From: Egicoccus halophilus
GTDB lineage: Bacteria; Actinomycetota; Nitriliruptoria; Nitriliruptorales; Nitriliruptoraceae
Direction: 5' to 3'
Length of the DNA stretch: 64,000 bases
Assembly (NCBI RefSeq): GCF_004300825.1
Contig: NZ_CP036250.1
Coordinates: 2,784,001-2,848,000, forward strand
Positions 1 to 64,000 of this stretch are shown piece after piece. Made by a program: the position numbers and the translations under genes. How positions within the stretch are numbered: the stretch's first letter is position 1; the number at the start of each line of letters is the position of its first letter. The notes beneath the pieces are model-generated. The model was not told the DNA's origin. It was given only the letters and a program-made list of their open reading frames with translations, and did not search any database.

Positions 1-22
1 GAGATGGGCCTGTTTACGGCAA

Positions 23-250
23 GTGGCAGGAGGGCGTACGGTCGGAGAAAGAGTCCGCGCCGAGGCTGAGGAGAGCGTGGTGGGACCGCGAGCAATCCTC
101 ACGTCGGAGCTACGTGTGCAGGTTCGGCCGAGCCTCCGGGAGCGACTGGAGACCGTCGCTCAGCAGCGCGACACAACCCTCTCGGCGCTCGTCCGAACCC
201 TCATCGAGCGCGGGCTCAACAGCGAGGAGAACGATGGGCGCGAAGACTGA
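23..250 (+). CDS. Ribbon-helix-helix-like small protein
   Basis: A GTG-started frame of 75 residues. The C-terminal half (RERLETVAQQRDTTLSALVRT) has the pattern of a ribbon-helix-helix DNA-binding domain: a short strand, then two helices with a conserved T/S-x-L-V-R-x-L-I segment. Such proteins act as dimeric repressors or plasmid/element copy regulators. It is the first of a run of closely spaced plus-strand frames that look like one accessory-element transcript. The charged N-terminal 35 residues have no recognisable domain, so the true start could be further in. What it regulates cannot be told from the sequence. Confidence 0.6.
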   Translation: MAGGRTVGERVRAEAEESVVGPRAILTSELRVQVRPSLRERLETVAQQRDTTLSALVRTLIERGLNSEENDGRED

Positions 251-303
251 CCAAGTGCGGGCGACGGCTGACCGCTGTCGACGGTGCTCGACGAGAGGCC
301 GCG

Positions 304-402
304 TTGGCTCGGCTCCGTGCCGAGGACCGGCTGGCGGACCTTGAGGAACGCGAGCGACGTCGCGACGAGCGACGACGAAGCCGCGTCCCGTCCCGGAGGT
401 AG
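304..402 (+). CDS. Possible very small charged helical protein
   Basis: This frame fills the gap between the ribbon-helix-helix gene and the next coding sequence and ends 3 nt before that ATG. It would encode about 32 residues rich in Arg and Glu (LADLEERERRRDERRRSR), typical of a helical or coiled-coil tail. The start is uncertain: a TTG at 304 preceded by GAGAGG is the only ordinary candidate, although the frame stays open back to 247 and overlaps the previous stop. It may be translated by coupling, or it may be a spacer. Confidence 0.25.
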   Translation: MARLRAEDRLADLEERERRRDERRRSRVPSRR

Positions 403-405
403 ACC

Positions 406-840
406 ATGCCGAACCGAACGCTCACCGAGGCGCGCCAAGCCCTCGCCGACCTGGCCCCATCCCTCAACCCCGAGATGTACCGACGACTGGAGGACGAGCT
501 GAAGACCGCCCAGCGGCAGGCTCGCCGGTACGCCGACAACTTCCTCGCCTCGAACCTCGCGACCGTCGAGGAGCGCCGAGCGACGCTGCTCGTTGAGGCC
601 TGCCAAGTGCGGGACGAACTCGACGCGCTCGAAGCCGAGGGCGCTGGTGGGTTGATCTCTGCTGCGGACTACGCCGAGCAGCTCCAAGCCCTCGAAGCCC
701 GCCGCACCCAAGTCGACAACGCCTACTCCGAGACCGTCCGCGAGCTGGACGGCGTCGAGACGGTCGAGGACGACCCGGACGCGTGGCTCGACGGTGTGTT
801 CCGGCGCTACCCCAAGCTGATGCCTGCGTTCACCTTCTAG
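406..840 (+). CDS. Helical protein of unknown function, phage-like context
   Basis: A 144-residue frame starting at ATG with a strong ribosome site (GGAGGT five bases upstream). The product is rich in Ala, Glu, Arg and Leu and looks almost entirely alpha-helical, with heptad-like runs suggesting a coiled coil from about residue 5 to 110. It has no signal peptide or membrane segment and I recognise no family. The genes before and after are within a few bases, so it is probably co-translated with them. The compact spacing resembles phage or satellite gene blocks. Confidence 0.6.
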   Translation: MPNRTLTEARQALADLAPSLNPEMYRRLEDELKTAQRQARRYADNFLASNLATVEERRATLLVEACQVRDELDALEAEGAGGLISAADYAEQLQALEARRTQVDNAYSETVRELDGVETVEDDPDAWLDGVFRRYPKLMPAFTF

Positions 841-849
841 GAGGCCACG

Positions 850-1392
850 ATGTCACCCCTCCCGCTCGCCTCCATCGACTAAGCATTCGAGGAGCGCATC
901 GGCGGCCCGACCGACACGTTGGCCGCCGAAGTCGTGTACTCCCTCGCCAGCGATGGCCGCGCTCCGACCGTGGCCTCCGCGCGCGCAAGGCTCGCCGAGT
1001 GGGAGACCGTCGAGCTGGCCAATGCGGACTCGCGCATCCGAGCGGCACTCGACCGAGGCGACGTGCTCGTAGCGGAGGATGGGACGCTCGCGGTCGATTC
1101 GGACGTGAGCGAGGTCATCGCCGACCGGCTCCAGTTCTGGCGGTTCGCCGAGGGCCGGGACGACGTCCGTTCACTCCAGGTCGCCGCGACCTCGATGGCG
1201 CTCCTCGACTACCAGCGCGAGCGCGGCGACTGGCCCGACCGATTCGACGCGACCGCCTACCTCATGTCGACCTACGAGCTGACCGAGCACGAGGCCGCCG
1301 ACCGACTCGACCTGTTGGAGCAAGCCGCACTCGACCGGGATGGACGCTCGACGCTCCGCCTCGTCGTGGACATCGAGGAGGAACGCCCATGA
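850..1392 (+). CDS. Accessory-element protein frame interrupted by an in-frame TAA at codon 11
   Basis: An ATG at 850 sits five bases after AGGAGG, the best ribosome site in the left part of the window. After ten codons (MSPLPLASID) the frame meets TAA at 880-882 and then stays open, in the same frame, to 1392. Reading through gives about 180 residues of soluble, acidic, helical protein of unknown family. The only other start is a TTG at 919 without a good ribosome site. The end overlaps the next ATG by four bases (ATGA). Either the gene has been inactivated by a point change, or TAA is read through, or the TTG start is used. Confidence 0.55.
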
Positions 1393-1748
1393 GCAAGGCC
1401 GAGGACATCTACCGGACCGTCACCCGCACCTACCGCCGTGACGGCAGCATCGAGACGACCGACCTGCGCTACCCGGACCGAGAGCACGACCCGCTCCGGT
1501 TCGTCGAGACGATGGTCGGCTTGACGGTCCTCACCTCCGGTCGCTTCCCCTCCAACCGCGGCCTCGCGAGCCGGATGGCCGAACTGTGGTCGACGTCGAC
1601 CGTCGAGGCCGCTCTCAGTATCGACAACCTGGCGCATCGAGCCGGCTCCCACCTGCGCCTGATGGGCCCCATCGAGGGCTTCGAGGAGGAAGGCAGATGG
1701 CCCTACGTCTGGGCGCTCGTCGACGAACCCGTTGGGGCGCAACCGTGA
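1389..1748 (+). CDS. Hypothetical protein, translationally coupled
   Basis: A 119-residue frame whose ATG overlaps the preceding stop (ATGA) and whose stop overlaps the next GTG (GTGA). This makes it part of a coupled block. The product is soluble with a mix of charged and aromatic residues; no motif is recognised. It begins MSKAEDIYRTVTRTY and ends near WPYVWALVDEPVGAQP. The four-base overlaps on both sides are the best evidence that it is real. By position it belongs to the same phage- or satellite-like block as its neighbours. Confidence 0.6.
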   Translation: MSKAEDIYRTVTRTYRRDGSIETTDLRYPDREHDPLRFVETMVGLTVLTSGRFPSNRGLASRMAELWSTSTVEAALSIDNLAHRAGSHLRLMGPIEGFEEEGRWPYVWALVDEPVGAQP

Positions 1749-1825
1749 AGCGCTACCCGGTTCTGACGCTGTACCTCCTCGTCAGTGCCCTGCTCGTCGC
1801 GGTAGTTGAGGGGATGACGCTGTAA
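1745..1825 (+). CDS. 26-residue single-span membrane peptide
   Basis: A GTG start overlaps the preceding stop (GTGA). The product begins MKRYPVLTLYLLVSALLVAV and ends VEGMTL: two basic residues followed by one hydrophobic segment of about 16 residues. This is the layout of a tiny single-pass membrane peptide. The TAA that ends it (1823-1825) is directly followed, in the same frame, by about 590 bases of open reading frame that look like a separate protein. The peptide may therefore be a leader, a real micro-protein, or the artificial front end of an interrupted gene. Confidence 0.4.
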   Translation: MKRYPVLTLYLLVSALLVAVVEGMTL

Positions 1826-2419
1826 ACGAGCCCGAACATCACCGCGCGCGCGACGGTCCTCGGCCTCACCCGCCGCGGACGACCCATCTACGCCATCGCC
1901 GGTGGAGCCGGCGACGAGCCGCCACCCGAGCAGGGCGACGAGGAACAGGACGAGCCACCGGAGGGCTTCGTCCCGGCCGAAGAGTTGGAACGGACCCACG
2001 CACGGATGGTCGCGGCCGACAAGCGCGCCTCCGAACTCGCCGCCGCTGTCGAGGAACGCGACAGCGACCTCCGCAGCGCACAGGTCGAGCTAGCCGTCCG
2101 GCGCGAGGTCGCCGCTCGCCGAGACAGCCCCTTCGCGGACGTCGAGGTCGTACTCCCGCTGGTCCGGGACGCCATCGAGACCGACGAGGCCGGCGAGCCG
2201 GTCGGAGTGGCGGAGGCGATGGCCTCGCTGGCGGAGCGCCACCCCTACCTCCTCGCCGAGCACGCCGCTCCGGCGACCCGGACAGACCCCTCGAAGCACG
2301 CCCCATCCGGTGGTCCGGTCGGGAGCCGCATCCAGCAGCGTGCCGGCCCGACCTACGACACCAAGAAGCTCGAGACCAAGTACCCGATGCTCAGCTACGG
2401 GCGTCGGCGGCGCCCCTAG
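1826..2419 (+). CDS. Frame resembling an actinophage scaffold/capsid-associated protein, without a normal start
   Basis: The frame is open from just after the TAA at 1823-1825 to 2419. It reads about 197 residues: GLTRRGRPIYAIAGGAGDEP near the front, an acidic Pro/Glu-rich stretch, then a helical segment (about residues 55-105) and a basic tail (SYGRRRRP). The (R)GRPIYxIAGG opening is reminiscent of proteins that precede major capsid genes in actinobacteriophages; this is recall, not a search. No ATG or GTG exists at the proper front end: ATG at 1814 is cut off by TAA after three codons, and the first usable start is TTG at 1985. No capsid gene follows. Confidence 0.45.
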   Translation, partial: TSPNITARATVLGLTRRGRPIYAIAGGAGDEPPPEQGDEEQDEPPEGFVPAEELERTHARMVAADKRASELAAAVEERDSDLRSAQVELAVRREVAARRDSPFADVEVVLPLVRDAIETDEAGEPVGVAEAMASLAERHPYLLAEHAAPATRTDPSKHAPSGGPVGSRIQQRAGPTYDTKKLETKYPMLSYGRRRRP

Positions 2420-2949
2420 AAGCTCTCCTTGATGACCCTCTCGCAGTCATCAAGGCTTCCTCCGTACGGCTCAAGCCAGTCGGGAGGCGACACCGCGGGG
2501 AAGGTCAGCCACCGGGTGTCAGTTCCCTTACTACCGCCGTGCTGAGGCACTGCATGGTCAAAGGCCAACGCCTTCGGTGGGCACCACGCGTGGACGTCGT
2601 TGGGGCTGGCACCGAGGAGGAAGATGAACTCGTAGTCCTGGTCGCGAAGTTGCTGGAATACGTAAGTATTCTGCTTGTCCCACAGGGTGGAGAACTTGAT
2701 CTCCAACTTCCGCCCGTTGACAATCCGGTCATGACCGGAGTTCTGCGGCCTAGTTACGGCGAGTCCGACGGTCGTCAACCACTTCTCGACAAGGACCTCC
2801 CCGGCCTTCCCGCGTGTCCGCGAAGGCAGCGACATGATCCACTCGAAGGGAGAACCGACCCACTTCTCTGCGCCGGTTCGCGTAGCCATGATCTCGCGTT
2901 TCGCATCCTCGTTGGCGACAGCGAACGATTCCGGGAACCCGTGGCTCAC
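2416..2949 (-). CDS. Probable type II restriction endonuclease (PD-(D/E)xK)
   Basis: A 177-residue protein with GTG start preceded by TTGGAG. Around residues 47-85 it has GKAGEVLVEKWL followed by HDRIVNGRKLEIKFS. The spacing D74...E83-x-K85 with an upstream Glu51 fits the PD-(D/E)xK nuclease core. It lies 71 bases downstream of a DNA methyltransferase on the same strand, the standard arrangement of a restriction-modification pair. It would cut unmethylated invading DNA in the cytoplasm. The recognition sequence cannot be predicted. An alternative is a Holliday-junction- or Vsr-like nuclease, but the methylase partner makes restriction more likely. Confidence 0.65.
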   Translation of the reverse strand: MSHGFPESFAVANEDAKREIMATRTGAEKWVGSPFEWIMSLPSRTRGKAGEVLVEKWLTTVGLAVTRPQNSGHDRIVNGRKLEIKFSTLWDKQNTYVFQQLRDQDYEFIFLLGASPNDVHAWCPPKALAFDHAVPQHGGSKGTDTRWLTFPAVSPPDWLEPYGGSLDDCERVIKESF

Positions 2950-3020
2950 TAGTACTCCAAGGCCGACGTTACGTGGGCCGGGGAGTCAAGCGCAGCCTCG
3001 GTCGCCGTGTAGCGCTTCCG

Positions 3021-3926
3021 TCAGAAAAGGCTCACTTCGGCGTCTTCGACGGAGGAGGGCGTGGCATCGTCGCCGTTGATGTCGACGTAACTGATGCCGC
3101 GCGAGCCCAAGCGCTGCCCCATCACCTCGACTGCTTCGGAATTCGAGTCGACCATGACGAAGCGTCGGCCCAGCTCGCGAGCGACCGCGCCCGTTGTGCC
3201 GCTACCCGCGAAGAAGTCGAGAACGCGCCCATCAGCCGTCGTTGAAGCCTGGATGACCCGTCGCAGAATGCCCTCGGGCTTCTGATTCGGGTATCCGGTT
3301 TTCTCCGAGCCGTTCGTCGGCACGATGGTGTGCCACCAGACATCGGTCGGGAGCTTTCCTCTTGCTGCCTTCTCCTTGGAGACGAGTCCCGGCGCCATGT
3401 ATGGAATGCGCGAGATGGCTTCTTGGTCGAAGTAGTGATTCTTCGGGCTCTTCACGTATACGAGGATTGTGTCGTGCTTCGCCGGCCACCGGTCACGGGC
3501 TCGCCCGCCGTAGTCGTAGGCCCAGATGATTTCGTTCAGGAATGCATCTCGACCGAAGATGCTGTCGAGAAGAACCTTGCAGTAGTGCGCTTCCCGATAG
3601 TCAATGTGGAAGTAGAGAGTTCCATCCTGAGACAACAAGCGATGCGCTTCCTCAAGTCGAGGACCTATGAAGGACAAGTAGTCATCGTACGCATCCAGAT
3701 AGCCGCGCCGAGCCAACTCCGAGATGTCATACCGATTCCCACCAAAGCCCACGTGCTCGCCGGACTCCGACCGAGTTGCCTTCAGCGTGCGACGCTGCTG
3801 CGTCTTCCCCGTGTTGAACGGAGGGTCGATGTAGACCAGCTGGAACGAGGCGTCGGGCAACGCCGGAAGCACTTCGGCGTTGTCCGCATGGACGACGTAG
3901 TCCGTATCGTCCTTGAGGTTGAGCAC
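3021..3926 (-). CDS. Beta-class DNA methyltransferase (N6-adenine or N4-cytosine)
   Basis: A 301-residue methylase. The catalytic motif IV is DPPFNTG at residues 34-40. The S-adenosylmethionine motif I is VLDFFAGSGTT near residues 233-243, with the following RFVMVDSN. Catalytic motif before the cofactor motif is the beta-class order. I chose GTG at 3926 because GGAGGA lies about eight bases upstream; extending further would run into the tRNA gene. It is followed by a PD-(D/E)xK protein, so it probably protects host DNA from that enzyme. The pair sits next to tRNA-Met in a likely integrated element. Confidence 0.85.
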   Translation of the reverse strand: MLNLKDDTDYVVHADNAEVLPALPDASFQLVYIDPPFNTGKTQQRRTLKATRSESGEHVGFGGNRYDISELARRGYLDAYDDYLSFIGPRLEEAHRLLSQDGTLYFHIDYREAHYCKVLLDSIFGRDAFLNEIIWAYDYGGRARDRWPAKHDTILVYVKSPKNHYFDQEAISRIPYMAPGLVSKEKAARGKLPTDVWWHTIVPTNGSEKTGYPNQKPEGILRRVIQASTTADGRVLDFFAGSGTTGAVARELGRRFVMVDSNSEAVEVMGQRLGSRGISYVDINGDDATPSSVEDAEVSLF

Positions 3927-4051
3927 GAGAACTTCCTCCAGCAGCGGGGTAGCTGACGATTCGGGAGCAGGACGCGGCAGCGCGGCGACCCTACCCCGGG
4001 GGTTGACGCGGCTGCGAAGGAGCTGCCCGACAGCTGTGGACAAGGGCTGGG

Positions 4052-4125
4052 TGGGCCGGGCGGGGCTCGAACCCGCGGCCAAACGATTATGAGTCGCATG
4101 CTCTAACCAGCTGAGCTACCGGCCC
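4052..4125 (-). tRNA. tRNA-Met (anticodon CAT)
   Basis: A 74-nt tRNA. The acceptor stem GGGCCGG pairs perfectly with CCGGCCC and is followed by discriminator A. The D arm GCTCAGCTGGTTAGAGC, anticodon loop CTCATAA and T arm with GGTTCGAGCCC are all present; no CCA is encoded. CAT with GCGAC/ATCGT flanks fits elongator tRNA-Met, although a lysidine-modified tRNA-Ile cannot be fully excluded by eye. Its 3' end faces the restriction-modification genes and phage-like block, so it is a plausible integration site for that element. Confidence 0.93.
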
Positions 4126-4144
4126 CAGGAGGCGGAGGGTAGCT

Positions 4145-4172
4145 AGGACCCGCCCAGGACCCACCAGGACCC
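4145..4172. repeat. Short AGGACCC direct repeats between the two tRNA-Met sequences
   Basis: AGGACCC occurs at 4145, 4156 and 4166, with a fourth copy at 4301 inside the decayed tRNA. The rest of the interval 4126-4276 shows no gene. The repeats may be scars of recombination around the tRNA. Confidence 0.4.
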
Positions 4173-4276
4173 GCGGTCACGCTCGACGGCGCTCCGTCAC
4201 GCACGTTCACGCACGAACCGAGGTTGGCCACGTACGGGGTGCTAGCCACGCAGATTCGTGAGATTTCTCACGCGCT

Positions 4277-4356
4277 TGGGCCGAACTCGCGAGGTGGCCG
4301 AGGACCCACGGAAAGGATTATGAGTCGCCTGCTCTGACCAGCTGAGCTACCGGCCC
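4277..4356 (-). pseudogene. Decayed tRNA-Met-like sequence
   Basis: The 5' 45 nt match tRNA-Met at 4125-4081 with three differences, including the acceptor strand GGGCCGG, the D arm and the CTCATAA anticodon loop. The anticodon stem is then mispaired and no T loop (TTCGA) is present. The final bases TCGGCCCA could still close an acceptor stem over 80 nt. It looks like a tRNA whose 3' half was replaced or eroded, probably by an old integration event. It is not expected to be functional. Confidence 0.7.
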
Positions 4357-4399
4357 GCGAGCCGGGCAGGGTAGTCGGCGCGCCCCGCCCTCCTACCGG

Positions 4400-5059
4400 T
4401 CAGGGCTGGGGCACCTCACCGAACGGGCTGGTCATCGCGGTCAGACTCGCTTCCGCACGCGCCGAGGCGGGCGCCCCGTCGACGAACACCGCGACCCGGT
4501 ACTCGTCGGTCGTGCCCGAGGCCTGCGGCACGGCCCAGGTGACCGGCAGGGACACGCTGCTGACACCGCTCGCCCCCGCCTGACCGGTCAGGACCGACCA
4601 GGACGAGGGTCCCTGCGCCTCGTCGCGGGCCCGGAACACGAACGCCTCGACCTCACACGGACACGCGGTGGCCTGCTCGGCGTGCACCGTCAGCGATCCC
4701 TGCAGCACCACGTACCCGGTGCCCCCGCGGTCCCCCGTCGCCTCGACGGTGACGGTGACCGGCACCCCGCTGCCGTCGGCGAGCGTGGTGGTGCTGTGAT
4801 CGGCGCTCACGCGGGGCAGGCCGCGGGTCAGGAATGCCGCCATCTGCCCGCGGTTGACCGCGTTGCCGGCACAGAAGCGCGGCGGGTCGGTCGCGCACCC
4901 GGCGGTGATGCCCGAGCCGGCCAGCTCGGAGATCGCGTCGTGATGGGTGCTGCTCGAGGGCACGTCGCTGAAGACGTGGTGAGCCGCGGCCGGCACGGCG
5001 ATGGCCAGGGAGGCCAGGCACAGCACCAGCAACAGGGTGCGGCGGCGGGGGGTCGGCAT
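4400..5059 (-). CDS. Secreted protein with one SLH-like repeat
   Basis: A 219-residue exported protein. Residues 1-26 are a signal peptide (basic start, hydrophobic core, AAA cleavage region). Residues 30-80 read FSDVPSSSTHHDAISELAGSGITAGC ... NRGQMAAFLTRGL in two pieces, the pattern of the cell-wall-associated repeats common in this kind of actinobacterium. A beta-rich C-terminal part of about 130 residues with a CPC motif has no family I know. It starts 73 bases after the methylamine-dehydrogenase-like gene on the same strand and may be the last gene of that operon. AAAGG precedes the ATG. Confidence 0.75.
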   Translation of the reverse strand: MPTPRRRTLLLVLCLASLAIAVPAAAHHVFSDVPSSSTHHDAISELAGSGITAGCATDPPRFCAGNAVNRGQMAAFLTRGLPRVSADHSTTTLADGSGVPVTVTVEATGDRGGTGYVVLQGSLTVHAEQATACPCEVEAFVFRARDEAQGPSSWSVLTGQAGASGVSSVSLPVTWAVPQASGTTDEYRVAVFVDGAPASARAEASLTAMTSPFGEVPQP

Positions 5060-5132
5060 GGCTACGGCCTTTCAGCTCACGATTCGGGCGGCGGGGCACC
5101 GCGGGCGGGCGCGGCTCAGCAGGGCAGATCGG

Positions 5133-6800
5133 TCAGGGCAGGTCGCTGGGGCGTCGGGGCGACCGCGGCGCGGTGCCGTCCGGTCCGGTGCCCGAGACGG
5201 CGGCCGGGCGGCGTGCGGGGCGTCGTTCGAGGATCTGCGCGCGGCCGTCGGAACCGACGACGATCGCGCCACCCTCGAACGACGCACGCCGTCGGCCGCC
5301 CGGGACGGCCACGACGTCGCTGGTCGGCAGACCGAGCCGGCCGTCGGGACCGCCGGCGTCGTCGTAGGCGGCGAGCACCGGGCCGGACAGGTGGCGGACC
5401 CCCGTCCCCTCGCCGGTGAACAGCGCTCCCTCGACGAGGTCGAGCCGGCGGCCGCGTCCACCGGCGACACTGCTCGCGGAGCGCAGCGGCCGCCCCCAGG
5501 AACCACCGGGGCCGCCAGCCTCGAGGTAGCGCACCGCCAGGTCGTCGCCGATCGGGAACAGCGTCCCGCCCCGGGTCTGGGTGACGATGCCGCGCTCGAA
5601 GCGCTGCAGACGGGCGGTGCCGGAGGTGGTCTCCTCGGCGACCGGCAGTCCGACCGCGTCCGGCCCGCTCGGCCAGCGACGGGTCGCCTCCACCACGTCA
5701 CGGCGCAGCTCGACCATGGGTCCGCCGGCGGCCTGCGCCAGCGTGCTGTGCTGGAACGAGACGATCACGCCGCCGCCGGTGCGGGTCGTGCCCATCGGGT
5801 AGCCCAGGCGCCCGCGGGGGCCGCCGAGCGCGCGGAAGCGTTCGTCGAAGGCGCCGACGACCGGTTGCGGGGTCGCCGAGCGCGAACGCAGGTAGATGGT
5901 TCCGCCCTGGTAGCGCACGGAGGTGCCGGCGCCGTCACCGACGGCGGTCACCTCGGTGGTGGGATAGCCCAGCGGCGAGGTGTCCCCGCCGAGCTCGCGG
6001 TGGACGGCGTCGATCGAGCCGTACACCGCCAGTGCACCCGTGGCCTGGCGGTAGTGGATCGAACCGTTGTCGTAGCGGCGGTAGCGCCCGCCCGCGGCTC
6101 CGCCCCGTTCCGGCGTGGTGGGACGCCCGAGGATCGAGCCGGACAGACCCAGGTCCTGGTACCTGAGGTCGATGAAGGTGGCGTCGCGTTGCGGCAGACA
6201 GGTCGAGTTGTGACTGCGGGTGCGGTTGTCCACCCGCACCGTGCGGTTGCAGGACGCGTCCCACTCCCACGGCGCGATGCAGGTCACGACCCGGCAGACG
6301 ACCTCGGTCACCCCGGCGACCTGCGTGTTGCACTGGCCGTAGCGGAAGTTGTTGCAGCAGACCCGCCGCTGGTCACAGGGATCATCGGCGCAGCGGCAGT
6401 TGCAGGACGCCGAGGGGCTGCGGTTGCAGTCGATGACGTAGCGGGCACGTCCCATGCAGAACGGCGAGTCGTCGATGCGCCACCACCCGGCGGCGTACGA
6501 CCCCGGCGGGCAGGTGTTGGCCCCGTCGTTGACGCTGCAGCAGAACGCGGTCCACCCGCTCGAGCAGGACGCCCCGGTCCCGCAGACCTGCGCGTACGCC
6601 GTCCCTGGCCGCAGCGTGTAGCGGATCGGGTCGATCGCCATCGCCGAGCCGACGACGGCGACCCGCCCCAGGAACCGGCGGCGCGACAGGCCGCGACCGG
6701 CCAGCGCCCGACCCACCCGGTCGACGAGCCGGACGCTCAGCGGGGTGTCGGTGCCGGCAGCGCGCGTCTCGACCGGGCCGGTCGTGGAGGTGGCCGTCAT
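5133..6800 (-). CDS. Tat-secreted methylamine dehydrogenase light-chain-like protein fused to LGFP repeats
   Basis: A 555-residue protein with GGAGGA before the ATG, which overlaps the upstream stop (ATGA). Residues 39-56 hold a twin-arginine motif (SRRRFLG) and hydrophobic core. Residues 72-201 contain 18 cysteines. NTCPPG, AAGWW and FCMGRARYVIDC align by eye with the disulfide-rich light chain of methylamine dehydrogenase (TNCPPG, TASW, then a Cys-rich segment). Trp106 or Trp107 matches one tryptophan of the TTQ cofactor. The position of the second is Val168 before Cys169, with Trp178 and Trp180 nearby. From about 225 to 520 there are several LGFP-type repeats (LGYP, LGLP), usually cell-wall-binding. 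MauE- and MauD-like genes upstream support a disulfide-maturation need. Enzyme activity is unproven. Confidence 0.7.
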   Translation of the reverse strand: MTATSTTGPVETRAAGTDTPLSVRLVDRVGRALAGRGLSRRRFLGRVAVVGSAMAIDPIRYTLRPGTAYAQVCGTGASCSSGWTAFCCSVNDGANTCPPGSYAAGWWRIDDSPFCMGRARYVIDCNRSPSASCNCRCADDPCDQRRVCCNNFRYGQCNTQVAGVTEVVCRVVTCIAPWEWDASCNRTVRVDNRTRSHNSTCLPQRDATFIDLRYQDLGLSGSILGRPTTPERGGAAGGRYRRYDNGSIHYRQATGALAVYGSIDAVHRELGGDTSPLGYPTTEVTAVGDGAGTSVRYQGGTIYLRSRSATPQPVVGAFDERFRALGGPRGRLGYPMGTTRTGGGVIVSFQHSTLAQAAGGPMVELRRDVVEATRRWPSGPDAVGLPVAEETTSGTARLQRFERGIVTQTRGGTLFPIGDDLAVRYLEAGGPGGSWGRPLRSASSVAGGRGRRLDLVEGALFTGEGTGVRHLSGPVLAAYDDAGGPDGRLGLPTSDVVAVPGGRRRASFEGGAIVVGSDGRAQILERRPARRPAAVSGTGPDGTAPRSPRRPSDLP

Positions 6801-7315
6801 GGTCGTTCCTCCCCCGGCTGCGCCGGGTCGATGGAGATCTGCGCGAGGACCGCCTCGACGCGGCGCACCTGCCGGTTGACGTCCCCGTGGTCGCCGAGGA
6901 CGACGTAGAGGCAGAACGCCCGACCGGCTTCGGTGAAGAAGTGCTGCCAGCCGGCCTGGTTGCGCATCGAACGCTGCAGCGAACGGGTGCTGAACGTGCG
7001 CGGGTCGAGTCGCCGCGGCAGTCCCTGGGCAGCGAACAACGGCGTGTCCGCCTCCTCGGTGCCGTACTCCAGCAGTGCCACGAACGCGTCGTCGTCGGCC
7101 ATCAGGTCGACGGCGCCGGAGCCGAAGTCGCCCCGTTCGTTGGGCAGGGCGAAAGTCGCGAGGTGGACGACGGGTGGCCCCTTCGCGGCCGCCGCGGCCG
7201 CCGCGGCCGCCGCGAAGGGTCCCACCTCGCCGTCGACGTGCATCGGCTCGCGACGGATCGCGCCCTCCCACCCCCGGGGCAGCTCCGCCCGGATCCCGTG
7301 ACCTCGCAGTTGCAT
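6797..7315 (-). CDS. Hypothetical protein with a ten-alanine run, mau-like operon
   Basis: A 172-residue soluble protein starting at ATG with GGAGGA upstream. A polyalanine run at about residues 35-44 is encoded by three near-identical GCGGCCGCC units. The rest is mixed alpha/beta with no motif I recognise (central ...FSTRSLQRSMRNQAGW..., end EVNRQVRRVEAVL-like helix). Its stop overlaps the start of the light-chain-like gene (ATGA), so the two are translated together. It may be a cytoplasmic partner or chaperone for that exported protein; this is inferred from position only. Confidence 0.65.
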   Translation of the reverse strand: MQLRGHGIRAELPRGWEGAIRREPMHVDGEVGPFAAAAAAAAAAKGPPVVHLATFALPNERGDFGSGAVDLMADDDAFVALLEYGTEEADTPLFAAQGLPRRLDPRTFSTRSLQRSMRNQAGWQHFFTEAGRAFCLYVVLGDHGDVNRQVRRVEAVLAQISIDPAQPGEERP

Positions 7316-7326
7316 GTCGTCCTCCT

Positions 7327-7941
7327 TCAGACGGCTGCGCCGACGAACAGCGCGGCCGCGACCGCGGCGACGGTGACCTCGGTGATCCGCTGGGCCAACG
7401 AGCTGCGCCGGTCGAGCGCACGGTGGTAGCGCTGCAGGCCGGCCGGGTCCCGCAGCCGCGCGGTGGTCAGCAACGGCAGGGCACGCACGAGGCCGAAGCT
7501 CGCCCCGAGCAACGCACCGGTCGCGGTCGAGCCCGAAGCCAGCGCGAGCAGCAGCAACAGGTGCGTCGCAGCGGTCGGGATGCGGGTGAAGACGGCGCCG
7601 CCGAGCTGGGCCCCGAAGCCGGCGCCGTACACCCAGCCACGGAAGTCGTCCAGCCACCGCTCGTCGACCTGCCGCTGCCAGCTGGGAAGCCGGCCGGGCA
7701 TCCGGCCGGCGTCGACCAGCAGGGCGCCCACCGCGGCCAGTCCGAGCAGCACGAGCCCGAGCGGACGCGGCAGCTCCCAGCCGGCGGCGGCGCCCAGCCA
7801 GGCCGCCAGCCGGCCGACCGCACCTGCCAGCCCGAAGACCACCGCCCCACCGATGATCGACGCGACGAGGTAGGCGGCGGCCGTCACCGACCACCGCTGT
7901 CCTCGTGAGGCCTCCCCGACCGGGGAGATGCTGGAGAGCAT
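7327..7941 (-). CDS. Polytopic membrane protein of the mau-like operon
   Basis: About 204 residues with five or six hydrophobic spans. A conserved-looking loop reads DDFRGWVYGAGFGAQLGGAV followed by FTRIPTAATHLL. Two starts are possible: ATG at 7947, which touches TGAGGG, and ATG at 7941, which has the same TGAGGG six bases upstream; I prefer 7941. No cysteine pair typical of CcdA/DsbD is visible, so redox transport is not shown. Its place between the MauD-like gene and the secreted cysteine-rich protein suggests a membrane role in making or exporting that protein. Confidence 0.65.
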   Translation of the reverse strand: MLSSISPVGEASRGQRWSVTAAAYLVASIIGGAVVFGLAGAVGRLAAWLGAAAGWELPRPLGLVLLGLAAVGALLVDAGRMPGRLPSWQRQVDERWLDDFRGWVYGAGFGAQLGGAVFTRIPTAATHLLLLLALASGSTATGALLGASFGLVRALPLLTTARLRDPAGLQRYHRALDRRSSLAQRITEVTVAAVAAALFVGAAV

Positions 7942-7950
7942 CGACATCCC

Positions 7951-8016
7951 TCAGGGAGACCAGGAGCTGCGCAGTGCCGCCACCGTCGCGAGGGTCAGGC
8001 CGAGTGCCGGGATCAC
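7951..8016 (-). CDS. 21-residue hydrophobic peptide overlapping the MauD-like stop
   Basis: A GTG overlaps the MauD-like stop (GTGA). It reads VIPALGLTLATVAALRSSW then SP: a short hydrophobic helix with a basic end. The stop lies 9 bases before the next preferred start. The exact four-base overlap and position inside a coupled operon argue for translation, perhaps to carry ribosomes to the next gene. The peptide could also be a functional membrane micro-protein. Length alone gives no proof. Confidence 0.4.
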   Translation of the reverse strand: MIPALGLTLATVAALRSSWSP

Positions 8017-8798
8017 GGTCGCGTCCCGGTGTCGTCGCCTGCCGCGGGCGCGCCCGCGCCGCCGACGGTGACCTCGTCGCCCGGCGCGAACTGCTCGGCC
8101 CGGCGGTACAGACTCGGGTCGCCGGGCTCGATGCCCGCGGCGAGCAGGTGCCGGTCGGCGTCGCGCTCGCGACGGGCGTCGGCCGCGGCCTTGTCGCGCC
8201 CCGCCGCACCCTGCAGCAGCAGGCGGCGCACGGCCGGCCAGGTCCCGGCCGTGCCCTCGCCCCGGACCCGGCCCGTGGCGCCGTCGACGTGGACCACGTA
8301 CGGACTGCCCGGCACGTCGTGGGCGTCCCAGGTCGCGTCGCTCATGACCACGGTCGCGCCGGGCGGCGCCAGACGGGCGATCGCGTCGCGGTCCTCGTCG
8401 GGCTCCTCCCGGGTGACGACCACCACCCGGGTGTCGCCCGGGACGTCGGGCGCCTCGAGCGCGGGCCAGTACGGCTTGCAGCCGGCGCAGGTCGACGACA
8501 GGAACACCAGGACCGTGTCGTGGCGCACCTCGCGCACGCGCAACGCGAGCACCTCGCCGTCGGGACCGACGCCGACGACGTCGTCGGCGAGCCGGCCGTC
8601 GACCGGCGTGGCCGGCGCCGCGACGGCCGCCGTCGGCGCCCCGGACGACGCGGGCGCGCCGGCGGGCTGGTCCGGGTCGATGCCCGCACCGAGCTCGTGC
8701 AGCCGCCGCAGGATCTCGGCGTGACTGCGTAGCAGTCCGACGACCAGCACGGTCTGCACGGCGACGACGACGGCGAGGAGTACGACCACGACCATCAT
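8013..8798 (-). CDS. MauD-like membrane-anchored thioredoxin-fold protein
   Basis: A 261-residue protein. Residues 2-22 form an N-terminal membrane anchor, residues 40-68 an Ala/Pro-rich linker, and the thioredoxin-like domain follows. The active site is C104-A-G-C107 in LSSTCAGCKPYW. DVPGSPYVV supplies the cis-proline region. In methylamine-utilisation clusters MauD is thought to guide disulfide formation in the cysteine-rich light chain, together with MauE. Here it overlaps the MauE-like stop by four bases and lies upstream of an 18-cysteine secreted protein, so the same role is likely. A TlpA/ResA-type redox protein is the alternative. Confidence 0.75.
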   Translation of the reverse strand: MMVVVVLLAVVVAVQTVLVVGLLRSHAEILRRLHELGAGIDPDQPAGAPASSGAPTAAVAAPATPVDGRLADDVVGVGPDGEVLALRVREVRHDTVLVFLSSTCAGCKPYWPALEAPDVPGDTRVVVVTREEPDEDRDAIARLAPPGATVVMSDATWDAHDVPGSPYVVHVDGATGRVRGEGTAGTWPAVRRLLLQGAAGRDKAAADARRERDADRHLLAAGIEPGDPSLYRRAEQFAPGDEVTVGGAGAPAAGDDTGTRP

Positions 8799-9406
8799 GC
8801 GCGACCTCCGGCGCCCGGGTCGGACGGCGCCACCCGCGGCGCGGGCAACGTGATGCGGCGGGTGGCGGCCCGCAGGTCCGGCAAGGCGCCCAGCAGTTGC
8901 TGGAGCGAGGCGACGGCCACCAACGCCAGGACGGCGGCGACCAGGGTCGGGAGCGCGGCGAGGCCCAACCCGGCGGCCGGCGACCCGAGCAACGCCAGGT
9001 TGGGCGCCAGGGCAGCCACGGCGGCCGCGACGGTCACCACCGCGTCGATCGTGACGTGCAGCGGCCCGGCGGGCGCGGCGGCCTGCCCGAAGCAGCCACA
9101 CGAAGCACCACGGCGCCACTGCCGCGCGGCGACGAGCGTGAAGGCGCCGTAGGCGAGGGCCAGGCCGACCAGCGGCAGGCGTCCGCCGACGACCAGCACC
9201 AGCACCGCCAGCCCGAGCTCGCCGGCACCGATCGTGCGCACCAGCAACCGGGCGCGGGCGCCGCGCCAGCCGAGCGCGTCACCGGCGTCCTGGGGACGCC
9301 GCAGCTTGGCCAGTCCCGCGGGCAGCAGCAGACCGGCGCCGAGCACGACGGCGACCAACAGCAACTCGGCCGCCAGCGGCGACCACGCCTCGAGTACCGC
9401 GTACAT
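8795..9406 (-). CDS. MauE/DoxX-like redox-associated membrane protein
   Basis: A 203-residue membrane protein and first gene of the minus-strand operon. It has four to six hydrophobic spans. The motif GASCGCFGQ near residues 96-104 matches the CGCFG seen in MauE-type proteins, whose paired cysteines pass reducing or oxidising equivalents across the membrane. AKLRRP after the first long span is also typical of the family. GGAGGG precedes the start. The neighbouring MauD-like protein overlaps by four bases. The most likely substrate is the secreted cysteine-rich protein three genes downstream. Confidence 0.8.
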   Translation of the reverse strand: MYAVLEAWSPLAAELLLVAVVLGAGLLLPAGLAKLRRPQDAGDALGWRGARARLLVRTIGAGELGLAVLVLVVGGRLPLVGLALAYGAFTLVAARQWRRGASCGCFGQAAAPAGPLHVTIDAVVTVAAAVAALAPNLALLGSPAAGLGLAALPTLVAAVLALVAVASLQQLLGALPDLRAATRRITLPAPRVAPSDPGAGGRA

Positions 9407-9603
9407 GTCCTGCCCTCCCCCGAACCCCGGGCCCGGACTGGCCCCTCGCGGGGCGTCGACGGACGCTAAACGACCCGTGCGACACCGACAACACCGGCCC
9501 CGGGATGCGGGAAGCGGCGCGCGGGCGGCGCGCTAGCCTCCCGGTCCGCGCCACCGATCTCCCTGCGACTCGCGTCGGCCGCGTCCGTTGCGAAGGGCAG
9601 ATC

Positions 9604-10434
9604 GTGGGTTCGTTGCTCGCGCTCGGTGCCGCACTCGGCTTCGGGGTCTCCGACTACACCGGCGGGCTCGCCGCGCGGCGGGGCTCGGCGCTGACGGTGA
9701 CCCTGCTCGGTCAGGTGGCCGGTCTGCTCGCGCTGGTGCCGGCGTTGGTGTTGGTGGCGGGCCGACCGTCGTTCGCCGCCCTCGGGTACGGGGCGGCGGC
9801 CGGACTGTTCGGCAGCCTCGGGCTGGTGCTCTACCTGCGCTGCATGGCACTCGGGCCGATGGGTGTCATCTCACCCGTCGCCGCACTGGTCGGCGCCGCC
9901 GTACCGGTGCTGTGGGCCGTCGGCCTCGCCGGCGAGCGCCTGGATCCCCGCGACGTCGCCGGGGTGGTGGCCGGTCTGGCCGCGGTCGTGCTCGTCGCCT
10001 ACCGACGCGGAGCGGGCCGGGCCGCGGCGGGGAGTCGCGGACCGCTGGTCGCGGCCGGCGCCGGGGCGGCGTTCGGCCTGTTCCTGGTGCTGCTCGACGC
10101 GACGCCGGGCGACTCGGGGCTGTGGCCGCTCGTGGGGTCGCGCCTGGCCGGCATCGGGCTGTTGGCGGCCCTCGTGCGGGCCCGACCCCGTCCCTGGCCG
10201 TCCACCGACGGCCGCCGGCTGGCCGTGGTCAGCGGCGTGACCGACCAGCTCGCCAACGTGTCGTTCCTGCTCGCCACCCGTACCGGACTGCTGTCGCTGG
10301 CCTCGCTGCTCACCAGCCTCTACCCGGTCGTGGTACTGGTGCTGGCCCGGCAGCTGCTGCACGAGCGTCTCACCCGCCCGCAGGCCGGGGGCGTCGCACT
10401 CGCCCTGCTCACCAGCGTCCTGATCGCCGCCTGA
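9604..10434 (+). CDS. EamA/DMT-family transporter
   Basis: A 276-residue protein with about ten hydrophobic spans in two similar halves, as in the drug/metabolite transporter superfamily. The ends of the halves read GVISPVAALVGAAVPVLWA and SLASLLTSLYPVVVLVLA, the usual EamA signatures. I start at GTG 9604 with GAAGGG upstream; the extension to 9505 has low-complexity coding and no membrane signal. The substrate is unknown, as for most of this family. It is transcribed divergently from the MauE-like gene over a 197-bp gap in which I see no further gene. Confidence 0.85.
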   Translation: MGSLLALGAALGFGVSDYTGGLAARRGSALTVTLLGQVAGLLALVPALVLVAGRPSFAALGYGAAAGLFGSLGLVLYLRCMALGPMGVISPVAALVGAAVPVLWAVGLAGERLDPRDVAGVVAGLAAVVLVAYRRGAGRAAAGSRGPLVAAGAGAAFGLFLVLLDATPGDSGLWPLVGSRLAGIGLLAALVRARPRPWPSTDGRRLAVVSGVTDQLANVSFLLATRTGLLSLASLLTSLYPVVVLVLARQLLHERLTRPQAGGVALALLTSVLIAA

Positions 10435-10561
10435 GGCGTGGTCCGCCACCTCGCGTCGTGCCCGGCGGCGACCCGACAGCCCCGCGCGGCGCATGCGGAC
10501 GGACGGTCGGGGCACGGCCGGGTCGTGCCGCGATAGCGCCTTACGGTGAACCGGCAGGTCC

Positions 10562-10960
10562 ATGACGACGAGACGAGACGAGGCCACCGTGCGACTGCCC
10601 ACAGCGCTGCGCCCGACCGTGGGCGACGACGACGCGCGGGGTCCCGCCCCGGCGCCGCCCACCCCTCGGCACGGTCTGCTCCCGACCGTGGTCGCGGCCG
10701 TGAGGCTGCCGGGTGACCTGCTGCTGGCATTGGGGTATGTGGTCCGACAGTTGCCGTTCCTCGTGCAGGACCTGCGCAGCCTCGTCAACGACCTGGCCCG
10801 ACTCGCGCACGTCGGTGATCCGGGGGCGCTCAGCGACCTGGTCGCCGGGTTGGCACGCGCCGCCTCGACGGAGGGAGAGCTGACCCGCCTGCTGCGTGCC
10901 GCCGCGGAGTTGGCCGAGGCACGCGCCGAGGTGGAACGCGGGCAGACGCCCGAGACCTGA
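10562..10960 (+). CDS. Hypothetical helical protein
   Basis: A 132-residue frame from ATG. The first 45 residues are Pro/Ala/Asp-rich and probably disordered. The rest forms helices with one amphipathic or weakly hydrophobic stretch (PGDLLLALGYVVRQLPFLVQ) and a charged coiled-coil-like end. I know no family. It stands alone between the transporter and the histidine kinase. Codon third-position GC is as high as in its neighbours, which supports coding. Confidence 0.5.
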   Translation: MTTRRDEATVRLPTALRPTVGDDDARGPAPAPPTPRHGLLPTVVAAVRLPGDLLLALGYVVRQLPFLVQDLRSLVNDLARLAHVGDPGALSDLVAGLARAASTEGELTRLLRAAAELAEARAEVERGQTPET

Positions 10961-11061
10961 GCACGCCGAGGACGGCGCGGCCCATCGGGCGACGACGCGC
11001 GCTGTACAGCTCCTGAAGCACGCCCTAGGCTCGGCACGCCGACGAGAGCACCCGGATACAG

Positions 11062-12252
11062 GTGGCAGCGAGCCCGATCATCGACGAATCCTCACGGCTC
11101 GCCGCCGTTCGACGCTACGACGCCCTGGCGATCCCGCCCGACGGCGCGTTCGAGCGCATCGCCCGCATGGCCGCCCGCCTCACGGACACGCCGATCGCCA
11201 CGATCTCGATCGTCGACGAGGACCGGATCTGGTTCCCGGCCACCCATGGCCTCGACGTGACCGAGATCGCCCACGAGCCGGGACTGTGCGCGTCGGCCGT
11301 CCTGCAGCCCGACCCGTACGTGGTGACCGACGCCAGTCTCGATCCGAGGACGCTCGACAACAGCCTCGTCCGCGGCGAGCTGGGGCTGCGGTTCTACGTC
11401 GGGATCCCGCTGCGGACCGCCGACGGGCACGGGCTGGGCACCCTGAACGTCATCGACGTCGCGCCCCGGTCCCTGCGACCGGGTGAGCTCGAGCACCTGC
11501 AGGACCTGGCGGCGATCGTGATGGACGAACTCGAACTGCGGCTCGCGGCCCGCGGCGCCGTCGCCGCCGAGTCCCAGCGGGTCGCCGCCGGCTACCGCGA
11601 CACGCTCCTGGCCGGCATCTCGCACGAGCTGCGCACCCCCATCGCCAAGCTGCAGGGCGTGGCCAGCCTGGCGGCGGCCACCCCGCCGACGGACATCGCC
11701 GACGCGCAACTGCGTGCGGTGCTGACACGGCAGGTCCGCCACCTCGACTGGCTGGTGGGCCAGTACCTCGACTTCGCCCTGCTCGAGAGCCAGCATCACG
11801 AACCGACGGCCGACCTCGCCCCGCTGACGCTGACCGAGGTGGTGGAACAGGCGACGGAGCTGTTCCGCGACCGGGCGACGATCGTTCTCGACGTCGAGCC
11901 CGGGCTCCCACAGGCCCTGGCGGACCTCCCACGCACGCAGCGCATCGTCACCGAACTCCTCAACAACGCCGTCCGGTTCGCCGGCACCCGCGCACCGATC
12001 CGGGTGGAGGTGGGGTGGGGCGACGATCCCGAGCTGGTGCGGGTGTCCGTGGTCGACGCCGGACCGGGAATCCCCGCCGACCAGCTGACGCACCTGTTCG
12101 ACCGTTTCACCCGTGACCCGCGCTCGACCGGGACCGGCGTGGGACTGTTCGTCAGCCGCGCCAACGCCGAGGTGCAGGGTGGGCGCATCGAGGTGGTCTC
12201 CACCCCCGGAGCGGGCAGCTGTTTCACGCTGCTGCTGCGCCGGGCACACTGA
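11062..12252 (+). CDS. GAF-domain sensor histidine kinase
   Basis: A 396-residue cytoplasmic kinase. Residues about 25-160 form a GAF domain (ATISIVDEDRIWFPATHGL ... GLGTLNVID). The H-box is ISHELRTP at about residues 187-194 with the phospho-accepting His. The N-box is ELLNNAVRFA, the G1 box VDAGPGIP and the G2 box GTGVGLFVS. There is no membrane segment, so it senses a soluble signal or works with a partner. No response regulator gene is adjacent, making it an orphan in this window. GTG is used as start. Confidence 0.88.
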   Translation: MAASPIIDESSRLAAVRRYDALAIPPDGAFERIARMAARLTDTPIATISIVDEDRIWFPATHGLDVTEIAHEPGLCASAVLQPDPYVVTDASLDPRTLDNSLVRGELGLRFYVGIPLRTADGHGLGTLNVIDVAPRSLRPGELEHLQDLAAIVMDELELRLAARGAVAAESQRVAAGYRDTLLAGISHELRTPIAKLQGVASLAAATPPTDIADAQLRAVLTRQVRHLDWLVGQYLDFALLESQHHEPTADLAPLTLTEVVEQATELFRDRATIVLDVEPGLPQALADLPRTQRIVTELLNNAVRFAGTRAPIRVEVGWGDDPELVRVSVVDAGPGIPADQLTHLFDRFTRDPRSTGTGVGLFVSRANAEVQGGRIEVVSTPGAGSCFTLLLRRAH

Positions 12253-12267
12253 GCCGCCGAACGCTAC

Positions 12268-12350
12268 GAGCAACTGCTCGACTCCGCTGCGAGCAACTGC
12301 TCGACTTCCGCTGCGAGCGACTGCTCGACTCAGGCTGCGAGCAACTGCTC
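12268..12350. repeat. Four tandem ~24-bp palindromic units overlapping the end of the TetR gene
   Basis: GAGCAACTGCTC (GAGCGACTGCTC in copy 3) begins at 12268, 12291, 12315 and 12339, each followed by GACTCCGCTGC or a variant. Each unit holds a small dyad (GAGCA-n2-TGCTC). The unit matches the last codons of the TetR gene (VEQLLAA-stop), so the array looks like a tandem duplication of that 3' end into the intergenic space. It may act as a convergent terminator or be neutral. Confidence 0.75.
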
Positions 12351-13121
12351 GACCAGCGCGGTGACCTCGCCGTCGTAGAGCGTCGCGCAGCCGTCGGGGA
12401 ACAGCCATCGGTGGTGGCCGAAGACCTCGAGGCTCACCTGACCGTGCAGGCGCCCCCAGGCCAGCAGCAGGGCGGCCCCGACCGGTGGTGGCAGCTCGTG
12501 GCCGTCGAGGACGCCCATCCCGGCGAGGCGGCCGGCCGTGTCGTCGTCGGCGGCGGCGGCACGCCATCCCGCGGGGATGCGCAGGCGTCCGGTGTCCCAG
12601 GCCTCGAGCAGCGGTCGGCCGAGGGCCGCGCCGACACGTCCCATGGCGGCGACCGTCGGGCCACCCGGTGGCGCGGCGTACCCGGGCACCGGATCGCCGA
12701 ACACGAGCGTGAACTCCTGGGGGTGGGTCACGCCCCAGTCACGGTACGCGAGCGCGACGGCGCGCAACCGGTCGCCGAGCTCACACGTCGGACCGGCGAC
12801 CAGCGGCGGCGGCGCGTCGTCCTCCCGCGGCTGCACGCGCTCGTCCAGTGCGCCGATGGCAGCACTCAGATGATCGGCGAGCCCGTGGTAGCTGGCCGTG
12901 ATCACCTGCGTCAGCAGGTCGTCGCGCGACGCGACGTAGCGGTAGAGCCCCGCCGGGCTCATGCCCACGCGGCGGGCGACCCGGCGAAGTGACAGGGCGA
13001 CGGCCCCGTGTTCGCGGATCTCCGCGTACGCGGCCGCGAGCAGCGCCTGCTCGGTCTGCAGTCGCAGGCGGGCCCGATGCCCCGACGGTGCCGGGGGCGG
13101 GGTCAGGTCACGCGACTCCAC
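12330..13121 (-). CDS. TetR/AcrR-family repressor
   Basis: A 263-residue regulator. Residues about 30-80 form the N-terminal helix-turn-helix (ALSLRRVARRVGMSPAGLYRY). The C-terminal ligand domain is of the TetR_C-like WHG type (DWGVTHPQEFTLVFGDPVPGY). The start at GTG 13121 is chosen over the upstream TTG 13184 because the latter lies inside the operator region. The divergent epimerase gene and two matching palindromes between the genes indicate that it represses itself and that gene. The ligand is unknown. The 3' end is duplicated as short repeats. Confidence 0.85.
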   Translation of the reverse strand: MESRDLTPPPAPSGHRARLRLQTEQALLAAAYAEIREHGAVALSLRRVARRVGMSPAGLYRYVASRDDLLTQVITASYHGLADHLSAAIGALDERVQPREDDAPPPLVAGPTCELGDRLRAVALAYRDWGVTHPQEFTLVFGDPVPGYAAPPGGPTVAAMGRVGAALGRPLLEAWDTGRLRIPAGWRAAAADDDTAGRLAGMGVLDGHELPPPVGAALLLAWGRLHGQVSLEVFGHHRWLFPDGCATLYDGEVTALVEQLLAA

Positions 13122-13182
13122 GGGATTTCCGATCTCCGTCTCCGGGCGCCCGTCGCCGGCCAGCGTAGCGATCAGGGGTTGC

Positions 13183-13232
13183 AACGCGAACGTCGTTCGC
13201 GTTTACTGCACAGGAACGCGAACATCGTTCGC
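13183..13232. promoter_or_regulatory. Two palindromic operators of the divergent TetR regulator
   Basis: At 13183-13203 lies a perfect 21-bp palindrome with arms AACGCGAACG and CGTTCGCGTT around one base. At 13218-13232 lies a second site, GCGAAC-ATC-GTTCGC. Centres are 32 bp apart, about three helical turns. Both are in the gap between the divergent TetR and epimerase genes, exactly where a dimeric TetR repressor would control both promoters. Confidence 0.8.
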
Positions 13233-13285
13233 ACTTCGGGGCGCTACGCCCCTCGACCGCCGGGCACCCCGGCAGGAGCACTCCC

Positions 13286-14245
13286 ATGCGCGTCACCATC
13301 CTGGGCGCCACCGGCGGCATCGGCCGCACGCTGGTCGACGAACTGCTCACCCGCGGCCACGAGGTCACCGCCGTCAGCCGCTCGGTCACCGCGTCCGACG
13401 TGCCGCCCGGCACCCGTGTCCGGGCGGCCGACCTCACCGACGCGGCCGCCGCCCGCGGTGCCTGCGCCGGTGCCGAGGTGGTGGTGATGGCCGCGAACCT
13501 GCCCTACGCCGACTGGCACGCGCACCTCCTGCCGACGGTCGGGAACGCCCTCGACGCCGCGGTCGCGACCGACGCCCGCTTCGTGATGGTCGACAATCTC
13601 TACGCCTACGGCGCACCGGCCGCGCCGATCACCGACCGCTCCCCCGAGGCCGGCCCCTCGCGCAAGGCCGCCGTGCGGCGCCGGGTCGCCGCTCTGCTGC
13701 TCGCCGCCCACGACGCCGGCCGGACCGGCGTCACCATCGGCCGCTTCTCCGACTACTACGGCCCCCACGGCCAGCACAGCCTGCTCGGCATGCTGATGAT
13801 CGACCCGGTGCTGCGCGGCCGGCGACCTCGCGCCTTCGTCGCCGCCGACCAGCCGCACACGTTCGCGTACCTGCCCGACGCCGCGGCCGCGTTCGCGACG
13901 CTGGTCGAGCGTCCCGAGGCGGACGGCCGCAGCTGGATCCTTCCCGCCGCCGAGCCGATCACCCAGCGCGAGGTCGCGGCGCTGGTCACCGACGCCGTCG
14001 GCGTCGAACGCCGGCTCGCGGCCGTTCCGCCGGCGATGCTGTGGGCGGCGGGCCTCGTCGACCGGCAACTGCGCGAGGCCCGCGAGCAGGTGCCGCAGTT
14101 CGACCGCCCCTACGTGGCGCTCGGCGACGAGTTCACCGCCACCTTCGGACCGCACCCGCTGACCCCCCACCCCGAAGCGGTCCGGGCGACGGTCGCGGCC
14201 CGCCGCGACGCCGACCGGCCGCTCACTGGGGCAGGTAGCGCTTGA
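13286..14245 (+). CDS. NAD(P)-dependent epimerase/dehydratase-like protein
   Basis: A 319-residue short-chain dehydrogenase of the extended type. Residues 1-13 hold the Rossmann motif (MRVTILGATGGIG). A Tyr-containing segment DNLYAYG and the later GRFSDYYGP resemble epimerase active regions, although the canonical YxxxK is not clear. AGGAG precedes the ATG. It is divergent from a TetR gene with two operator palindromes between, so it is probably induced by the ligand of that repressor. The substrate may be a sugar nucleotide or an aromatic/aldehyde compound. It overlaps the converging acyl-CoA dehydrogenase by 23 bases. Confidence 0.8.
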   Translation: MRVTILGATGGIGRTLVDELLTRGHEVTAVSRSVTASDVPPGTRVRAADLTDAAAARGACAGAEVVVMAANLPYADWHAHLLPTVGNALDAAVATDARFVMVDNLYAYGAPAAPITDRSPEAGPSRKAAVRRRVAALLLAAHDAGRTGVTIGRFSDYYGPHGQHSLLGMLMIDPVLRGRRPRAFVAADQPHTFAYLPDAAAAFATLVERPEADGRSWILPAAEPITQREVAALVTDAVGVERRLAAVPPAMLWAAGLVDRQLREAREQVPQFDRPYVALGDEFTATFGPHPLTPHPEAVRATVAARRDADRPLTGAGSA

Positions 14246-15467
14246 GCTCGCGCCGGGCGAGGGCCATCTCGTGGACCTCGTCCGGCCCGTCGGCCATCCG
14301 CAACGTGCGGGCGTGGGCCCACATCATGGCCAGCGGCGTGTCGTTGGAGAACCCGGCACCGCCGTGCACCTGGATCGCCTTGTCGAGCACCCACTCGGCC
14401 ATCTGCGGCGCGACGATCTTGATCGCCGAGATCTCCATGCGCGCGCCCTTGTTGCCCACGGTGTCCATCAGGGCGGCGGCCTCGAGGGTGAGCAGACGGG
14501 CCTGCTCGATCCGCACCCGCGACTGGGCGATCCAGTGCTGGACGATCCCCTGCCGGGCCAGGTGCTTGCCGAAGGTCTCGCGGGCGACGGCCCGCTCGCA
14601 CATCAGGTCGAAGGCCCGCTCCGCCATGCCGATCAGGCGCATGCAGTGGTGGATGCGGCCGGGGCCGAGCCGCTCCTGGGCGATGCGGAACCCGTCGCCC
14701 TCCTGTCCGATGAGGTTCCCGGCGGGGACACGGACGTCGGTGAAGCGCAGTTCGGGGTGCCCCCCGTGACCGTCGTAGTGGCCGAACACCGGCAGTTCCC
14801 GCACGATCTCGATGCCCGGGGTGTCCATCGGCACGAGGATCATCGACTGCTGGCGGTAGGGCTGCTCGTCGGGGTCGGTGACGCCCATGAAGATGCCGAC
14901 CCGGCAGCGCGGACTCGCTGCCCCGGTCGACCACCACTTGCGGCCGTTGAGCACGTACTCGTCGCCGTCGCGCTCGATGCGCGAACGGATGTTGCGGGCG
15001 TCGGACGAGGCGACGTCCGGCTCGGTCATGAAGAACGCCGAGCGGATCTCGGCCTCGAGCAGGGGGTGCAACCACTGCTGCTGCTGTTCGGGCGTGCCGA
15101 ACAGGTGCAGCACCTCCATGTTGCCGGTGTCCGGCGCGTTGCAGTTGAGCGCCTCGGGCGCGATCAGCGGCGAGCGTCCGGTGAGCTCGGCGAGGTACGC
15201 GTAGTCGAGGTTCGACAGGCCGGCACCGTGCTCGGGGTCCGGCAGGAACAGGTTCCACAGGCCGCGTCGCCGGGCCTCGTCCTGCAGCTCCCGCAACACC
15301 GCCGGGTGGTGATGGCGCTCCCCCGACGCCTCGATCTCCGCGGCATAGCGGGCCTCGTTGGGGTAGACGTGGACGTCGAGGAAGTCGAGCAGGGAGTCCC
15401 GGAACTCCTCGCCGCGCGCACTCAGCCGCAGATCCAACGTCGCTCTCCCGTGCGATGTGGCGGACAC
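14223..15467 (-). CDS. Acyl-CoA dehydrogenase
   Basis: A 414-residue flavoprotein dehydrogenase. Markers in order are AFFMTEPDVASSDARN (FAD- and substrate-binding middle domain), RKWWSTGA, the RIHHCMRLIGMAERAFDLM helix, and the C-terminal IQVHGGAGFSNDTPLA. The enzyme oxidises an acyl-CoA to the 2-enoyl-CoA and passes electrons to an electron-transfer flavoprotein. The chain preference cannot be told; the length and motifs resemble ACAD10/11-type and FadE-type enzymes. The start is near GTG 15467. It converges on the epimerase gene. Confidence 0.9.
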   Translation of the reverse strand: MSATSHGRATLDLRLSARGEEFRDSLLDFLDVHVYPNEARYAAEIEASGERHHHPAVLRELQDEARRRGLWNLFLPDPEHGAGLSNLDYAYLAELTGRSPLIAPEALNCNAPDTGNMEVLHLFGTPEQQQQWLHPLLEAEIRSAFFMTEPDVASSDARNIRSRIERDGDEYVLNGRKWWSTGAASPRCRVGIFMGVTDPDEQPYRQQSMILVPMDTPGIEIVRELPVFGHYDGHGGHPELRFTDVRVPAGNLIGQEGDGFRIAQERLGPGRIHHCMRLIGMAERAFDLMCERAVARETFGKHLARQGIVQHWIAQSRVRIEQARLLTLEAAALMDTVGNKGARMEISAIKIVAPQMAEWVLDKAIQVHGGAGFSNDTPLAMMWAHARTLRMADGPDEVHEMALARRELKRYLPQ

Positions 15468-15491
15468 CGGCCGGCACCCGCAGCCGCGACG

Positions 15492-15770
15492 CTAGCTGCC
15501 GACGCTGCGCAGGTGGCGATCGGCCGCCTCGTGGTCGGCCTGTTCGCGGGTACGGCCCTGCTCGAACCCGGCCACGGCGGCCAGCGCGAGTTCCTCGCCG
15601 CGTCGGCGCAGGTCACCGGCCGCGCCGAGCGCGGTCGAGCGCACGCGACGCAACGCGTCCCGACGCAGCTCGCGGCGTCGGTCGCCACCGTGCTCGGGAT
15701 CCTTGAGGTACATCCAGCCGGCGCCCATCGCGGCACCCGCGGAGAACGACAGCATCGATCGCACGCGCAC
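15492..15770 (-). CDS. Small protein with N-terminal hydrophobic segment (YtxH-like layout)
   Basis: About 92 residues. I start at GTG 15770 because AAGGAG lies six bases upstream; upstream ATGs sit in a GTCATCGTCCG repeat and lack a ribosome site. A short hydrophobic segment (MLSFSAGAAMGAGWMYL) is followed by KDPEHGGDRRRELRRD and a charged helical tail. This layout, a membrane anchor followed by DPxxG-RRxxxRD, is seen in YtxH-type and related small envelope proteins of actinobacteria. The function is unknown. It lies just upstream of the acyl-CoA dehydrogenase on the same strand. Confidence 0.6.
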   Translation of the reverse strand: MRVRSMLSFSAGAAMGAGWMYLKDPEHGGDRRRELRRDALRRVRSTALGAAGDLRRRGEELALAAVAGFEQGRTREQADHEAADRHLRSVGS

Positions 15771-15807
15771 GTGTTGCTCCTTCTCCCCCGGCATCGTCCA
15801 CCGGGTC

Positions 15808-15836
15808 ATCGTCCGGTCATCGTCCGTCATCGTCCG
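15808..15836. repeat. GTCATCGTCCG short tandem repeat
   Basis: Three nearly perfect 10-11 bp copies (GTCATCGTCCG) lie just upstream of the small membrane protein gene. They create several spurious in-frame ATGs on the minus strand. Confidence 0.6.
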
Positions 15837-15910
15837 GTCCTCGACCGGTGCTTCGTCCGGGTCGGACCAGGTCGGCCCCACCACCCGGGGCGACCCTAGC
15901 TACCCGTCGT

Positions 15911-15952
15911 CGCTCGACGCGTCGCTCGACGCGCCGCTCGACGCGACGCTCG
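15911..15952. repeat. CGCTCGACGCG(T/C) 12-bp tandem repeat
   Basis: About four copies of a 12-bp unit, CGCTCGACGCGT with small changes, lie between the start of the small membrane protein gene and the end of the Rpf-like gene. No coding role is apparent. Confidence 0.65.
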
Positions 15953-15974
15953 GCACGTCGGCGGCCCGGCCCCG

Positions 15975-16760
15975 TCAGCGCAGGCCGAGCTGCCGGCTGC
16001 AGGAGGGCCACGCCTGCCAGCCCTGGCGTTCGAGCAGGATCTCGCCACGGCGGATCTGCTCCGCCCGGGAGGCCTCGTGCGGGTAGCCGCTGCCGCCGAC
16101 CCACTGCCACGAATCCAGCGTGAACTGCAGGCCGCCGTAGAAGCCGTTGCCAGTGTTGATGCTCCAGTTGCCACCCGACTCGCACTCCGCGATCCGCTCC
16201 CAGACGCCCGTGTCGGTGGCCCCGCCCGGCGTTGCCGGCTCCGGCGCCGGCTCGGGCACCGGCACCGGCTCCGGCTCGGGCTCCGGCTCGGGCGCCGGCT
16301 CCGGTACCGCGTCCACCTCCGCCGCCGCGGTCGCGACCAGTTGCGTGCGCGCCTCCATGGACTCGGCGAGTTCGACGGCGAGGGGAGCCTCCGCGGTCAC
16401 GATCGGTTCGAGCCGGTCACCCGGCGTCACCGTCACCGTCCGCACCTCACCGCTGCCGCGCTCCCCGGTGCCCGCCGCCGCATCGATCACGACCGCGGCC
16501 GTCGCGGCCGCCACCACGGCGCCGGCGGCCGTCAGCCCCTGGACGAGACGCGAGGCGGGAGCGCGGCGGGAGCGGCGGGCACCATCCGGCTGCGTGCGGG
16601 CACCATCCGGCTGCGTGCGGGCACCATCCGGCTGCGTGCGGGCACCATCCGGCTGCGTGCGGGCACGATCCGGCTGCGTGCGGGCACGATCCGGCTGCGT
16701 GCGGGCACGATCCGGCTGCGTGCGGGCACGATCCGGCTGCGTGCGGGCACGACGAGACAT
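15975..16760 (-). CDS. Resuscitation-promoting-factor-like transglycosylase with N-terminal heptad repeats
   Basis: A 261-residue exported cell-wall enzyme. Residues 5-62 are eight copies of a 7-residue repeat (ARTQPDR or ARTQPDG) ahead of the membrane segment, so they should lie in the cytoplasm. A hydrophobic segment (about 76-97) follows, then a short beta region and a PEPEPEPVP linker. The C-terminal domain (about 183-258) reads WERIAECESGGNWSINTGNG, then FYGGLQFTLDSWQWVGG, the Rpf catalytic domain with its Glu. Rpf proteins cleave peptidoglycan and aid regrowth. GGAG precedes the ATG. Confidence 0.88.
   Translation of the reverse strand: MSRRARTQPDRARTQPDRARTQPDRARTQPDRARTQPDGARTQPDGARTQPDGARTQPDGARRSRRAPASRLVQGLTAAGAVVAAATAAVVIDAAAGTGERGSGEVRTVTVTPGDRLEPIVTAEAPLAVELAESMEARTQLVATAAAEVDAVPEPAPEPEPEPEPVPVPEPAPEPATPGGATDTGVWERIAECESGGNWSINTGNGFYGGLQFTLDSWQWVGGSGYPHEASRAEQIRRGEILLERQGWQAWPSCSRQLGLR
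16575..16742. repeat. Eight tandem 21-bp units inside the Rpf-like gene
   Basis: The unit GCGGGCACCATCCGGCTGCGT is repeated eight times without gaps. Four copies have CACCATCC and the next four have CACGATCC, so the array grew from two subtypes. On the minus strand it encodes ARTQPD followed by G or R. The unit length is a multiple of three, so copy-number change keeps the frame. Confidence 0.95.
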
Positions 16761-16988
16761 GGACGCTCCTGCGTTGGGGACGTGGACGACACGAGTCCAC
16801 CGTGCGGCGGCGCCGGGAGCCCGGCCACCTGGGAGTACGCCCGGGCGGGAAGTCGGGTGGGTCGCCGCAGGCGGACGGCCCCCGCGTCCGGACGAGGGTT
16901 CCCCGGCCGGACGGTCAGGGCGATGACGCGTTGACAGCGACCGGTCGACAAGCCGTCGCCTGGTGTCGAGCCGGCCAGGAACGTCGGT

Positions 16989-18020
16989 ATGCTGATCGGA
17001 TCGTCCGGCGAACCGAACGTCGGCCCGCTTCCTCACGAGACGCCCGTGCCAGCCTCGTCGCCGTCGACCCCGCATCGACCGCGCATGCTGGCCACCTCCG
17101 GGGGGACCAACCTCGAGGCGTTCGGCGGCCCGGAATGGGGTCTGCTCGCGGTCATCGCGACGATCTGGGGTACCTCGTTCCTGTTCATGGCCGTCGGACT
17201 CGAGGCCTTCGAACCCGGCCTGATCGCCTTGGCGCGCGTCGGACTCGGAGCGCTGTCGTTGGCCCTGGTGCCCGCGGCCCGTCGCACCCGGGTCGCCCGC
17301 GAGGACCTCCCCCGCGTGGCGCTGCTCGGCGTGCTGTGGATGGGTATCCCGCTGCTGCTGTTCCCGGTCGCGCAGCAGTGGATCGACTCCTCGGTGGCCG
17401 GGATGGTGAACGCCGCGATGCCCCTGACCACCGCGGCGTGGTCGGCCCTGCTGCTGCGACGCCTGCCAGGCCGCGCGCAAGCCGTCGGTCTGGCCGTCGG
17501 GTTCGCCGGGATCGTCGCCATCTCGCTCCCGGAACTGCCCGTGGGAGCCACCCGCACCGGCACCGGTGCCACGGCGCTCGGAACCGGCCTGGTGTTCGTC
17601 GCGGTCGTGCTCTACGGGCTGTCGGCGAACCTCGCCGTGCCGCTGCAGCAACGCTACGGCTCGCTGTCGGTCCTCCTCCGCGCCCAGCTCGCCGCGCTGG
17701 TCGTGATCGCCCCGTTCGGCATCGCCGCCATCGGCCCGTCACGCTGGGACCTCGGCGCGGCGCTCGCGATGCTGCCGCTCGGTCTGCTCGGCACCGGCCT
17801 GGCGTTCGTGCTGATGGCGACGCTGGTCGGACGCGTGGGCGGCCCGCGCGGCTCGGTCGCGATCTACTTCGTCCCGGTGGTCGCGATCGCCGCCGGCGTG
17901 GCGTTCCGCAGCGAGCAGGTCCACCCGCTGGCCGTCGTCGGCACCGTGCTGGTGCTCGCCGGGGCGTGGATCACCTCACGCCGCGAATCGCTGCCTCCCG
18001 CGCCGCTCGGCCGCGGCTGA
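16989..18020 (+). CDS. EamA/DMT-family transporter
   Basis: Up to 343 residues with ten hydrophobic spans in two EamA repeats (IWGTSFLFMAVGLEAFEP early; GPRGSVAIYFVPVVAIAAG late). The WGTSF motif in the first span is typical. ATG at 16989 has AGGA nine bases upstream, but the first 32 residues are Pro/Ser-rich; starts at GTG 17046 or ATG 17085 are also possible. The substrate is unknown. It is not closely related by eye to the other EamA gene at 9604. It stands alone, with a 228-bp gap to the Rpf-like gene that shows no further gene. Confidence 0.85.
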   Translation: MLIGSSGEPNVGPLPHETPVPASSPSTPHRPRMLATSGGTNLEAFGGPEWGLLAVIATIWGTSFLFMAVGLEAFEPGLIALARVGLGALSLALVPAARRTRVAREDLPRVALLGVLWMGIPLLLFPVAQQWIDSSVAGMVNAAMPLTTAAWSALLLRRLPGRAQAVGLAVGFAGIVAISLPELPVGATRTGTGATALGTGLVFVAVVLYGLSANLAVPLQQRYGSLSVLLRAQLAALVVIAPFGIAAIGPSRWDLGAALAMLPLGLLGTGLAFVLMATLVGRVGGPRGSVAIYFVPVVAIAAGVAFRSEQVHPLAVVGTVLVLAGAWITSRRESLPPAPLGRG

Positions 18021-18079
18021 GCGGCGCAGAGGGACGCGCGTCCGCCCCCGCAGCTGTCGGCGCGCCCCCGAGCGACCCG

Positions 18080-18385
18080 TCAGGCGGTCGGGTCCTGCAG
18101 CGCCCGCTCGACGCGGTCCTTCTTGTAGGCGAGTGAGTGCTCGTGCCCGGCGCCGGGGTGGTGGTCGAGCTTCATCACCAGCGACACCCGCGGCCCGTAG
18201 CGCTCGCAGACGTCGATGCACTGCTTGAGCACCGCCTGGATCTCGTCCCACTCGCCCTCGATGTTGGTGAACATCGCGTTCGTCTCGTTGGGCAGGCCGC
18301 TCTCGCGCACGACCCGGACGCACTCGGCGACGGCGTCACCGACGTGCTGGGGGCCGACGGGGGCAACGGAGAAGGCGACGATCAC
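18080..18385 (-). CDS. MTH1187/YkoF-like thiamine-binding protein
   Basis: A 101-residue protein starting at GTG 18385 with AGGAG upstream. It begins VIVAFSVAPVG and contains NAMFTNIEGEWDEI and a central RVSLVMKLDHH. This matches the MTH1187 family of small ferredoxin-like proteins that bind thiamine or related compounds. A further-upstream start is open but carries low-complexity residues. It stands apart from transport genes, so its role cannot be refined. It is divergent from the NfeD gene. Confidence 0.8.
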   Translation of the reverse strand: MIVAFSVAPVGPQHVGDAVAECVRVVRESGLPNETNAMFTNIEGEWDEIQAVLKQCIDVCERYGPRVSLVMKLDHHPGAGHEHSLAYKKDRVERALQDPTA

Positions 18386-18486
18386 GGCGGGCTCCTGGTG
18401 TCGGGGATCGCCCGGACACGCGCGTCCGAGGGCGGGACCAACAGCCAACCAGACCGGCCGCCGGGACCACTACCCTCGACCGGGAC

Positions 18487-19854
18487 GTGAACAGGGTCGA
18501 GCGAACCGACGCCTCCCGGCTGCGTGCCGCGGCCGCTCTCGCCTGCCTCGTCGCCGGCCTGCTGTCGGTGTTGGGCGCCACCTCGGTCCGGGCGCAGGCA
18601 CCGACCTCGATCGCCACCACCACCGTCACCGGGGCGATCACGCCGGTCACCGCCGAGCACCTCGCCGACACGGTCGCGCTGGCCGCCCAGGACGGACACC
18701 AGGCGCTGGTCGTGCTCCTCGACACCCCCGGCGGGCTGGTCGACGCGACCCGCCGCATCGCCCAGTCCTTCCTCGACGCCCCGCTGCCGGTGGTCGTCTA
18801 CGTCGCCCCGGCGGGCGCCGACGCCGGGTCGGCCGGCACCTTCATCACCTACGCCGGGCACGTCGCCGCGATGGCACCGGCGACCACCATCGGCGCGGCC
18901 ACCCCGGTCGACCTCGAGGGCGGTGAGGTCGGCGACAAGATCGTCGAGAACGCGGCCGCTTTCGCCCGGACGCTCGCCGAGGAACGCGGACGCGACGTCG
19001 ACTTCGCCGTGGCGTCCGTGCGTGACGGGCGCTCCGTCACCGCCGCGACCGCGCTCGAGGAGGGGGTCGTCGACCTGATCGCCGACGACCTCGACGACCT
19101 GCTCGGACGTCTCGACGGCGCCGACGTCGAGGTCCGCGGGCGCGGCACGGTGACGCTCACGACGGCCGGTGCGACCACGGTCGACTACGAGATGTCCACG
19201 GCGCGGACGCTGTTGGCGATCCTGGCCGACCCGAACCTCGCGTTCGTCTTCCTCTCGCTGGGCACGCTGGGCATCCTCTACGAGATCGCCTCGCCGGGCC
19301 TCGGGCTCGGCGGCGTCATCGGGGTCGCCTCCCTCGTCCTGGCGATGTTCTCGCTCGCGGTGCTGCCGGTGAACTGGGCCGGCGCGGTCCTGCTCGTGGT
19401 GGCCTTCGTCATGTTCGTCGCGGAGCTGTTCATGCCCGGCGTCGGGGTGGGCGCCGCCGGGGGCACCGGCGCGCTGGTCCTGGGCGGGTTGTTCCTGTTC
19501 CAGGACCAGCCGGGCCTCGGGGTGGACTGGTGGGTCATCGCCCCGACCGCGGTGCTGATGCTCGCGCTCACGATCCTCGCCGGACGCATCGTCTGGCGCA
19601 GTCGGGCGCGTCCCTCGGCCGCCGGCTCGGACGACCTGCTCGGCCGCACGGTCGTCGTCCGCGACGCCGCGACGGGCACGCCACGGGCTCGGGTGAGCGG
19701 TTCGTACTGGCGCCTGCAACCGCTCGACGGCGCGCCGCCGCTGCGCGACGGTCAGACCGTCGAGGTCGTCGACCGGCACAACCTCGACCTCGTGGTGGTC
19801 CCCGTCGCACGCGCGCGTGCCGACGGCTCCGCCGCTCCCATCCGCACCGACTGA
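18487..19854 (+). CDS. NfeD family membrane serine protease (ClpP-like, long form)
   Basis: A 455-residue protein. Residues 1-36 are a signal sequence. Residues about 50-210 form a ClpP-like protease domain: LLDTPGG, then GSAGTFI around the nucleophile Ser, and an [13 protein letters not shown] end. Four to five membrane spans follow (about 240-365), then a C-terminal OB-fold ([21 protein letters not shown]). Long NfeD proteins pair with SPFH/stomatin proteins, and such a gene follows 13 bases downstream. Together they are thought to act in membrane quality control. The Lys of the expected Ser-Lys dyad was not pinned down by eye. Confidence 0.9.
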
Positions 19855-19867
19855 CCCAGGAGACCCC

Positions 19868-20650
19868 ATGGACGGCGCCGTCATCGGCATCGCCTTCGCC
19901 CTCGTGTTGCTCGTGCTCATCGTCGCGTCGTCGATCCGGATCGTCGACGAGTACGAGCGCGGGGTCATCTTCCGTCTCGGCCGGGTCACCGGCGCCCGCG
20001 GCCCCGGACTGTTCTTCCTCATCCCGGTGATCGAGAAGATGGTGAAGGTCAACCTGCAGACCATCGCCATGGACATCCCGCCGCAGGACATCATCACCAA
20101 GGACAACGTGACCGTCCGGGTCAACGCCGTCACCTACTTCAACGTGACCGAACCGGTGGCCTCGGTCGTCAAGGTGCAGAACTACGCCTACGCCACCTCC
20201 CAGATCGCCCAGACCACGCTGCGCTCGGTGATCGGCGGCGTCGACCTCGACGAGGTGCTCGTCAACCGCGACGAGATCAACTCCCAGTTGCAGCAGATCA
20301 TCGACGGGATCACCGACGACTGGGGCGTCAAGGTGACCCTCGTCGAGGTCAAGGACGTCGAGCTGCCCGAGGTCATGCGGCGCGCGATGGCGCGCCAGGC
20401 CGAGGCCGAGCGCGACCGCCGGGCGAAGGTGATCCACGCGCAGGGGGAGTTCGAGGCGGCGCAGCGGCTGTCCGAGGCCGCCCACGTGCTGGCGACCGAG
20501 TCCGGCGCCATGCAGCTGCGACTGCTGCAGACCCTGACCGACATCTCCGCGGAGCAGAACTCCACGCTGGTGCTGCCCATCCCCATGGAACTGCTCAAGT
20601 TCGCCGAGTCGTTCGCGCCGAACCAGTCCGACGCTTCCCGCAACGCGTGA
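19868..20650 (+). CDS. Stomatin/slipin-like SPFH-domain protein
   Basis: A 260-residue protein with one N-terminal membrane segment (residues 4-23). An SPFH domain follows: [34 protein letters not shown]-like [20 protein letters not shown]. The C-terminal part is a long charged coiled coil ([21 protein letters not shown]). It lies 13 bases after the NfeD protease gene with a GGAG ribosome site, the standard slipin-NfeD operon. It probably forms membrane oligomers that present substrates to NfeD. Confidence 0.93.
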
Positions 20651-20830
20651 GGCCACGGGGGGCGGGCGCGTCGCGGACCGGGCGGACCGCGACGCTGCAC
20701 CGGGCGCACAGAGGAGCCGGGTACGCTGCGGCCCGCTCCGGAGGAACGCCCACGCGGCCGTCTCGAGGGCCACGCCGTTCGTGTGATCCCGTCCTCTGCG
20801 AATCTGCTCCTCCCCCGAAAGGTGAGGCAC

Positions 20831-21703
20831 GTGTCGGCCGACGCACTCCGGTCCGCGTCCGGCCGCTCGCTGCGAGCACTGAGGTGGGTGCTGGGTGTCG
20901 TCGCGATCGCGACCGTCGCCGTCGGCATCAACCTCGCGTTCGGCGCGAGCGCCACCGCCCAGGAACCAGGTCTGGGTGGCCAGTGGGCCCAGGACCAGGA
21001 CCTGGTCAACCGCGGAGCACAGCTGTTCGGTGCCAACTGCGCGCTGTGCCACGGTGAGCAGGGCCGCGGTCTGCAGCAGCCCGGACCGCAGGCCGGACCC
21101 TCGCTGATCGGCGTCGGGGCGGCCTCGGTCGACTTCATGGTCCGCTCGGGCCGGATGCCGATGACCGATGCGCAGAACCGCCTGCAGCGCGGCCCCAACC
21201 GGTTCAGCGAGGAGGACACCCGGGCGCTGGTCGCGTTCGTCGAGAGCCTCGCCCCGGGCGAGGGACCCGACATCCCCGACATCGACGGCTGGCAGGAGGC
21301 CGACCTCTCCCACGGCCTCGAGCTGTTCACGCGCAACTGTGCCGCCTGCCACGGGCCCACGGCCCAGGGCATCGCGGTCGGGCAGCGCGACATCTCCTCG
21401 ACCCTCGACGTCGTACCGCCGCTCGAGATCGCCGAGGCGGTCCGCAGCGGCCCGGGCGTGATGCCCCGGTTCCTCGAGGACACCATGAGCGAGGAGGACC
21501 TGCAGGCCGTCACGGCCTGGGTCATGGACCTTCGCGAACGCGAGGCACCGGGCGGTTGGTCCTTCGGGCGCTCGGGCCCGGTCGCCGAGGGCGCCATCGC
21601 GATCATCGTCGGCCTCGGTCTGCTCACGATCGTGATGTACCTGCTCGGCGAGAAGGCGCACGACGAGTACGACGAGGTGGAGGAATACCGTGGCGAGCGG
21701 TGA
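20831..21703 (+). CDS. qcrC: Cytochrome bc complex dihaem cytochrome c subunit
   Basis: A 290-residue protein with GTGAGG before the GTG start. A membrane segment near residues 18-38 is followed by two c-type haem sites, CALCHGEQG at about residue 70 and CAACHGPTA at about 170. A C-terminal membrane span (EGAIAIIVGLGLLTIVMYLL) ends the protein. The two haems replace a separate soluble cytochrome c and pass electrons directly to cytochrome aa3 oxidase in actinobacterial supercomplexes. It overlaps qcrA by 14 bases. A 180-bp gap upstream should hold the promoter; no clear box was identified. Confidence 0.95.
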   Translation: MSADALRSASGRSLRALRWVLGVVAIATVAVGINLAFGASATAQEPGLGGQWAQDQDLVNRGAQLFGANCALCHGEQGRGLQQPGPQAGPSLIGVGAASVDFMVRSGRMPMTDAQNRLQRGPNRFSEEDTRALVAFVESLAPGEGPDIPDIDGWQEADLSHGLELFTRNCAACHGPTAQGIAVGQRDISSTLDVVPPLEIAEAVRSGPGVMPRFLEDTMSEEDLQAVTAWVMDLREREAPGGWSFGRSGPVAEGAIAIIVGLGLLTIVMYLLGEKAHDEYDEVEEYRGER

Positions 21704-22604
21704 CCGGCCCCGCACGCGCGGGGAACAATGGCGCGAACAGCGTGAGCGGCAGGACCGCGGCGCCCGGCTCGCCGCCATCAGCTTCGTCGTCGCCATCATC
21801 GCGGCGTTCGGGCTCATGGGCGTCTACATCGCCGGTGGGCAGACCCAGCTCGAGGGTGCGCTGCTGTTCGTCGCCTTCGGGGCGGTGGGCACCGGTCTCG
21901 GCATCTGGGGCAAGCAGGTCATCGGGCCCCGGATCGTGGTCGAGGAGCGCTATCCGATGCGCTCGCCCGAACCGGCACGCGACGAGTTCGAGGCCGCCTA
22001 CGAGGAGTCGCTCGGCGAGGCCGTCGTCGGTGGCCGTCGGCGGTTCCTGCTGCGTCTGCTGGCCGGTGCCGGCGCGTCGCTCGGGCTGGCCTTGATCGTC
22101 CCGATCCGTTCGCTCGGGCCGGGCCCCGGTCGCGACCTGTTCGCCACCGCCTGGGAGCCCGGCCTGCGGCTGGTCGACGCCGGCGGCACCCCGATCCTCG
22201 CCGAGCAGATGGCCGCCGACGAGGTGCGCACCGTGTTCCCCGAAGGGGCGGCGGGTGACGCCAAGGCGCAGGCGCTGCTGATCGGTACGCGCCCCGACCA
22301 GCTCGACCGCGACGCGCTGCCCGGCCAGACCGTCGGCGACCTGGTGTGCTACTCGAAGATCTGCACCCACGCCGGCTGCCCGGTCGGGCTCTACCGCGCG
22401 TCGGTGGGCGAGCTGATCTGCCCCTGTCACCAGTCGACCTTCGACGTGAACAACGCCGCGGTGGTGGTGTCCGGACCGGCGGGTCGCGGTCTGCCGCAGT
22501 TGCCCCTGGGTGTGGACGACGAGGGCTACCTGATCGCGACCGGCGACTTCAACGAGCCGGTCGGTCCGTCGTTCTGGAACATGACCCACGACGTGGACGT
22601 GTGA
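21690..22604 (+). CDS. qcrA: Rieske iron-sulfur subunit of cytochrome bc complex
   Basis: A 304-residue protein starting at GTG inside the end of qcrC. It has three N-terminal membrane segments (about 27-50, 55-76 and 110-135), the actinobacterial form. The [2Fe-2S] ligand motifs are CTHAGC and CPCHQS, with the final PAGRGLPQLPLGV loop. The subunit takes electrons from menaquinol at the Qo site and delivers them to QcrC. It lies between qcrC and qcrB in the usual gene order. Confidence 0.95.
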   Translation: MASGDRPRTRGEQWREQRERQDRGARLAAISFVVAIIAAFGLMGVYIAGGQTQLEGALLFVAFGAVGTGLGIWGKQVIGPRIVVEERYPMRSPEPARDEFEAAYEESLGEAVVGGRRRFLLRLLAGAGASLGLALIVPIRSLGPGPGRDLFATAWEPGLRLVDAGGTPILAEQMAADEVRTVFPEGAAGDAKAQALLIGTRPDQLDRDALPGQTVGDLVCYSKICTHAGCPVGLYRASVGELICPCHQSTFDVNNAAVVVSGPAGRGLPQLPLGVDDEGYLIATGDFNEPVGPSFWNMTHDVDV

Positions 22605-22614
22605 GGAGCCGACC

Positions 22615-23985
22615 GTGAGCGCCGCTGAGACCCGACGCCGCCAGAGCCCGGTCGACGACCTCGCCCGTTGGCTCGACGACCGCCTCCGCCTCGCGGAGGG
22701 GTCGAAGAAGTACCTCAACAAGGCCTTCCCGGCCCACTGGTCGTTCCTGCTCGGCGAGGTGGCCCTGTTCTCGCTGGTGGTGCTGCTGTTCACCGGCACG
22801 TTCCTGGCCTTCTTCTACACCCCCGACGCCCGCCTGGTCGTCTACGAGGGCCCGTACGTGCCGTTGCAGGGCCTGGAGATCTCGGCCGCCTACGAGTCGA
22901 CCCTGCGGTTGTCGTTCGAGGTCCGCGCGGGTCTGCTGATGCGCCAGATCCACCACTGGGCGGCGCTGGTGTTCGTGGCGGCCATCGTGGCGCACATGCT
23001 GCGGGTGTTCTTCACCGGCGCGTTCCGCCGCCCCCGCGAGATCAACTGGGTCATCGGCGTGCTGCTGCTGCTGCTGTCGTTCGCCGCCGGATTCACCGGC
23101 TACTCGTTGCCCGACGACCTGCTCAGCGGCACCGGGCTGCGCATCGGCTACTCGGTGGTCCTCGGCATCCCGTTCGTCGGACCGCTGCTCGGCTTCCTGC
23201 TGCTGGGCGGCGAGTACCCCGGCACCGACACCATCAGCCGGCTGCACATCGCCCACGTGATGCTCATCCCGGCCGGTTTGCTCGGTCTGCTCGGTGCGCA
23301 CCTGGCGATCCTGATCCGGCAGAAGCACACCCACAAGCCCTCGAGCCTGGCGCGCGACGACAACGTCGTCGGTGAGCCGCTGTTCCCGAGCCAGACGCTG
23401 ACCACGCTGTCGCTCGGGGCGTTCACGATCGCGGTGCTGTGCCTGCTCGGTGGTCTGTTCGAGATCAACCCGGTGTGGCTCTACGGCACCTACGAGCCCT
23501 ACGAGGTCTTCGCCCCGGCCCAGCCCGACTGGTACATGGGCTGGACCGAGGGACTCGTGCGCCTGTGGCCGGCGTGGGAGTGGACGATCCTCGGGGTCAC
23601 GATCACCTCGACGTTCCTGCCGGCGGTCGGCCTCGGCGGCGTCATCTTCACGGTGCTGTTCGCCTGGCCCTGGATCGACAAGAAGTGGGTCGGCAAGGAC
23701 GACCTGGAGCACCACCTGCTGCAGCGTCCGCGGGACAACCCGCTTCGCACCGGTATCGGCGTCGCAGCGCTGACGTTGATGGGGGTGATCTTCGTCGCTG
23801 GTTCCAACGACGTCATCGCGTCCAACCTCGAGATGGGCCTGCAGACGCTGACCGTCCTGCTGCGCTGGGCCTGCTTCGTGCTCCCGCCGATCACCGGCTT
23901 CATCGCCTTCCGCATCGCCCGGTCGCTGCAGCGGGGCGAACAACCGGCGCCGGCGCGGGAGCCCTCCCCGGTGGAGTCGGCGTGA
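22615..23985 (+). CDS. qcrB: Cytochrome b subunit of cytochrome bc complex
   Basis: A 456-residue integral membrane protein. Haem-ligand helices are visible (QIHHWAALVFVAAIVAHMLRVFF; RLHIAHVMLIPAGLLGLLGAHL in two pieces). The Qo-site loop is present as PDWYMGW rather than PEWY. It oxidises menaquinol and reduces it at the two quinone sites. The C-terminal extension is shorter than in mycobacteria. GTG start with GAGGAG upstream, ten bases after qcrA. It is followed immediately by a small membrane gene. Confidence 0.95.
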   Translation: MSAAETRRRQSPVDDLARWLDDRLRLAEGSKKYLNKAFPAHWSFLLGEVALFSLVVLLFTGTFLAFFYTPDARLVVYEGPYVPLQGLEISAAYESTLRLSFEVRAGLLMRQIHHWAALVFVAAIVAHMLRVFFTGAFRRPREINWVIGVLLLLLSFAAGFTGYSLPDDLLSGTGLRIGYSVVLGIPFVGPLLGFLLLGGEYPGTDTISRLHIAHVMLIPAGLLGLLGAHLAILIRQKHTHKPSSLARDDNVVGEPLFPSQTLTTLSLGAFTIAVLCLLGGLFEINPVWLYGTYEPYEVFAPAQPDWYMGWTEGLVRLWPAWEWTILGVTITSTFLPAVGLGGVIFTVLFAWPWIDKKWVGKDDLEHHLLQRPRDNPLRTGIGVAALTLMGVIFVAGSNDVIASNLEMGLQTLTVLLRWACFVLPPITGFIAFRIARSLQRGEQPAPAREPSPVESA

Positions 23986-23986
23986 G

Positions 23987-24403
23987 GTGACGGCGTTCCA
24001 CCGCTACCTCGGGACCCTGCTCGTCGCCCTGTTCGCGGTCATCCTCGTGTGGGGGCTGACCCTGCGGCTCCTGCGGCGTGAGGAGGGGCCCGACGCCCTG
24101 TACGCCGTCCAGCACTGGACCGAGAACCTGTTGGTCGTGCAGACCGTGGTCGGGGTCGTGCTGCTGGTGCTCGGCCGGCGCGTGTTCACGCAGCCCGACG
24201 CCTGGCTGCACTACCTGTACGGCTCGCTGTTCCCGCTCATCGCCGTGGTCGGTGGACGCATCGCGGCACTGCGTCGTGAGCGCTACGCCTACCTCGGCAT
24301 GGCCTGGGGTTCGCTGTTCGCGCTCGGCCTGACGTTGCGCGCGTTGCAGACCGGCTGCGGCTACACGATGGGCGAGATCGCCCGCTGTCTGCGGCTGACC
24401 TGA
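23987..24403 (+). CDS. Small membrane protein of the qcr operon
   Basis: A 138-residue protein with four hydrophobic spans, starting one base after the qcrB stop. It begins MTAFHRYLGTLLVALFAVIL and ends LQTGCGYTMGEIARCLRLT. I recognise no named family. The tight spacing shows that it is made with the cytochrome bc complex, so it may be an accessory or assembly subunit. It carries two cysteines near the C-terminus but no haem motif. Confidence 0.75.
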   Translation: MTAFHRYLGTLLVALFAVILVWGLTLRLLRREEGPDALYAVQHWTENLLVVQTVVGVVLLVLGRRVFTQPDAWLHYLYGSLFPLIAVVGGRIAALRRERYAYLGMAWGSLFALGLTLRALQTGCGYTMGEIARCLRLT

Positions 24404-24513
24404 ACGCCGCGCCGGGAGCCGCCGGGGCCGGGAAGCCGGCGGCGACCGGGAAGCCGGTGGCCACCGCCCGCGTTGCTTGCTGACACCACCGTCCCACAAC
24501 CGAGGAGTCCGTC

Positions 24514-25122
24514 ATGACCCTGCGCTTCGGCATCACCTTCGACTACCTGTGTCCGTTCGCCCGCAACGCCAACGAGCACGTGGTCACCGCCCTGCGCGCC
24601 GGCGCGGACTGGGACGTCGACTTCGTGCCCTACAGCCTGGCCCAGGGCCACGTCGAGGAGGGCCAGCCCGACGTCTGGGAACTCGAGGATCCCGACACGG
24701 CCTCGGGCATCCTGGCGCTGCAGGCCGGCCTGGTCGTGCGCGACCAGCACCCCGAGCAGTTCCCCGCCGCCCACGAGGCACTGTTCGCCGCCCGTCACGA
24801 CCTCGGTGGGGACCTCAAGGACCCGCAGGTGGTCGCCGACGCCCTCGGGCGTGCCGGCGTCGACGCCGAGGCCGTGTTCACCACCGTGCGCGAGGGCGAG
24901 GTCCTCGCCCAGCTGCGCAAGGAGCACGACGCCGGGGTCGCCGACCACGCCGTGTGGGGCGTGCCGACGTTCATCGCCGGTGGTCGTGCGGTGTTCGTCC
25001 GCCTGATGGACCGCCCCGAGGGCGACGCCGAGCGGGCGACGCGCAGCATCGAGCAGGTGGTCGACCTGGTCGTCAACGCGCCGATGCTGCACGAGTTCAA
25101 GCAGACCGACCTGCCGCGCTGA
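24514..25122 (+). CDS. DsbA/FrnE-family thioredoxin-fold oxidoreductase
   Basis: A 202-residue cytoplasmic protein with GAGGAG before the ATG. It begins RFGITFDYLCPFARNANEH, the DsbA-like opening with a single-Cys CPFA site. It has the cis-proline region WGVPTFIAGGRAVFVRLMDR near residues 149-168. Proteins of this group act as disulfide isomerase-like enzymes or glutathione/mycothiol-dependent isomerases. The second active-site cysteine is missing, so a plain dithiol oxidase is unlikely. It stands alone after the qcr operon. Confidence 0.8.
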   Translation: MTLRFGITFDYLCPFARNANEHVVTALRAGADWDVDFVPYSLAQGHVEEGQPDVWELEDPDTASGILALQAGLVVRDQHPEQFPAAHEALFAARHDLGGDLKDPQVVADALGRAGVDAEAVFTTVREGEVLAQLRKEHDAGVADHAVWGVPTFIAGGRAVFVRLMDRPEGDAERATRSIEQVVDLVVNAPMLHEFKQTDLPR

Positions 25123-25146
25123 CGTCGCTCGCGCCGGCGTCGTCGG

Positions 25147-25524
25147 TCAGCCGCCGAGGATCTGTCGCGCCCGCTCGACATCGTCGGAGACGACCACGAG
25201 GTGGCTGCCGGCGGCGATGTAGGCCTGTTCGATGTTGACCCCGGCATCGGCGAGGCGCCGGCAGGCGTCGCCGAGCTGCCCGGGCGCGTCGGGCAGGGCG
25301 GCCACCGCCACGTCACGGGACGCCTTGACCTCGAAGCCGGCCTCCCGCAGCACCTGTACCGCGTCGTCGGCCCGGTCGACCAGGACGTGCACCAGGCCCT
25401 TGCCGCGGCCGGTGAAGGCGCTGATGGCCTCGATGTTGATGTCGGCGGTGCCGAGCGTCTCCCCGAGGCGGGCCAGGACGCCGGGCTCGTCGTCGGGGAT
25501 GATCACCAGGTCCTTGCGCACCAC
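25147..25524 (-). CDS. Two-ACT-domain protein
   Basis: A 125-residue protein. The first ACT domain (about 4-65) reads DLVIIPDDEPGVLARLGETL and INIEAISAFTG. The second (about 70-124) reads PDAPGQLGDACRRLADAGVNIEQAY. ACT pairs bind small ligands, often amino acids, and regulate enzymes or act alone. It stands alone next to tRNA-Asn, so its partner cannot be named. GTG is the start. Confidence 0.85.
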   Translation of the reverse strand: MVRKDLVIIPDDEPGVLARLGETLGTADINIEAISAFTGRGKGLVHVLVDRADDAVQVLREAGFEVKASRDVAVAALPDAPGQLGDACRRLADAGVNIEQAYIAAGSHLVVVSDDVERARQILGG

Positions 25525-25735
25525 AGCCTCGCCGTTCGGGAAGACGTCAGGCTAGTCGCCGACACCCGTGCACCGCGCGACGCGGCCGATCCGGACCAGG
25601 ATGCGGACCAGGACGGCGCCGCGGGTGGACGCCGCCCGGAACGCGCGCGAGACCGCGTTCGGGGGTCCGGCGCGACGTTGCTACACTGCGCGCCGCGCTC
25701 GACGCGAGGCGCTCGGGCACGATCCGACGCCACCT

Positions 25736-25808
25736 TCCGGGGTAGCTCAGTTGGCAGAGCGTTCGACTGTTAATCGAAATGTCGCCGGTTCGAGCCCGGC
25801 CCCCGGAG
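25736..25808 (+). tRNA. tRNA-Asn (anticodon GTT)
   Basis: A 73-nt tRNA. The acceptor TCCGGGG pairs with CCCCGGA and is followed by discriminator G. The D arm is GCTCAGTTGGCAGAGC, the anticodon loop CTGTTAA and the T arm GCCGG-TTCGAGC-CCGGC. CCA is not encoded. A GC-rich hairpin follows 17 bases downstream. Confidence 0.95.
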
Positions 25809-25824
25809 CTTGACGCAGCGTGAC

Positions 25825-25853
25825 ACGACGGCCGCCCCCCGGGCGGCCGTCGT
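25825..25853 (+). terminator. GC-rich hairpin downstream of tRNA-Asn
   Basis: ACGACGGCCGCCC and GGGCGGCCGTCGT form a perfect 13-bp stem with a CCC loop. The tail is not T-rich, which is common for hairpin terminators in high-GC actinobacteria. It probably ends the tRNA transcript. Confidence 0.7.
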
Positions 25854-25925
25854 CGTCTGGTGGCGCGCAGACGCGCGGCGTCGCCAGGCGTCGCACCGAG
25901 CGGAGCGGCTCGCGCGGAGCGGGCG

Positions 25926-26891
25926 TCAGGCCGGGCGGGTGAGCACGAGCTTGCCGAACAGCTCACCGTCGACCATGCGGGAGAAGGCCTCGCGGCCGTC
26001 CTCCATCGGCAGCACGTCGTCGATCAGCGGACGCACCCCGGTCGCGTCGAGCAGCCGGACCAGCCGCACGAGCTCCTCACGGGTACCCATGGTGGAGCCG
26101 ATCACCCGCAACTGGCGGTAGAACACCCGGGCCAGGTCGGCCGGCGGGTCGAACCCGGACGTCGCCCCGGCCACGACCACGACCCCGCCGGGCTCCAGCG
26201 CCCGCAGCGAGTGCTTCCAGGTCGCCTCACCGACGGTCTCGAGCACCGCGTCGACCCGGGCCGGCAGCCGCTCCCCCGCCGGCACGCCGACGTGCGCGCC
26301 GAGCTCCCGTGCGCGCTCGAGCTTGGTCTCGTCGCGACTGGTGACGCTGACGTGCAACCCGGCGGCACGCGCGAGCAGGATCGCCGCCGTCGCCACGCCT
26401 CCGCCGGCGCCCTGGATCAGCACCCGGTCCCCGGGGCGCAGCTCCCCGCGGGTGAACAGCATCCGGTAGGCCGTCAGGTACGCCGTCGGCAGGCACGCGG
26501 CCTGCTCGAAGCCGAGTTCCGCCGGCTTGTCGACGAGGTTGCGCGACGGGACGGCGACCCGGTCGGCGAAGGTGCCGTCGTAGCGTTCCGACAGGATGTT
26601 GAAGTCGCCGGCGAGCGTCTCGTCGCCGCCGGGCGTGGCGATCACCGCATGGACGATCACCTCACGACCGTCGTCGGTGACGCCGGCGGCGTCGCAGCCG
26701 AGCACCACCGGGAACCGCTCGGGGTCGACGCCGACCCCACGCAGGGTCCACACGTCGTGGTGGTTGAGCGCGGCGGCGCGGACCCGGACCGTCTCCCAGC
26801 CGGGTGGCGGTGACGGCTCGGGGTGGTCCCCGAGCGCGAGACCCGCGAGCGGGTCGTCCGGGTTGGCGGCCGTGGCGGTGAGCGCGAACAT
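25926..26891 (-). CDS. Medium-chain zinc-less alcohol dehydrogenase/quinone oxidoreductase
   Basis: A 321-residue MDR-family enzyme. The N-terminal GroES-like fold reads VRVRAAALNHHDVWTLRG and FPVVLGCDAAG. The nucleotide site is LIQGAGGGVATAAILLARAAG. Catalytic zinc ligands are not fully conserved, so a zinc-independent quinone reductase-type activity with NADPH is the best guess. The substrate is unknown. It converges on the tRNA-Asn terminator. Confidence 0.85.
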   Translation of the reverse strand: MFALTATAANPDDPLAGLALGDHPEPSPPPGWETVRVRAAALNHHDVWTLRGVGVDPERFPVVLGCDAAGVTDDGREVIVHAVIATPGGDETLAGDFNILSERYDGTFADRVAVPSRNLVDKPAELGFEQAACLPTAYLTAYRMLFTRGELRPGDRVLIQGAGGGVATAAILLARAAGLHVSVTSRDETKLERARELGAHVGVPAGERLPARVDAVLETVGEATWKHSLRALEPGGVVVVAGATSGFDPPADLARVFYRQLRVIGSTMGTREELVRLVRLLDATGVRPLIDDVLPMEDGREAFSRMVDGELFGKLVLTRPA

Positions 26892-26973
26892 GGGGCCACC
26901 CTAGACGCCACCACGCGACCTGCCGCAAGCCCGCGGCGACGTCGGGTCGTGGCCGCTGGACCGAGGAGCCGCT

Positions 26974-27516
26974 GTGGAACTCGTCTTCGGGACCACCCGC
27001 GTGGTCGCGCTCGCCGGCGACCTGACCGCCCAGGCGGTCGACGTGGTCGTCAACGCCGCCAACGTCGAGCTGCGCCACGGTGGTGGGGTGGCCGCGGCGA
27101 TCGCCCGCGCCGCCGGCCCGTCGCTGCAGGCCGCGTCCGACGCCTGGGTCGCCGAGCACGGGCCGCTGCGCGAGGGCGACGCCGCGGTCACGGATGCCGG
27201 TGCGCTCACCGCGGACCTGGTGGTGCACGTCGCCGGACCGGTGTACGACCCCGAGCGTGACGACAACGCCGCGCGACTCGCGGCGGCGGTCGTCGCCGCG
27301 CTGGACGCGACCGCCGACAGCGGCCGACGCACGGTGGCGTTCCCCGCCATCTCGGCCGGCATCTACGGCTACCCCCGGGACCGTGCGACCCGGGTGCTGG
27401 TCACGGCGGTGATCGACTGGGTCGCCGCGCACCCGGGCGTGCTCGACGAGGTGCGCCTGGTCGGGTTCGACGACGGCGCCGCCGCCGACTTCGGCCGTGC
27501 CCTCACCGACCGCTGA
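26974..27516 (+). CDS. Macro-domain protein (ADP-ribose deacylase type)
   Basis: A 180-residue single-domain protein, GTG start. It contains VVVNAANVELRHGGGVAAAI, the ADP-ribose-binding loop of macro domains, and FPAISAGIYGYP, the second binding loop. Such proteins remove acetyl groups from O-acetyl-ADP-ribose or ADP-ribose from proteins. The NAAN-GGG pair fits the MacroD type. It stands alone, so the target is unknown. Confidence 0.93.
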   Translation: MELVFGTTRVVALAGDLTAQAVDVVVNAANVELRHGGGVAAAIARAAGPSLQAASDAWVAEHGPLREGDAAVTDAGALTADLVVHVAGPVYDPERDDNAARLAAAVVAALDATADSGRRTVAFPAISAGIYGYPRDRATRVLVTAVIDWVAAHPGVLDEVRLVGFDDGAAADFGRALTDR

Positions 27517-27543
27517 ACCGCTGCGTCGCGTCGCGACCCCCGG

Positions 27544-28746
27544 TCACGGCGACGGGAGGTGGTGGGCGGGGCCGGTGGCGACCGGGCGTTGGCCGGCCAG
27601 CACCGCCTCGACGAGGTCGGCGGCGACCGCCACCCCGAGCACGGCCGCCTGCTGCGCCAGGAGCCCCGCCACCGCCCGCGCCCGCCGGTCGTGCAGCAGA
27701 CGCTCCACGGCCCGACGCAGCCGCGCCGGCGTGCAGCGACGCGGCGCGACCACCCGCCCCGCACCGACGTCACGCAGCCGCGCTGCCGCCTCGAACTGGT
27801 CACCCGCCTGGGGTACGACGACCATCGGGACGCCGGCGGCAGCCGCTTTGGACAGAAACCCCCCGCCGCCGGGCGCGACCGCGACGTCCGCGACCGCCAG
27901 CAACGGGACGTGCGGTCCGCGGCCGACGACGAGGCGCCGGCCCACCTGCGGCGGCACGGCCGTCGAGGTGACGACCACCCGGACGTCGCGGTCGCGCAGT
28001 GCCTCGATCGCGACCGCGCCGAGGCCGCCGACACCTCCCTGGGCCGTGGAGTCGGTGACCACCACGAGCGGCGCGTCGCCCGAGGGCGCCGGCAGCGGCG
28101 GCAGGTCGGGCTCGACGGCCAGGGGGCCGACGACGTGCGCGTCGGCGGGCCAGTCGCGACGGGGACGTTCCAACGCGGGCACCGTCGCCACCAGCCGCAC
28201 CACGGGAGCGCCCGGGGCCTCGAGACCGATGTCCCGTGCCGCCGCGTGGGCCTGTTCGCGGCCCGTCGCCAGCGACCGTTGCTGGGCGTCGAACACGCGC
28301 CGGTTCGCCCGACGGCGCAACGGGGTGTGGGCCAGCCGACGGCCGGCGCCGACCGGCGGCAGGTCGGGCGCCGGGTCGGGCAGGTGGTGCGGGATCGTCT
28401 CGACCCAGGGCAGGTCACGGAGATCGGCGGCGAACGCACCGGCACGGGTGAGGACGTCGCTGACGACGAGGTCGGTCCCCCAGTCCCGCAGCGACGCGGC
28501 CAGCGGCACCGCCATCCGGGCCCCGTGCACCCACAGCCGATGACCGAAGTCGACGTCGCCGGGCGTCGGCGCGAGCCGCGGCAGCGTCGCGAAACGGCAA
28601 CCATGCCGGGCGGCGAGCCCGGCGTACGCGCCGCCGCCGACGAACACGACCTCGTGTCCGCGGCCCGCCAGTGCACCGGCCACGCCCAGCGCCGGCAGCG
28701 CATGCCCCGCGTCGGGTCCGGACACCACCGCGATCCTCGGGCTCAT
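27544..28746 (-). CDS. Family-1-like UDP-glycosyltransferase
   Basis: A 400-residue GT-B glycosyltransferase. It begins RIAVVSGPDAGHALPALGVA, with the acceptor-domain glycine-rich start. The C-terminal half has VAVAPGGGGFLSKAAAAGVP, then MVVVPQAGDQFEAAARL, the sugar-nucleotide binding segment; the usual His of HGG is replaced by Pro-Gly-Gly-Gly. The ATG overlaps the MocR-type gene stop (ATGA). The acceptor could be a lipid or small molecule. The coupling suggests shared control with the regulator. Confidence 0.8.
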   Translation of the reverse strand: MSPRIAVVSGPDAGHALPALGVAGALAGRGHEVVFVGGGAYAGLAARHGCRFATLPRLAPTPGDVDFGHRLWVHGARMAVPLAASLRDWGTDLVVSDVLTRAGAFAADLRDLPWVETIPHHLPDPAPDLPPVGAGRRLAHTPLRRRANRRVFDAQQRSLATGREQAHAAARDIGLEAPGAPVVRLVATVPALERPRRDWPADAHVVGPLAVEPDLPPLPAPSGDAPLVVVTDSTAQGGVGGLGAVAIEALRDRDVRVVVTSTAVPPQVGRRLVVGRGPHVPLLAVADVAVAPGGGGFLSKAAAAGVPMVVVPQAGDQFEAAARLRDVGAGRVVAPRRCTPARLRRAVERLLHDRRARAVAGLLAQQAAVLGVAVAADLVEAVLAGQRPVATGPAHHLPSP

Positions 28747-30188
28747 CCGATCGGCATCCCGACCCGGGGCAGCCGTCCGCCGCGGACGTCGTCCCAGGCC
28801 AGTGCCAGACGTCGAACCGCCTCGCGCAACTCGTCGGGCGGTCGGCTGAGCGTGAGGCGGATCCGGTCGAGGTCGCGTCCCGAGGTCGAGCAGGCCCGGG
28901 CGGGTGGGACGAGCACCCGGTGCGCGGCGGCCGCGGCGGCGACGACGTCCCCCGACACGCCGCCGAGATCGACCCACATGCTCATCCCGCCCGCCGGCGG
29001 GGTGAACCGCCAGTCGGGCAGCCCGGTGTGCAGGGCCTCGACGAGCACGTCGCGTCGTTCCCGCAGCCAGCCGCGACGCCGGACCAGCATGGGCTCGATG
29101 CGGCCGAGGATCTCCGCGGCCGCGAGCTGCGGCGACAACGACATCCCGAGGTCGAGCGCGGTCTTGATCCGCACCAGCTGGGGCAGCAGCGCCGGCTCCG
29201 CGCGGATCCAGCCCACCCGCACCCCGCCCCACACCAGCTTCGACAGCGATCCGACGCTGACGACCGAGTCGGCGAGCTCCGGCACGATCGCGGCCAGCGG
29301 CGCGGGCGGCGGTTCGTCGATCCACAGCTCGTGGAACGTCAGGTCGTCGATGAGCAGCACGCCGCCCTCGGCGGCGGCCTCGACCACCTGGCGACGCACG
29401 TGCGCCGGTAGCACCGTCCCGGTCGGATTGTGGTGCGACGGGATGAGAAAGGCCACGTCGGCGCGCCGTTCCCGCAGGGCCCGCAGCAGCGCGACCGGGT
29501 CGACGGCGGTCTCCGGCACGATGCTGGCGCGCAGGTGCCGGAGCGTGAGCAGCTCGGTCAGCCCCGGCCAGGACACCTCCTCGACGAGCACCGGATCACC
29601 GGGGACGAGCAACGCGGTCAACAGCACGTCGACGGCCTGCTGGGCCCCGGCGGTCACCAGCACCTGTTCGGGGTCGGTCGGCAGTCCCTGGCGCGTCGCG
29701 TGCTCGGCGATCGCCCGACGCAGCCACGGATGTCCCAACGGCCAGTACCCGCTGCTGTCGCGCGCCGCGGCCCGCAACTGCTCGGTGCTGGGCACGTACA
29801 GGTCGGCGACCACGGCCTCGTCGGCGTCCCACGCGGCGATGCGCAGATCGATGCCGTCGAGTGCCCCGCCGGCGACGGCGGCACTCAACCCGTCCGCCGC
29901 GAGCCGGTTGGCCGATCGCGTCCGGTCCTCGGCGCTGCCCACCACCGTGCCGCTGCCGTGGCGGGTGTGGACGACGCCCTGCTCCCGCAACCGCCCGTAG
30001 ACGCGAGCGACCAGGCCTCGGCTGACCTGCAGGGCCTCGGCCAGCGGACGCTCCGCCGGAAGGCGCGTGCCGACGGCCAGCCGGCCGTCGTCGACCGCAT
30101 CCTGCACCGCACGGGTCAGCCGGTCGGCGGGGCGACCCGTCCCCTGCTGCCAGTCGCCGAGCACGGAACGCAGCTCGTAGGCCTCCAC
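28743..30188 (-). CDS. MocR/PdxR-type regulator (GntR DNA-binding plus aminotransferase domain)
   Basis: A 481-residue protein starting at GTG 30188 with GAGGAG upstream. Residues about 14-80 are a GntR winged helix (RLPAERPLAEALQVSRGLVA). The rest is a class I aminotransferase fold with SHHNPTGTVLP and the PLP lysine in VSVGSLSKLVWGG near residue 316. MocR regulators bind pyridoxal phosphate and often control B6 or amino-acid metabolism. Three TGGATCC boxes at 20-bp intervals lie between it and the divergent gene. A glycosyltransferase is coupled downstream. Confidence 0.9.
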   Translation of the reverse strand: MEAYELRSVLGDWQQGTGRPADRLTRAVQDAVDDGRLAVGTRLPAERPLAEALQVSRGLVARVYGRLREQGVVHTRHGSGTVVGSAEDRTRSANRLAADGLSAAVAGGALDGIDLRIAAWDADEAVVADLYVPSTEQLRAAARDSSGYWPLGHPWLRRAIAEHATRQGLPTDPEQVLVTAGAQQAVDVLLTALLVPGDPVLVEEVSWPGLTELLTLRHLRASIVPETAVDPVALLRALRERRADVAFLIPSHHNPTGTVLPAHVRRQVVEAAAEGGVLLIDDLTFHELWIDEPPPAPLAAIVPELADSVVSVGSLSKLVWGGVRVGWIRAEPALLPQLVRIKTALDLGMSLSPQLAAAEILGRIEPMLVRRRGWLRERRDVLVEALHTGLPDWRFTPPAGGMSMWVDLGGVSGDVVAAAAAAHRVLVPPARACSTSGRDLDRIRLTLSRPPDELREAVRRLALAWDDVRGGRLPRVGMPIG

Positions 30189-30290
30189 CGGCCACTCCTC
30201 GTCGGAACCACGTAGGCCGCAGCACCCCCCGGACCACCGGGGACACGAGCAGTACAGCACGTTCCGCGAAGCGAGTCCACTAGGGAACAT

Positions 30291-30337
30291 TGGATCCGAT
30301 CAGCCACACATGGATCCACTTTGGCCCCGGTGGATCC
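30291..30337. promoter_or_regulatory. Putative MocR operator: three TGGATCC boxes with exact 20-bp period
   Basis: TGGATCC occurs at 30291-30297, 30311-30317 and 30331-30337. The 20-bp spacing puts all boxes on the same DNA face. They lie 100-150 bp upstream of the MocR start and 50-100 bp upstream of the divergent small gene. MocR-type proteins typically bind direct repeats, so this fits autoregulation and control of the divergent gene. Confidence 0.7.
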
Positions 30338-30389
30338 AACGACTCGGACCGTTCCGTCCGAGACTGGCTCCATCGTGAAAGGAATGCGG

Positions 30390-30698
30390 ATGCTGCTCTC
30401 CCCGCCCGCGGCCGAACCGACCCGCCCCTCGCCCGAACTGCCGACGTCCTGGCACACCGCCAGCCGGCTCGTCGACGAGGTCGTCGACCGTGCGCCGCTG
30501 GATGCGCTGACGTCCTTGGTCGACGCCCTGGAGTCGGCCGTGCACGCCCCACTCCCGAGCGGACTGCCCGACGGCCGCATCGCGCTGGTCCGCCGGTTCG
30601 CCCGGGCGCAGGCCGTCAGCCGTCGCGCTGCGGCCGGCCCGGTGCTCGACGACCCGCAGGTCCGCTCCGCGATGGCACGCCTCGTCGCGGTCGCCTGA
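30390..30698 (+). CDS. Hypothetical protein divergent from the MocR regulator
   Basis: A 102-residue soluble protein. I choose ATG 30390 because AAAGGA lies six bases upstream; ATG 30384 and GTG 30375 are alternatives. The first 20 residues are Pro-rich, then helices (WHTASRLVDEVVDRAPLDAL). No family is recognised. Its promoter lies next to three putative MocR boxes, so it is probably controlled by the divergent regulator, which makes it a candidate target. Confidence 0.55.
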   Translation: MLLSPPAAEPTRPSPELPTSWHTASRLVDEVVDRAPLDALTSLVDALESAVHAPLPSGLPDGRIALVRRFARAQAVSRRAAAGPVLDDPQVRSAMARLVAVA

Positions 30699-30718
30699 CC
30701 GAGACGACGGGACGACGC

Positions 30719-31630
30719 TCAGAACGCCTCCGCCGGGGCGCTCTCCGCCCCGGCGAGCAGCGCATCGCACCAGCCGCCCACCCGCGCGGCCAGCTGTGGG
30801 TCACGCACCCGCACCAGCACCTCGCTGGCCGTCGGGAACGGCGGCGCCGCCCACCGCGTCACCGTGACCCGGGTCACCGGAACCCGCAGCCGCGTCGCCC
30901 ACTCATGACGGCTTGCGTCGGCCGCGACCGCCCGACCGACGCGGAGGACCACGCGGACACGACGGTCGTCGAGGTCCGCGGTCGTCCGCAGCCATCCCAG
31001 CGCCCGCACCACCACCTCGGCGCGCGGTCCGGCGAGCGTCAGGGCGTGCGCGTCCGCCTCCGAGACCGCGGTCAGCAGCCCCACACCCGCCGCGAACGCC
31101 GGGTCCCGCTGCAGGCGCACCGCCGCTCCCGCCGCAGCCAGTCGTCGGATCTCTCCCGCCGCGCCGTCGGCAACCGCCGCACCGTCGGCAGTCGCCCCGC
31201 CACGCGCGGACGCCCCGTCGGTCGGCTCGGGCAGGACGGCCGTGAGGGTCTCACCCACCCAGGCGCGCACCAGCAGGTCGTCGACGCTGAGTCGGGACGC
31301 GATCGTGCGCACGTCGAGCCCGGCCCGCCGCAGCGCGCGGGCACGGGCCGGCCGGGTGTCGTGCGGGTCCGCCTCGCCCCCGGGATCGCCGTCGGGGCCG
31401 TCCGGATCACCACCGACGATGCGCAGGGCCGGGAGGCTGGCCGGTGCGACCGTCCGGCGGGCACGGGCCGTCAGCGCGTACGGGATCGGCTGATCGGACT
31501 CGTCGTCGAAGGGCAGCTCCTGCTGCGCCGGGACGGCCGGCGCGACCGGGCGGTCGGCGGCGTCGCCGCGCGCCGGATCGGCAGTGACGACGTCGGGGTG
31601 CGGGGGTTCGCGGCGCGTGTCGGTGTCCAT
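30719..31630 (-). CDS. Hypothetical protein with a central helix-turn-helix-like segment
   Basis: A 303-residue soluble protein from ATG 31630. Residues about 98-125 read ALRRAGLDVRTIASRLSVDD, which looks like a helix-turn-helix of the Hin/IS30 type. Flanks are Ala/Asp/Pro-rich, and the C-terminal 130 residues are alpha/beta (VVLRVGRAVAADASRHEWATR). This could be a regulator or a DNA-associated protein; I do not recognise the family. It lies 58 bases downstream of the rpoD end on the same strand, so it may be in that transcript. Confidence 0.6.
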   Translation of the reverse strand: MDTDTRREPPHPDVVTADPARGDAADRPVAPAVPAQQELPFDDESDQPIPYALTARARRTVAPASLPALRIVGGDPDGPDGDPGGEADPHDTRPARARALRRAGLDVRTIASRLSVDDLLVRAWVGETLTAVLPEPTDGASARGGATADGAAVADGAAGEIRRLAAAGAAVRLQRDPAFAAGVGLLTAVSEADAHALTLAGPRAEVVVRALGWLRTTADLDDRRVRVVLRVGRAVAADASRHEWATRLRVPVTRVTVTRWAAPPFPTASEVLVRVRDPQLAARVGGWCDALLAGAESAPAEAF

Positions 31631-31688
31631 GGCCCGACAGTACGCCGGGGGTGCGACACGGCCGCCGGGGCGGCAGCGCCCCCCGCCG

Positions 31689-32993
31689 TCAGCCGCGCAG
31701 GTACCCCTCGAGCGCGTCGGCGAGCGCCGGGTGACGCAGCTTTGCCAGCGCCTTGGCCTCGATCTGCCGGATGCGTTCACGGGTGAGGCCGAGCTCCGCC
31801 CCGACCTGTTCGAGCGTCTGCGGCTGCGCGTCGTGCAGGCCGAAGCGCCGCTCGATGACGGTGCGCTCCCGGACCGAGAGCTCGTCGAGGACCGACGCGA
31901 GGTGCTGCTGGAGGAGCAGGTACGCCGCCGCCTCGACCGGCACGATCGCGTTGGCATCCTCGATGAGCTCGCCCATCGAGGCGTCGCCCTCCTCCCCCAC
32001 GGGCGCGTCGAGCGAGGTCGGGTCCACCGCGAGGCGGCGGAACTCCTCGATCTTTTCCACCGGCAGCTCGACCGCCTTGGCGACCTCCTCGATGGTCGGC
32101 TCCCGGCCCAGCCGCTGCACGAGCTGACGCTCGACCCGTTTGATCTTGTTCATCGTCTCGACCAGGTGCACCGGGATGCGGATGGTGCGGGACTGGTCGG
32201 CGATGGAACGGCTGATCATCTGCCGGATCCACCAGGTGGCGTAGGTCGAGAACTTGTAGCCGCGGGTGTAGTCGAACTTGTCGACCGCCCGCATCAGTCC
32301 GAGATTGCCCTCCTGGATCAGGTCCGGGAACAGCAGGCCGCGGCCGAGGTAGCGCTTGGCGATCGAGACGACCAGCCGCAGGTTGGCCTCCGTGAGCGCC
32401 GCCTTGGCGTTGCGGCCCAGGCGCTCGACCCGGCGCAGGCGTGCCCGTTGCTCGGGCGAGAGCTCGCGCATCGAGTCGAGTTCCGCACCGGCAGCGGCGC
32501 CGGCGTCGACCCGCTTGGCGAGGTCGACCTCGGCTTCGGCGCTGAGCAGGTCGACCCGGCCGATCTCGTTGAGGTACAGCCGCACCGCATCGACGCTGAC
32601 CGCTCCGTCGACCGGTGCCGCACGGGTCGGCCCGGCGCCGTCAGGGGTGCCGTCCTCGACGATCGCGATGCTCGCCCGCCGCAGGTGACGGGCCACCGGC
32701 AGCGCCATGGCCGCGTCGAGCCCGGCCGACTTCAGCGCGGCCGCGAGTTCGCTGGTGGTGACGAACCCACGCTCACCGCCCAGCTCGAGGAGTTCGGCGA
32801 CCTCGCGGGTCCGCCCGACGGCTTCGCGCTCCACGAGGTCGACGACCTCGGCCCGGTCGGCGTGTTCCCGGCCATCGGCCACCCGGCCGTCGCCGTCGTG
32901 CGGCACCCGGTCGGTGGCGAGCATCGTGACCGTGCCTCCGTCGCCGGACGGCTCCCGCGACGTGGCCTCCCGGGGGTCGTCGGCAGCCGTCAC
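31689..32993 (-). CDS. rpoD: Principal-type sigma-70 factor
   Basis: A 434-residue sigma factor starting at GTG 32993 with GGGAGGGG upstream. Region 1.2 is [20 protein letters not shown], region 2 includes [19 protein letters not shown], region 3 [16 protein letters not shown] and region 4.2 [17 protein letters not shown]. The N-terminal 100 residues are variable and acidic with a region-1.1-like fold ([20 protein letters not shown]). All regions are present, so it is the primary sigma or a close paralogue. It follows dnaG on the same strand, 162 bases after its stop, echoing the classical dnaG-rpoD arrangement. Confidence 0.9.
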
Positions 32994-33155
32994 CGCGGTC
33001 CCCTCCCGGTCCGGACTCACGTGCGGGCCGGTCGACCCGCGCCATGCACCGTCCGTGTCGCAAACGGTGCGCGCCGGGAGGCTAACGCTCGCGATGCCGC
33101 CGGGAGGGTGGCATCTCGGTGCCACCTCCCCGTCGCGCACACCCCGCACGAGGCG

Positions 33156-35039
33156 TCACTCCTCGCGACTGGTCAGCGCCCGCCGCCGCTGTTCGAGCTC
33201 ACGCAACTCGGTCAGCACCGCCATGAGCTCGTCACGGTCCCGGCCGTGGTGCAACGTGTGCAGTCGATCCTGGAGCTGCCGCTCGGCGGCCTGGAGACGT
33301 TCGGCGAGCAGGGAGCGGACCCGCCACGCCGCCGCGTCGGCGTCCAGCGGCACCGGCTCGTCCTCGAGCGCGAGCTGACGCAGGCGGGCGCGGACCTCGT
33401 CGTCGGCCGCGTGCTCGAGCACGGCCGACAACTCGACCCCGGCCCCACCGGCCGCCGTCAGCGTGGCGAACACCTGGCGGGCGACCGGGTGCGAGAAGTC
33501 GTCCTCGACCAGCTCGAACCACTCGTCGGGCAACCACTGTGGCTGCTGCAGGGCCGTGCGAAGGACGTCACGCTCGCGGCGGACCCGGGCGCGATCGAGC
33601 GTCGACACCCCACCGGTCCCACCGGCCCCACCGGCCCCTCCGGTACCCCGGGACGGTCCGACCGGCGCCACGCCCTCGTGGGCGTCGAGCTCCACGCCCA
33701 GGCGCTGGGCACTGCGCACCACGAACTCGTAGGCGACCCCGATGCGGGCCGCCACCTCGGTACGGGCCCACTCGCGACGCAGGTCCAGGTCGGGTTCGAG
33801 GCCGACGATCCCGAGTGCCTCCCGCAGTGCCGCGGTGCGGCCCGCCTCGGAACCGAGGTCGGCGTCCGACAGCCGCTGACGCAGCACGAACGGCACGACC
33901 GGGGTCGCGTCGGCGACGGCCTCGCGCAGCCCCTCGGCGCCGACCTCGCGCACCAGGTCGGCCGGGTCGCGACCGCCGGGCAGGACCAGCACCCGCAGGT
34001 CGAGCTCGGTCCCACCACCCTCGCTGCCCTCGCCGCCCAGCGTCCGGGCCGCCTCCCAGGCGCGTTCGGCCGCCTTGACCCCGGCCGCGTCCCCGTCGAA
34101 GGCCAGCACCACCCGCTGGGCGTAGCGTGAGACCATCCGCAGGTGCTCGACGCCGACCGCCGTGCCGCAGGTCGCCACGGCGTTGGCGAAGCCGGCCTGG
34201 TGCAGTGCCATCACGTCGGTGTAGCCCTCGCAGACCAGGACCTCCTCCGCCCGAACGACCTCGGCACGCGCCTGCGGGACGCCGTAGAGGACCCGCGTCT
34301 TCTTGTAGAGCGGCGTCTCCGGGGAGTTGAGGTACTTCGGCGGATCGAAGTCGCCGTAGTCGAGCTCGGGCAGGATCCGACCACCGAACCCGATCACGTC
34401 ACCGCCCGGATCGTGGACGGGGAAGATCAGGCGCCCCCGGAACCGGTCGCGCAGCCCACCCCGTTCGGTGCGCACGACCAGACCGGTGGCGATCAGGTCC
34501 TCGGGCCGCAGCCCCTGCCGCGTGAGCGCCTGCCCGAGCGCCTCCCAGCGCATCGGGGCGAAGCCGAGGTCGAAGCGTTCGGCGTCGTCGCGGCCGAAGC
34601 CCCGCTGCTTGAGGTAGGTGCGCGCGACCTCGCCCTCCTCGGAGAACAGCGTCGCACGGAAGAACTCGAGCGCGGCAGCGGTCACCTCGACCAGCCGCGA
34701 CCGCTGCCCGATGGCCTGGCGGTCACGTGCGGAGAGCTCCTCGTAGCGCAGTGTGAAGCCCGAGCGGCGCGCCAGTGCCTCGACCGCCTCGGGGAACTCG
34801 AGCCCCTCGACGCGCATCAGGAAGTCGTACAGGTCCCCGGACGCGTCACAGCCGAAGCAGTGGAAGAAGTTGCCGTCGGGGGTGACCGTGAACGACGGCG
34901 TCCGCTCGGTGTGGAACGGGCACAGGCCCTTGTAACGGGTGCCGGCACGCTTGAGGGTCGTGTAGTCCCCGACGACCGCGACGATGTCGGCCTGCCGACG
35001 CAGCTCCTCGACGTCGTCCTTCAGGATGCGTCCCGCCAC
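33156..35039 (-). CDS. dnaG: DNA primase
   Basis: A 627-residue primase, GTG start. The zinc-binding domain is at the front (GLCPFHTERTPSFTVTP and FFHCFGC). The RNA polymerase domain reads RFRGRLIFPVHDPGGDVIGF, and the TOPRIM motifs are VCEGYTDVMAL and VVLAFDGDAAG. A Gly/Thr-rich linker (GTGGAGGAGGTGG, about residue 465) separates the C-terminal helicase-interaction domain. It makes RNA primers at the fork. The upstream neighbour is a DUF3151 gene and the downstream one is rpoD. Confidence 0.97.
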   Translation of the reverse strand: MAGRILKDDVEELRRQADIVAVVGDYTTLKRAGTRYKGLCPFHTERTPSFTVTPDGNFFHCFGCDASGDLYDFLMRVEGLEFPEAVEALARRSGFTLRYEELSARDRQAIGQRSRLVEVTAAALEFFRATLFSEEGEVARTYLKQRGFGRDDAERFDLGFAPMRWEALGQALTRQGLRPEDLIATGLVVRTERGGLRDRFRGRLIFPVHDPGGDVIGFGGRILPELDYGDFDPPKYLNSPETPLYKKTRVLYGVPQARAEVVRAEEVLVCEGYTDVMALHQAGFANAVATCGTAVGVEHLRMVSRYAQRVVLAFDGDAAGVKAAERAWEAARTLGGEGSEGGGTELDLRVLVLPGGRDPADLVREVGAEGLREAVADATPVVPFVLRQRLSDADLGSEAGRTAALREALGIVGLEPDLDLRREWARTEVAARIGVAYEFVVRSAQRLGVELDAHEGVAPVGPSRGTGGAGGAGGTGGVSTLDRARVRRERDVLRTALQQPQWLPDEWFELVEDDFSHPVARQVFATLTAAGGAGVELSAVLEHAADDEVRARLRQLALEDEPVPLDADAAAWRVRSLLAERLQAAERQLQDRLHTLHHGRDRDELMAVLTELRELEQRRRALTSREE

Positions 35040-35068
35040 CGCCGGTCCTTTGGTGCTCGTGGCGCGAC

Positions 35069-35503
35069 TCAGGCGACGAGGTTGGCGTCGTCCCAGTCCG
35101 GGTCGAGCTCGTGCAGGAACCCACCGATGCGCTCGACCTCGGGCTGCTCACCGATCTCGGCCGCCGCGGCGCGCAGGCGCACCAGGCACGACAGGAAGCT
35201 GCGGTTGGTCGACTCGGACCAGCGCACGAAGCCGCGTCCGCCCCACCCGGCCGCACGCAACGCGTCGAGGCCACGGTGGTAGCCGACGCGCGCGTAGGCG
35301 TAGCGTTCGATCGGCTCGCGTCCGAGCGCGGCCAGCTGTGCCCAGCCCTCCAGGAACGTCGGGTGGTCGGCGACCACCGCACTGACCGCCAGCAGACGCG
35401 TGTCGAGGTCGGCGGCCAGGGCGTTGGCCAGGGCCTGGCGGGCCTCCTCGGGGGCCTGCGGCAGCACGGTCTCGTGGCGGTCGGCCATGGGCAGTTCGGG
35501 CAC
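35069..35503 (-). CDS. DUF3151 family protein
   Basis: A 144-residue protein. ERYAYARVGYHRGLDALRAAGWGG followed by WSESTNRSFLSCLVRLRAAAA (each shown in part) fits the actinobacterial DUF3151 family of unknown function. It lies 29 bases upstream of dnaG on the same strand. A second start (MADRHE) is five codons in. No catalytic motif is apparent. Confidence 0.8.
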   Translation of the reverse strand: MPELPMADRHETVLPQAPEEARQALANALAADLDTRLLAVSAVVADHPTFLEGWAQLAALGREPIERYAYARVGYHRGLDALRAAGWGGRGFVRWSESTNRSFLSCLVRLRAAAAEIGEQPEVERIGGFLHELDPDWDDANLVA

Positions 35504-35623
35504 GCGGCGTCCTCGGTCCGGGTCGGTCGTCGAAGCTATCCGACCCCCGCCCCGGCCGTCGGGACGCCGCGGGCGCCGGCGCGACCCTCGCGCCGCGCGC
35601 CGGCACGCGTTGCCTGCCGTGGT

Positions 35624-35815
35624 TCAGCGGTCCTCACCGGGGAGGCGGCCGGCCTCCTGGTCGGCGTCACGCACGCGTTCGTTGGCGTCGCTCAGCCCGT
35701 CCTGCACGTCCGCCTTGGTCTGCTGCGCCTTGCCCTTGAACTCCTGCTTGCGGTCGCCGGTCGCCTTGCCGGCCAGTTCGTTGCCCTTGCCCTTCAGTTT
35801 GTCGCCGATGCCCAT
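35624..35815 (-). CDS. CsbD-like stress protein
   Basis: A 63-residue, very hydrophilic protein starting MGIGDKLKGKGNELAGKATG. This KxKGxxxELxGKxTGD pattern is the CsbD/UPF0337 family, small helical proteins induced by general stress in many bacteria. The C-terminal half repeats Lys/Gln/Asp-rich helices. GGAG lies upstream of the ATG. It stands alone between DUF3151 and the divergent M61 peptidase gene. Confidence 0.9.
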   Translation of the reverse strand: MGIGDKLKGKGNELAGKATGDRKQEFKGKAQQTKADVQDGLSDANERVRDADQEAGRLPGEDR

Positions 35816-36032
35816 GGGGGCTCCTTGTCGGTCTGGCCGGAGCTGTTCGCCGGCTCCCGGTGAGCTTCGGGTCACACCGGGGCATCGGCGTCGAGGGCCG
35901 TCCGGCCGTCGGGACGTGACCGGCACCGGGTCGTGGATCACCGACGTGGCCGTCGGGGCGTCACGAGTAGCCTCGCCCCCGTCGGTCGGGGCCCCGTCGA
36001 CCACGCCCCGGCACCACCGTCCAGGAGCCGTC

Positions 36033-37778
36033 GTGACCGTCCGCTACGCCGTCGACCTCACCGACCGCCTGCACCACCTGGTGCGCGTCTCGCTCACCGT
36101 GCCCGCCGCGCACGCCGACGGCGCGCGGATCGTGCTGCCGGTGTGGACCCCGGGCAGCTACGTGGTCCGCGACTACGTCCACCACGTGCAGTGGATCCGC
36201 GCCCGCGACGCCGAGGGCACCGAGGTGGTCCTGGAACCCGACGGCCACACCGCCTGGCGGTTGCCGGCGGGCGCCCGGGGCGAGCACACGGTCGAGCTCG
36301 AGCTGTACGCCAACGAGCTCACCGTGCGCACCAACCACGTCGACGACCATCACGCCCTGCTGATCCCCGCCGCGACCTTCCCCTACGTCGAGGGGGCCGA
36401 GGACGAGCCGCACGAGGTGCACCTGCCACCGGCCCCGGCCGGCCACCGCGTGTGGTCGCTGCTGCCTGCGGGCGAACGACCCGACACCTACGTCGCCGAG
36501 CACCGCGACCACCTGGTCGACAGCGCCTTCGAGGTGGGCGACCTGCCCGCGGTCGAGTTCGAGGTGGCCGGCGTGACCCACGACTTCGTGTGGGCCGGCC
36601 ACGGCGGCCATCCCGACCTCGCGGCGATCGCCCGGGACGCCGCAGCCATCGGCGAGGCCGCCGTCGCCCTGTTCGACGGCGAGCTCCCGGTCGCGCACTA
36701 CCGCTACCTGTGCACCGGCTGGCACGAGGGGGGCGGCGGGCTCGAGCACCGCGAGGGGTCGGTGCTGCAGATGCCGATCCGCACCTTCCAGGAGCCCGAC
36801 CTGCTGGCCCGCTTCCAGTCGCTGGTCGCCCACGAGTACCTGCACCTGTGGAACGTCAAGCGACTCGTGCCCACCGCGCTGGTGCGCCCCGACTACGAAC
36901 GACCCACCCACACCGAGTCGCTGTGGGTCGCCGAGGGCTGGACCGCCTACTACGACGAACTGCTGCCCCTGCGGGCCGGCGTGTGGACCCTGACCCGGTT
37001 CCTCGACAACCTGCGTGACACCTGGCAGCGGGTGCTCGACACCCCCGGGGTCGCGCTGCAGTCGCTGCGACGCGCCGGCCACGAGGCGTGGGTCAAGCAC
37101 TACGTCCGCGACGAGAACACGGTCAACGCCAACACCGACTACTACGGCCACGGGTCGCTGGTCGCCTGGTACCTCGACCTGCTGCTGCGCGAGCTGCGTC
37201 CCGACGGTGACGGGCTCGACGAGGTGTTCCGGCTGCTGTGGCAGCGGCATGCGAACACCGCCGAGGGCTACACCGAGGCCGACGTCGAGCGGGCGGTGTC
37301 CGACGTGGCCGGCACCGACCTCGGCGCCGTGTTCGACGCCCACGTGGCCGGCACCGCGCTACCACCGGTCGAGGAGGTGCTGCCGGCGGTCGGGCTGCGG
37401 GTGGTCGCCACCGGCGGTGACGAGGTGCCCGACCTCGGCGCGCAGGTGAGCGAGGACGACCACGCCGTGACCCTGGCCAGCGTGCTGCGCGGACGACCGG
37501 CCTGGCAGGCCGGACTCACCGGTGGCGACCAACTGGTGGCGGTGGACGGCACGCGGGTGCGCCGCGGGGAGCTGCCCGGTCAGCTGCGGGCGCGACGCGC
37601 CGGCGACGAGGTGGACATGACGGTCCTGCGGGGCCCGCGGTTGCTCACCCGCCGTGTCACGTTGGGCGCGCCGCGACCGGGGCGTCGACTGGTCCGCGAC
37701 GAGCACGCCGCCGACGCCCAGCGCGACGCGTTCCGCCGGTGGACCGGGGTCGCCTGGGAGTCCGCGCCGACCGGGTGA
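36033..37778 (+). CDS. M61-family glycyl-aminopeptidase-like protein with PDZ domain
   Basis: A 581-residue metallopeptidase starting at GTG 36033 with AGGAG upstream. The N-terminal beta domain (1-170) reads PVWTPGSYVVRDYVHHV. The zinc site is HEYLH at about residues 267-271 with the third ligand in WVAEGWTAYY near 301. A PDZ domain lies at about 455-545 (LRGRPAWQAGLTGGDQLVAV). There is no signal peptide, so it is probably cytoplasmic. M61 enzymes remove N-terminal Gly or Ala from peptides. Confidence 0.93.
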   Translation: MTVRYAVDLTDRLHHLVRVSLTVPAAHADGARIVLPVWTPGSYVVRDYVHHVQWIRARDAEGTEVVLEPDGHTAWRLPAGARGEHTVELELYANELTVRTNHVDDHHALLIPAATFPYVEGAEDEPHEVHLPPAPAGHRVWSLLPAGERPDTYVAEHRDHLVDSAFEVGDLPAVEFEVAGVTHDFVWAGHGGHPDLAAIARDAAAIGEAAVALFDGELPVAHYRYLCTGWHEGGGGLEHREGSVLQMPIRTFQEPDLLARFQSLVAHEYLHLWNVKRLVPTALVRPDYERPTHTESLWVAEGWTAYYDELLPLRAGVWTLTRFLDNLRDTWQRVLDTPGVALQSLRRAGHEAWVKHYVRDENTVNANTDYYGHGSLVAWYLDLLLRELRPDGDGLDEVFRLLWQRHANTAEGYTEADVERAVSDVAGTDLGAVFDAHVAGTALPPVEEVLPAVGLRVVATGGDEVPDLGAQVSEDDHAVTLASVLRGRPAWQAGLTGGDQLVAVDGTRVRRGELPGQLRARRAGDEVDMTVLRGPRLLTRRVTLGAPRPGRRLVRDEHAADAQRDAFRRWTGVAWESAPTG

Positions 37779-37797
37779 GCACGGCGCCGCACCGGGG

Positions 37798-38673
37798 TCA
37801 GGTGACGAACTGCCAGACGGCGGCGGAGAGGGCCACCAGCACGACCAGTGCCCGCAGCGGTCGCGCCGGCAGGCGTCGTCCGTAGCGACTGCCGAGCAGC
37901 CCCCCCACGGTGGCGCCCAGCGCCACGAGCCCGGCGACGCGCCAGTCGACGTCCGCGACGGCGATGAACAGCACCGCGGACACCAGGTTGGCGATCCCCG
38001 CCAGCACGTTCTTGATGCCGTTGACCTGCGGCATGCCGCCGGCGACGAAGCTGCCGAGCACCGCCAACAGGATCACGCCCTGGGCGGCGCCGAAGTAGCC
38101 CCCGTAGATGCCGGTCAGGAACACGATCGTGTACAGCGCCGGGCCGAGCCGGATCTCGACCGGGCCCGGCGCCACCGGCGCGTCGTGCACCGGCACGTGG
38201 GCGCTCGGCAGGTCGCTGGCCGGGGCGTCGTCGACCTGCACGGCGTCGGGGTCGTCGGCCGCACGCTCGGCGAGTTCCCGCCGCTCGCGACGGGCGGTGA
38301 CCCAGGTCGCCACCCGCGGCTGCGCGGCGGCCAGGACCGCGGAGAGCAGCAGCAGCGGAGGGATGACGACCTCGAACGCCTCGGAGGGCAGCACGAGCAA
38401 CAGCGCCCCGCCGATCACGCCGCCGACCGCCGAGGCGACCGCCAGCCGCAGCACCAGCCGGGCGCGACCGGTGAGCGTGGCCCGGAAGCCGTAGGCGGCC
38501 GCGACACCGCCGGGCACGAGCCCGACCGTGTTCGACACGTTGGCCACGACCGGCGGGAAGCCGAGGGCGAGCAGCGTCGGGAAGGTGATCAACGTGCCGG
38601 CGCCCACGACGGCGTTCATCGCGCCCGCCCCGAGACCGGCGAGCAGGATCACGGCAGCGTCGAGGAGCGTCAC
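37798..38673 (-). CDS. TauE/SafE (TSUP) family membrane transporter
   Basis: A 291-residue protein with eight or so hydrophobic spans in two halves, separated by a charged cytoplasmic loop (about 125-170). The halves carry GAGAMNAVVGAGTLITFP and GIYGGYFGAAQGVILLAVLG, the TSUP signatures. I start at GTG 38673. Family members export sulfite, sulfoacetate or related organosulfur anions; the substrate here is unknown. It converges on the M61 gene. Confidence 0.88.
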   Translation of the reverse strand: MTLLDAAVILLAGLGAGAMNAVVGAGTLITFPTLLALGFPPVVANVSNTVGLVPGGVAAAYGFRATLTGRARLVLRLAVASAVGGVIGGALLLVLPSEAFEVVIPPLLLLSAVLAAAQPRVATWVTARRERRELAERAADDPDAVQVDDAPASDLPSAHVPVHDAPVAPGPVEIRLGPALYTIVFLTGIYGGYFGAAQGVILLAVLGSFVAGGMPQVNGIKNVLAGIANLVSAVLFIAVADVDWRVAGLVALGATVGGLLGSRYGRRLPARPLRALVVLVALSAAVWQFVT

Positions 38674-38777
38674 GGGCAGACCTGTCGAGGCGTCGGGACG
38701 GGCGTCGCCGAGGGGCGCGGGCACGCGGGCGCGCGGGCGCGCGGCGCGTTGGTCGAACGGGGCGACGGCCGCGCAAC

Positions 38778-40326
<1,549 letters not shown>

Positions 40327-40558
40327 GCGGGATCCTTGCGGCGTGCGTGCGGAGGCACGCAGTCCAGCCGAGGCACGAGGCATCGGCGACGGCGAGGTTC
40401 AGCCGTGGACCCGCAAGGAGGACGCTCCGGGATCGGGGACCGTGGAGGACCGGCGGCGAGACGACTCGCGACGCGGACGCGGCGACGCTACCGGACCGCC
40501 GGGAGGGATGTCGAGCACTCCGGCCGCACGGGGCGGTCGGTGGCCACGCGGCTGCGGC

Positions 40559-40948
40559 TCACAGCTCCGCACGCACCTCGTCGAGGCGGCGGCGCACCTC
40601 GGCCAGGCGGGCGACGGCCCGCTGCCGGTCGGTCCCGTCGAGCCCGACACGTCCGAGCCGGTCGGCGAGCACCTCGACCTCGAGCGTCAGCAGTTCCACC
40701 TCGGTGCGGACCTGCTGCACGGCGTCGAGGCTCGCGAACGGCCGGGCGAGGATCGCCTCGTGCAACAGCTTGCGCGCCCGCTCGTCACGGCGCAGCAGTT
40801 CCGCCGGCACCCGTGCCCGCGCGAGCAGGTCGTCGAGGTCCGGCAGCGCACGCTCGAACGGCAGCTCGAGCAGGACCTCCTCGAGGCGCACGAGCGCGTC
40901 GTCGACCTCGGAAGGGCCCGGCACGGGCGACCCGCGGTCCTCGCTCAC
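40559..40948 (-). CDS. Helical coiled-coil protein, unknown
   Basis: A 129-residue acidic helical protein with long runs of Leu/Arg/Glu heptads (LEEVLLELPFERALPDLDDL and VELLTLEVEVLADRLGRV). No family is recognised. It has no membrane segment. It lies 232 bases upstream of the ABC-F gene on the same strand; that interval shows no further gene. Codon bias matches its neighbours. Confidence 0.6.
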   Translation of the reverse strand: MSEDRGSPVPGPSEVDDALVRLEEVLLELPFERALPDLDDLLARARVPAELLRRDERARKLLHEAILARPFASLDAVQQVRTEVELLTLEVEVLADRLGRVGLDGTDRQRAVARLAEVRRRLDEVRAEL

Positions 40949-41065
40949 GACCGCACCTCCTCACCGGAGCCGCCAGGGTATCCCGCCGGCCGGGGCGATC
41001 GGGGAGCTCGCGACGTCCCGGGGCGTTGCTAGCGTCGCAACGGCACGCGATCTCGAGGGGGCTCG

Positions 41066-41467
41066 GTGGCCGAGCGGACGATCCGTCCACGCTGGTGGCG
41101 CGTGCCGGTGTTCTGGGCCATGGTGCTGGTCGCGGTGCCGCCGCTGTGGCGGCTCGTCGCCGGGCTGGGACTGATCGGGCTCGACGGCAGCCTGTTGGCA
41201 CTCGTGGGGCTGTACCTGGTGCTGATCGTCACCACCGCCCGGGTGACGGTCTCGCCCGCAGGGGTCCGTCTGCACCGGCTGATGCGCCAGCGGGCCGAGT
41301 ACGGGTGGGACGAGGTGGCCGGGTTCGCCGGGACGAGCAGCTTCCGCCCGCCGACCGTGCGCCTGCGCGACGGGCGTGAGCTCGCGGTGCTCGACACGCC
41401 CGGCGACACCGACCGCGTCGTCACGGCGCTCGAGGAGGCCCGTCGGCGGTGGCAGGCGGAGGCCTGA
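41066..41467 (+). CDS. Bacterial PH-domain-like membrane protein
   Basis: A 133-residue protein, GTG start. Two hydrophobic spans (VPVFWAMVLVAVPPLWRLV and SLLALVGLYLVLIVTT) are followed by a compact beta domain (VSPAGVRLHRLMRQRAEYGW, DEVAGFAG). This two-span-plus-PH layout is widespread in actinobacteria and its role is unknown. It is followed 72 bases later by another small membrane gene. Confidence 0.7.
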   Translation: MAERTIRPRWWRVPVFWAMVLVAVPPLWRLVAGLGLIGLDGSLLALVGLYLVLIVTTARVTVSPAGVRLHRLMRQRAEYGWDEVAGFAGTSSFRPPTVRLRDGRELAVLDTPGDTDRVVTALEEARRRWQAEA

Positions 41468-41539
41468 CCCGCGCGGTCAGCGGGGCACGGACGTGGGCAC
41501 GCGGCGGCGAACCGGCGACCGGTCGGGCAGGATGGTGAC

Positions 41540-41869
41540 ATGGAGCACATCCCCTCCCCCAAGGAACTGCGTACCGCGGCGCGGGCGTGCACGCTGCTGG
41601 CCTACGCGGCCGGCCTGGCCGGCGTCGCGGGCGGCACGCTGATGCTGCGCGACGACGAACTCGCGATGGCGCTGGTGCTCTACACCGTCACGTTCGCCGT
41701 CGGGGCGGCCCTGATGGGCGTCGCCGTTCTCGTCCGGTCCGTGGCGGGGCTGTCGCTGCAGCTGCACCGGGTCGAGTCCGACGTGCGGGTCCTGGTTGGC
41801 GACCGCGTCCGCGGCGGGCCGGCAGCGGACGAGCACGACCCCTGGCGCGGTCACCACCCGCCCTACTGA
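41540..41869 (+). CDS. Small membrane protein, unknown
   Basis: A 109-residue protein with two or three hydrophobic segments (ACTLLAYAAGLAGVAGGTLM and LVLYTVTFAVGAALMGVAVL) and a basic/His-rich C-terminus. No family is recognised. A perfect hairpin begins three bases after its stop, so it ends its transcript. It may be co-transcribed with the PH-domain gene upstream. Confidence 0.6.
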   Translation: MEHIPSPKELRTAARACTLLAYAAGLAGVAGGTLMLRDDELAMALVLYTVTFAVGAALMGVAVLVRSVAGLSLQLHRVESDVRVLVGDRVRGGPAADEHDPWRGHHPPY

Positions 41870-41872
41870 CGC

Positions 41873-41906
41873 GACGAGGGTCCGCGCAGGGGCGCGGACC
41901 CTCGTC
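41873..41906. terminator. Perfect 15-bp hairpin, bidirectional terminator
   Basis: GACGAGGGTCCGCGC and GCGCGGACCCTCGTC pair perfectly across an AGGG loop. It sits between the converging small membrane gene (stop 41869) and the secreted-protein gene on the other strand (stop 41920). It is a strong candidate for terminating both. Confidence 0.85.
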
Positions 41907-41919
41907 TGTCGACGCCGGT

Positions 41920-42274
41920 TCAGCCGGTCGGGCACGCCGCGTTCAGGGCCGCCACGACGTCCGGCGTCGCGATGCCGAGCGCGATCGCGTAGTCGGTCAG
42001 CACCTGGTTGGCCAGGGCCGGGTCGTTGCGGTGGATCTGGAGCACCGTGCGCAGCGGGACCGTGTCACCGCTGCCGATCGGGTACTCGAGCCCGTCCCGG
42101 GCCACCGTGGCGAGCAGGCCCTGGCTCTGCAGGACACCGATGCCGAACTGCTGGCACGCCACGCCGGCGGGCTGGCCGCCCTGCGCCGTACGAGCGGGGG
42201 GGTGCGGCAGCAGCGGGAAGGGCCGAGACGAGCAGGAGGCTGGCGGCGGACAGGCCGACGAGGAAGCGACGCAT
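41920..42274 (-). pseudogene. Small secreted protein gene split by a seven-C tract
   Basis: The ATG at 42274 starts a textbook signal peptide (MRRFLVGLSAASLLLVSALP, then AAAA). At 42196-42202 the minus strand has seven C in a row. Reading on in frame gives nonsense-like sequence past 42065; dropping one C joins the signal peptide to QGGQPAGVACQQFGIGVLQS... and on to the stop at 41920. The mature part (about 90 residues) is acidic, with LANQVLTDYAIALGI and two cysteines; no family is known. The tract may be a phase switch, a real mutation or a sequencing error. Confidence 0.65.
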
Positions 42275-42447
42275 GGAGGTCTCCCAGACCGAGGGTTGGT
42301 ACGGACACCCCTCCATCCGCCACCGACCGGTCGGTGGACGGGCGGCAGCCGGGGGACGGGCGCACTCCCCCGCGGGACGCGCGTCACCGCCCATCCGGCG
42401 TACGCGGCCGAGCTCGCCTTCGACCGACCACGAAGCCGGGCGGAGGG

Positions 42448-43830
42448 TCACCAGGCGGGCAGACGCTCGGCGAGGTAGTCGACGAGCCGGTCCATCGAGA
42501 CCCGGTCCTGCGACATCGTGTCGCGGTCGCGGACGGTGACGGCCTTGTCCTCGATGGTGTCGAAGTCGACCGTGACGCAGTACGGGGTGCCGATCTCGTC
42601 CTGGCGGCGGTAGCGGCGACCGATGGCCTGGGTCTCGTCGTAGTCGCACATCCAGCGCACCTTGACCGCGTCGAACACCTCGCGGGCCACCGGCGTGAGC
42701 TCCTCCTTGCGCGACAGGGGCAGCACGGCGACCTTGTAGGGCGCGAGCCGGTGGTCGAGCCGGAGCACGGTGCGGTCCTGGAGTTCGCCCTTGGCGTCGG
42801 GTGCCTGCTCGACCCGGTAGGCGTCGAACAGGAACGCGAGCGTCGCCCGCGTCGCCCCCGCCGCCGGCTCGATCACGTAGGGCACGTAGCGGTGGTCGTT
42901 GGGCTGGTCGTAGTAGGACAGGTCCTTGCCCGACGCCTCGCCGTGGGCCTTGAGGTCGAAGTCGGTGCGGTTCGCGAGCCCCTCGAGCTCGGACCACCCC
43001 ATCGAGGCGTCCGGGAAGTAGTACTCGATGTCGACGGTGCGCTTGGCGTAGTGCGACAGCTCGTCCTCGGCGTGCTCGCGGATGCGCAGGTTCTCGGGCC
43101 GGATGCCGAGGTCGCGGTACCAGCGCATCCGCTCGTCGATCCAGTACTGGTGCCACTGCTCGTCGCTGCCGGGCTCGACGAAGAACTCCATCTCCATCTG
43201 TTCGAACTCGCGCGTGCGGAAGATGAAGTTGCCCGGCGTGATCTCGTTGCGGAACGACTTGCCCATCTGCGCGATGCCGAACGGCGGCTTCTTGCGCGTG
43301 GAGCGCTGCACGGTCGCGAAGTTCACGAACATGCCCTGGGCGGTCTCGGGTCGCAGCCAGGCGATGGACGTGTCGGAGGCGACCGGCCCGACGTTGGTCT
43401 TGAACATCAGGTTGAAGTGGCGCGGATCACCCAGCGTGGGCTTCTTGCAGGTCGGGCACTCGATCTCGCCCTCGGCCGTCTCCGAGCCGAGCTGCGCCTC
43501 GCGCAGGTGGTCCTCCCGGAAACGCTGGTGGCACTGGCTGCACTCGACCAGCGGGTCGGAGAAGTTGGCGAGATGGCCCGACGCCTGCCACACGTCGGTG
43601 GGGCCGAGGATCGCCTGTTCCATGCCCACGACGTCGTCGCGCAGCTGCACCATCGTGCGCCACCACTGCCGCTTGACGTTCTCCTTGAGCTCGACACCGA
43701 GCGGGCCGTAGTCCCAGGTGGAGCGCACCCCGCCGTAGATCTCGGCGGTCGGGAAGATGATGCCGCGCTGCTTGCACAGCTCGACGATGGTGGCCATCTC
43801 GACGGAGACGCTGGGGCTGGACTCGGACAC
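42448..43830 (-). CDS. glyS: Glycyl-tRNA synthetase (single-chain type)
   Basis: A 460-residue class II synthetase starting at GTG 43830 with AGGAG upstream. Motifs include [20 protein letters not shown] at the front, the zinc-like CSQCHQ...CPTCKK region, motif 2 [20 protein letters not shown], and motif 3-like [20 protein letters not shown]. This is the dimeric GlyQS-type enzyme rather than the two-subunit form. It charges tRNA-Gly. It lies 154 bases after ppa on the same strand, with a short repeat between. Confidence 0.96.
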
Positions 43831-43898
43831 GGGACGCTCCTGGGCAGGGTTCGACCACCGCTGGCTGCGGCAGCGAGCGGCCCAGCCTACCGGCCGTA

Positions 43899-43960
43899 CC
43901 GACCCTCCCCGGGCGTCGTGCCGACCCTGCCCGGGCGTCGTGCCGACCCTGCCCGGGCGT
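43899..43960. repeat. 22-bp tandem repeat between ppa and glyS
   Basis: CCGACCCT(C/G)CCCGGGCGTCGTG is present twice in full (43899, 43921) and once in part (43943). It lies in the leader of glyS, between its start and the end of ppa. CCCGGGC within each unit is self-complementary. Confidence 0.8.
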
Positions 43961-43984
43961 CGGGCCGGGCGTCGAGCCGGGGCG

Positions 43985-44497
43985 TCAGGCCCGCATCGCG
44001 TCGTGCACCAGCCGGCGGGCCGCCTCGGCGTCGAGCCAGCCGCGGACCTCGACCCGGTCGTCGCCCTCGAGCTGCTTGTAGGTCTCGAAGAACTGGCGGA
44101 TCTCGCGCCGGTTGGCCTCGGGCAGGTCGTCGATGTCGGTGATGTCGGCGAACCGGTCGTCGTCGTCGGGCACCGCGACGAGGTTGCGGTCCTCCCCCGA
44201 GGCGTCGACCAGGTGCAGGACACCGACGGGACGCGCGCGGACGACCGTGCCGGGCACCGCCGCGTCGTAGGCGGCGAGGACCACGTCGAGGGCGTCACCG
44301 TCGGCGGCCGTGGTCGAGGGAACGAAGCCGTAGTCGGTCGGGTAGCGGACCGCGCCCGGGAGCACCCGGTCGCGCACGAGCACGCCCAGTTCCGGGTCGT
44401 ACTCGTACTTGTTGCGACTGCCGACCGAGACCTCGACCACGACGTTGACCACGGCGGGCGCGTCGTCACCGACCGGAAGGCGCTCGAGGTTCGTCAT
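43985..44497 (-). CDS. ppa: Inorganic pyrophosphatase (family I)
   Basis: A 170-residue enzyme. It shows [28 protein letters not shown] and [10 protein letters not shown], the metal-binding signature (the usual Pro after DGD is Ala). It hydrolyses pyrophosphate with Mg2+. The ATG lies inside the last 32 bases of the ECF S-component gene, so expression may be tied to the cobalamin-regulated operon. ERLPVGDDA at the front is slightly longer than in most. Confidence 0.95.
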
Positions 44498-45344
44498 CGG
44501 ATGACCCTACGTCGTCGGCGAAGACGACGGGCGCGTCGAACGCGGCCTTGCGGGCAGCACGCCGCAGGGCCCGCAGCAGCGGGCGTCCGGTCAGCAGGAC
44601 CAGCCCGGCGGTGACCAGGGCGCGCGGGACGTCGAAGCCCATCGAGGTCGCGAGGGTGAACGCGACGAACCGGCGCAGGTTGTCGCCCACCGGGTCGCCG
44701 GGCACGAACGAGATCGCCGTGGTCTCGGGCAGGGCGAACGGCCAGAACGACAGGTTGAGCATCAGTCCGTAGAACAGCCCGGCGAGCAGGCTGTAGACGG
44801 CCAGCATCGCCAACTCCGCCCGACCGCGCAGCGGCGGGAGCAGCCCTGCTCCGGCCCCCACCCAGGCGGCACCGAGCATCTGGAACGGCAGCCACGGCCC
44901 GACCCCGCCGGTCGTCAACGCCGAGGCGAACAACGTGGTCGCCCCCAGGACGAACCCGAACCCGGCACCGTGGACGCGACCGGCGAGGACGAGCAGGAAG
45001 AACACCGGTTCGAACCCGGCGACGCCCGTGCCCAGCGGGCGCAACGCCGCACCGACGGCCGTGAGCACCCCGAGCATCGCCACCGCCTTGGCGTCGATGC
45101 CGCCGTCGGCGATCTCGCTGAGCACCACCATCAGCACCAGCGGCAACAGCAGCGTGAAGAGCAGCGGCGCGTCACGCAGGTTCGCCGAGGCCAGCCCCGG
45201 GTCGACGAACAGCGGCCAGGCGAACGCCGCCAGCCCGATGCTCGTCGCCAACAGCACGGCGAGGGTGGCACGCGGCCGCAGCCGGATCGCGCGGGTCGAG
45301 CGCGACCCGTCACGGGGCCGACGGGGCACCTCGGGCGCGCTCAC
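44466..45344 (-). CDS. ECF transporter S component (predicted cobalamin-binding)
   Basis: A 292-residue membrane protein, GTG overlapping the A-component stop (GTGA). About eight hydrophobic spans are seen; the central part, [20 protein letters not shown] and [20 protein letters not shown], resembles ECF S components of the CbrT/HtsT kind. The S component gives substrate specificity. The operon begins with a cobalamin riboswitch, so cobalamin is the likely substrate. The C-terminal tail is acidic. The gene runs 32 bases into ppa. Confidence 0.75.
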
Positions 45345-46957
45345 GCGTCGACCGCCAGGGCACCCGCCACCTCGGCGGGGGTGAGCCACACGGCCGGCGC
45401 CAGCACCTTGGCCACCTGGGGCGAGAACGCCGGCGAGCCGACCACGACCTCGTCGGTCGGGCCGTCGGCCACCACCTCGCCGTCGGCGATCACGACGGTC
45501 CGGGTGGCGAGGTCGGCGACGAGCTCCACGTCGTGGGTCGCCAGCACGATCGCAATGCCGTCCTCGGCGAGGCCGCGCAGGATCGCGGCCAGGCGCTCCT
45601 TGGCCCGGTAGTCGAGCCCGCGGGTGGGCTCGTCGAGCAGCAGCAGCGGCGGCTCGGCGACGAGCACCAACGCGAGCACCAAGCCGAGGCGCTGCCCCTC
45701 GGACAGGTCACGGGGATGACGGTCGTCGTCGAGGCCGGGGACGAGCCGCTCGAGCAGCGCCCGGCAGGTCCCAGCGGGCCGCCCGGCGTCCTGGTCGGCC
45801 TGGGCGCACTCCTGCCCCACCGTCTCGGCGTAGAGCAGGTCCGCCGGCTCCTGCGGCACCAGACCGACGTGGCCGAGCAGCTGGCGGGGCCTGAGCGCCA
45901 CCGGGTCCTCGTCGGCGACGCGGACGCTGCCCTGCAGCGGGCGGTGCAGGCCGACCAGGCTGCGCAGCAGGGTGGACTTGCCCGCACCGTTGCGTCCCAT
46001 GACGGCGACGACCTCCCCCGCGGCGACCGCGAGGTCCACCTCACGCAGGGCCAGGACGGCGCCGAGCCGGACGCTGAGGTCGCGCACGGCCGCGACGATC
46101 GGCGCGGTGGCCGGAGGCTGGCGGCGCGGCGGACGCGTCCGGGCGGCCAGGCGCTCGCGCAGTTCCGGTGCGCGGCGGCGGGCGTCGCGGACCGACAGGG
46201 GCAGCGGGTCCCAGCCGGCGACCCGACCGAGTTCCACCACCGGCGGTGCGACCGGCGTCGTGCGCAGCACGTCGGCGGGTTCCCCGACCTGGAGGGCCGA
46301 ACCGTCGCCGGGCACGTGGATGACCCGGTCGGCGTACTGCACGACCCGCTCGAGGCGGTGCTCGGCCAGCAGGACGGTGACCCCGAGGTCGTGCACGAGC
46401 CGCTGCAGCGCCGCCAGCACCTCCTCGGCGGCCGGCGGGTCGAGCGCCGAGGTGGGTTCGTCGAGCACCAGCACCCGCGGGTGCACGGTCAGCACCGATC
46501 CGATCGCGACGCGCTGGCGCTGGCCTCCCGAGAGCTGCTCGAGGGGACGGTCGCGCAGCTCGACCAGCCCGAGCAGGTCCAGGGTCTCCTCGACCCGCCG
46601 GCGCATCACGTCGGCGGGCAGGCCCAGCGACTCCATCCCGTAGGCGAGCTCCTCCTCCACCACGTCGGTCACGAACCCGGAGCGTGGGTCCTGCCCGACG
46701 ACCCCGACCACGTCGGCGAGCTCGCGCGGCGGGTGCAGGCGGGTGTCACGGCCGGCGACGGTCACCCGTCCGTGCAACGTGCCGCCGGTGAAGTGTGGGA
46801 CCAGGCCGTTGACGGTGCGCAGCAGCGTCGACTTGCCCGAGCCGGTGCGCCCGACGACCAGGCACAGCTCACCCTCGGGTACCTCGAGGTCGACGTTCGC
46901 CAACGCCGGGCGCTCCGCCCCGGCGTAGGTCACCCCCATCTGCTCGAACCGGATCAC
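45341..46957 (-). CDS. ECF transporter ATPase, two domains fused (EcfA-EcfA')
   Basis: A 538-residue cytoplasmic protein with two ABC ATPase domains. Domain 1 has GRTGSGKST, LSGGQRQRVA and VLVLDEPTSALDP. Domain 2 (from about 300) has GRNGAGKST, LSEGQRLGLVLA and LLLLDEPTRGLD. Fused A-A' subunits occur in ECF systems and power uptake by the S and T subunits. GTG start; four-base overlaps with the T gene before it and the S gene after it. All catalytic motifs look intact. Confidence 0.93.
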   Translation of the reverse strand: MIRFEQMGVTYAGAERPALANVDLEVPEGELCLVVGRTGSGKSTLLRTVNGLVPHFTGGTLHGRVTVAGRDTRLHPPRELADVVGVVGQDPRSGFVTDVVEEELAYGMESLGLPADVMRRRVEETLDLLGLVELRDRPLEQLSGGQRQRVAIGSVLTVHPRVLVLDEPTSALDPPAAEEVLAALQRLVHDLGVTVLLAEHRLERVVQYADRVIHVPGDGSALQVGEPADVLRTTPVAPPVVELGRVAGWDPLPLSVRDARRRAPELRERLAARTRPPRRQPPATAPIVAAVRDLSVRLGAVLALREVDLAVAAGEVVAVMGRNGAGKSTLLRSLVGLHRPLQGSVRVADEDPVALRPRQLLGHVGLVPQEPADLLYAETVGQECAQADQDAGRPAGTCRALLERLVPGLDDDRHPRDLSEGQRLGLVLALVLVAEPPLLLLDEPTRGLDYRAKERLAAILRGLAEDGIAIVLATHDVELVADLATRTVVIADGEVVADGPTDEVVVGSPAFSPQVAKVLAPAVWLTPAEVAGALAVDA

Positions 46958-48155
46958 GTCTGCACCTCCACGCGCGGTCCGCTCCCGGCAGCGGTGCGGT
47001 CGCCCGGGTCGGCGCCGACCGCGTGGCTCCCGGTGCCCTCGCCGTTCCCGCCGGACAACGTCGGCGGCGGTGTCAGCCACGCCGGCAGCAGTGCCGCCAG
47101 CAGCCCGAGGGTGGGCACCAGCGGCAGCGACGGCGCGGTCAGCGGCACGAACGCCGGCTCGAGCGAGACCGGATCGAGCATCCCACCGACGAACGCGGCC
47201 ACGGCGGCGAGGACGCCGACCCCGGCGGTCAGCCGTTCGGGCGCCGCCCACGGGTCGGGCCGGTAGCGGCTGCGGACGGTGCGCCGACCGGCGAGGCGCA
47301 CCCCGGTCAGCCCGGCGACCAGCCCGAACACGAGCGCGGGCAGGCCGAGCAGCACCGGACTGCCCGTGTCGAGCATGCCGTAGACGCCGACGCTGGTGCC
47401 GAGCAGTCCCGTCAGCGTGAGCACCCCCGTGAGCCGCTGGACGCGCACGGGGACGTCCGCCCGGCGGCCGTACCCACGGGAGTCCATGGCCGCGGCCAGC
47501 GCCAACGACCGCTCGAGCGCGTCCTCGACGACCGGCAGCGCGACCGACAGCACGCTGCGCAGACCGCGGTCGGGTCGGCCCCGCAGCCGCCGTGCCGCCC
47601 GGATGCGCTGCACGCTGCCCACCAGCGACGGCGCGAACGACAGGGCGACCACCACCGCGACCCCGATCTCGTACAGCGCCGAGGGCATCGACGCGAGCAG
47701 TCGCTTGGGATTGGCGAGCGCGTTCGCTGCGCCCACGCAGGCCAGGATGGTCGCCAGGCGCAGCCCGTCGACGAACGCGGCGACGACCGACTCGAGGGTG
47801 ACCGAACCGCCGAGGGTGACGCCGGCGGCCCAGTCGGGCAGGTCCGCCTCGGGCAGGGTGAACAGCAGCGTGTCGCCCTGCGCGACGCCGAGCACGACCT
47901 GGAAGACGAGGCGGATCGTGAGCACGACCAGCCCGAGCTTGAGGAACATCGCGAAGGAACGCGCCCACGGTGCCGCGGTGCGGCGGGCCGCCACGACGTA
48001 GCCGGCCACCACCAGCACGAGGCCGAGCAGCAGCGGGTTGAAGGTCCGGGTCGCGACGGTGGCCAGGCCGAGCGCCCACAGCCACCACGCCCCCGGGTGC
48101 AGGGGGCGTGGCAGCAGAGGCCGTGCCGGTCGCCGACGCTGGCCGGGGCCGTCCA

Positions 48156-48156
<1 letters not shown>
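46954..48156 (-). CDS. ECF transporter T component (CbiQ/EcfT-like), C-terminally extended
   Basis: A 400-residue membrane protein. The two EcfT coupling motifs are visible as RAARRLRGR and AMDSRGYGRRAD. Six or so spans precede and surround them. About 130 further residues add three to four spans (VYGMLDTGSPVLLGLPALVF; LTAGVGVLAAVAAFVGG), making it longer than usual for the family (near 260). The ATG overlaps the preceding stop (TGATG). It links the ATPases to the S component. Confidence 0.85.
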
Positions 48157-49336
<1,180 letters not shown>

Positions 49337-49340
<4 letters not shown>

Positions 49341-50908
49341 GAGGCGTCCGCGACCTGCAGCGCGCGCCACAGCAGCGACGCGACCTGGTCACGGCGCATC
49401 GTCGCGCCCGGGGTGAAGGTGGTGCCGTCGCCGGTGCCGAACGCCACCTCGGCGTCCCGCAGCGCGTTGATCTGCTGACGGTGCTGGATCCCGGCGATGT
49501 CGGTGAACCGGTCGGTGTCGACCGGGTCGAGGTCCAGCCAACGGGCGATCAGCGCCGCCGACTGGTCACGACGGACGAGCTGACCGGGACGGAACGTGTC
49601 GTCCGAGTACCCGAACACGATCCCTTCCTCCGCCAGCGCCTCGATGTAGCCGGCGTGGGTGGCGTTGGCCGGGACGTCGGTGAACCGGGTCGGGCCACTC
49701 GCGGGCGTGATCCCCGAGGCGCGCCCGAGGAAGCTCGCGAGCTGGCCGCGGGTGACGCCGGCGCGAGGCGCGAACGTTCCGTCGGTGCGACCCGCGATGA
49801 TGCCGGCTGCGTCGAGCACGGCGATGCTCTGCGCGTGCGCGCTGCCGGGGACCACGTCGGGGAAGCGCAGGCAGGACGGGTTCGGCGCTCCGGCGACGGC
49901 ACTGTCGATGGTGGTCTCCGTCAGCGGCACGCCGCTCAGGCCGGGCAGCGCCTGCGCGGTCGCCCGGGTCAGGTCACCGGCCTCGTCGAAGGTGAAGGGA
50001 ATGGCGCCGGCGTCGGCCTCGAAGCAGGCGTACTGCACCGTGGCCAGCCACTCGGCCGCGGCCTCGAAGGCCTCGAGCTCACCGGCGGCAACCAGCGCGA
50101 CGGCGGCCAGCCCGGTCGAGTTGCTGTTGGCAGCGGCCTCCGGACCACCGAAGCTGCCGTCGTCAGCCTGCTCGTCGAGCAGCCAGTCGACCGCCGCGTC
50201 GGCCGCGTCGTCCGCACCGACCGCGAGCAGCGCCTGCACGGCGAAGCCGGTGGCGTCCACGTCCGAGGTGCAGGTGTCGGTCGGGAACGAACTCGGGTAG
50301 CCACCGTTCTCGCAGGCGGTGTCGACCAGCAGCTCGACCGCGGCGTCAGACGGGCCTTCGTCGGTCGCGCGCTCCAGGGCGATCAGCGCCAGCGACTGGG
50401 TCAGCACGTTGCTGTAGTCGCCCCACGGCGAGACGTCGCGGTAGCGGCCGAGCACGTCCTGACGGTCCTGCAGGCGCTCGACGAGGTTGACTCCGCCGAA
50501 GTCGGTCGCGTCCCGGCCCGCCGTCTCGGCGACCAGGATCAGCTTGGCGGTCGCCCCGGCATAGGCCTCCTCCTCGCCATCACCGGCGTACTGGACGACC
50601 TGGGTCGCGAGCCAGTCCGTCGCCGCCGTGATGTCGGCGCCGGCGACCCCGGCACCCGCGAGGGCGTAGACGGTGTCCGCCGTCAACCCGTGGTCGACGT
50701 AGGAGGAGCCGTCGAAGGTGGTCTCGATCCGTTCGCCCTCGACGAGCTGGCCGGCGAGCCAGGCACCGGCCGCGTCGGACGCGGTCTCGGCAACGGGAGC
50801 GGGAGCGGGAGTGTCCGCGGTCTGGGCGACCGCGGTGGTCGGCACGAGCAGAGCCGCAACGGCGGTGCCGGCGACGATGCCCCGACCTCCACCTCGCAGG
50901 ATGCGCAT
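49337..50908 (-). CDS. Secreted alpha/alpha-toroid (prenyltransferase/transcobalamin-like) protein with three SLH repeats
   Basis: A 523-residue exported protein from ATG 50908 (AGAGGA upstream). A signal peptide spans 1-29. Residues about 40-330 show repeated helix pairs of the squalene-cyclase/prenyltransferase type (GGYPSSFPTDTC, DATGFAVQALLAVG, DDGSFGGPEAAANSNSTGLA); the same toroid forms the N-terminal half of intrinsic factor. Residues about 350-520 hold three SLH modules (FPDVVPG..., FTDVPANATHAGYIEALA, FTDIAGIQH...). It would sit on the cell wall. The gene is directly downstream of a cobalamin riboswitch and heads the ECF operon, so it probably binds cobalamin. Confidence 0.8.
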
Positions 50909-51076
50909 TCGGTGTCCTCTCGATGGTCGAGGCGCACGTGCGGTCGTCCCCCGGGCGGCACTTCGACACGACGCCGCCCTCCGACGCGCGGGTGCGCGTG
51001 GAGGGCGGGAGGTGGCTCGGACCGCTGCGTCCGGGCTCCGCCCCGCAGTCCTCGACGGGTAGCAATGGAGCCGCGC

Positions 51077-51198
51077 GTCCACCGTGGGTACTCCGGCTCG
51101 CCGCGTTCGCGGACCACGGGGGTCCGGACCGCGGCCTACGGTTGCGGGTCAGCGCCGGACTCGGACCGGCTTCCCCCAGCGGCAGGCGTGTGGTGGAC
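51077..51198 (-). ncRNA. Cobalamin riboswitch
   Basis: Minus-strand sequence begins GTCCACC and ends GGTGGAC, which pair as stem P1. Inside are GGGGGAAGCCGG, then GTCCGGCGCTGACCCGC followed by AACCGT, the conserved core of the class. GAGCCGGAGTACCCAC follows, a match to the B12 box (rAGYCMGGAGACC). The element lies 169 bases upstream of the toroid gene start, on its strand. It should turn off the whole operon when adenosyl- or other cobalamin is plentiful. Exact ends are by eye. Confidence 0.92.
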
Positions 51199-51201
51199 GA
51201 A

Positions 51202-51230
51202 GTGCATCACGCCCGCCGGCCCGGTGTCAA
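51202..51230 (-). promoter_or_regulatory. Candidate promoter of the riboswitch operon
   Basis: A consensus -35 box TTGACA lies at 51230-51225 on the minus strand. Seventeen to eighteen bases further, GATGCA is a weak -10. It is placed just upstream of the riboswitch. The -10 is poor, so confidence is limited. Confidence 0.4.
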
Positions 51231-51280
51231 CGCGCGCGCCGTCTAGCGTCCGCGACGAGCGAGCACCGACAGGAGTCGAG

Positions 51281-52111
51281 ATGGGGCAGACCCGCTTCGA
51301 GCAGGACACGGCGGTGGTGGTCGTCGACGAGGGCCGCTACCGCGGCCGCATCGACGACGGTTGGGCCGTCATCCCCGGCGGGGCGCCCAACGGCGGCTAC
51401 GTCCTGGCCCTGACGGCCCGCGCGATGCGTGAGCCGGTCCCCCACCCCGACCCCGTCACCATCACCGGACACTTCCTGGCGCCCACCGTGCCCGGCGAGG
51501 TGGACCTCGAGGTGGAGGTGATCCGCCGCGGACGGCGCCACTCCACCGTACAGGCGCGCCTGCGGCAGGACGGCCGCGAGACCCTGCGGGCACTGGCCAC
51601 CTTCGGCGACCTCGCCGCGGCCGACGGACCGAGCCGTGTCGATCGGTCGGCTCCGGCCTACCCGCCGGTGGGTGACTGCGTCGACGCGACCGGGGCGGCG
51701 TTGGCGCAGGCGGCCGCCGGCGGGTTCCCCGCGCCGCCGATCCTGGAACGCTTCGACCACCGCATGCCGCCCGAGATGCTCGGCTGGAGCCAGGGCCGGC
51801 CGCTGGGTCGCGGCGAGATGGGCGGGCACCTGCGCTGGGCCGACGACGCCGACCTCGATCCGCTCGGGGTGCTGGTGGTGACCGACTGCTACCCGCCGGC
51901 GGTGTTCAACACCGGCGACAGCCGGCTCGGGTGGGTGCCGACGATCGAGCTGACCGTGCAGGTCCGCAAGCGGCCCGCCCCGGGCTACGTCACCTCCCGC
52001 CTGACGACCCAGGCGATCACCAACGGCTATCTCGAGGAGGACGGCGAGGTCTGGGACGCCGAGGGCGACCTCGTCGCCCTGTCCCGCCAACTCGCACTCA
52101 GCTCCCGGTGA
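51281..52111 (+). CDS. Acyl-CoA thioesterase-like double-hotdog protein
   Basis: A 276-residue cytoplasmic protein with AGGAG before the ATG. WAVIPGGAPNGGYVLALTAR begins the first hotdog, with HFLAPTVPGEVDLEVEVIRR following. The second half has GWSQGRPLG and LGWVPTIELTVQVRK. The layout fits TesB-like or thioesterase family 3 proteins that hydrolyse acyl-CoA esters. The substrate is unknown. It is divergent from the riboswitch operon. Confidence 0.85.
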   Translation: MGQTRFEQDTAVVVVDEGRYRGRIDDGWAVIPGGAPNGGYVLALTARAMREPVPHPDPVTITGHFLAPTVPGEVDLEVEVIRRGRRHSTVQARLRQDGRETLRALATFGDLAAADGPSRVDRSAPAYPPVGDCVDATGAALAQAAAGGFPAPPILERFDHRMPPEMLGWSQGRPLGRGEMGGHLRWADDADLDPLGVLVVTDCYPPAVFNTGDSRLGWVPTIELTVQVRKRPAPGYVTSRLTTQAITNGYLEEDGEVWDAEGDLVALSRQLALSSR

Positions 52112-52261
52112 GTCCGGCGGTGGGTGTGGTGGAGTTGGCCTCGGCGGGGTGCGCACAGCGGCGTCGTGCCGCGACGACGGTGGCGGATGCGAGCAGCGGG
52201 GCGTTGGCGTGTGGAACCGATCCGCCGTGGTAGGAGTCGTTCTGGTGGGATGAGAGGAGCC

Positions 52262-52315
52262 GTGCAGGACGCCGACACCTTCGCGGCGTTCTACGAGTCG
52301 AGCTACGGCCCTCGG
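52262..52315 (+). pseudogene. Possible relic of an ECF sigma factor N-terminus
   Basis: After GAGAGGAG, a GTG starts VQDADTFAAFYESSYG, which looks like the first residues of an extracytoplasmic-function sigma factor (region 2.1). The likeness stops after about 16 codons and the frame continues as Arg-rich low-information sequence into the next gene. The remainder of 52112-52438 shows no other gene. This looks like a gene cut off by a deletion or insertion. The match is short. Confidence 0.3.
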
Positions 52316-52438
52316 CGAAGGCCCAGCGAACGGGCGTTGTGCCTACTCGGCGATCGGCACTGCCGACCTCCTGTATGCCGGGCTGCGGGAACCGGGCGTG
52401 GATCGTCCTCGTCCAACCCGCAGAAGAGAGAGGACGCG

Positions 52439-53017
52439 ATGCGGACGAGCCGGTTCGTCGTGGCAGCCGTGCTGACTTTGAGCTTGGCACTGGCCGGCTA
52501 CGGCCTGCTCGAGGGTTGGCTCGGTCAACGCGGGCCCGTCCAAACGCTCGCCAAGAGGTACGAGATGCCAGCCGGATCCCCGCCCGTCGCGAACGAGGAG
52601 GTAGCCGTCGTCACTCTCGAGCTCGCCTTGGACCGGGATACGGCCGCACTCCTGTGGGACGAACATGTCCCGGACGATCTCCCGCGTCGCCGGGGCAAGC
52701 CCTTCGATGAAGGGATCTACGGCAACCTAGATGGCGTCGACTTCGACAGCCAGGTGGTCGCGCTGTGGTGGGGTGGTGAGGCCACGTGCGCCCAAGCGGT
52801 GACCGACGTGCAGCTCCCTGAACCGGCGACCGTCGAGTTGCACACCACCGAGGAGGCACCTGACTGCTTGGACATGGCGATCCCCTTCCGAATGCTGCTC
52901 GCCATCGACCGCGACCGCCTTCCTGATCCTGCGGAGCTGCCGGCCAACCTGGCCATAGTCAGGGATGGTCACCGCCGAAACGCCGGCCAGGCCGATCTGT
53001 CGACCGAAGCCGGCTGA
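52439..53017 (+). CDS. Exported or membrane-anchored protein, unknown
   Basis: A 192-residue protein from ATG 52439 with GAGAGGA upstream. Residues 4-26 form a hydrophobic N-terminal segment (FVVAAVLTLSLALAGYGLLE), a signal peptide or anchor. The mature part is acidic alpha/beta with VVALWWGGEATCAQAV and a second Cys in EEAPDCLDM, perhaps a disulfide. No family is recognised. It lies at the edge of the accessory region. A longer frame upstream is open but contains the sigma-like relic. Confidence 0.65.
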   Translation: MRTSRFVVAAVLTLSLALAGYGLLEGWLGQRGPVQTLAKRYEMPAGSPPVANEEVAVVTLELALDRDTAALLWDEHVPDDLPRRRGKPFDEGIYGNLDGVDFDSQVVALWWGGEATCAQAVTDVQLPEPATVELHTTEEAPDCLDMAIPFRMLLAIDRDRLPDPAELPANLAIVRDGHRRNAGQADLSTEAG

Positions 53018-53041
53018 GCACCGCTGCACTCATCCAGGTCA

Positions 53042-53053
53042 ATCCGGGCGTTG
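53042..53053 (+). repeat. Recurrent 12-bp motif ATCCGGGCGTTG, copy 1
   Basis: One of three plus-strand copies (others at 54646 and 58445) placed in gaps between accessory genes around the tyrosine recombinase. Here it is 25 bases after a stop codon. Confidence 0.5.
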
Positions 53054-53073
53054 CGAGTAGTCCCCAGCGGGGG

Positions 53074-53334
53074 CTATCGCGGGTCTGCCTCGTAGGCGTT
53101 GCCGCGGTGCCGGATGGCGACCACGCGCACGGTGCGGTCGTCTCGGATCTCGTAGATGATGCGGTAGACGCCGACCCGGTAGGACCGAAGCCCGGTGAGC
53201 CGTCCGCGTAGCTCGTGGCCGATGTGCGGATCGCGTTCGAGCTCACCGAGCGCATCCAGAACCGCGTCAGCGCGCAGGTAGTCGAGCGCGGCCAAGGCCT
53301 CCCGCGCGATGCGGGTGAGGAAGACCCGTGCCAC
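53074..53334 (-). CDS. RelE/ParE-type toxin
   Basis: An 86-residue protein, GTG start overlapping the antitoxin stop by one base. It reads VFLTRIAREALAALDYLR, RGRLTGLRSYRVGVYRIIYE and VRVVAIRHRGNAY, the RelE fold with its basic Arg residues and C-terminal Tyr. RelE toxins cleave mRNA at the ribosome. It is paired with a Phd/YefM antitoxin directly upstream. It sits in an accessory region with a recombinase, typical of mobile toxin-antitoxin modules. Confidence 0.93.
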   Translation of the reverse strand: MARVFLTRIAREALAALDYLRADAVLDALGELERDPHIGHELRGRLTGLRSYRVGVYRIIYEIRDDRTVRVVAIRHRGNAYEADPR

Positions 53335-53615
53335 TACGAGCGGTCACGGGCGGCGTGCTCGGCACGGACCTCGTCCAGCGAGACAACCTCGCCGGCCGCC
53401 AGGTCGTCGAGACCGCGGCGGATCGCGTCGAGCGTGGGCTCGTCGGAGAGGATCTCGGCCGTCTCCTCCAGTGCTTCGTACTCGTCGACCGGGACCAGCA
53501 CCGCTGCGGGTCGGCCACGTCGTGTGACGGTGACGTGCTCACGACGGTCAGCCACCTCGTCGAGCAGCTCGGCGAGGTGGGTGCGGAACTCACGGACAGG
53601 CACGGTCTTCGGCAT
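53334..53615 (-). CDS. Phd/YefM-family antitoxin
   Basis: A 93-residue protein from ATG 53615. VPVREFRTHLAELLDEVADR and HVTVTRRGRPAAVLVPVDEY are the Phd/YefM DNA-binding domain. The acidic C-terminus (SLDEVRAEHAARDRS) should wrap the RelE toxin. It represses its own promoter and neutralises the toxin encoded next. Antitoxin-first order is standard. Confidence 0.93.
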   Translation of the reverse strand: MPKTVPVREFRTHLAELLDEVADRREHVTVTRRGRPAAVLVPVDEYEALEETAEILSDEPTLDAIRRGLDDLAAGEVVSLDEVRAEHAARDRS

Positions 53616-53737
53616 GCCCGAAGCGTACCTCACTGTGTACACGAAAGCGGGAGCTGTTGGGGCTCGCCAACAGCGGCTGTGAGGTCTTGGGTCGTGACGG
53701 GCCGTGTGACGTGCGTGCCGCGGCCCGGAGCCCCGAC

Positions 53738-54643
53738 GTGACCGATGTCACCGTGACCGTCCTCGACCCCTCCGCCGAGATCCGTCTGCACCGTCTGACC
53801 GGCGCGTTCCTCGCCGGCTACCGAAACGCCAACACCCGCAGCTCCTACCTGCAGCAGCTACACCGCTGGTTCGCCTGGTGCACCGCCCACCAGCTCGACC
53901 CGCTTCAGGTCGAACGCACCCACGTCGAGCTGTACCTGCGCTGGTTCGAACAGCAAGTCGCATCGATCAACACCGTCTGCCACGGCATCTCGGTCCTGGC
54001 GTCGTTCTACCGCTGGCTCGTCCAGACCGGCCAACTTGACACCACCCCCATCGCCGCGGTCCGCCGCCCCTCGCGTGACGAGACCCCGCGGCAGACCCGG
54101 CTGACCCGCCACGAGCTCGCGGACTGGCTCAACACCGCCGAGCAGACCGGCGGAGCCATCTACGCGATGGCATGCCTGCTGCTACTCAACGGCCTGCGAG
54201 TCTCGGAGGTCTGCGGCATCGACATCGACGACCTCGCCGAGGAACGCTGGCACCACACCGTGACCATCCACGGCAAAGGCGACAAGGACGCCACCATCCC
54301 CCTCGCCCCACGCACCCGCGCCGCGGTCGAACAAGCCGTCGACGACCGCGACCACGGACCGCTCCTGCGCAACCAGTGGGGCAACCGCATGTCACGCAAC
54401 AACGCCGCCGCCGCCGTCGCGCGCCTCGCCCGCGAATCGGGCATCTCTCGGCGGATGACCCCTCACACGCTGCGGCACGCCGCGATCACCGCCGCCCTCA
54501 ACGCCGGAGCCCACTTGCGTGACGTGCAGGACTTCGCCCGCCACGCCGACCCCAAGACCACCATGCGCTACGACCGCAACCGCCACAGCCTCGACCGCCA
54601 CGCCACCTACGCCATCGCCCAGTACATCGCCGGATCCGAGTAG
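53738..54643 (+). CDS. Tyrosine recombinase/integrase
   Basis: A 301-residue recombinase from GTG 53738. An N-terminal SAM-like core-binding domain (FLAGYRNANTRSSYLQQLHR) is followed by the catalytic domain. Catalytic residues are Arg in LLNGLRVSEVCG (about 153), HTLRH (about 246), His in ARHADPKTTMRY and Tyr near 278. It lacks the extra patch of integron integrases. It could resolve or integrate elements using nearby repeats; ATCCGGGCGTTG begins three bases after its stop. Confidence 0.92.
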   Translation: MTDVTVTVLDPSAEIRLHRLTGAFLAGYRNANTRSSYLQQLHRWFAWCTAHQLDPLQVERTHVELYLRWFEQQVASINTVCHGISVLASFYRWLVQTGQLDTTPIAAVRRPSRDETPRQTRLTRHELADWLNTAEQTGGAIYAMACLLLLNGLRVSEVCGIDIDDLAEERWHHTVTIHGKGDKDATIPLAPRTRAAVEQAVDDRDHGPLLRNQWGNRMSRNNAAAAVARLARESGISRRMTPHTLRHAAITAALNAGAHLRDVQDFARHADPKTTMRYDRNRHSLDRHATYAIAQYIAGSE

Positions 54644-54644
54644 A

Positions 54645-54658
54645 GATCCGGGCGTTGT
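54645..54658 (+). repeat. Recurrent motif GATCCGGGCGTTGT, copy 2
   Basis: A 14-bp copy begins two bases after the recombinase stop codon and is identical to the copy at 58444-58457. Confidence 0.55.
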
Positions 54659-54746
54659 GCTCTGCTGATCGATTACCGCCGGTCTCGGTCTTGTCGGCGC
54701 AGGCGGTGATGACGAAAGCGTCGACCGGATTGATCCGGGAGAGAGG

Positions 54747-55091
54747 TCATAACCTCTGATCTTGGGTCCCGGGGTTCTGCTCGGTCGAGGACGACCCTTC
54801 TCGGACGGCTCCGCGAATCCGGCGGCGAAATGGGCCCTGGCGTGCGAAGATCAGATAGGCGATCGCGCCGACGGGTATACCACCCCGCGCACCTTGTTCG
54901 AGGTGGGCCACCCCGACGACCAGGCCGAGAATCGCCAGTTGCCAGACGAGCTTTCCGGCGGTCGGGTAACCGGTATGGCGCCACAGATGCAAGGTTGCAG
55001 CGACCGTAGCGCCAGCAAGCATCATGCCGAGGGGCAGGATCAGCGCTGGCGGCATGCGCATGGTCGTCTCGTACACGAACACGTAGAACAT
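54747..55091 (-). CDS. Small membrane protein, unknown
   Basis: A 114-residue protein from ATG 55091 (GGAAAG upstream). Three hydrophobic spans are seen (LILPLGMMLAGATVAATLHL; KLVWQLAILGLVVGVAHL; VGAIAYLIF). The C-terminus is basic then Ser/Glu-rich. No family is recognised. It is isolated in the accessory region. The gap to the next gene, 55092-55353, shows nothing I can support. Confidence 0.5.
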   Translation of the reverse strand: MFYVFVYETTMRMPPALILPLGMMLAGATVAATLHLWRHTGYPTAGKLVWQLAILGLVVGVAHLEQGARGGIPVGAIAYLIFARQGPFRRRIRGAVREGSSSTEQNPGTQDQRL

Positions 55092-55353
55092 CAATCATCT
55101 TTCCGGCGCACGTCGCGCAGAGACAGGCCAGTATGGCCGGCCCTCAGCGGCCTGGCTGGCCGTCACCGCACATGTGCGGCCTGACACAGGACCAGCGAGA
55201 GGCGTTGCGAGCCAAGCGTCCACTTTCTGATACGAGTCAGAAGCCCGGGCACCGCTCGCGATCTGACCCGACAACGGTGATGTAGCGGTTGCGGTGGCGT
55301 GCGGAAGGGCCGTCGCCGGTGGCCCTCGCGCGCTCCTCGCCGCTGGGAGGTGG

Positions 55354-55893
55354 CTAACGCCCGACGTTGCCGGGACCCGGGAGCCATCGCCAGGGAGGGA
55401 GCCGGAGCAGTCCGCGCAGGACGCGGTCCAGTTGCAGCATCCAGCCGGGGAGTTCGCCCTTCACGGCGGGGTTACGGCGCTTGAGTTCTGTGACCAACTG
55501 CGGGAAGCCCTCCTGCATGCCGAACACCAGCACGCGGCCCCGGCGGTGCCGGATGACGTTGGACAGCAGCAGCAGGGTGGACCGCACGGCGAGAACGTCC
55601 TCGAGCGGGATCTCGCCGCGTCGAAGTGCGCAGTGCCAGACCAGGGTGTCGTCTGCCCGGAGCTCGACACGGAGCGCGAGCCGGAACCCCCACCAGTAGA
55701 GGACCCAGGCCCCGGCCGCGACGAAGAGGATGGAGTCACTGGTCGGGACGGGTTCGAGGAAGGTGATGACGCCGAGAAGCTCCGCGAGCGTCACGAGCCA
55801 GCTGGCCGTGAGGCCCAGCGCCGTGAAGCGCACCGTCCACAGGATCAGCCGATCGCCGACGACGACGGGTGATGCTTCAGGCCGCTGGTCCAC
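55354..55893 (-). CDS. PH-like membrane protein, unknown
   Basis: A 179-residue protein from GTG 55893, with AAGGAG a few bases upstream. Two spans (ALGLTASWLVTLAELLGVIT; SILFVAAGAWVLYWWGF) are followed by a beta-rich domain (LRVELRADDTLVWHCALRRG, EIPLEDVLAVR). This two-span plus PH-like layout recalls the protein at 41066, without clear identity. A longer frame upstream is open but adds low-complexity sequence. Its stop lies in CGGGCGTTAG on the minus strand. Confidence 0.6.
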   Translation of the reverse strand: MDQRPEASPVVVGDRLILWTVRFTALGLTASWLVTLAELLGVITFLEPVPTSDSILFVAAGAWVLYWWGFRLALRVELRADDTLVWHCALRRGEIPLEDVLAVRSTLLLLSNVIRHRRGRVLVFGMQEGFPQLVTELKRRNPAVKGELPGWMLQLDRVLRGLLRLPPWRWLPGPGNVGR

Positions 55894-56620
55894 GGCAACT
55901 CCTTCTCGGGCCGACAGGGTGCGGATGCAGCTACCGCTCGCCGTCGCGAATCGTTCCGGAGCCAGCAGCCGGTGCACCCGTCGGCCAGGACGAGCACCAC
56001 ACAACGGGAAGTCGCGCCACGGCACGGCGCAGGCCCGCAGGCCCGTGTCACGGTAGGTCGCTGCCGACCCGGAGAGTCACGAGCCCGTGCCTGTTCAACT
56101 GCGACCACGGCACCGATGTTCGGGCCACAGGAGATCCAGTCCCACGAGCGCGAAACCGCCGCCGGCGGGTGGTCGACTTACGGGCGTTGTGACCTGCCTG
56201 TTGCTCTTCAATGGCGCATGCGGCAGGGCCGGAGCACCGACTCGTTGCCCTACCCATGGCGAGCCCTCGGCATCATTCATGGGCAGCCCGCCTGGCCGAG
56301 TCGGCACCCGGAGATGCGCGCTGCGAGGACGGTGGAGCAGCGGCCGGCGATTGCGTCCCGCGACGTACTCAGTACGACCGACCGAGTCCACCGTTCATGC
56401 TGGAGCGGCGCCGGTCGAGCATCATGCTCGACGGTACGGGTGTCCCCAGGGCCGCCAGCAGCGCTCGGTTCCGAGTTGCGCTGCAGACAAGCGGCGCACG
56501 CGCCGACGGTTCGGGCATGGGACCAGCAACGCGAGGGCCGCGAAGCGGGGCCGGTCCCGCGCTGGCGATGGTGACCGAGTCTCGCTGATTTCCTCTCCCT
56601 TCACGAGCGTCGGGGACCGT
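55894..56620. other. 727-bp stretch without a supportable gene
   Basis: Several open frames cross this stretch on both strands, but none has a good ribosome site, domain or membrane pattern. CGGGCGTTGTG occurs at 56174. It looks like decayed accessory DNA. Confidence 0.6.
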
Positions 56621-57305
56621 GTGTACAGACAGAACTGGATCAGCGGGCGCTGGGGACTGGGACTCAGCCTGGCGATGATCGTCGCCGCAGCGGCCGCGTT
56701 CGGCTTGGGCAACGCTGCCTGGGCCAGTGTCGTGGTCCTCGCACCACTCATGGCACCGAGACTGGTGTCCGACACCTGGCGTGTCTCGGCCCGCGTGGCG
56801 CTGTCTGCAGAACGTGCCTGCCTCGATCCTCCTGCTCTGCCTGATCGTCGACATCGTGGCGTCCGGCTCCCTGCAGGATCCGGCCAGCACGGTCGCCTTC
56901 GCCTTCGTGGCGGCGACCGGGCTCGCGCATGCGGCCTTGTCTTCCAGACGGCCCGATCGGACTGCCTTGGACGGCGCCGCCGTCGCGCTGGTGGCCTGGA
57001 TCGCTGCCCTCGTCGTCAGTGGGTGGATCGGCCGGCTCGATCTGCACGGAACGAACCCGGCCTTCATCGTCGTGGCCCTGAGCTGGATCGGGTTCGACGT
57101 CATCACCACCCTGGTGCGAGACGAGCGGCAGAACACCCCTTTCTGGCCGCTGATCATCGCCGCTGCCCTGGTCACGGTCGAAGCGGTCGCGTCTCCCAAT
57201 GCAGGCTTCACGGGTGCCGCCGTGGCCGCCACCGCACTGGTGTCGCTTCCGCTCGGCTGGCGGGTCAAGCGCGTCGCCCGACGCGAAGAGGCGGCCGATG
57301 CCTGA
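56621..57305 (+). pseudogene. Polytopic membrane protein gene with a frameshift
   Basis: From GTG 56621 a frame gives two membrane spans (LGLSLAMIVAAAAAFGLGNA; WASVVVLAPLMAPRLVS) then loses its pattern near 56781-56812. A different frame then continues with more spans (ASILLLCLIVDIVASG; FAFVAATGLAHAALSS; ALVAWIAALVVSGWIG and others) to 57305. A one-base shift would join them into a protein of about 228 residues with six or more spans. No family is recognised. It may be inactivated or affected by a sequencing indel. Confidence 0.5.
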
Positions 57306-57566
57306 ACGGTCGGGAACCGCCGTCCGCGCCAGTCAACCACCTGCCACACGCTCCGCCAACGCACCAACCGGACCATGCTCGTCACCGCTCCGCCTGCCGC
57401 GGGAGACGGTTCCCGAGCCGCCTGAACGCTCCCGTCGAGTGACTCAACGGGCGTGTTCTACAGGTGTCCGCTGCTCACACCGGGCGAGCCTCGTCCGCGA
57501 AGGTGGACTCGCGGGCGTACGCCGACCTGCACCCCATCAGCTCGAACGGTGCGGGGCAGCCACAGG

Positions 57567-57716
57567 GTGATCGACACCGTGACCGTGACCTACCGCACGC
57601 TCGGCCTCACCCGACGGACCGAGATCCCCCTGCCGTGGACGTTCGGGTGGACCGACGAACCGCAGAACTGGCCGCAGATCTCCCGCCGCGACGAACTCGC
57701 CGACGACACCCGCTGA
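57567..57716 (+). CDS. Possible 49-residue protein
   Basis: A GTG-started frame reads VTVTYRTLGLTRRTEIPLPW, then TFGWTDEPQNWPQISRRDEL and an acidic end. It has balanced composition and several Trp residues, unlike the shadow frames around it. The ribosome site is weak (CACAGG). A longer frame from 57453 is open. It converges with hicB. No family is recognised. Confidence 0.3.
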   Translation: MIDTVTVTYRTLGLTRRTEIPLPWTFGWTDEPQNWPQISRRDELADDTR

Positions 57717-57747
57717 CGCGTCCCGCAAGCGGTGAAGAACACCGGCG

Positions 57748-58164
57748 TTAGGCGGAGTTGACCAGGTGGGCCTGCCTTTCGATCTGGGAGACCCGCGACG
57801 GCGTCACGCCCAAGAGTTGCGCGACATCGCGCACGGTCAGCCCTGCCGCCCGGAGTTCGGCGACCGCTGCAGGTGTCCGGCGGCGCGCTTGGACGCTGAG
57901 CTCGGTCAAGGCACGACGGAGCTCGAGGGCCTCGAGCGTGTCGTCGGACACGTCGACGTGACGGAGGTCGGGCAGGATGGCGAGCTCGAACGCATCGCCG
58001 TCGACGTCGAGGACCAGCGCGATCGCCTCGCGGATAGCGGCGTCCGCCTGGTCGAGGCGGCGCGACTGGGAGGCGACCTCGCGTCCCTGGACATCAGACG
58101 CCACGAGCGACCACCAGTCGCCGTCACGGGTGGCGGTGACGCGGTAGGTATTCACGTCCACCAC
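57748..58164 (-). CDS. HicB-like antitoxin with C-terminal helix-turn-helix
   Basis: A 138-residue protein. The N-terminal half has the HicB partial RNase-H-like fold (YRVTATRDGDWWSLVASDVQ; ADAAIREAIALVLDV). The C-terminus is a helix-turn-helix (GLTVRDVAQLLGVTPSRVSQ). It overlaps hicA by 13 bases. It should bind the toxin and repress the operon. GTG at 58164 or 58155 are alternative starts. The stop lies in GCCTAACGCCGG. Confidence 0.85.
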   Translation of the reverse strand: MVDVNTYRVTATRDGDWWSLVASDVQGREVASQSRRLDQADAAIREAIALVLDVDGDAFELAILPDLRHVDVSDDTLEALELRRALTELSVQARRRTPAAVAELRAAGLTVRDVAQLLGVTPSRVSQIERQAHLVNSA

Positions 58165-58364
58165 TCCTCTCCGAGCTTGATTGCCGCCTGCCGCATGATC
58201 GATCGCGCGGTGCCTTCTGCGATCTCACGGTGGTTCGGGATCGGGATGCGCAGGCCGTCGAGTGAGAAGACCTCGTGACCTCCGGCGTTGCGCAACGACG
58301 CGAACTCCAGACCCGCTTCGTTGGCGGCATCGCGGAGCTGTCGGAGGAGGTCACGTCGCTTCAT
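58152..58364 (-). CDS. HicA-like toxin
   Basis: A 70-residue protein beginning MKRRDLLRQLRDAANEAGLE, then FASLRNAGGHEVFSLDG with the catalytic His, then IPNHREIAEGTARSIMRQA. It matches the dsRBD-like HicA mRNA interferase. It lies upstream of, and overlaps, a HicB-like antitoxin gene. A second toxin-antitoxin module in this accessory region suggests element or cassette stabilisation. Confidence 0.9.
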   Translation of the reverse strand: MKRRDLLRQLRDAANEAGLEFASLRNAGGHEVFSLDGLRIPIPNHREIAEGTARSIMRQAAIKLGEEWWT

Positions 58365-58443
58365 GAGCGTAAGTGTAGAAGCTGAACGCCGTCAAGTGCA
58401 GGCGCTAATCTTACCTGTGCGTAACCGCCGCAACGGCCTGGTG

Positions 58444-58457
58444 GATCCGGGCGTTGT
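58444..58457 (+). repeat. Recurrent motif GATCCGGGCGTTGT, copy 3
   Basis: Identical over 14 bp to the copy after the recombinase stop (54645-54658). It lies in a gene-free gap upstream of hicA. Confidence 0.55.
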
Positions 58458-58526
58458 AGCCATGAGCGCTTCCGTCGGCACAGGTGGCTTGTATCGTCAT
58501 GGAACTACCCGTACGGGGATGGCGTC

Positions 58527-59027
58527 CTACGGGCACAGGTCAGCGAGTCGGGGGTTCTGGATGAGGCGAGGGGTCAGTGTGCGGCTCTGCATCGGTTTCG
58601 CTGCCGTATCTACACGCTGCCCTTCGCCGAGAGACGACCATCGCCCGCCGAACTGCCGGGCCAGTCCATCACCGCTGACTGCCGAGATCCGGTGGAACGT
58701 GACCTCAGCGGAAGGCTGAGACGGTCGGGCGGTGAAGCAAAGCCGGCCGTCCACGTCCGCGCCGCGGCAGGGCCGAGGGGACGCCCCCACGGGGAACTCC
58801 GACCACCGGGCCCAACGCCCGCTACGTGCCCTCCCGGTAGTCCTGCTCAGCGGCCTTCCCGGTGCGAAGAACCGCACGATCCCGAGTGTCATCAGGATCA
58901 GCGCGGCGATGTTGAGCACCAACGACAGCATCCGGGCTTCGACCAGGTACGACACGACGAGAAGGCCGGAACCCGCTCCGCCCACAAGCAACGCGCGTAG
59001 CAGCGCCCGGTTCCCGTAGGGCCCCAT
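58527..59027 (-). CDS. Small membrane protein with uncertain C-terminus
   Basis: ATG at 59027 has GGAGGG upstream. The first 60 residues contain two spans (LLRALLVGGAGSGLLVVSYL; MLSLVLNIAALILMTLGIV) and then FFAPGRPLSR. The following 100 residues are Arg/Ser/Pro-rich and look less coding-like, so a frameshift or a lost stop near 58860 is possible. No family is recognised. It is divergent from the next membrane gene. Confidence 0.5.
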   Translation of the reverse strand: MGPYGNRALLRALLVGGAGSGLLVVSYLVEARMLSLVLNIAALILMTLGIVRFFAPGRPLSRTTGRARSGRWARWSEFPVGASPRPCRGADVDGRLCFTARPSQPSAEVTFHRISAVSGDGLARQFGGRWSSLGEGQRVDTAAKPMQSRTLTPRLIQNPRLADLCP

Positions 59028-59137
59028 CCGCGCCCTCCTGGTGTCGCCGCAGACGACGACAACTCGTCGGACGGCGCGGGTCCGAGGGACCGTTCGCACG
59101 CCTGGCCGCCTGGTGTCGGCAGCGTAGCCTGCTCGCC

Positions 59138-59713
59138 ATGGCGCAGACTCCTCGCGACTTCGAAGCCCTCGACGGCATCCGGCAGCACCAGGTCGCCGAC
59201 GCACTCATGCATGGCCGAGCGGTCGAGGATCCCGAGCTGGCCGCCATCACCGTCGCCCGGGCCCGAGTGATGCGCCGGACCATCATGGGATTCGCCGCCG
59301 GGCTCGCGGTGACGGCCCTCGTGAGCGGCCTCGCGGTGCGCCAGTTCGGCGACCGGGACCAGTGGGCGGGCTTCGTCGCCGTCGGGACCGTCTTCGGGAT
59401 CCTGCTCGGCATCTTCCTCCTGCACATGTACGCCGGGGCGGTACGAGCGGAGAAGGAGTCGAACGCCTTGCTGGGGGTGGGGCAGGGTGCTGGACCGCCG
59501 AGCGCCGCAGAGCGTCTGGGCGCTGCGGGACTCGCCCTGTTCACCGGGCTCATGACCTCGAACGCGCTCGGCATGGTGGTGTTCGTCGCTGCGCGCGTCA
59601 CCGGTCGGGAGATCGAGCAGGTGTCGTCGCTCTGGAACATCCCTCCTGCGCTGGCCGGACTGGCGGTCGCCGGGGTCTGCTACCGCGCCATCCTCAGCCG
59701 CACCGACGGCTGA
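59138..59713 (+). CDS. Four-span membrane protein, unknown
   Basis: A 191-residue protein from ATG. Residues 1-45 are a helical cytoplasmic front. Four spans follow (TIMGFAAGLAVTALVSGLAV; FVAVGTVFGILLGIFLLHMY; LFTGLMTSNALGMVVFVAA; PPALAGLAVAGVCYRAIL). No family is recognised. It has normal codon bias. It lies 31 bases before the next gene on the same strand, so they may be co-transcribed. Confidence 0.65.
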   Translation: MAQTPRDFEALDGIRQHQVADALMHGRAVEDPELAAITVARARVMRRTIMGFAAGLAVTALVSGLAVRQFGDRDQWAGFVAVGTVFGILLGIFLLHMYAGAVRAEKESNALLGVGQGAGPPSAAERLGAAGLALFTGLMTSNALGMVVFVAARVTGREIEQVSSLWNIPPALAGLAVAGVCYRAILSRTDG

Positions 59714-59744
59714 GCGGCTTCGCTTCGCGCCGCTGCCACCACGG

Positions 59745-60308
59745 ATGGCCCACATGCCCTCGACACCGTTCCACCTGCCGCCCAGCCTCGTGGTCGCCTG
59801 GCCGGCGCGCCACCACCTCGACGTGCCGGCCTTCCTGCTCGCGAACTTCGCGGTCGACGTCGAACCCGTCGTGGTGCTGGTCGCCGGACTGGACCGGCCG
59901 CCGCACGGGCTCAGCCACACGCTGCTGGGCGCGGCGCTGCTCGGCGCGGTGACCGGTTGGCTGCTGTGGCTCGCCTCCGGACGACTCGGTCGGCTCCTCG
60001 GCGGAAGCTACGACCTGACCCGCAGGAGCGCGGTGAGCTCCGGGGTCGCCGGTGCGCTGCTGCACGTGCTCATCGATGCACTCATGCACGCGGACCAGCA
60101 GCCGTTCCTGCCCGTGGAGGGCAACCCCCTGCTGCTTTCCGGCTCCGGCCCGGTACTGCACCTGGTCGGTGCCGTCGCGTTCGTCGCGGCCGTCGTGCTC
60201 GTCGTACGCGACCGCGCATGGCGCACGGTGCCCGAACGGCTCACCGTCGTGCTGCTCGCCGTGTCGTTGCTGGGGATGGCCGGCGCCGCCGCCCTCGGCC
60301 TGGTCTGA
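59745..60308 (+). CDS. Membrane protein resembling YdjM/DUF457-type putative hydrolases
   Basis: A 187-residue protein. It starts MPSTPFHLPPSLVV (ATG 59745 or 59754) and has VPAFLLANFAVDVEPVVVLV, GLSHTLLGAALL and LLHVLIDALMH. The spaced His and Asp residues with four or five spans resemble the membrane-bound putative metal-dependent hydrolase group (YdjM-like). The activity is unproven. It is intact, unlike the gene after it. Confidence 0.7.
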   Translation: MAHMPSTPFHLPPSLVVAWPARHHLDVPAFLLANFAVDVEPVVVLVAGLDRPPHGLSHTLLGAALLGAVTGWLLWLASGRLGRLLGGSYDLTRRSAVSSGVAGALLHVLIDALMHADQQPFLPVEGNPLLLSGSGPVLHLVGAVAFVAAVVLVVRDRAWRTVPERLTVVLLAVSLLGMAGAAALGLV

Positions 60309-60413
60309 GCGCCCGGTCCGAGCGCCGGTCCGAGCGCCGTCCGTCGGCGGCGCCCATCCACGCGCACGGGGTCATTATCGTCGAGGTCGAGGCCGAGTGG
60401 CGAGGGGTCGGAC

Positions 60414-61800
60414 GTGGACGGCATCGACGAGGAGCGCTGGGACCACGGCGAGCTGGCGCAGGTGTGGCGGGCCGTCCCGGCACCGTGCGGGCCCCTGGCC
60501 GACGCCCGGGCGCTCCTGGTCGACCGCTCGTGTGCTCTCGAGTTGCCGCGTTGGGTCGTCGCGACCGACGACGTCCGCCTCGGCGCGGATGGACCCGCGG
60601 TGCTGACCATCACCGACGGCCAGAGGCTCGACGATCTGCGCGGACCCGACGACTGGGCGTTGCTCACCACCTACGGCGAGACATCGAAGCCCAGTGGCGG
60701 ACACTGCTGTCGAGCGAGATGCCGACCGCGCCGGTGTTGGCACGGCGGCTGCTCGTGCCGGGGATGCGCCACGGAGACCTCGCCGACGAGGGCTACCGCC
60801 GTTGGCTCGTCTCGCTCGAGAGCAGCGCGCTCCGGCTCGCCACGGCCACCGGCCCGCTGCACGACCTCGTCGAGCAGTGGTGGGGCCGGCCCTCGCCGAC
60901 GGCCGCCGCGACGAGGGACGCGGTGACGAGGGACGCGGTACGACTCGACCGCGAGCAGGCGCTCGTGCGTCGTTCTCGTCCGGGGTGCCCTCGTCGCCGC
61001 CCTTCGTCGCCGCGCTCTTCGTCAACGAGCCGACCGCCTCCCCGCGACCCTCCTCCCAGGTGTTCGGCCACGGTCGGGCGTCGGAGGACGAGGCGCTCGC
61101 CATCCTCGCGCGCGACGACGGGCAGCACGACGACGGGCAGCACGACGACGGGCAGGCGGACCCGTCGACGTCGGCCGTCGTCGACGCACCCTGCACGCGA
61201 CGTTCCGGCGCAGCGTGCTGCTCCGCGATGCCGGTCGCTGCCGCTTCCCCGGCTGTGTCAGCCGACGCAACCTCCACGTCCACCACGTGTTGCACTGGGC
61301 CGACGGCGGTCCGACCGAGCGCGCCAACCTCGTCACCCTGTGCGCCTTCCACCACCGGCACCTGCACCGGCTCCACGACCGGGGACGGCCGCTCCGCATC
61401 ACGGTCGACCCGACCGGCTCGCACACGTTCCGCACCGTCGACGGCCACCACCTCCCGCATGCCGGTCCGACCGCCCCCACCACGGAGGCGCTCGGGCAGG
61501 TCATCGCCTCGCGGCCGATCAGCGGACGCACCCGCGAGGGCCCGGAGGTGGCGGCGATGTCAGCGACGGATTGGACGGCGACGATCGGAGGACGAACGTC
61601 GACGGCGACGCGTATCCACGGGACGACGACGGTTTCGGCCGGTCACCGCGCCGACGTCCTCTGGAGCCGCTCCAGTGGGACGGCCCGGGCACTACGACCT
61701 CGACCTCGCCGTCGCCGTGCTGCAGCAACACCTCGACACGTCGTGCCCGCCGGCCTGCTCCTCACCGCCTGAGCGGCGACGACCGCTGACGCCCGGCTGA
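60414..61800 (+). pseudogene. Multiply frameshifted HNH-endonuclease-type gene
   Basis: Coding-like segments lie in successive frames: 60414-about 60690 (MDGIDEERWDHGELAQVWRA), about 60680-60960 (TLLSSEMPTAPVLARRLLVP), about 60960-61200, and 61215-about 61560, which holds an HNH motif (LLRDAGRCRFPGC; HHVLHWADGG; LCAFHHRHLH). A last piece (YDLDLAVAVLQQHLD) is in another frame. Actinobacterial genomes carry many DUF222-HNH proteins of this type. Short tandem repeats near 60915 and 61110 may have aided decay. At least four frame changes make it inactive. Confidence 0.7.
61110..61158. repeat. GACGACGGGCAGCAC tandem repeat
   Basis: Three 15-bp copies of GACGACGGGCAGCAC (last one diverging) lie inside the HNH relic, encoding DDGQH in one frame. 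The unit keeps frame. Confidence 0.75.
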
Positions 61801-62033
61801 CGGCCATCCGGGTCGTACGCGTCGCGCTGCACCTGGGCGACCGGCAAGCGACGCGGGCGGTCGAGCCGGTGCTCGACGCGGCGTTCGACGGGCTCGGGTC
61901 CGCCACGTCCGCGCCCTCAACGGGTGGCACCGCGTGGACGCAGGGAGCACCGCCGGCCGGCCGGCCGTGCGCGCACCCGGCGCGGGTCGACGCACGACCC
62001 TTGACTGCACGTGACCGTCCGGAGAAGGCCTTC

Positions 62034-62801
62034 ATGCGCTCCCTGCAACGTCGCACCCGTTTCCGTTCCGTCGTCGCCGTCCTCGGCGCGGCGGGTCTGG
62101 TGATCACTGGCTGCGAGCGAGGCGACGGTGGTGATGGCGCCGACGGGGCCACCCCCGAGGACACCGAGCCGATCGGCGAGGACCTCGACGCCGGCGGACC
62201 CGGCGACGGCGACGCGGACGATGGCGTCGACCCGAGCGACGCCGACGGCGACCCGAGCGCGGACGACGGCGACCCGGGAGGCCCGTCCGACACCGACGAC
62301 ACCGACCGCGACCCCGTCGGGGAGAACGCGGACGACGGCACCGACGACACCGACCGCGACCCGGTCGGGGGCGACGACGACGCGGCAGAGCGGGTCGTCG
62401 AGGTGTTCTTCACCGACGACGAGCGTGGTGACCTCTCCGACGTCTTCCCGGTGCAGCGAACCGTCACCGGCCCCGACGTCCTGCACGGGGCGCTCGAGGA
62501 GCTGCTCGCCGGGCCGAGCTCCGAGGAGGAGGCGGAGGGCTACGCAGGCTGGTTCTCCGAGGAGACCACCGGCATGCTGAACTCGGCCGCGATCGACGAC
62601 GGCACCGCCACGGTCGACTTCGACGCCGAACTGCGCGAGGCGATCCCCAACGCCTCCACGTCGACCGGGTCACAGATCCTGCTGGCCCAGCTCGACGCGA
62701 CCGTCACCCAGTTCCCCACCGTCGACGACGCCGTCTACTCGCTCGACGGCGACGTCGACGCCTTCTACACCTGGCTGCAGCTGGTCCCGCCGGAGCGCTG
62801 A
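62034..62801 (+). CDS. GerMN-domain lipoprotein
   Basis: A 255-residue protein from ATG 62034 with GGAGAAGG upstream. The signal peptide ends in a lipobox (GLVITGC, Cys about 27). A long Asp/Gly-rich linker (30-120, with repeats of DDTDRDPVG) follows. The C-terminal domain reads VVEVFFTDDERGDLSDVFPV, then VLHGALEELLAGPSSEE, the GerMN fold found in sporulation and cell-envelope proteins. It should be anchored outside the membrane. It converges with zwf. Confidence 0.88.
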   Translation: MRSLQRRTRFRSVVAVLGAAGLVITGCERGDGGDGADGATPEDTEPIGEDLDAGGPGDGDADDGVDPSDADGDPSADDGDPGGPSDTDDTDRDPVGENADDGTDDTDRDPVGGDDDAAERVVEVFFTDDERGDLSDVFPVQRTVTGPDVLHGALEELLAGPSSEEEAEGYAGWFSEETTGMLNSAAIDDGTATVDFDAELREAIPNASTSTGSQILLAQLDATVTQFPTVDDAVYSLDGDVDAFYTWLQLVPPER

Positions 62802-62804
62802 GCG

Positions 62805-64000
62805 TCAGGACCAGCCGTCGGGCCCGTCGCTGCCGGCCGGATACGTGTCCATCGGCACCTCGCCCCGCTCCCACGCCTGCAGCACCGGCTCCACGATCCG
62901 CCAGGCCAACTCGGCCTCGTCGTCGCGGATCGACAGCGTCGGGTCCCCGGCAAGCGCCGAGCGCAGCACCCGGCCGTACGCCGGCACCTCGGGCGCGGGC
63001 AGTTCCTGGTCGAGATCGACGACCTCGAGCTCCTGTTCGGTGCCGCCACCGAAGACGTTGACGTGGACGTGCAGGTGCTCGGGCTCGAGCTCGATGCGGA
63101 TCTCGTTGGGCGCCGCGTCGGAGGCGAACGGCGAGTGCGGCACCGGTCGCAGCCGGACGACGACCTCCTGCCGATCGGCGCCGAGCGCCTTGCCCGCGCG
63201 CAACCGGAACGGCACGCCGGCCCAGCGCCAGCTGTCGATCGCCAGGGTCAGCTCGGCGAGCGTCTCGGTGTCGAGCTCGGGGTCGACGCCTTCCTCCTCG
63301 ACGTAGGCGGGCACGGACTCGCCGTCGAGCTCACCGGCCTCGTAGCGGGCCCGGCGGCTGTGCTCGACCGCCTCCTCGGGCGACAGGACCCGGACCTCGC
63401 GCAACACCTGGACCTTGCGGCCACGCAGCTCCTCGGCCTCCAGCGACGCGGGAGCGTCCATCGCCACCAGCGCGAGCACCTGCAGCAGGTGGTTCTGCAG
63501 CATGTCCTTCAGCGCGCCGGTGCCGTCGTAGTACCCGGCGCGGCCCTCGAGGGTCAGGGTCTCGTCCCAGACGATGTCGACCCGCTCGACGTGGTGGGCG
63601 TTCCACACGGGCTCGAGCAGGCGGTTGGCGAAGCGCAGGGCCAACAGGTTCTGCACCGTCTGCATGCCGAGGAAGTGGTCGACCCGGTGGATCGACTCCT
63701 CGGGGAAGGTCGCGTGCAGGACCCGGTTGAGCTCCTGCGCCGCCGCCAGATCCTCCCCGAACGGCTTCTCGACCACGATGCGGCTGCCGTCGGGCAGACC
63801 GACCTCGTCGAGTGCCTGCACCGTCGGTGCGAAGATCGTCGGCGGCAGCGCGAGATACACCGCCACCGGCTCGCCGTGGTCGACCAGGCCGCGCAGCTCG
63901 TCGACCTCGGTGGTGTCGGCGCGATGGAAGCTCGCCACCTCGAGCAGCGAGCGGACCGCGACGTCGTCGGCGTCGGGTGCGTGCTCCGCGAGCTCCTCCA
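62805..64000 (-). CDS. zwf: Glucose-6-phosphate dehydrogenase, 5' end outside window
   Basis: The frame is open from 62805 past the right edge and covers the last ~398 residues. It has [35 protein letters not shown], and [20 protein letters not shown] with the substrate-binding RxDHxxG and catalytic His. The C-terminal half has [12 protein letters not shown] and [10 protein letters not shown]. It oxidises glucose 6-phosphate with NADP+ or NAD+. The N-terminal nucleotide site lies beyond 64000, so the cofactor cannot be judged. Stop is TGA at 62805-62807. Confidence 0.96.

Follow-up and report, generated by a model that had tools for sequence, protein, structure and literature searches.

In a 64,000-nucleotide stretch of the Egicoccus halophilus genome (hereafter, the window), five genuine genes form an operon on the minus strand, running from position 9406 to 5133 (Table 1). 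The presence in it of mauE-like and mauD-like genes in a coupled arrangement, as the earlier note had proposed, is borne out by PF07291, by profile comparison and by the 4-bp overlap of the two genes (8795-8798). A further 4-bp overlap (6797-6800) joins p172 to the gene for the presumed substrate of the system, and the gap between the mauF-like gene and p172 is 11 bp. In relatives belonging to that family, too, the gene for the secreted protein encoded downstream lies next to the cassette.

Table 1. Genes and protein regions of the E. halophilus cassette, in window positions.
Feature	Position	Strand	Description	Basis
mauE-like gene	8795..9406	-	203 aa, membrane protein, CGCFG motif	PF07291, hhalign
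mauD-like gene	8013..8798	-	261 aa, N-terminal membrane anchor and thioredoxin-like domain, CAGC	TIGR02661 (below cut-off), hhalign
mauF-like gene	7327..7947	-	206 aa, DsbD/CcdA-type membrane protein without conserved Cys	hhalign to MauF, PF13386
p172	6797..7315	-	orphan 172-aa soluble protein, no evident signal peptide, obligate partner gene	
Substrate gene	5133..6800	-	555 aa: Tat signal, 18-Cys domain, LGFP repeats	
Signal region	6603..6800	-	residues 1-66 (SRRRFLG...AYA), strongly kept across family	TIGR01409 at residues 38-56, family alignment
Cys-rich core domain	6189..6602	-	residues 67-204; invariant GWW, RY, DC, FRYG	alignments (109 and 147 members), AF2, paired Cys loss
LGFP-repeat region	5136..6131	-	five repeats from residue 224; putative wall-binding tail	PF08310, phmmer to PS1
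Downstream secreted protein	4400..5059	-	one weak SLH-like motif	PF00395 0.022 (below cut-off)

The mauE-like product falls within the MauE family (PF07291, 1.9e-11, 44.8 bits against a cut-off of 27), bears the CGC motif and belongs to a family that aligns with known MauE (hhalign 98.0%, 1.9e-13). The mauD-like protein reaches 22 bits with TIGR02661, far under the equivalog cut-off of 188.6, but its family aligns well with known MauD (hhalign 98.4%, E 8.8e-15) and retains the CxxC throughout; it is thus an anchored, thioredoxin-like member of the MauD family, though not an equivalog. The third gene of the operon, which the earlier note had missed, encodes a MauF homologue, its product aligning with MauF over the 161 columns of the membrane core (hhalign 97.8%, 6.8e-13) and 21 of its 28 relatives matching PF13386 (DsbD_2). 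Among these 28 relatives there is no conserved Cys that might stand for the redox-active membrane cysteines of DsbD/CcdA thiol-electron carriers. The MauF-like family extends beyond the module described here, with weaker homologues in genomes devoid of the Cys-rich domain, and a second MauE locus is found elsewhere in the E. halophilus genome.

The last gene of the operon encodes the Tat-exported, 18-Cys protein with several LGFP repeats that the earlier note had described: TIGR01409 scores above its cut-off (20.9 versus 16.7 bits), predicting export, all 18 cysteines lie within residues 73-201, and PF08310 matches five LGFP stretches (2e-33, 114.9 bits, above cut-off), the same region aligning with corynebacterial PS1 (6swz; phmmer 4.2e-18). 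Across the family the tails are modular, consisting of LGFP, FG-GAP_3, B_lectin or RicinB modules or being absent altogether; the fusion to LGFP is specific to a lineage, being just one of the tails that are swapped, and does not define the family. The Cys-rich domain itself (add 66 to its numbering to obtain protein numbering) is far more constrained, with twelve Cys, GWW, RY, D, FRYG and R104 invariant in an alignment of 147 sequences. Cysteines vary in pairs, as expected of disulfides: C13-C71 agree in 147 of the 147 sequences, C67-C82 in 146 and C22-C135 in 144, and C63-C97 form a further co-varying pair in other members. Neither this domain nor p172 belongs to any Pfam family, and the domain has no clear PDB match; searching PDB sequences with the family profiles (hmmsearch) yielded nothing relevant, BFVD yielded nothing and plasmids gave no match to the substrate as query. 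Two distant matches, in genomes G086 and G344 (L037 and L039), were dropped as alcohol-dehydrogenase-like proteins.

The cassette was seen around some 97 distinct actinobacterial loci. Among 112 loci, a count that includes 15 repeat fetches, the gene in the mauA position is accompanied by p172 in 107, mauD in 101, mauE in 92 and the mauF-like gene in 88. Many partner absences correspond to contig ends, but several complete loci of Acidimicrobiia and Aquihabitans also lack a mauF-like gene beside the cassette. When 4151 neighboring open reading frames were clustered, no other gene recurred beyond 17 loci. At least 233 matched stretches of genome_contigs carry the module, as do 85 of the 395 genomes that were sampled within a single class. 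The distribution of p172 is identical to that of the Cys-rich domain, both being present in 30 of 396 genomes and neither occurring alone in any, a co-occurrence for which the Fisher figure treats genomes as independent. p172 has no relative in Pfam, NCBIfam or the PDB and shows no hhalign match to MauJ. It could be argued that MauF, MauE and MauD make up a general Dsb system of the cell that lies beside a Cys-rich gene by chance, as the second MauE locus and the MauF-like proteins found elsewhere might suggest. Nonetheless, the genes stay together in many lineages while their order is shuffled between loci, and the pairing with p172 is one-to-one, so that we deem a chance association very unlikely.

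The earlier note had further likened the Cys-rich domain to the TTQ-bearing light chain of methylamine dehydrogenase, and had considered an amine-oxidizing enzyme; this reading failed most of the tests applied. No match to the light-chain family PF02975 was obtained for the Egicoccus protein or for any of 35 family members, and none above the cut-off in 396 genomes, where weak matches fell below it and in other places; as a positive control, Paracoccus denitrificans MauA was recovered at 2e-53. The confident AF2 model of the domain (pLDDT 91.8, pTM 0.87) retrieved no light chain among the PDB matches listed (50 of 75), and residues 72-201 therefore show no light-chain likeness as far as can be told with Foldseek, which is weak on small disulfide-rich folds; to that extent the result is the one that the earlier note had named as refuting its reading. 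A first AF2 model (35 sequences, pLDDT 66) had placed AADH light chains at the head of its matches (E 0.8), but the confident model did not repeat this match and it was set aside. In MauA, TTQ is formed by W57 and W108. The 147 members have no conserved Trp after the DC motif, and six have none there at all; W112 varies to Y, C or S, and the equivalent of W108, as judged from the spacing of the Cys, is Q, N or R, although the global profile alignment puts W108 elsewhere. The absence from the window of a heavy chain and of MauG, as originally noted, extends to the whole Egicoccus genome (PF06433 for MauB, with a Paracoccus record positive as control, and PF03150 for MauG, with positive controls), and PF06433 is also missing from six genomes of the Cys-rich family, again with a positive Paracoccus control. 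A TTQ-bearing light chain whose heavy chain is encoded elsewhere, for which only the resemblance of the operon speaks, is thus strongly disfavored.

Descent is a different matter. The domain might be genuinely related to the MauA light chain, though highly diverged from it, having lost TTQ and kept the folding machinery, a proposal to which we grant a little less than an even chance. It would share with MauA the Tat signal and the MauF, MauE and MauD context, and its core motif, CPPG..WW..C..Y.I.DC, aligns to MauA (hhalign P 0.0015-0.0029) with a score of 25.0, above all 200 column shuffles (maximum 22.1). Light-chain-like proteins of Thermomicrobium carry an intermediate-looking GGAWWACY, and the low-confidence first model had pointed in the same direction. 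Against this stand the negative PF02975 searches and the confident model, together with the fact that likeness to MauA beyond shuffles is limited to the short core motif: the global profile alignment reaches a Z of only 2.7 and is equaled by 6 of 300 shuffles. The paired loss of cysteines, moreover, contradicts the MauA disulfides C29-C61 and C38-C86, provided that both this MauA connectivity and our uncertain mapping of residues by spacing hold. This proposal is compatible with the explanation that we favor below, from which it differs on ancestry and fold.

Since the family lacks the TTQ cofactor, the partner subunit and, probably, the light-chain fold, we interpret the operon as a disulfide-folding line for a surface protein. 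Specifically, we propose, with a probability of roughly 0.6, that MauF, MauE and MauD have been uncoupled from any amine dehydrogenase to form the basis of a pathway devoted to the oxidative folding and export of a single surface-attached protein knotted by disulfides. The Mau-like maturation of a secreted disulfide-rich protein envisaged in the earlier note is hence upheld by the MauF homologue, the conservation of the cassette and the paired Cys loss, whereas its light-chain and amine-oxidizing component is not. In the proposed line, p172 would handle the reduced precursor in the cytosol, as a substrate-specific chaperone or Tat proofreading factor, and the precursor would exit via Tat. MauD, as a membrane-anchored thioredoxin-like protein, would then make or reshuffle the disulfides outside the membrane, up to nine being expected from 18 Cys, while MauE and the Cys-less MauF-like protein may relay redox equivalents or hold the complex together. 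The tail, LGFP here and lectin, FG-GAP-like, other repeats or none elsewhere, would fix the matured domain at the wall. Even for the mau system, that MauE, MauD and MauF take a direct part in forming disulfides is a proposal, and one that has been called speculation (PMC7794033).

The Cys-rich proteins of Actinomycetota are best read as a separate family of surface proteins that are knotted by disulfides and have apparently not been described before. Their many invariant residues other than Cys (WW, Y, D, R and H) point to a specific site for binding or catalysis, and the term "structural surface protein" may hence be too modest. We tentatively entertain, at somewhat unfavorable odds, a broader view in which they represent a distinct exported class whose disulfide-knotted fold is new and which has kept an active or binding site (WW, RY, D, FRYG, R, H). 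Its maturation would fall to a MauF-MauE-MauD pathway turned to this use, with p172 as dedicated cytosolic partner, and the class would have spread through Actinomycetota with surface-binding tails that can be exchanged. The same invariant residues and the mau context could also fit a redox enzyme with a protein-derived cofactor other than TTQ, built for example from the invariant W106/W107 together with Y154 or a Cys, with p172, which has no known relative, as a modifying factor. We consider this unlikely, since the recurrent neighbors of the cassette include no gene of haem, flavin or radical-SAM type, and both a MauG homologue and a conserved second Trp are missing.

Among the closest known systems is the mau operon of P. 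denitrificans (mauFBEDACJG). With it the Egicoccus cassette shares MauF, MauE and MauD homologues and, in the place of mauA, the gene for a Cys-rich protein exported by Tat. As opposed to that operon, no homologues of MauB, MauG, amicyanin or MauJ were found beside the Egicoccus cassette, its substrate is not a PF02975 protein and has no TTQ Trp pair, and it includes the orphan p172 and variable surface-binding tails. The methylamine and aralkylamine dehydrogenase light chains share with the substrate a Tat signal, dense Cys and a CPPG..W..C..Y.I.DC-like core, but have 12 Cys instead of 18, and the paired Cys loss implies different bonds, within the uncertainty of residue mapping. Work on MauF, MauE and MauD has dealt with them as helpers of a single quinone enzyme, in which their exact roles are not yet settled. 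In the present module they would act on another substrate, and no quinone partner is apparent, so that their disulfide role could be tested apart from TTQ chemistry; the module is widespread even though neither p172 nor the Cys-rich domain has a place in Pfam. Literature searches returned no description of the cassette, the relevant matches being the decRiPPter paper and a Methylacidiphilum genome paper. Certain Streptomyces gene clusters, candidates for RiPP synthesis, encode a MauE homologue, joined in one family by a MauD homologue, beside a Cys-rich product with no other mau genes, and for these proteins, too, a new use has been proposed (PMC7794033). By description these clusters are set apart from the Egicoccus cassette: their product is predicted to be a short precursor containing 8 or more Cys, and not a large Tat-exported multidomain protein accompanied by MauF and p172. 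LGFP proteins like corynebacterial PS1, finally, have these repeats in common with the Egicoccus protein, whose family differs in having no mycolyltransferase domain and in using LGFP as only one of several tails.

The cassette analyzed here is real and widespread, and constitutes an apparently undescribed form of the mau maturation machinery, equipped with a new substrate family. Its reading as a maturation operon, as advanced in the earlier note, is upheld by a PF07291 match in the mauE-like protein and by the alignment of the mauD-like family profile with six known MauD sequences (hhalign, 98.4%), the mauD-like protein itself scoring well under the NCBI equivalog cut-off. To these can be added a MauF homologue that the note had missed: this family aligns with MauF (hhalign 97.8%, E 6.8e-13, 161 columns), 21 of 28 relatives match DsbD_2, and a search for a conserved cysteine in the family found none. 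Two adjacent gene pairs of the five-gene operon overlap by 4 bp. Elsewhere in the genome, a single contig of 3.98 Mb in which the window spans 2,784,001-2,848,000, lies a second MauE-family protein (G000:C1:420843-421073; 28.2 bits, over the Pfam cut-off), and several loci from actinobacterial MAGs (L146-L149, L161) carry an additional mauD-like match, a partial one, adjoining mauE and away from the main mauD.

Features of the cassette and of the adjoining region (window positions)
Feature	Position	Strand	Basis or remarks
mauE-like gene	9406-8795	minus	PF07291
mauD-like gene	8798-8013	minus	hhalign of family profile to known MauD
mauF-like gene, 206-aa membrane protein	7947-7327	minus	hhalign to MauF; DsbD_2 in relatives
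p172, 172-aa protein	7315-6797	minus	fourth gene of operon
substrate gene, 555-aa protein	6800-5133	minus	Tat signal, 18 Cys, LGFP repeats
secreted protein	5059-4400	minus	one weak SLH-like motif
adenine-type DNA methyltransferase-like ORF	3021-4082	minus	by eye
nuclease-type ORF	2416-2949	minus	by eye

Relatives of the Cys-rich domain were gathered from whole genomes and named contigs and aligned in two sets, A1 (35 rows) and A4 (109 rows). A relative is encoded in 233 named-contig stretches; judged by title, every one of the 80 listed comes from Actinomycetota. Among 112 loci, which include 15 repeat fetches of the same contigs and in which many absences reflect contig ends, the substrate gene is accompanied, in several gene orders, by p172 (107), mauD (101), mauE (92) and the mauF-like gene (88), the last being missing also in several loci of Acidimicrobiia and Aquihabitans that are complete. 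No further neighbor recurs in more than 17 loci. Moreover, p172 and the substrate occupy an identical set of genomes (30 of 396), setting aside four weak matches; for those in genomes G072, G223 and G304 the sole grounds were their scores (E 2e-4 to 9e-4) and stop codons, and that in G086 was rejected because it reads as alcohol-dehydrogenase-like. The Acidimicrobiales MAG YX2bin23 holds both a full cassette (L096) and a second copy of the domain with a ricin-type lectin tail and no cassette (L097), which might be served in trans. In its passages on these genes, the decRiPPter study (PMC7794033) describes MauE and MauD homologues next to predicted Cys-rich precursors of Streptomyces and proposes that they act in something other than methylamine metabolism; those passages name no MauF and no multidomain product exported by Tat, both of which are present here. 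A literature search leaving out most subscription journals found no published description of the present cassette.

The substrate combines a Tat signal, 18 cysteines in residues 67-204 and a tail of five LGFP repeats, in agreement with the wall-type protein previously proposed. Tails vary among family members (LGFP, FG-GAP_3, B_lectin, ricin-type lectin, unassigned repeats or none), and LGFP is therefore a local choice, not the definition of the family. Cysteines of the domain vary pairwise, as is the mark of disulfides, in counts that shared ancestry inflates and that are not independent events (C13 with C71 in 147/147 sequences, C67 with C82 in 146/147, C22 with C135 in 144/147); C63 varies with C97 in other members. 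This pairing would indicate disulfides, and a specific site is suggested by the non-Cys residues that never vary (W, W, R, Y, D, F, R, Y, G, R). At least two bonds of MauA, the methylamine dehydrogenase light chain, would be contradicted if the spacing-based cysteine mapping and the assumed MauA connectivity both hold.

The proposal of a light-chain-like enzyme found no support. PF02975 matched none of the relatives (Paracoccus control, 2e-53), and a PDB search with family profiles returned no light chain. A first AlphaFold model (35 sequences) was poor (pLDDT 66); its top PDB neighbors, light chains of aromatic amine dehydrogenase, reached no better than E 0.8 and TM 0.31. The model from 109 sequences is confident (pLDDT 91.8, pTM 0.87), and Foldseek, which is weak on small disulfide-rich folds, placed no light chain among the best 50 of its 75 PDB matches. 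With Foldseek as the means of comparison, this weakens the case for common descent with MauA without refuting it. A short core (CPPG..WW..C..Y.I.DC) resembles MauA (P 0.0015-0.0029) better than 200/200 column shuffles, and the whole-domain alignment stands only modestly above shuffles (Z 2.7, 6/300 equally good). Several light-chain-like stretches, some without annotation, follow one another alongside hypothetical proteins on Thermomicrobium roseum plasmid NC_011961.1 (~484000-493000; loci L225 / L079), and one of them is PF02975-positive (9e-9), retaining the second Trp and an AWW motif.

MauA requires two Trp for its TTQ cofactor. The WW pair is invariant in the family, and none of the Trp after the DC motif is conserved among 147 sequences: at W112, 127 keep W and the rest carry Y, C or S, and in six members the region past the DC motif lacks Trp altogether. 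Going by the C-11-C spacing of cysteines, which the two families share, the MauA W108 position is occupied by Q/N/R, though global profile alignment maps W108 elsewhere; the lack of a conserved second Trp holds under either mapping. The absence of heavy chain and MauG from the window extends to the genome, with MauB missing from six genomes of the family and MauG from that of E. halophilus (positive controls matched in both searches).

The sequences establish which genes make up the set and that it is conserved, and they show a Tat motif, cysteines that vary in pairs and no quinone-enzyme partners. Presumably, p172 would handle the precursor in the cytosol and MauD would be the disulfide catalyst, working outside the membrane and partnered in a redox or structural role by MauE and the Cys-less MauF-like protein, and the tail might then attach the matured protein to the wall.

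Directly downstream of the cassette lies the secreted protein with the weak SLH-like motif, whose homologues likewise come after the cassette in genomes of the same family; a few other loci (L066, L157, L160) have SLH-type genes in the vicinity of the cassette. The methyltransferase-like ORF and the nuclease-type ORF next to it possibly form a restriction-modification pair.

What the first reader, a model, noticed from the sequence alone, without database searches (positions are those of the whole stretch)
6200..6600. Second TTQ tryptophan appears to be missing
In an eye alignment, AAGWW (Trp106/107) matches the first TTQ tryptophan, but the residue before the cysteine equivalent to the second one is Val168. 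Trp178/180 are nearby. If correct, the cofactor cannot form normally and the domain may be structural, or may use another crosslink.
Basis: inference. Interest (0 to 1): 0.55.

Follow-up and report, generated by a model that had tools for sequence, protein, structure and literature searches.

The report
Cofactor-less protein with selenium folding helper
A secreted, cysteine-rich bacterial protein that loosely resembles the light chain of an amine-oxidising enzyme lacks the second tryptophan needed for that enzyme's cofactor, and the genes beside it include a folding helper that appears to carry selenocysteine where the known version has its one conserved cysteine.

Summary
In 58 distinct relatives Trp106-Trp107 is invariant, and no other column is always Trp. 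Three relatives have no other Trp in the domain, and Trp178/Trp180 are not conserved, so TTQ cannot be the family's cofactor. No register gives a Trp there.

The domain is not a Pfam light chain; resemblance to MauA/AauA is weak. It belongs to an actinobacterial cassette: MauE, MauD, a MauF-like membrane protein, an unknown protein and this Tat-exported Cys-rich protein. No MauB or MauG was found in the genome.

The stronger result is next door. The MauF-like gene is called short because an in-frame TGA replaces MauF's only invariant cysteine (WSPCG becomes WSP-TGA-G): TGA in 24 of 25 first-set sequences, Cys in one. A SECIS-type hairpin follows, and the genome has tRNA-Sec and SelA. Cassette genomes without SelA have Cys or lack the gene. 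Best reading: a TTQ-less, disulfide-rich surface protein matured by a selenocysteine version of the Mau machinery. A 2026 catalogue of 119 selenoprotein families lists no MauF.

The parts
5133..6800 (-).
   Evidence: translation; TAT signal TIGR01409; LGFP x5
6186..6605 (-). Cys-rich, light-chain-like domain, aa 66-205
   Evidence: alignment of 58 relatives
6480..6485 (-). Trp106-Trp107, invariant in 58 of 58
6297..6299 (-).
6261..6269 (-). Trp178 and Trp180, not conserved (37 and 35 of 58)
5133..6131 (-). LGFP wall-binding repeats (C-terminal module; replaced by other modules in relatives)
6797..7315 (-). Gene Y, cassette protein of unknown family
   Evidence: 24 of 29 loci; no Pfam family over cut-off
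7327..8016 (-). Gene X: MauF-like membrane protein, read through TGA with Sec at residue 22; GTG start overlaps the MauD stop
7951..7953 (-). In-frame TGA (predicted Sec codon) at the MauF WSPCG cysteine
7911..7928 (-). SECIS-model hairpin UCUCCCC-GGUC-GGGGAGG, 29 nt from the UGA to the loop, -11.3 kcal
8013..8798 (-). MauD-like thioredoxin-fold protein with CxxC
8795..9406 (-). MauE membrane protein
   Evidence: PF07291 44.8 bits, cut-off 27

Best explanation
The domain is a secreted, disulfide-locked relative (or look-alike) of the TTQ dehydrogenase light chain that makes no TTQ. It is exported by Tat, carries a variable C-terminal cell-wall or sugar-binding module (LGFP here), and is folded by a dedicated membrane relay: MauE, MauD (CxxC) and a MauF-type protein. 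In most lineages the MauF-type protein is a selenoprotein with Sec in place of MauF's only invariant cysteine. Shown by sequence: loss of the second Trp, the conserved cassette, the in-frame TGA, Sec/Cys exchange, the SECIS-type hairpin, tRNA-Sec and SelA. Inferred: that Sec is inserted; that the relay oxidises or shuffles the disulfides of this protein; that the mature protein is displayed on the cell surface as a binding or structural head.
For: 58 relatives: only W106/W107 always Trp. Cysteines lost in perfect pairs, 79-137 (47 with both, 0 with one, 11 with none) and 88-201 (49, 0, 9), as expected of disulfides. Cassette: MauD 25, X 24, Y 24 of 29 loci, MauE 24 of 29. C-terminal modules vary: LGFP, ricin-type lectin, CWB2, B-lectin, RCC1. 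X is MauF-like. WSP-TGA-G in 24 of 25, Cys in 1; in 26 further loci TGA 21, Cys 1, no X 2, masked 1, truncated 1. 23 of 23 tRNA-Sec genomes whose site could be read have TGA. SelA in 27 of 30 cassette genomes; the three without are the one with Cys and the two without X. SECIS-model hairpin at or below -7.5 kcal in 41 of 47 TGA sequences against a synonymous-codon null of 17.0 (max 28); weak (-3.5) or absent in the two Cys forms. Ser codon AGC 47 of 47 at one stem position against 20% of 407 Ser codons elsewhere in X. ARAGORN tRNA-SeC(tca) in the genome.
Against: Kinship to MauA is weak: no PF02975 hit, hhalign prob 12.5%, global hhalign fails, AlphaFold2 pLDDT 48 and Z only 2.2-2.9, second model pLDDT 34. 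The covarying cysteine pairs are not those I recall for MADH. A plain alifold of the TGA set showed no more structure than codon shuffles. There is no protein or selenium evidence. That these helpers act on this protein rests on gene order alone. What the mature protein does is unknown. Sequence counts are not independent events.
Confidence: 0.72

Rival explanations
1. The domain does carry a protein-derived cofactor, but another one: Trp106 or Trp107 is oxidised or crosslinked to a Cys or Tyr (as Cys and Trp are in CTQ), so the protein is a redox enzyme without TTQ.
For: The WW pair is 58 of 58, as are R120, Y121, D124, F152, R153, Y154 and G155, which is more conservation than a plain scaffold needs. 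The first hydroxylation of Trp in MADH is thought to be autocatalytic (PMC7876137, passage).
Against: No conserved cofactor-forming enzyme sits in the cassette; no heavy chain; no MauG in the own genome. The cysteines already fall into disulfide-like pairs.
Confidence: 0.1
2. The domain is not related to TTQ light chains at all. It is an independent Cys-rich fold that uses the same folding helpers, so asking for a second TTQ tryptophan is the wrong question.
For: No Pfam or PDB sequence match, hhalign prob 12.5%, different covarying Cys pairs, unusable second model.
Against: 1 of 200 and 2 of 200 shuffles reach the profile score; the top 11 of 14 structural rows are TTQ light chains; the neighbours MauE, MauD and MauF-like are those of mauA.
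Confidence: 0.3
3. The TGA in X is an ordinary stop: a short peptide ends there and a second protein starts at the next ATG or GTG.
For: Standard gene calling gives this. In the window an ATG lies two codons after the TGA.
Against: Most loci have no start codon right after the TGA (GGC GAG TCG ATG). Upstream and downstream frames together match MauF across the motif. Cys replaces TGA in the SelA-less genome G392. SECIS-type hairpin.
Confidence: 0.03
4. TTQ forms in the window's own lineage with Trp178 as partner, although other members have lost it.
For: Trp178 is present in the Nitriliruptorales rows shown.
Against: Trp178 is 37 of 58 and outside the aligned light-chain core (core ends at model residue 111, protein residue 176); no heavy chain or MauG in this genome.
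Confidence: 0.03

Closest known systems
Methylamine and aromatic amine dehydrogenase light chains (MauA, AauA; PF02975)
   Same: Exported, Cys-rich, a CPPG segment, a Trp near TTQ Trp57, neighbours MauE and MauD, weak fold match
   Different: No PF02975 match, no second Trp, extra cysteines and different covarying Cys pairs, fused wall-binding modules, no MauB or MauG found
mau maturation genes mauF, mauE, mauD (Paracoccus denitrificans plasmid, L058)
   Same: All three kinds present in a compact cassette; MauD CxxC; position of the MauF WSP-C-G motif kept
   Different: MauF-like protein is shorter at the N-terminus and has TGA (Sec) at the motif; an extra gene Y; no heavy chain
MauE/MauD-containing candidate RiPP clusters of Streptomyces (decRiPPter, PMC7794033; passages read)
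   Same: MauE, once with MauD, beside a product with at least 8 Cys, and no other mau genes
   Different: There the client was proposed as a RiPP precursor; no MauF-like or selenoprotein is mentioned in the passages read. Whether it is the same family could not be checked (supplements not open)
Bacterial selenoproteins with thiol/disulfide roles (Table 1 of PMC13188914 read)
   Same: TGA at a likely redox Cys, Cys homologues, a downstream SECIS-type hairpin
   Different: None of the listed families is MauF or has a WSPUG motif; the nearest DsbD-type entry is TsoB, a rhodanese/DsbD fusion with two Sec

Membership tests
TTQ dehydrogenase light chain | PF02975 match | tested here: not met
   none for P0001 at E<=1; 0 of 30 members at E<=1; not at this place in the own genome at E<=10
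TTQ dehydrogenase light chain | First TTQ tryptophan (Trp57 of MADH) | tested here: inconclusive
   W106/W107 invariant; posterior to Trp57 0.33 and 0.36
TTQ dehydrogenase light chain | Second TTQ tryptophan (Trp108) | tested here: not met
   no candidate column is Trp; 3 of 58 have no Trp but WW
TTQ dehydrogenase light chain | Heavy chain partner MauB (PF06433) | tested here: not met
   0 of 24 cassette genomes; positive control rings
TTQ dehydrogenase light chain | MauG-type TTQ-forming enzyme (PF03150) | tested here: not met
   own genome none at E<=1; 1 of 24 cassette genomes
TTQ dehydrogenase light chain | Light-chain fold | tested here: inconclusive
   model pLDDT 48.4; top 11 of 14 rows are light chains, Z 2.2-2.9
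TTQ dehydrogenase light chain | Six-disulfide pattern | tested here: inconclusive
   covarying pairs 79-137, 88-201, 133-148; that MADH has six disulfides is in PMC7876137, which pairs is only recalled
Mau maturation machinery | MauE (PF07291) | tested here: met
   44.8 bits, cut-off 27
Mau maturation machinery | MauD-type CxxC thioredoxin-fold protein | tested here: inconclusive
   hhalign P 9.1e-10, both Cys invariant in 13 of 13; TIGR02661 cut-off not reached
Mau maturation machinery | MauF homology over most of the length | tested here: met
   hhalign prob 97.7, P 2.4e-12, 176 columns
Bacterial selenoprotein (gene X) | In-frame TGA aligned with a conserved Cys of homologues | tested here: met
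Bacterial selenoprotein (gene X) | Natural Cys forms, and Cys where Sec machinery is missing | tested here: met
   G392 has Cys and no SelA; L039 has Cys, Sec status of that genome not tested
Bacterial selenoprotein (gene X) | SECIS-model hairpin after the TGA | tested here: met
   41 of 47 at <=-7.5 kcal, null mean 17.0, max 28
Bacterial selenoprotein (gene X) | Sec machinery in the genome | tested here: met
   tRNA-Sec 56.5 bits, ARAGORN SeC(tca), SelA E 8.8e-151; SelB and SelD not searched
Bacterial selenoprotein (gene X) | Selenium found in the protein | not testable with these tools
   needs mass spectrometry or 75Se labelling

The most novel reading that the evidence does not exclude
The cassette is a selenocysteine-dependent pathway that not only sets the disulfides of a TTQ-less light-chain fold but also builds a new protein-derived group on the invariant Trp106-Trp107 pair (for instance a Trp-Cys crosslink), giving actinobacteria a wall-anchored redox protein of a kind not yet described.
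Probability: 0.08. Interest if true: 0.92.

Novelty: new variant of a known kind. Interest (0 to 1): 0.68.

Why it matters
What MauF does in methylamine dehydrogenase maturation is, as far as I recall, unresolved. Finding its single invariant cysteine swapped for selenocysteine marks that residue as the likely redox-active one and makes the role testable. It also points to a selenoprotein family that the 2026 catalogue of 119 families does not list, hidden because the gene is called short at the TGA. And it shows light-chain-type maturation genes serving a protein that cannot make TTQ, which argues that MauD, MauE and MauF serve folding rather than cofactor chemistry.

Tried and rejected
My own first idea, Gln156 = Trp108 from the 12-residue Cys spacing, was not upheld either: posterior only 0.05, Ala162 scored best at 0.43; I leave the counterpart open. 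Fold by AlphaFold2: model 1 pLDDT 48.4, model 2 from another member 33.9 and not used. Sequence searches of PDB found nothing. Viral contigs: 12 pattern matches, no relative. PF02975 over 396 phylum genomes: 4 weak hits, none over cut-off. RNAalifold on the TGA set gave no support; the per-sequence SECIS test that followed did, so the structure claim rests on the published hairpin model, not on alignment covariation.

Rows dropped: from the hits in 24 of 41 relatives, L024, L027 and L028 look like alcohol-dehydrogenase chance hits by their alignment and L025 is a 28-residue fragment with stops; L023 and L026 are partial. One search took spurious second matches for three loci and was redone. 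Of the 29 genome-contig loci, five gave no X site: L031, L051 and L053 end at contig edges, L036 is a lone second copy without a cassette, and L037 has MauD followed directly by Y.

Novelty searches in papers: (listings). Passages seen in PMC7794033, PMC2474590, PMC7876137, PMC13188914, PMC5029168, PMC1794560, PMC12013277. PMC13188914: outline, section 5 and parts 1-2 of 3 of section 7 (113, 119-121). Haft and Tolstoy 2025, which by its title describes new selenoprotein neighbourhoods, is not held, so it may already mention this. NCBIfam has no match for full-length X at E<=1.

Full report
What is there. Trp106, Trp107, Val168, Trp178 and Trp180 are at the stated places. The window lies in a 3.98 Mb, 97.5% complete genome; the nearest named relatives include Nitriliruptoraceae.

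Is the second tryptophan missing? I collected relatives from 41 near genomes (24 with a hit, some of them chance), the genome-contig collection (29 loci) and 396 genomes of the phylum (30 with a hit), giving 58 distinct domains. Trp106 and Trp107 are 58 of 58. Column 168 is mostly V and never Trp, Trp178 is 37 of 58, Trp180 35 of 58. Three members have no Trp in the domain but 106/107. Between columns 116 and 177 there is one Trp in one member (column 151), plus one in a lineage-specific insert of 12 members. So whatever the register, no second conserved Trp exists.

Which position would it be? Profile alignment to eight MauA/AauA chains prefers Cys169 = Cys121 (0.39) over Cys169 = Cys109 (0.02), and the residue ranges of structural alignments of a poor model imply the same (3c75_L: model 18..111 against 32..128). 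Val168 is then opposite His120. The true counterpart of Trp108 is not resolved.

Is it a light chain? Pfam says no, PDB sequence searches find nothing, hhalign gives P 0.0023 over 48 columns. Against that, 1 of 200 free and 2 of 200 Cys-fixed shuffles reach the profile score, and the top 11 of 14 structural rows are TTQ light chains, at low Z (Foldseek alone not significant). I file it as 'like a light chain', not as a member.

Cysteines. Several cysteine columns are lost together without exception: 79 with 137, 88 with 201, 109 with 195, 178 with 186; 133 and 148 nearly so. This is what disulfide pairs do. These are counts of sequences, not of independent events.

The cassette. MauE, MauD-like, X, Y and the Cys-rich protein stand together in Nitriliruptorales, Acidimicrobiales, Intrasporangiaceae and others; in Solirubrobacterales the order is MauE, Cys-rich, MauD, X, Y. 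X is MauF-like (DsbD_2 matches in 10 of 21 members). C-terminal modules of the Cys-rich protein vary: LGFP, ricin-type lectin, CWB2, B-lectin (just under its cut-off), RCC1, or almost nothing (10-12 residues in the seven loci L050-L056). MauB was found in 0 of 24 cassette genomes (control); MauG-type PF03150 not in the own genome, in 1 of 24.

Selenocysteine in X. Looking upstream of the called X ORF, the loci read W-S-P-TGA-G, exactly MauF's invariant WSPC79G, C79 being the only invariant Cys of four MauF. In the first set 24 of 25 sequences (23 loci and the window) have TGA and one, a Jatrophihabitans, has Cys. I then predicted that cassette genomes without Sec machinery would have Cys. tRNA-Sec scores 56 bits or more in 25 of 30 cassette genomes (26 are over the 47-bit cut-off, which other tRNAs also reach). 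SelA is in 27 of 30, against 231 of 396 in the phylum. The three without SelA: G392 has Cys (TGC); G164 and G384 have MauE, MauD, Y and the Cys-rich protein but no X in 16-17 kb. All 23 tRNA-Sec genomes whose site could be read have TGA; G016 and G019 could not be read, G286 is masked and G214 truncated at the site, the last two having SelA but no good tRNA-Sec hit.

SECIS. With the published bacterial model (3-9 nt loop, at least 4 bp, G in the first two loop positions, 16-37 nt from the UGA, -7.5 kcal or lower; PMC13188914 section 5), 41 of 47 distinct TGA sequences qualify; synonymous-codon resampling gives a mean of 17.0, at most 28, in 200 trials, and the mean energy (-10.9) is reached by none. 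The two Cys forms give -3.5 and none. The loop starts 29 or 33 nt from the UGA in 43 of 47. A second stem just after the TGA uses Ser codon AGC in 47 of 47 against 20% elsewhere in X, although one of the two Cys forms keeps 5 of its 6 pairs. A plain alifold was not supportive.

How it works, my commitment. MauE, MauD and Sec-MauF form a membrane thiol/selenol relay that oxidises or rearranges the many disulfides of the Tat-exported protein, which is then held at the surface by its binding module. Shown: the sequence features above. Inferred: direction of electron flow, client identity, surface display. The function of the mature head and of Y is not known.

Novelty. Earlier text on MauE/MauD without other mau genes beside a Cys-rich product exists for Streptomyces (PMC7794033, passages). 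No paper found in my searches joins MauF with selenium, and Table 1 of the 2026 catalogue has no such family; one key 2025 paper could not be read.

Noticed in passing
window 7951-7953 (-) within 7327-8016: In-frame TGA in the MauF-like gene at MauF's invariant Cys, with SECIS-type hairpin and Sec machinery: a likely selenoprotein called short by standard ORF finding.
   Followed up: yes
L108, L109, L037: Cassettes with MauD, Y and the Cys-rich protein (MauE too) but no MauF-like gene found; the two testable genomes (G164, G384) also lack SelA.
   Followed up: partly
window 6797-7315 (-): Gene Y, a 150-170 aa cassette protein with no known family, possibly a cytoplasmic chaperone or partner of the Tat substrate (guess).
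   Followed up: partly
window 4400-5059 (-): Downstream secreted protein with a weak SLH match (15.1 bits, cut-off 20.8), kept next to the cassette in near relatives (L029, L030, L031, L033).
   Followed up: no
L036: A second copy of the Cys-rich domain with a ricin-type lectin module and no cassette beside it, in an assembly that also has a full cassette (L035).
   Followed up: no
window 3021-4082 (-) and 2416-2949 (-): An ORF with a DPPFNTG motif that looks like a DNA adenine methyltransferase (recalled motif) beside a 177-aa ORF that could be its restriction partner.
   Followed up: no
L103 (G384): The only one of 24 cassette genomes with a CCP_MauG match (31.6 bits with neighbours, cut-off 25.6); it has neither SelA nor the MauF-like gene.
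   Followed up: no
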